From assembly GCA_004357015.1 (NCBI GenBank), contig SMXE01000124.1, forward strand, positions 1-12,037: a DNA stretch of 12,037 nt, in the 5' to 3' direction. A program made the position numbers and the translations under genes. The notes beneath the pieces were generated by a model, which had not been told where the DNA came from, searched no databases, and worked only from the letters and a program-made list of their open reading frames with translations. Shown here one piece after another: positions 1-12,037 of the stretch (positions are counted from its first letter, which is position 1; every line of letters starts with the position of its first letter). Source of the DNA: Caldithrix sp. GTDB lineage: Bacteria; Zhuqueibacterota; Zhuqueibacteria; Oceanimicrobiales; Oceanimicrobiaceae.

Positions 1-1053
1 AAGAAGATCCAACTCAAGATGGGTGAGGGAATAGCTGGCTGGGTCGCACAGCATGACGAACCGGAGATCATCCCTGACGTGGCCGCAGACCCCCGATTCG
101 CATCTAAAATAGATGATTCAACGGGCTTTCAGACGCGCTCAATCTTGGCCGCGCCGCTGAGCGTCAAGAACAAAGTTATCGGTGTTGCTGAAGTGATCAA
201 CCGCGTGGACGGCAAAGCCTTCGACGAAGAAGACTTAGAGCTTTTTTCGACTTTTTGCCGGCAGGTGGCTATGGCCATCGAAAACGCGCGCATGTACAAA
301 TTGAAGCTCGAAAAGCAAAAGCTGGAGCAACAGCTTGAGCACGCGAGAACCATTCAGCAGAGCTTCATGCCGCAGGTTTTTCCCAGCTCGCCAGACCAGA
401 AGTTTTCCGTTTACGGCCGGAGTCTGGCTGCGGCTTCTGTTGGCGGAGACCTTTTTGACCTCATCGAATTTGGCAAAGATGAGATCGGTGTTGCCCTCGG
501 CGATGTCACCGGAAAGGGGGTCCCCGCGGCGCTTTATATGGCGCGGCTCGTGAGTGACTTTCGTCTCAACTCGCAACTCCATCACGACCCCGCCGATGTC
601 CTGCGGGCGCTCAACAACCTTTTGGTCGACCGAAGTCGCAGGGGAATGTTTGTAACTTTTCAATATGGCATTCTTGACCACAAGAAGGGAACATTCACCT
701 TCGCCAACGCCGGACACCTGCCATTCATTCACGTGCAGTGTGGCCGAAAGACAGTCGCTTTATTGGAAGGTGGCAAGGGCATCCCGCTGGGCATTGCGCC
801 TGCCGCAGAAATAAGCACGGAGATGGTGCAACTTGACCACGGCGATCATATTGTGTTCGTCACGGATGGCATTATTGAAGCCAAAAACGAAGCCGGTGAA
901 CTCTATTCACTGGAACGGACTGTGGAACTCGTCAACCAGTCGTACGATTCAGCAGAGCAGGTTGTCGAAAATCTTCTGCAGGATGTCCAGCAGTTTGCTG
1001 GCAATGCCGACCAACACGATGACGTGACCATCGTCGCCCTCAAATGGAACTGA
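1..1053 (+). CDS. GAF-domain PP2C-type (SpoIIE/RsbU-like) serine phosphatase, 5' truncated
   Basis: The frame is open to the left edge, so the start lies outside the window and 350 residues are visible. Residues 1-95 are the C-terminal half of a GAF sensor domain (GEGIAGWVA, then a basic hydrophobic core ending in a signalling helix). A short coiled coil (about 98-118, LEHARTIQQSFMP) leads into a SpoIIE/PP2C domain. All the metal-binding acidic motifs are present: VGGDLFDL (D150), GDVTGKGVPAAL (D168), VTDGIIEA (D289) and the terminal HDDVTIV (D340/D341). Family members dephosphorylate STAS anti-anti-sigma proteins in response to the sensor domain. The gene ends one base before an RsbW-type kinase, which is followed by a STAS protein, so its substrate is probably that STAS protein (inferred). 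The signal sensed by the GAF domain cannot be read. Confidence 0.95.
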   Translation, partial: KKIQLKMGEGIAGWVAQHDEPEIIPDVAADPRFASKIDDSTGFQTRSILAAPLSVKNKVIGVAEVINRVDGKAFDEEDLELFSTFCRQVAMAIENARMYKLKLEKQKLEQQLEHARTIQQSFMPQVFPSSPDQKFSVYGRSLAAASVGGDLFDLIEFGKDEIGVALGDVTGKGVPAALYMARLVSDFRLNSQLHHDPADVLRALNNLLVDRSRRGMFVTFQYGILDHKKGTFTFANAGHLPFIHVQCGRKTVALLEGGKGIPLGIAPAAEISTEMVQLDHGDHIVFVTDGIIEAKNEAGELYSLERTVELVNQSYDSAEQVVENLLQDVQQFAGNADQHDDVTIVALKWN

Positions 1054-1054
1054 A

Positions 1055-1468
1055 GTGAAAGAGATCGAAATAAAACTGCCGAGCGATCCCCGGTATTTGA
1101 AGATCATCAGGAATGGGATATCCCACATCAGCGAGATTTGCGGGTTTTCTGATGAAGAATGTAACGCGTTAACAATCGCTGTCGATGAAGCAGCAGCCAA
1201 CATTATCAAGCATACCTACAATGGCGATGAAAACCAGACCATTATTGTTCGCTTTACGATAAAGGACGACCGTCTTGAGATCATCTTGCGAGACTTTGGC
1301 AAGAAAATTGACCCAAAAAACATTAAGCCGAGAAATCTTGACGATATCCGGCCGGGAGGATTGGGTGTGCATCTTATAAAGAGCGCAATGGATGAGGTGA
1401 CGTATGACAACTCGCCGGAGGTTGGCAATCAGCTGATCATGACAAAATATTTACCCGGAGGGAAATAA
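1055..1468 (+). CDS. RsbW-type serine kinase / anti-sigma-like regulatory ATPase
   Basis: 137 residues from a GTG start, one base after the phosphatase stop; no good ribosome-binding site, so translation is probably coupled. This is a compact GHKL ATPase of the HATPase_c_2 class. It shows an N box with E45 and N49 (VDEAAANIIKH), a G1 box DFGKKIDP (80-87) and a G2 box PGGLGVHLIKSAMDEV (100-115). Length and motif order match RsbW/SpoIIAB/BtrW proteins, which phosphorylate a serine of a STAS partner and sequester a second target when the STAS protein is phosphorylated. The likely STAS partner is the next gene. No sigma factor gene is visible nearby, so the sequestered target is unknown: a remote sigma factor, or conceivably the transporter itself (speculation). 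Confidence 0.93.
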   Translation: MKEIEIKLPSDPRYLKIIRNGISHISEICGFSDEECNALTIAVDEAAANIIKHTYNGDENQTIIVRFTIKDDRLEIILRDFGKKIDPKNIKPRNLDDIRPGGLGVHLIKSAMDEVTYDNSPEVGNQLIMTKYLPGGK

Positions 1469-1477
1469 GGGAAACCG

Positions 1478-1816
1478 ATGTTAGAGGTTAAAACAAGAAA
1501 ACAGAATACGGTGGCGATTGTTGAAATCGAGGGTGAAGTCGACCTGTACTCTTCGCCGCAATTACGCAAAGTTCTACTGGAACTCACCAAAGAAAAATCC
1601 CCTGCAATTCTGGTAGATTTGGCAAACGTCAAATACATGGACAGCTCGGGCGTTGCCACCCTGGTTGAAGCATTGCAGCAGGTGGGGAAATACTCCGGCA
1701 ATCTCAAGTTGGCTAATCTACGCGACGCGGTAAAAGATGTGTTTGAACTGAGTCGCCTGGACAAAGTTTTCGACATCTATCAGTCCACGAACGAAGCTTG
1801 TTCAGCTTTCAAGTGA
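1478..1816 (+). CDS. STAS-domain protein (anti-anti-sigma RsbV-like / MlaB-position)
   Basis: 112 residues forming a single STAS domain. An AAGGG ribosome-binding site overlaps the stop of the kinase gene and lies seven bases from the ATG. The diagnostic stretch VDLANVKYMDSSGVATL (46-62) keeps the D-S-S-G motif. S56 is the residue that corresponds to the phosphorylated serine of RsbV and SpoIIAA. The gene lies between an RsbW-type kinase and an MlaE permease. Two roles are therefore possible: the switch protein of the phosphatase/kinase pair, or the MlaB-like STAS subunit that binds the MlaF ATPase, or both. Known MlaB proteins usually lack a complete RsbV-type phosphorylation motif, so retention of D-S-S-G here is informative. 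Which role applies cannot be settled from sequence. Confidence 0.93.
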   Translation: MLEVKTRKQNTVAIVEIEGEVDLYSSPQLRKVLLELTKEKSPAILVDLANVKYMDSSGVATLVEALQQVGKYSGNLKLANLRDAVKDVFELSRLDKVFDIYQSTNEACSAFK

Positions 1817-1822
1817 TTTAAG

Positions 1823-2626
1823 ATGGAATATGTAACCAAATTCTTCGGCAGAATAGGCCACGTCACCTTAGAGTTCCTTGCTCAAGTAGGGCGCATTGCA
1901 GATCTTACCTGGCAGACGGCCTACTGGATTGCTGTAGCACCGTTTAAAGGCAAGGGTTTGCGCTGGAAGAGTACGGTTGAGCAAATGGTTCGAATTGGCT
2001 ATGAGTCCATTCCCATCGTCTGCCTGATCGCCTTTTTTGTGGGTCTGATTATCGCCATGCAGTCTGCTTACCAACTGCAACAATTTGGCGCGACAATCTA
2101 TGTTGCTGATATGACGGCAGTTTCCATCACACGCGAGCTTTCACCCCTTTTGACGGCCATTGTGATCAGTGGCCGTAGCGGTTCCGCCATTACCGCAGAA
2201 ATCGGCACCATGAAGGTCTCGGAAGAGATCGATGCGTTGCAAACCATGGGGATCAATCCGATCCAATTTCTGGTTGTGCCCAAGACACTGGCGATGCTGG
2301 TCATGCTGCCGACGCTGACTATAATGACAAACTTCGTTGGCATTTTTGGCGGCTACCTTATTTCCATGGCCACTCTGGATCTCACGAGCGCCAGATACAT
2401 CATGCAAACCATGAACGCACTTCAATTCGGAGACCTGGCGGGCAGCCTTGTCAAAAGCTTCTTTTTCGCCTTGATAATTTCGAAGATCGGCGCCTACGAA
2501 GGCTTTAACGTGGTCGGCGGAGCCGAAGGCGTGGGGAAGTCTACCACCCGCTCCGTGGTCTCTTCCATATTTTTGATCATTGTCGCCGACGTCTTTTTTA
2601 CAGCACTTTTCTTTTCGACATTCTAG
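1823..2626 (+). CDS. mlaE: MlaE-family permease of the phospholipid/MCE ABC transporter
   Basis: 267 residues, the usual size for MlaE/YrbE permeases. It has an N-terminal amphipathic region, then about five membrane segments (near 63-80, 100-116, 147-175, 205-220 and 245-265). The family signature GRSGSAITAEIGTMKVSEEIDAL spans 117-139 and is followed by a hydrophobic stretch beginning GINPIQFLVVP. MlaE forms the inner-membrane dimer through which phospholipid passes between the inner membrane and the MCE ring. The start is six bases after the STAS stop with only a weak ribosome-binding site, suggesting translational coupling. The ATPase gene begins one base after this stop. The direction of lipid transport cannot be inferred. 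Confidence 0.96.
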   Translation: MEYVTKFFGRIGHVTLEFLAQVGRIADLTWQTAYWIAVAPFKGKGLRWKSTVEQMVRIGYESIPIVCLIAFFVGLIIAMQSAYQLQQFGATIYVADMTAVSITRELSPLLTAIVISGRSGSAITAEIGTMKVSEEIDALQTMGINPIQFLVVPKTLAMLVMLPTLTIMTNFVGIFGGYLISMATLDLTSARYIMQTMNALQFGDLAGSLVKSFFFALIISKIGAYEGFNVVGGAEGVGKSTTRSVVSSIFLIIVADVFFTALFFSTF

Positions 2627-2627
2627 A

Positions 2628-3404
2628 ATGGCAGAAACTATCGTCGAAGTAAAAGATTTGGTTGTCCGTTACGGAACCCGGACAGTGCTCAATGGTGTCA
2701 ACCTTGCAGTCAAGAAGGGGGAGTCCCTTGCCATCCTCGGCAAATCGGGTTGCGGCAAGAGTACGCTTCTACGGCACATGATCGGTCTTTCAAAACCGAA
2801 AAGTGGTCAGATTCTCATAAGGGGCAAAGATATCTCTGAAATGGATGAGGATGAGAAAATAGAAGTTCTCAAGAAAATGGGGATGCTATTCCAGTCTGCA
2901 GCTCTGTTCAACTCAATGACTATTGGAGACAACGTGGCGCTGCCGTTGAGAGAGCACACAGAACTGGAAGAAAGCACCATCAAGATCATGACCAATATGA
3001 AACTGGATATGGTGGGTCTATCCGGATTCGATGGTTTTCGGCCATCGGAGATATCAGGCGGGATGAAAAAACGCGCGGGCTTGGCCAGGGCACTGGCTAT
3101 GGACCCGGAAATTCTCTTTTGCGACGAGCCCTCCGCCGGGCTGGATCCGGTGGTTGCAGCCGGCATCGACAAGCTCATTCTTAGCCTGAAAAAAGCCTTC
3201 AAGATGACCATTGTGGCTGTGACACACGAGATGGCCTCGGTCAAGATCATCGCTGACCGCATCGCTATGATGCACGAGGGCAAAATCCTGGCGATTGGCA
3301 GCATGGAGGAGCTTAGGGGTATGGGCCATCCTGTGATCGAGCAATTTTTTAACCGTGAACCGGATGATGAAGAGATCGACAGACAGAGGTATTTGATGGC
3401 GTAG
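2628..3404 (+). CDS. mlaF: MlaF-family ATP-binding subunit of the phospholipid ABC transporter
   Basis: 258 residues from the ATG at 2628. This start is one base after the mlaE stop and gives a normal MlaF N terminus (MAETIVEVKDLVVRYG); a longer reading frame beginning upstream would only overlap mlaE. All ABC motifs are present: Walker A GKSGCGKST (38-46), Q-loop Q89, signature SGGMKKR (143-149, the family's variant of LSGGQ), Walker B ILFCDEP with D166/E167, D-loop SAGLDP, and H-loop H200. It powers MlaE. The C-terminal tail (about 240-258) is acidic then polar, as in homologues where this region contacts MlaB and the partner subunit. That contact is family knowledge, not seen here. Confidence 0.96.
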   Translation: MAETIVEVKDLVVRYGTRTVLNGVNLAVKKGESLAILGKSGCGKSTLLRHMIGLSKPKSGQILIRGKDISEMDEDEKIEVLKKMGMLFQSAALFNSMTIGDNVALPLREHTELEESTIKIMTNMKLDMVGLSGFDGFRPSEISGGMKKRAGLARALAMDPEILFCDEPSAGLDPVVAAGIDKLILSLKKAFKMTIVAVTHEMASVKIIADRIAMMHEGKILAIGSMEELRGMGHPVIEQFFNREPDDEEIDRQRYLMA

Positions 3405-3427
3405 CCGCGGGGCACTGAACAAAGGTA

Positions 3428-3484
3428 ATGCCGAAAGTTGATGAGCATCTTGAAAACTTTAGACCATACGCGAAAAGATCATAG
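3428..3484 (+). other. possible 18-codon ORF and hairpin in the mlaF-mlaD gap
   Basis: The 89-base gap between mlaF and mlaD is the longest in an otherwise tight run. It contains an ATG-started frame of 18 residues (MPKVDEHLENFRPYAKRS) whose stop reaches the AGGAG site of mlaD. AAAGG precedes the ATG by only two bases, too close for a normal site. The same bases hold an inverted repeat AAAGTT/AACTTT (3434-3439 and 3455-3460) with GATG/CATC nested inside. It may be a processing or stability hairpin, a coupling leader, or chance. Confidence 0.2.
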
Positions 3485-3493
3485 GAGAGTCGC

Positions 3494-4396
3494 ATGACCT
3501 ATAGTTCGAACGAAGTAAAAGTTGGCTTGATGGTGGCCGTTGGCCTGACCATTCTCATGTTATTCCTGGTTGCGATTTTTGGCGTAAGGTGGGAGAAAAA
3601 CACCAAGGACTATCGCACTTATTTGGAGAACGTCCCTGGCATTGTCGTGGGTTCCCTGGTAAAATATGGCGGTATGGATGTGGGTTCGGTAAGCGGAATC
3701 ACCCTGCCTGACGCGACCACTGGTCAGGAAAAAATAGAAGTCAGGCTCAAAGTGGACGAGAAAACGCCTGTTCGCGTCAACTCCCAAGCGTTCATATCTG
3801 CCGTCGGTATCATGCGGGACAAGCACATCGAGATTTCGTCGGGCACACCGGACGCGTCATATCTGCCTCCGGGAAGTGTTTTGCAAGGCAAGGAGGTAGC
3901 CGACTTTATGCAAATGGCCGAGCCTTTTGGCGATCTGAGCGCAAAAGCGGAGGTGCTACTCGAGCGCCTTAGCGACCTTCTGAACGAAGAAAACCGCAGC
4001 CATCTGGCATCCATTCTTGCCAGCGTCGATACTCTGCTCAGCACAGGCGGCAAGCAATTCCTAAGTCTTACCGAAAATCTCGATAATTTAACCAGAAATC
4101 TCGCTTCGATCAGCGCCGATATGGACGACTTGATGAGTGAAAACAAACCGCATTTGAGCGGAACGCTGGCGAATCTGGATTCGACCACAAGGGAAACCGC
4201 CATGTTGGTTGCAGAAATGCGCAAAAGCGCCACCATGTTAAATGAGATGCTTTCCGCCAATGGCAGCAGCTTTATCGACATGATGGAGAACTTCCAGTAT
4301 ACATCTCAGAATCTGGAAGAATTCTCCCGCATGGTCAAGGAGCGGCCATGGCTCCTGGTGCGAAAGGCCGCACCATCGGAAAGGAAAATTCCCTGA
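3494..4396 (+). CDS. mlaD: MlaD-family MCE-domain protein (periplasmic substrate-binding subunit)
   Basis: 300 residues with an AGGAG site seven bases before the ATG. One N-terminal membrane anchor (about 11-30) is followed by an MCE domain (about 38-125), recognisable by the strand pattern VPGIVVGSLVKYGGMDVGSVSGI and by VGIMRDKHIEI. After PPGSVLQGKE comes a long predicted helical region (about 140-285) with heptad-like leucines and repeated LTENLDNLTRNLASI-like turns. The protein ends with RPWLLVRK, a usual tail of this family. MCE proteins form hexameric rings on MlaE and carry lipid in the periplasm. At 300 residues it is longer than the compact E. coli MlaD, and the helical extension may form a longer tube or reach toward the outer membrane (inferred). 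Confidence 0.95.
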   Translation: MTYSSNEVKVGLMVAVGLTILMLFLVAIFGVRWEKNTKDYRTYLENVPGIVVGSLVKYGGMDVGSVSGITLPDATTGQEKIEVRLKVDEKTPVRVNSQAFISAVGIMRDKHIEISSGTPDASYLPPGSVLQGKEVADFMQMAEPFGDLSAKAEVLLERLSDLLNEENRSHLASILASVDTLLSTGGKQFLSLTENLDNLTRNLASISADMDDLMSENKPHLSGTLANLDSTTRETAMLVAEMRKSATMLNEMLSANGSSFIDMMENFQYTSQNLEEFSRMVKERPWLLVRKAAPSERKIP

Positions 4397-4425
4397 ACTT
4401 TCTTAACAACCTAAAGGGGTTTTTG

Positions 4426-5043
4426 ATGAAACCGATTTCAACAGGCATTTTGTTTCTATTTGCTTTGCTGCTGTGTGCTGGCTGCAGCGGCGTGCCGCGC
4501 ACTTACTATTACCGGATAGACTATCCGTTGGAAATACAGCATGACCAAAGCCCGAATTTCCCATGGACGCTCGGTATTGGCCAGTTCAGCGCTGATATTT
4601 TATACGAAGGCGACAGGATTGTCTATCGTGAATCTCCCTACGAAGCGCAATACTACCACTACCGCAGATGGATTGCCCCGCCGAAAAAAATTGTTCCCGA
4701 ACACGTTCGCAAAGACTACCTTGCTTCAGGCGTTTTTGGCAAGGTTGTCTCACTGCCATCGCCTCAAAAGGTAGACTACGTCCTTACAGGCAATGTAGAA
4801 GCGTTTGAGGAGGTGGATGAAGGCAGTACTTGGAGCGGTGTTGTGACCATTCGGTTTCAACTCAGAGACGCGAAGACGAAAGAAATCATCTGGGAGGAAA
4901 GCATTTCGGAACGCACCACCGCCAGAAAGAGAGAGCCGGTCGAAGTTGTGCGGGCCATCAGCGAAAGTCTGAACAAAACGATCAGCAGATCTATCTCAAG
5001 CATAAAGGCGAGTTTACAAACAAACAACACAAGCGCTTTCTGA
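4426..5043 (+). CDS. ABC-transport auxiliary lipoprotein (PqiC/YmbA-like)
   Basis: 205 residues from the ATG at 4426, preceded by AAAGGGG with seven-base spacing. A longer frame beginning at 4348 inside mlaD would bury the signal peptide. The N terminus is a lipoprotein signal (MKPISTGILFLFALLLCAGC). The acylated cysteine is probably C20, although position -3 is Cys rather than the usual Leu. The mature part contains YYYRIDYP, then GDRIVYRESPYEAQYYHYRRW, which is characteristic of the ABC_trans_aux (PqiC-like) family, and an extended beta/alpha C-terminal part. Such lipoproteins sit in the outer membrane and pair with MCE-protein tubes. Its position directly after mlaD suggests it is the outer-membrane contact of this transporter. 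No MlaC or MlaA gene is visible. Confidence 0.88.
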   Translation: MKPISTGILFLFALLLCAGCSGVPRTYYYRIDYPLEIQHDQSPNFPWTLGIGQFSADILYEGDRIVYRESPYEAQYYHYRRWIAPPKKIVPEHVRKDYLASGVFGKVVSLPSPQKVDYVLTGNVEAFEEVDEGSTWSGVVTIRFQLRDAKTKEIIWEESISERTTARKREPVEVVRAISESLNKTISRSISSIKASLQTNNTSAF

Positions 5044-5110
5044 GTCCATCCACTCCGGCCAGGAGGCGCCGCCTGCCTTAGACCAGCCGAAAGAAAATCA
5101 GAGGATCCTA

Positions 5111-5699
5111 ATGGGGACGCTATCTTCACTTAATATTCTGATTGTTGAAGATAATGAAAGTGTGCGGAACGCGATTTCCTATCTTTTGAGCGAATCCAAA
5201 TACTCAGTAGAAACGGTCAATAGCGGAGAGGCCGCGCTCGACAAACTACAGCAAGCTACTTTGACCTCGTCATCAGCGACTACAAGATGGAGCAGATGGA
5301 TGGCATCGAACTGCTCAAGGCGACGAAGAAACCGTGGCCGGTCACGCAGGTGATGCTTCTGCGCTGCCTGCAAGAGAATGAGATTCGCCACGTCCCAGAT
5401 AGCAGCACCCGTACAGTGGACGTTCGTCTAGTCGTGGCCACCAACAAAAAGCTGGAAGATGAAATCGCAAGGGGAAGATTCCGGGAAGATCTGTACCACA
5501 GGATCAATGTCATTCCGCTTCCGTTACCCTTTTAAGAGCGCGCAAAGAAGACATTCCCCCTTCTCGTTGAGCATTTTATCAAGAAGTATGGCGATAGAGA
5601 CAACAGCCGTGTGAGCAAAATTTCTGACCGAGCACTGGCGAGGAATTGGGAATTTCCAAAGCCACATTGTGGCGAAAACTGAAATCAGCAAATGAATAG
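5111..5699 (+). pseudogene. decayed NtrC-family sigma-54-dependent response regulator
   Basis: Fragments in the right order are spread over several frames. Frame 1 (5111-5256) begins a receiver domain: LNILIVEDNESVRNAISYLL with the acidic pair, after an AGAGGA site. A one-base loss near 5257 moves to a frame reading YFDLVISDYKMEQMDGIELL, with the phosphoacceptor Asp in SDYKM. The text then jumps from the middle of the receiver (PVTQV) straight to the late AAA+ domain: LLRCLQENEIRHV, VDVRLVVATNKKLEDEI, GRFREDLYHRINVIPL, ending in a stop at 5535. RKEDIP follows in another frame, then LLVEHFIKKYG after an extra C in the run at 5556-5560. The end is ELGISKATLWRKLKSANE, a Fis-type helix-turn-helix, with its stop at 5697-5699. 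Walker A, the GAFTGA loop and most of the central domain are missing. It cannot make a working regulator. Confidence 0.9.
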
Positions 5700-5712
5700 G
5701 ACTAATAGGACT
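5695..5712 (+). repeat. 9-base tandem duplication AATAGGACT x2
   Basis: AATAGGACT at 5695-5703 is repeated immediately at 5704-5712. The first copy contains the old stop codon of the decayed regulator. It probably arose by replication slippage and ends just before the ribosome-binding site of the transglycosylase gene. Confidence 0.85.
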
Positions 5713-5716
5713 ATCT

Positions 5717-5726
5717 AAAGGAGGGG
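5717..5726 (+). promoter_or_regulatory. strong ribosome-binding site of the transglycosylase gene
   Basis: AAAGGAGGGG lies four bases before the ATG at 5731 and is the longest anti-SD match among the genes of this window. It fixes the start of the gene. Confidence 0.75.
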
Positions 5727-5730
5727 TTGA

Positions 5731-6441
5731 ATGTCTGCTCATTCTAGCAAGGAAAGCAAGGCGAATTCCCTGGCGCTGAGAGGGTTCATTGTCTTCTTTG
5801 TCTTATTGTTGGGTTTCACCATTGCTTACAAGTATTTTGGCCTTGGGGGGATTGAAAGCAACACCAAAATCAGAGATCTGGAGAAAGAGCTGCAGGACAT
5901 TCGCGCCGCCATAAACGTCGATAGCGTGCGGCAGTATAACATCCAGAAGATTATGCGGATAGTAAGTCGCTACAACGCGGATATGCCTTCCGGGATGAAA
6001 TATGAGATCGCTGATGAAATCTACAACATGAGCAACAAATACACCAATCTGGATGTCGATCTTATCTGTGCAACTATTACATACGAAAGCGGCAACACCT
6101 GGGAACCGGAAGTCGTTTCCGAGGCCGGCGCAATGGGACTGATGCAGATCATGCCATCCAGCAGCTTGTGGATCGCGCACTACGAAGGCATCACCTGGAC
6201 CTCACGAGCGGACGTCCTGTTCAACCCTGCTTATAACATCAGGATAGGCTGTCGTCAGCTTTCAATGTTTATTGAACTCTATGAACTGGAGGGGGGCCTG
6301 GCAGCCTACAATGGGGGTGAAAAGCGCGCTGCCATCTGGATAGCCAACAATAAGGGGAGCGGTATCCTCTGGGCCGAGACCAGCTATTACATTCCGCAGG
6401 TTTTGTTGCTCTACAAGGAATACAAGACAATGACCTTGTAA
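5731..6441 (+). CDS. membrane-anchored SLT-type lytic transglycosylase
   Basis: 236 residues. There is an N-terminal cytoplasmic stub, one membrane anchor (about 17-36) and a short coiled coil (about 45-62). A goose-type lysozyme-like SLT domain follows (about 100-232). It shows the catalytic glutamate in ATITYESGN (E119), the GAMGLMQIMP motif (133-142), and AYNGG (192-196), all typical of Slt70/MltC/MltE-like enzymes that cleave the MurNAc-GlcNAc bond of peptidoglycan to 1,6-anhydro ends. With only an anchor and one domain, it probably acts at the inner-membrane face of the wall. It follows a dead regulator gene and is separated from the sensor genes by a 200-base leader, so it may be transcribed alone or by read-through from the left. 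Confidence 0.92.
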   Translation: MSAHSSKESKANSLALRGFIVFFVLLLGFTIAYKYFGLGGIESNTKIRDLEKELQDIRAAINVDSVRQYNIQKIMRIVSRYNADMPSGMKYEIADEIYNMSNKYTNLDVDLICATITYESGNTWEPEVVSEAGAMGLMQIMPSSSLWIAHYEGITWTSRADVLFNPAYNIRIGCRQLSMFIELYELEGGLAAYNGGEKRAAIWIANNKGSGILWAETSYYIPQVLLLYKEYKTMTL

Positions 6442-6466
6442 CTCAAGATTTATATTTTTGATGCAA

Positions 6467-6496
6467 TTGAAAAACTTCTTGACTTTCGCCTATATT
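6467..6496 (+). promoter_or_regulatory. candidate sigma-70-type promoter upstream of the GAF-HisKA gene
   Basis: TTGAAA at 6467-6472 and TATATT at 6491-6496, each five of six to consensus, are separated by 18 bases in an AT-rich stretch just after the transglycosylase stop. Transcription would start near 6503 and leave a leader of about 150-195 bases. Seen as a match only. Confidence 0.4.
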
Positions 6497-6584
6497 TATG
6501 TACTTTTTGAGAGGAAGTTGCGAATTTCTGCTTCTTTCTGCAGCGTCCAATATAAACACGCACTTTCGGTCTCAGTCCTTGCCG

Positions 6585-6596
6585 TTCTGTACAGAA
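6585..6596. promoter_or_regulatory. perfect 12-base palindrome, possible operator
   Basis: TTCTGTACAGAA is its own reverse complement and lies in the leader before the GAF-HisKA gene, about 80 bases downstream of the candidate start point. It could be a dimeric regulator site. No matching regulator is identified in the window. Confidence 0.25.
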
Positions 6597-6697
6597 TTAA
6601 ACGATTTTGCCGATAAAACGCGTTATGGGCCTGCAGCATAATCGAACGTTTGTGGAAAATTAGTGGTGTGAATCGGCAATCCAAAGATCTAAATGAG

Positions 6698-7510
6698 ATG
6701 AAGTCATACGACATGGGTACCCAGGCCGAACTACCCGAGACGACTAAATCACTCCCAGCAGAAGCCAGTCTGTTCCATTTTCTAAGAGTCACCAGTCAAG
6801 CGATCCATTCAGGGCTACAGCTTGAAGATTTTCTTTCGAAACTGGCAGAGGCGATACATCAGGTGCTCCCAGTCAGTGCACTGGCCATATCTAAATATGA
6901 TGCGGTGTCAGCTTCTTTCCATACTGTCTATTCCGGCGGGGCAGAATCGACCTCCGGAGATGGCAAGCTTTCTCCGAACCTCGCGGATGAGGCAGTGGCG
7001 AACAAGCAAGTTGTGTGGGAAAACGTGCACAACCAAAACGCATCGTCAGGGCTGATGGCAGCGCCGCTCCTGTCTCACGGACGTGTAAGTGGCATAATAC
7101 AGGTAAGGAGTGATCGCCTGCCTTATCACAACCAACATTCTGAAGCCCTCTACGTAATTTCCTCTGTGGTCGCACTTGTTCTGGACAATTTCTGGCAAAA
7201 AGATGGCAAGCCGGAAACGGATAAATTGTCGACACGGGACCGCAAACTAGCCGTACTTGAGACAAGGAACAAGAAACTCTTTTCTGTGGTGGAGTTGGCT
7301 CGCTCCATTGCGCATGAACTCAACCAACCGCTTACCGGCATTTCAGGTTATTGTGCATTGATCAAGGAAGAACTTGCGGAAGGCCATCCCATTACGAAAG
7401 ATGTCGATGAAATACAGAAGCAGGCATTGCGACTTGAGCAGCTCATCCACAAGTTTCAGAATGCGGCACATGTAGAATACCGGGAGAATTCCAGAGACAA
7501 TTCCGGATAG
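6698..7510 (+). CDS. GAF-HisKA protein without an ATPase domain (partial histidine kinase type)
   Basis: 270 residues if it starts at the ATG at 6698; a TTG at 6650 in the same frame would add 16 residues. Neither start has a convincing ribosome-binding site. Residues about 25-165 resemble a GAF domain (LEDFLSKLAEAIHQVLPVSALAI, then LMAAPLLSHGRVSGIIQV). A helical linker leads to a HisKA dimerisation domain with an intact H box, ARSIAHELNQPLTGI (H206). The protein ends soon after the second HisKA helix (LHQ-type stretch LIHKFQNAAHVEY), where a HATPase domain would normally follow, and no in-frame continuation is present. It could be a phosphotransfer partner served by another kinase, most obviously the next gene, which has both receiver and ATPase domains. 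It may instead be an NtrB-like kinase that lost its C-terminal half. Confidence 0.8.
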   Translation: MKSYDMGTQAELPETTKSLPAEASLFHFLRVTSQAIHSGLQLEDFLSKLAEAIHQVLPVSALAISKYDAVSASFHTVYSGGAESTSGDGKLSPNLADEAVANKQVVWENVHNQNASSGLMAAPLLSHGRVSGIIQVRSDRLPYHNQHSEALYVISSVVALVLDNFWQKDGKPETDKLSTRDRKLAVLETRNKKLFSVVELARSIAHELNQPLTGISGYCALIKEELAEGHPITKDVDEIQKQALRLEQLIHKFQNAAHVEYRENSRDNSG

Positions 7511-7550
7511 TCCTGCCGGTCGAAGTACGGAATCTGACTAACGACATATT

Positions 7551-8735
7551 ATGGCCAAGACACCGAACAAAATCCTGATAGTTGACGACGAAGAGGTTAT
7601 CCGAAACATCTGCCAGAGGAGCCTTGAATCAAGGGGCTACACTGTCCAGTTGGCAGAAAACGGCATCAAGGCGTTGGAATATTTGCGGCAGGAATCCTTC
7701 GAAGTCGTCTTTACCGATTTCAAGATGCCGATGATGGACGGCATCGAATTGCTGGAGGCCATAAAGCGGGATCATCCGCACGTTGAAGTTGTGATTATGA
7801 CGGCGTTCGCCACCATCGAAAGCGCCATCTACGCCATGAAGGAGGGAGCGTTTGATTTCATTCTAAAACCGGTGAAGCCAGACCAAATCCGGATTGTAGC
7901 CAATAGATGTTTCGACCGCATCAAGCTCGGTGAAGAAAACAAAGCACTCAGGCTTGCAAACGAAAAACTGACCGAGTTGCAGAACATGAAAAATAAGTTT
8001 ATCGCAATCACCAGCCACGAATTGCGAACACCGGTCAGCCATCTGAAAGGATATGTCGGCATCCTGGCTGACGAGTACGCTTATCAGCTTTCGGATCAAG
8101 AAAAAAAGCAGTGCATGCAGGTGATTTCAGATGCTATTTTAGATCTTGAAGAGATCGTTACCAATATGCACAATCTGATTCACATGGAAAGCAGCGAAAC
8201 CACCCTCAAATCAGAAAAAGTCGATATTGCCGGCTTGGTTCAGCAAAGCGTTAGCGCTTACCAGTTGACCGCAAGGAAACGGAAACAAGAGGTCAAGGTT
8301 GGCGCCAGCGCTGAGAAGTTGGTGGTGACTGTTGACCGCGCGCAAATCAAAGGCGTGCTGAATGAGCTCATTCAAAATGCCATCAAGTTCACACCCGACG
8401 GCGGGAAAATTGAGGTATCTGCTCAACGCGATGGTGACTACTGCCTGGTTTGTGTCAAAGACAACGGCATTGGAATTCCTTCCTCCGAGCAAGGTCTGAT
8501 TTTTGAAAAATTCTATGAAGTCCAGAGCAGCGACCACCACAGCTCAAGCAAGGAGGCGTTCAAAGGTGGCGGCCTGGGCCTGGGTCTGCCGTCGGTACGG
8601 GCCATCGTGGAAGCGCACGGCGGCGGTGTAAAAGTTAAAAGCGGAAAGGGAAAGGGAAAGGGAACTGAATTTCAGATTTTCCTGCCTATCAATGGCCAGA
8701 AAAAATCCAGGAAAGGCCGCCAACTAAATAGTTAG
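7551..8735 (+). CDS. hybrid: N-terminal receiver domain with histidine kinase core
   Basis: 394 residues. Residues 1-125 are a receiver domain: acidic pair D12/D13, phosphoacceptor D56 in FTDFKMP, conserved T84 and K106. A coiled-coil linker (about 126-148) is followed by a HisKA domain with H156 in AITSHELRTPVSHL. A HATPase_c domain completes it: N box NELIQNAIKF (271-280), G1 DNGIGIP (304-310), F box EKFYEV, and G2 GGGLGLGLP (339-347). There is no membrane segment, so it is cytoplasmic. Receiver-first kinases usually take phosphate from, or are gated by, another kinase. The GAF-HisKA gene 40 bases upstream is the natural partner. No output regulator is visible in the window apart from the dead NtrC-type gene. 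Confidence 0.93.
   Translation: MAKTPNKILIVDDEEVIRNICQRSLESRGYTVQLAENGIKALEYLRQESFEVVFTDFKMPMMDGIELLEAIKRDHPHVEVVIMTAFATIESAIYAMKEGAFDFILKPVKPDQIRIVANRCFDRIKLGEENKALRLANEKLTELQNMKNKFIAITSHELRTPVSHLKGYVGILADEYAYQLSDQEKKQCMQVISDAILDLEEIVTNMHNLIHMESSETTLKSEKVDIAGLVQQSVSAYQLTARKRKQEVKVGASAEKLVVTVDRAQIKGVLNELIQNAIKFTPDGGKIEVSAQRDGDYCLVCVKDNGIGIPSSEQGLIFEKFYEVQSSDHHSSSKEAFKGGGLGLGLPSVRAIVEAHGGGVKVKSGKGKGKGTEFQIFLPINGQKKSRKGRQLNS
8643..8663 (+). repeat. in-frame GGAAAG microsatellite in the kinase gene
   Basis: The hexamer GGAAAG is repeated three times plus a partial copy. It encodes GKGKGKG just after the G2 box, where homologues usually have a single GKGT turn. Six-base units keep the frame, so copy number could vary without killing the gene. 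Confidence 0.8.
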
Positions 8736-8738
8736 CAT

Positions 8739-8759
8739 CTGAACAAAAATAACGTTCAG
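8739..8759. terminator. weak hairpin between convergent genes, possible terminator
   Basis: CTGAAC/GTTCAG, a six-base-pair stem with a nine-base A-rich loop, lies between the kinase stop and the pdxJ stop and overlaps the latter. The stem is short and no T run follows on the + strand, so a terminator role is only suggested by the convergent arrangement. Confidence 0.25.
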
Positions 8760-9472
8760 CCACGCATGATGGCCAGCATCTCACGCACGGCACTTTCCAT
8801 CCCCACCATCACTGCTTTGGCCACGATCGCGTGGCCGATGTTCAATTCCTCAATCTGCTCGATATCAAGAATATCCCGGACGTTGTGATAGTCTAGACCG
8901 TGGCCGGCGCTGACGCCAAGTCCAAGTTTAGAAGCGGCCATGCTCATTGAGCGAATCTTCTCGAGTTCGTCATTCATGGCGCTGAGATCATCGGCGTTGG
9001 CGTACAAGCCAGTGTGGATTTCCGCATAGTCGGCTTGGCAGCGCGCTGCCGCTTTGATTTGCTCCAGGTCCGGATCGACAAAGAGGGACACGACAATGTT
9101 GTGATTGCGCAATTGCCGTACCACCTCTTCGATCCAGTCGTAGTTCGATGCCACATCCAGTCCGCCTTCGGTGGTGACTTCCTCACGCTTTTCCGGCACC
9201 AGCGTGACCATGTCCGGCGCCACCTCCGTGGCGAGGTTGACCATTTCGTCGGTGGCGGCCATTTCGAGATTAAGGTGCGTCTTCACAATCTCTTTCAGCA
9301 AAAACAGATCTTTGTCTTTGATGTGGCGGCGGTCTTCCCGCAGGTGGCACACGATGCCATCCGCGCCGGCCATTTCCGCAACAATGGCTGCCGCTACCGG
9401 ATCCGGCCGTTTACCGCGCCGGGCTTCCCGCACCGTCGCGATGTGGTCGACATTCACCCCTAATCTCATCAT
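8756..9472 (-). CDS. pdxJ: pyridoxine 5'-phosphate synthase
   Basis: 238 residues, the normal size. PdxJ joins 1-deoxyxylulose 5-phosphate and 3-amino-2-oxopropyl phosphate to make pyridoxine 5'-phosphate in the DXP-dependent vitamin B6 pathway. The match is clear throughout: [15 protein letters not shown] near the N terminus, [11 protein letters not shown] with catalytic H43, NLEMA with E70, [17 protein letters not shown] (91-107), EIHTGLYA and [11 protein letters not shown] with H191, and [17 protein letters not shown] at the end. An AGGAGGG site lies before the start; two ATG codons are adjacent and the second would give MRLG. It is last in a minus-strand run, 13 bases after the deacetylase gene, whose stop overlaps this ribosome-binding site. 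Confidence 0.98.
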
Positions 9473-9485
9473 CAGTCAGTCCCTC

Positions 9486-10577
9486 CTAATTAACAAGTTC
9501 AGAAACCCCAACAAACTCGAAGCCTCGGTTTCTCAGCAGCGGCACTTGCTCCTGCAATACTTTGAGTGTGTTTTTCTTCGGATGTCCGATACCGATTGCA
9601 AAGCCGTTCTTAAACGCCATTTGCGCTAATTCCTTTATTTGTTGTTCTATTAACAACGTTTCCTCGTGGCTGTCCAGAAACACATTGTTGAGGGCGCAGG
9701 GGACCCCTTTTTTTCTGGCAAGCGTGTGTGCCACCGAATTGGGAGCCGTCATGCTGTCGAGGAAAAAAAGATGTGCGCGCTTCACTTCCTCCATGAGCAC
9801 CGCCACCACCGCCGCATCTGTGGATGCCAAAGAGCCCATGTGGTTGTTCATCCCTTTGGCATGCTGCACAGCCCTAATCGCTTTTCTCACTCGATTCCTG
9901 ATTTCCTTCGGCTCCATTCCTGTTAACAGAATAAAATCATCCGGTTTAAATTTACGGCTCTGTGGCTCCATTGGCAAATGAATCATGACATCAAGCCCAT
10001 TTTGATTGGCTAACTCCGCAATCTTGCCGGAGTACTTCAGGCCGGGAAGGACCGAAACCGTTATCTCCTGTCCGAAGCTCAGGAACTCCCTCACCGTGGA
10101 ATCCATCTTATAGCCAAAGTCGTCGATCACGATGGCAATCCGGCCTGAGACTCTGGAAATATCCGCATCCCGAATAAGCGTGAAGTGAAAAAGTGGTTCC
10201 TGGTTGAAAGCAACTTCGATAATACTGCGATCCCCCTTGGGGTTGGATTCGGCACGAAGCAGGGTTCCGCCCAAATTTCTTATCCGCGCCACAATGGCTG
10301 CATAAGGCACGTCCACCGGCAGATCTCGCGGAATCCTGGCCTTTTTGAAATAGCCCTTGCCCTCGATCCATTCCACGCGAATGCCGTGCGCAAACAGGAT
10401 CCTGAATGGTACAAATGCCAGGTTGTCTTTCATTTCCTCGGCGTTGGCTGGCAGCGTCTTCTTCAGCAACTCCGGTTCCTGCAGCAGCCGAAGTGTTGCC
10501 AACACCAACGTACACCCGAACAACACCCAGAAAAGCCTCACCTTCCCGCGCGGCAGCATATCCTCGGTAGCCCTCAC
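9486..10577 (-). CDS. divergent polysaccharide deacetylase (YibQ/DUF610-like), membrane anchored
   Basis: 363 residues from a GTG whose last two bases are shared with the TGA of the upstream gene (GTGA overlap), which points to coupled translation. An ATG at 10559 is the alternative start. A single N-terminal hydrophobic segment (about 15-32) is a signal anchor. Residues 50-145 form a poorly conserved periplasmic region. The NodB-like divergent polysaccharide deacetylase domain runs from 146 to the end: RIAIVIDDFGY (D152/D153), DVMIHLPMEP (H200), GMNNHMGS (N245/H246), LFFLDSMT (D274) and IGIGHPKK (H332). The family is assigned a carbohydrate esterase fold, but its substrate is not established. 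The lipoprotein upstream probably acts in the same envelope process. Confidence 0.9.
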   Translation of the reverse strand: MRATEDMLPRGKVRLFWVLFGCTLVLATLRLLQEPELLKKTLPANAEEMKDNLAFVPFRILFAHGIRVEWIEGKGYFKKARIPRDLPVDVPYAAIVARIRNLGGTLLRAESNPKGDRSIIEVAFNQEPLFHFTLIRDADISRVSGRIAIVIDDFGYKMDSTVREFLSFGQEITVSVLPGLKYSGKIAELANQNGLDVMIHLPMEPQSRKFKPDDFILLTGMEPKEIRNRVRKAIRAVQHAKGMNNHMGSLASTDAAVVAVLMEEVKRAHLFFLDSMTAPNSVAHTLARKKGVPCALNNVFLDSHEETLLIEQQIKELAQMAFKNGFAIGIGHPKKNTLKVLQEQVPLLRNRGFEFVGVSELVN

Positions 10578-11164
10578 TGAAAAAATGCCTTCAATTCGCT
10601 CCAGGACTGGTCAGCTGTGTTCACTTTAAAATCCTCCCAGCGATGAATAGACCAATCCCCGGTCTCATTTCTTTCCAGATAGAAAATGGCCTGGCCGAGT
10701 ACCTCAGGTCCCAGTCCCAGTTCCTGGCGGCTATGTCGGGCCGTCAGCCGGTAGTTCTGCGTAACTGTGGCCGAATTGGCTGATTCGTCCGTTTTATCTT
10801 CGACAAAAGTCAAACGCAAGACTGAATCCGGTGATGTGGCCTGGAACAGTTTAATAAGATAGCGCCGTTCATCCTCCAGGCTCCAGTTCAGAAAGGTGCC
10901 CGGGCGGGTGGCGGCCACGCCCTCGTCGGGTAGAAATTTGAACCGTCTGCTTGAGCGCGTAGAATCTACAAACGTGCGGATGTAGTTCTCTACGTTGCGT
11001 TCATCAAAGGCAACTCGCAAATTGACAAAAACAATGTCCGGGCTGGTAGGATTGAGAAAAGTTGAAGAACTCCCATCCGGCAGCTCAGCCTCGCGCGTCG
11101 TGAACGGACTCTCACACGCTACAGAGATGAGCAAGGCAAAAAGAGACAAACAGTTCTTGAGCAT
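10574..11164 (-). CDS. uncharacterised lipoprotein
   Basis: 196 residues from the ATG at 11164; a TTG one codon earlier is less likely. The N terminus is a short lipoprotein signal, MLKNCLSLFALLISVAC, with C17 as the probable acylated residue (box SVAC, slightly off consensus). The mature protein begins with a Ser/Thr/Pro-rich linker (about 18-45). A compact domain follows with features of small alpha+beta NTF2-like folds: VNLRVAFDERNVENYIRTFVDS, repeated FLNWSLEDERRYLIKLF, and a closing beta strand pair with YRLTARH and GQAIFYLERNETGDWSIHRWEDF. The resemblance to NTF2-like domains is my impression, not a firm match. It overlaps the deacetylase gene by four bases and is first in the pdxJ run. 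Function unknown. Confidence 0.85.
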   Translation of the reverse strand: MLKNCLSLFALLISVACESPFTTREAELPDGSSSTFLNPTSPDIVFVNLRVAFDERNVENYIRTFVDSTRSSRRFKFLPDEGVAATRPGTFLNWSLEDERRYLIKLFQATSPDSVLRLTFVEDKTDESANSATVTQNYRLTARHSRQELGLGPEVLGQAIFYLERNETGDWSIHRWEDFKVNTADQSWSELKAFFQ

Positions 11165-11236
11165 CAAACTGAAAACGACTTGCGGATCTGAAATAAAAAA
11201 CCTAATTTGATAATAGCCATTTCGGAGCCAAAAGAT
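11165..11236. promoter_or_regulatory. divergent intergenic region between the lipoprotein gene and fxsA
   Basis: 72 AT-rich bases must hold the promoters of both the minus-strand lipoprotein-deacetylase-pdxJ run and the + strand fxsA gene. On the + strand only TTGCGG (11180-11185) with TAATTT (11203-11208) at 17 bases can be proposed, and the -10 is poor. No convincing minus-strand pair was found. A GGAG site (11224-11227) serves fxsA. Confidence 0.35.
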
Positions 11237-11638
11237 ATGTTTATTCGACTGATCGCCCTTTTTACAATTGTTCCACTCGTTGAACTCATGCTGCTGATCG
11301 AGTTGGGGCAGCGCATTGGGCTGTGGGACACAATTCTTGTCGTCATTATCACAGGCGTCTTAGGGGCGGCGCTGGCACGTTCTCAAGGCTTCCGAATCGT
11401 AACCCAGATTCAGAGAGAACTCGCAAACGGCCAACTCCCCGGGGAGAGCCTCATCGACGGCGCCTTCGTGCTGGCCGGCGGACTGCTCCTCCTGACACCG
11501 GGCCTCGTCACCGACGCAATGGGATTCATCTTTCTTCTGCCTCACACCCGCACCATCCTGAAAACCCGCGCCATAAAATACTTCCGAAGCAAAATCGACA
11601 CCGGTGAAATTCACGTAAACTACAAAATTGAAGATTAG
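11237..11638 (+). CDS. fxsA: FxsA-family inner-membrane protein
   Basis: 133 residues from the ATG at 11237, chosen because GGAG lies nine bases upstream and because the protein then starts MFIRLIALFTIVPLVEL as family members do; an earlier TTG frame start at 11207 adds only unlike residues. Membrane segments lie near 4-22, 30-47 and 75-98. Family motifs are PLVEL with its membrane glutamate, GAALARSQGF (about 42-51) and LLLTPGLVTDAMGFIFLLP (about 84-102). The C-terminal tail is basic then acidic and cytoplasmic. In E. coli FxsA overproduction relieves exclusion of phage T7 by the F plasmid; the ordinary cellular role is unknown. It stands alone, divergent from its left neighbour. Confidence 0.9.
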   Translation: MFIRLIALFTIVPLVELMLLIELGQRIGLWDTILVVIITGVLGAALARSQGFRIVTQIQRELANGQLPGESLIDGAFVLAGGLLLLTPGLVTDAMGFIFLLPHTRTILKTRAIKYFRSKIDTGEIHVNYKIED

Positions 11639-11700
11639 AACCTCAAGTCAACTTCGCCTGAAATATACTCGATAAACCCACCTTTTTCAAGTAGTTTGTT

Positions 11701-11926
11701 TGTGAAGTTTGTAACTGTAACGACTCAGCTATTGGCATTTAGCTGTTGGCTTCTTGGCCATTGTCATAGGTTGGTCTCAAACGGTTCTTGAAAATAGGCT
11801 ATAGGTGCATCGTTTGAATTGGCTCTTTCATCAGAACAAAAGATGATAAATAACCTTATCAGCAAGCTCAAGGCCAACAGCTAAAAAGCCAACAGCCAAG
11901 AGCTGAATAGTAACTGAAGTTTCACA
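11701..11926. mobile_element. MITE-like element with terminal inverted repeats, no coding capacity
   Basis: The ends are TGTGAA (11701-11706) and TTCACA (11921-11926). Inside, the arms keep matching with small gaps. CAGCTATTGGC (11726-11736) pairs with GCCAAGAGCTG (11895-11905) at ten of eleven positions. TTTAGCTGTTGGC (11738-11750) pairs perfectly with its complement at 11873-11885. GCCAACAGC occurs twice in the right arm (11873, 11888). The spacer holds further small inverted repeats (TCAAACG/CGTTTGA at 11777-11783 and 11811-11817; TGATAA/TTATCA at 11844-11849 and 11856-11861). There is no transposase frame and no clear target duplication. It could be a non-autonomous element or a REP/BIME-like palindromic repeat. 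Confidence 0.6.
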
Positions 11927-12037
11927 TTACACGCGCTCTTTAACTGTGCGCCCAACGCTCCTGATTCTTCATCGATGGCAATCCGAATACGCTTATTGAT
12001 TTTGCCCTTGCTCTTGTGCTCCACAATTCTAATCGGC
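11881..12037 (-). CDS. possible 3' end of a hypothetical gene running in from the right edge
   Basis: On the minus strand a frame is open from the window edge for 51 codons to TAG at 11881-11883. Outside the element it reads PIRIVEHKSKGKINKRIRIA, then IDEESGALGAQLKSACN, a charged sequence with the look of a real protein end, though I do not recognise the family. The last 15 residues or so (VKLQLLFSSWLLAF) are encoded by the right arm of the inverted-repeat element, so the native C terminus may have been replaced. The opposite strand has a competing frame from the ATG at 11974 that looks like a signal peptide (MAIRIRLLILPLLLC), probably only the mirror of Lys/Arg-rich codons, and without a ribosome-binding site. 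Confidence 0.35.
   Translation of the reverse strand, partial: PIRIVEHKSKGKINKRIRIAIDEESGALGAQLKSACNVKLQLLFSSWLLAF

Follow-up and report, generated by a model that had tools for sequence, protein, structure and literature searches.

A serine kinase, phosphatase and STAS protein encoded with an Mla-type lipid transporter: a candidate phosphorylation switch acting on an MlaB-like subunit

What does a partner switch control when the genes that follow it encode a lipid transporter? In the 12,037-nucleotide stretch of Caldithrix sp. DNA that was analysed (the window), a serine phosphatase, a serine kinase and a STAS protein directly precede MlaE, MlaF, MlaD and an auxiliary lipoprotein (Table 1), and the operon carries no sigma-factor gene. 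In the most familiar partner switches, the final target is a sigma factor. Here we favour another output, with a probability of roughly 70%: the STAS protein would be an MlaB-like subunit whose phosphorylation governs its hold on MlaF, and the seven genes would encode one regulated transporter.

Composition of the operon

Table 1. Features of the operon, in window coordinates.
Feature	Position	Strand	Basis
GAF + SpoIIE/PP2C serine phosphatase, RsbU-like	1..1053	+	Pfam PF07228 168 bits, GAF 61.5 bits
RsbW/SpoIIAB-type serine kinase (HATPase_c_2), GTG start	1055..1468	+	PF13581 95.7 bits
STAS protein, RsbV-like; candidate MlaB-like subunit and substrate of the kinase	1478..1816	+	PF01740 79.6 bits; three-way signature test
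Codon of STAS Ser56 (D55-S56-S57-G58), proposed phosphorylation site	1643..1645	+	S56 conservation; alignment by eye to MlaB Thr52
MlaE permease	1823..2626	+	PF02405 275.6 bits
MlaF ATPase	2628..3404	+	ABC_tran 115 bits
MlaF C-terminal extension, 18 aa	3348..3401	+	E. coli counterpart touches MlaB (PMC7367683, relevant passages)
MlaD (MCE domain)	3494..4396	+	PF02470 53.4 bits
ABC transport auxiliary lipoprotein (ABC_trans_aux)	4426..5043	+	PF03886 30.4 bits, scored on ORF 4348-5043

The gene identities proposed in the initial annotation are borne out, with all seven Pfam domains above their cut-offs, and the gaps that it gave between the genes (1, 9, 6, 1, 89 and 29 bases) agree exactly with the ORF coordinates. 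Its description of a phosphorylation module fused into an Mla operon holds in the sense of adjacency and not of gene fusion, the ORFs being separate. The phosphatase ORF is open at the contig start, so its N-terminus is missing; the start of the lipoprotein was picked by eye for a lipoprotein signal. MlaE, an MlaF-type ATPase and an MCE-domain MlaD are encoded together, as in an Mla/MCE ABC transporter (Pfam and NCBIfam). The best NCBIfam match of MlaF is the MlaF model, at a score below its cut-off, and MlaD also lies under its equivalog cut-off, which makes the likeness to E. coli one of family level. The window's genome, a 70% complete assembly, contains a single MlaE match, which speaks only in part to the possibility, raised in the initial annotation, of a separate MlaB elsewhere.

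The phosphatase, the kinase and a STAS phospho-acceptor, also encoded together, constitute a set of partner-switching genes. The operon shares a PP2C phosphatase, a Bergerat-fold serine kinase and a STAS D-S-S/T-G motif with RsbU/RsbW/RsbV and SpoIIE/SpoIIAB/SpoIIAA, but here mla genes follow, a sigma factor is absent from the operon, and A60 and E64 of the STAS protein are unlike generic STAS. With E. coli MlaFEDB it has in common a STAS protein accompanying MlaE, MlaF and MlaD, a Ser/Thr at the same helix-2 site and an MlaF C-terminal tail. Unlike the E. coli mla operon, in or beside which neither kinase nor phosphatase is annotated, it includes both, and it has a lipoprotein gene instead of an mlaC-like one. 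The kinase is nearest to RsbW by NCBIfam, and its closest solved structure by profile comparison is RsbW (6m36_A). It combines the HATPase_c_2 domain with the N-box and G-box residues of RsbW/SpoIIAB kinases; E45, N49, D80 and P100-G104, which we take to be the catalytic residues, are invariant in all 52 aligned sequences.

Linkage between switch and mla genes

The gene order is not unique to this genome. Among 60 genomes of the host's class that were searched, 56 have a kinase orthologue, and in 52 of these mlaE lies 502-833 bases downstream of it. Of the 80 best kinase loci in a scan of GTDB genomes, 71 keep kinase-STAS-mlaE, and the records of these 71 bear about a dozen phylum labels. Assembled records under the names Thermodesulfovibrio sp. 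and Caldithrix sp. (L157, L103 and L124) are among those with the operon. PP2C is upstream in 46 of the 71, and the GAF+SpoIIE combination is found in all five operon phosphatases scanned and also in locus L158. Of 8,000 candidates scored, 2,959 were STAS relatives at E<=1e-25; several sources label such relatives 'anti-sigma B factor antagonist'. In a set of 224 distinct STAS proteins, MlaE lies within 2.5 kb in 149 of the 158 that score above 110 bits, in 9 of 23 at 100-110 bits and in 1 of 43 at 100 bits or less (147/156, 9/21 and 1/43, respectively, once near-copies are removed). The linkage with mla genes is far beyond chance: the class genomes, the best 80 loci and the bimodality of the STAS scores together rule out chance adjacency.

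The partners also stay together where the operon is rearranged. The order is MlaE-MlaD-LP-MlaF-STAS-KIN-PP2C in L341 and L343 and KIN-STAS-MlaF in L342 (KIN, kinase); in L332, KIN is divergent from MlaF-MlaE-MlaD-STAS, and L167 and L393 are two pieces of this same arrangement from one genome. A tree built on hand-picked rows splits all 40 mla-type kinases, eight of them from rearranged loci, from 15 others by one branch (support 78/90). Three Nitrospirota genomes (L329-L331) have STAS-MlaE pairs with no kinase nearby. Conversely, mla genes are absent from the visible stretch around a high-scoring STAS or kinase in L114, L161, L163, L165, L170, L334, L338, L394 and L395 and in class genomes G008, G023 and G047. 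An ORF of L163 considered as a kinase-STAS fusion was rejected: Pfam gave STAS alone, and the coordinates put the kinase match in a different frame.

Mirror-tree correlations over 119 operons are 0.78 for KIN-STAS, 0.76 for STAS-MlaE, 0.76 for MlaE-MlaF, 0.67 for STAS-MlaF, 0.67 for KIN-MlaE and 0.59 for KIN-MlaF, values that are consistent with co-inheritance and do not prove contact. In mean-field DCA of 122-164 paired operons (effective 89-129), the top STAS-MlaF inter-protein scores were no higher than those of the negative control, KIN-MlaF, and the method was set aside as underpowered.

Residue signatures of the STAS protein and the MlaF tail

By profile, the STAS protein is nearer to RsbV and SpoIIAA than to MlaB, scoring 98.5 bits with TM1442, 71 with RsbV, 68.5 with SpoIIAA, 32.8 with 7ch8_K (presumably an Mla complex) and 22.4 with MlaB 6xbd_K. 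NCBIfam places it in the anti-sigma-factor-antagonist superfamily, and it reaches 21.8 bits against the NCBIfam mlaB model NF033618, the cut-off of which is 90. It resembles MlaB in being a STAS protein of an mla operon with a serine, Ser56, that aligns by eye with Thr52 of the E. coli MlaB motif D51-T52-G53-G54. A model of the kinase-STAS pair, as suggested in the initial annotation, was built as one chain by reading across the stop codon in frame between them (alignment A6, 13 rows). It contains two well-folded domains (mean pLDDT 85.6) and no confident docking (pTM 0.53); the natural linker of a few residues may itself prevent docking. A strand (residues 240-242 of the modelled chain) and a helix (245-251) were read as extra C-terminal elements of STAS. 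In this the protein appears to differ from E. coli MlaB, described in the relevant passages of Kolich et al. 2020 as a minimal STAS fold without the fifth strand and C-terminal helix (PMC7367683).

A useful comparison is provided by the class relatives, which have many extra MlaE copies (365-411 aa) whose own chain includes a STAS-like domain. All three copies scanned match a STAS family at E<0.001, although one match falls short of the Pfam cut-off, and 19 align as STAS; a search with the STAS profile detected no separate STAS gene next to these copies in the class relatives. Such STAS-DUF140 (STAS-MlaE) fusions were noted by Casali and Riley 2007 (PMC1810536, pertinent passage). They too tie STAS to MlaE, but in a single chain, and in the copies examined no adjacent kinase was found, residue 57 is mostly Ala and there is no long MlaF tail. 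Ser56 is present in all 153 kinase-linked STAS proteins and also in all 19 of these kinase-less domains, from which it follows that Ser56 has a role besides phosphorylation; its conservation was dropped as proof of phosphorylation for the same reason. Other positions separate the groups. The kinase-type residues S57 (150/153 kinase-linked, 1/19 fused, 40/43 generic), L94 (153/153 linked, 3/19 fused) and F98 (153/153 linked, 0/19 fused) are mostly lost in fusions, whereas A60 (148/153 linked, 16/19 fused, 1/43 generic) and E64 (143/153, 14/19 and 1/43) are shared with them. The STAS protein of the operon thus joins, at the level of its residues, an RsbV-type kinase set with transporter-type helix-2 residues.

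The second signature is on MlaF. A C-terminal tail of at least 15 aa is present in 92 of 92 MlaFs with an operon-type STAS nearby versus 4 of 29 others (p=4.5e-22, uncorrected for relatedness). In most operon MlaFs the tail resembles that of E. coli in having an aromatic residue and aliphatic ones; the window's own is shorter than those of close relatives and fails the tail pattern applied. The MlaFs of the MlaE-fused paralogues have no tail, although STAS is present. In the E. coli structure, according to the part of the report concerned, the tail contacts MlaB (PMC7367683); binding to the helical subdomain of MlaF as well as to its tail is a mark of MlaB. Together, the tail and the helix-2 residues favour binding of the STAS protein to MlaF.

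A proposed switch and its alternatives

In the mechanism that we infer, the MlaFE(D) lipid transporter would assemble or be active only once the free MlaB-like STAS has docked on MlaF. The RsbW-type kinase would phosphorylate Ser56, which lies where helix 2 begins, in the region of contact between MlaB and MlaF, and phospho-STAS would leave MlaF or be unable to bind it. Binding would be mutually exclusive, and the kinase may in addition sequester STAS in its unphosphorylated form. A ligand sensed by the GAF domain of PP2C would cause STAS to be dephosphorylated and to bind MlaF, and lipid transport would start. The STAS protein would switch to an ABC ATPase as its partner, instead of a sigma factor. 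At the same site in E. coli MlaB, the phosphomimetic T52E weakens MlaF binding and T52A is non-functional though still bound, as given in the relevant passages (PMC7367683). Against the mechanism stand the Ser56 of the kinase-less fusions, the closer profile match to RsbV/SpoIIAA with the apparent extra C-terminal elements, a STAS-MlaF DCA signal no stronger than the control, the kinase-STAS model with no confident docking, the few loci with a sigma gene, the high-scoring STAS or kinases with no mla genes around them, the fused paralogues that have STAS and no MlaF tail, and the short tail of the window's own MlaF. The post-translational gating put forward in the initial annotation is supported in part: the gene order recurs, and the tail and helix 2 favour MlaF binding; phosphorylation, its effect on transport and the lipid cargo we infer.

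A classical transcriptional switch, with the kinase as anti-sigma factor, the STAS protein as its antagonist, a distant sigma factor (possibly the one transcribing the operon) as target and the mla genes merely co-transcribed, is unlikely. It would leave the MlaF tail and the helix-2 signature unexplained, even though the kinase and STAS are nearest to RsbW and RsbV/SpoIIAA in sequence, several sources label the relatives accordingly and known switches set the precedent. Clear FliA-type sigma genes do occur in 2 of 103 loci (L148 and L175, on the strand opposite to the kinase and some 1.5 and 2.7 kb away from it), with a marginal match in L114, but the other 100 have no match at E<=1e-3 to the three queries used, E. 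coli FliA, RpoH and RpoS. The kinase-less Nitrospirota pairs also argue against this switch, as do the generic STAS proteins of the same phyla, 1 of 43 of which has MlaE nearby. Planctomycetota have loci with such a nearby sigma gene.

Those loci, both residue sets on STAS and the retained RsbW-type domain and motifs of the kinase would suit a dual output, in which the MlaB-like STAS subunit doubles as antagonist of a sigma-holding kinase, so that transporter occupancy reports envelope status to transcription; with nearly all loci lacking a nearby sigma gene of the types sought, we consider this quite improbable. A purely structural MlaB, whose serine works unphosphorylated beside a kinase and phosphatase that are evolutionary leftovers or act on another STAS, would account for Ser56 in the kinase-less fusions (19/19) and for the E. 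coli T52A phenotype (PMC7367683, as above), but is very unlikely given the invariant kinase catalytic residues, the kinase-type S57, L94 and F98 kept in linked and mostly lost in fused STAS, and the survival of the linkage in rearranged loci.

For the favoured reading, a phosphorylation-controlled MlaB-like subunit, there are partial precedents. In SiaABCD of Pseudomonas aeruginosa, SiaA is a phosphatase and SiaB a kinase, and a phosphorylation pathway leads through SiaC to activation of the diguanylate cyclase SiaD; SiaC is, to our knowledge, no classical STAS protein. As far as the descriptions used here go, the output of that pathway is therefore an enzyme in place of a sigma factor. Here it would be an ABC transporter. 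In Vibrio fischeri, the STAS-only protein SypA is active when unphosphorylated at serine 56 and is under dual kinase/phosphatase control by SypE; its target is described in the part of the report concerned as unknown, whereas here the transporter ATPase is a candidate (PMC8256260). In the open-licence PMC literature, no report was found that connects Mla with a kinase, a phosphatase or a partner switch. The passages of Kolich et al. 2020 concerned leave the regulation of active MlaB as an unanswered question and name phosphorylation as an intriguing possibility, for which they give no experimental evidence at Thr52 (PMC7367683). These operons supply a candidate kinase, phosphatase and site, which turns that question into an ordinary in vitro experiment.

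If the reading is true, a primary transporter would be a direct target of partner switching, the flow of lipids in the envelope would be subject to fast post-translational control, and many 'anti-sigma factor antagonist' proteins would need re-annotation. The view of MlaB as sparse, with an ancestral core of MlaEFD only, would be affected as well: in the relevant passages of Grasekamp et al. 2023, the MlaB profile was built on NF033618 (PMC10665443), which the window's STAS protein barely matches. We lean, somewhat more cautiously, towards a widespread and hitherto overlooked MlaB class in about a dozen phyla, its members often annotated as anti-sigma factor antagonists, in which a GAF-PP2C/RsbW switch would start and stop an envelope lipid ABC transporter with no sigma factor involved. 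Since the partners have been kept through several operon rearrangements, controlling Mla post-translationally may be an ancient trait, and the kinase-less MlaB of E. coli may represent a reduced state.

The operon in the window

The window opens contig C16 of its own assembly (G000; 2.2 Mb, 70% complete). Its first seven genes share one direction, and the gaps of 1, 9, 6, 1, 89 and 29 bases reported between them in the initial annotation are exact. The kinase is 79% identical to its nearest relatives, which come from records labelled KSB1 or Calditrichota. Positions 5111–5700, between the lipoprotein and SLT transglycosylase genes, hold an apparently decayed NtrC-type response regulator: a receiver start (5111–5353), a frame change, and AAA+-like and C-terminal-like pieces in other frames, with a Pfam match for the receiver part only, slightly under the cut-off. 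A GAF-HisKA protein with no ATPase domain reported (6650–7507) directly precedes a gene (7551–8735) whose translation resembles, by eye, a receiver-histidine kinase.

Genes of the operon and sigma factor genes near kinase-STAS-MlaE loci
Feature	Stretch	Positions	Strand	Remark
GAF-PP2C phosphatase	window	1–1053	+	N-terminus lost at contig end
RsbW-type kinase	window	1055–1468	+	
STAS	window	1478–1816	+	
MlaE	window	1823–2626	+	
MlaF	window	2628–3404	+	
MlaD	window	3494–4396	+	
Auxiliary lipoprotein	window	4426–5043	+	
FliA-type sigma gene	L148	3768–4568	opposite	Planctomycetota
FliA-type sigma gene	L175	9583–10374	opposite	Planctomycetota

Gene order within and beyond the class

The initial annotation, which proposed that the partner switch may gate Mla transport by phosphorylating its STAS subunit, called for a survey of gene order, and the order kinase-STAS-MlaE proved widely conserved. 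The kinase was searched in 60 genomes of the class, including the window's own and excluding three further class genomes met in a profile search. At 29 other class loci (~1.5 kb flanks), the STAS gene lies downstream of the kinase in all 29, MlaE follows in 28 (the exception, L023, ends too early) and PP2C is upstream in 24. The profile (E ≤ 1e-35) finds a kinase orthologue in 56 of the 60 genomes and none in G009, G014, G028 and G050. In 52 of these 56, among them the window's genome, MlaE lies 502–833 bases 3' of the kinase in the same orientation; G054 reaches a contig end, and neither STAS nor mlaE adjoins the kinase in G023, G047 and G008. Other classes of the phylum have the kinase in 3 of 19 genomes (E ≤ 1e-35), each time with STAS and mla genes.

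A wider scan of GTDB genome contigs with the kinase alignment yielded 541 confirmed stretches, and in the best 80 the three genes are in order on one strand at 71 loci (69 at stricter thresholds), with PP2C directly upstream in 46 of the 71 and MlaF downstream in 56. Labels among their records include KSB1, Calditrichota/Caldithrix, Nitrospinae/Nitrospinota, Tectomicrobia, Methylomirabilota, Terriglobia, Planctomycetota, Deltaproteobacteria, Auribacterota and UBP3, with two Actinomycetota-labelled bins; Nitrospirae, including Thermodesulfovibrionales, are ordered at 21/21 loci within the best 80. Among the nine non-ordered loci, L113 and L149 reach contig ends and L158 and L167 have the kinase divergent from MlaF/MlaE; mlaE was not found within the stretch at L114, L161, L163, L165 and L170. 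Two Planctomycetota loci that lack an upstream PP2C match encode a small HEAT-repeat protein ahead of the kinase (L134, 5782–6198; L153, 3134–3508), and in a KSB1 record (L104, 5514–6469), as in L009, the PP2C gene matches in three pieces, a broken gene or an assembly error.

Rearranged loci were also found. Planctomycetota L341 and L343 have the order MlaE-MlaD-lipoprotein-MlaF-STAS-kinase-PP2C. Kinase and PP2C matches fall within the span of one open frame in L341 (6978–8696), L343 (4791–6539) and L170 (4900–6702); only for L341 does Pfam place kinase, GAF and PP2C in a single chain. No MlaE was seen at L342, where the order is kinase-STAS-MlaF. Desulfobacterota L332 has MlaF-MlaE-MlaD-STAS divergent from the kinase, a layout of which one genome holds two pieces (L167, L393). 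Three Nitrospirota genomes (L329–L331) carry two-gene STAS-MlaE units that retain DSSG; kinase, MlaF and MlaD were not found in the 13 kb fetched.

Sigma factors, the conventional output of such switches, were sought with E. coli FliA, RpoH and RpoS in 103 loci (1.13 Mb). Clear FliA-type genes occur at two, on the strand opposite to the kinase and ~1.5 kb (L148) and ~2.7 kb (L175) away; L114 gives a single marginal match, and the other loci gave none for these three sigma types.

Specificity of the STAS and kinase families

The alignment of operon STAS proteins (A4) was searched in six further groups, named by the label of the centre record, and all six locus counts held on recheck. At E ≤ 1e-22, STAS was found in 30/198 genomes of Nitrospirota (MlaE at 30/30 loci, kinase at 27/30), 55/294 of Planctomycetota (MlaE within ~1.5 kb at 25 of 30 loci fetched), 24/297 of Desulfobacterota (MlaE at 5/24 loci) and 17/297 of Acidobacteriota (2/18); at E ≤ 1e-25, in 15/95 of Methylomirabilota (1/15) and 9/18 of Nitrospinota/Tectomicrobia (9/9). 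The low counts are not noise, because proximity to MlaE (within 2.5 kb) tracks the STAS score among the 224 distinct proteins pooled: 149/158 above 110 bits, 9/23 at 100–110 and 1/43 at or below 100 (147/156, 9/21 and 1/43 without near-copies). Many low-scoring STAS proteins belong to ordinary phosphatase-STAS-kinase sets and others stand alone; at the high-scoring L334, L338, L394 and L395, mla genes were not found in the fetched stretch. The window supplied the seed of the profile, which was then built on survey loci and is therefore biased toward the operon STAS family, a bias that does not account for the position of MlaE.

The first kinase tree contains 46 rows labelled as neighbouring MlaE, taken from a random sample of 45 among 156 together with rearranged loci, and a branch with 96/95 support keeps 45 of them on the same side. 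The exception is apparently the generic second kinase at L335, whose two kinases split likewise, mla-type versus other, in a second tree. There, among hand-picked rows, 40 mla-type kinases separate from 15 others (78/90); eight of the 40 come from rearranged loci, including the identical kinases of L170 and L279, which have no mlaE in the fetched stretch. In Methylomirabilota (L354, L355, L357) a PP2C-kinase-STAS set adjoins an ABC ATPase whose score (132–135 bits) does not mark it as MlaF-like and which, in L355, has a TOBE domain. The arrangement may be coincidental or may point to a further transporter coupled to such a switch.

Putative contact residues and a proposed switch

By the NCBIfam model the operon STAS is not an MlaB; by sequence it is a relative of RsbV. 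We compared three groups: 153 STAS proteins linked to the kinase and to MlaE, 19 MlaE-fused class paralogues (4 of 23 upstream segments were discarded as not STAS-like) and 43 generic ones without MlaE, setting aside six with MlaE but no nearby kinase above 95 bits. The kinase-type residues S57, L94 and F98 are common to linked and generic proteins and mostly lost in fused ones. A60 (linked 148/153, fused 16/19, generic 1/43) and E64 (143/153, 14/19, 1/43) lie shortly after the proposed phospho-site S56, on a helix whose counterpart is central to the MlaB–MlaF interface, according to passages of PMC7367683. Linked STAS proteins thus carry both a kinase-type and a transporter-type face. E. coli MlaB has, by eye, the same Ala at the A60 position but, unlike the operon STAS, His at that of E64. 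S56 is near-invariant in all groups (153/153, 19/19, 42/43) and therefore does not discriminate.

In E. coli MlaF, Tyr261, Leu265 and Leu266 of a C-terminal extension sit in a groove between MlaB and MlaF (passages of PMC7367683); we verified these residues on the fetched mlaF gene. Among complete MlaFs, the tail after the conserved QF site has at least 15 residues (median 23, against 26 in E. coli) in 92/92 encoded no more than 6.5 kb from an operon-type STAS. Of 29 MlaFs that lack a neighbouring STAS or kinase, every one of them from the class, 4 have such a tail (median 6; p=4.5e-22, a statistic that ignores relatedness). A loose aromatic-aliphatic pattern of our own definition occurs in 76/92 versus 0/29. 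The 18-residue tail of the window's MlaF fails the pattern. Of the 92, three belonging to the MlaE-first layout have a cysteine-rich tail instead, and the MlaFs of L158 and L167 (kinase, no STAS in the stretch), counted in neither group, have both tail and pattern.

The link between STAS and MlaE, including fusions, was already known (passages of PMC1810536), as were partner switches with outputs other than a known sigma factor (SypA, passages of PMC8256260; also SiaABCD). We found no report in the open PMC literature that links Mla to the kinase or phosphatase of a partner switch; as far as that literature was searched, the combination, its breadth and the MlaF-tail and STAS-residue signatures are new.

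Coevolution analysis (DCA) and structure prediction on the operon proteins were uninformative. Passages of PMC7367683 describe weakened MlaF binding by E. coli MlaB T52E, the residue aligned by eye with S56, and disruption of partner binding by phosphorylation in SpoIIAA, RsbR and RsbS; SypA is active when unphosphorylated (passages of PMC8256260). By analogy, we propose a switch through STAS phosphorylation, its direction and the GAF ligand being guesses. A signal at the GAF domain would activate PP2C, which would dephosphorylate STAS, and dephosphorylated STAS on MlaF would turn the transporter on; an active kinase would release phosphorylated STAS from MlaF and turn it off.
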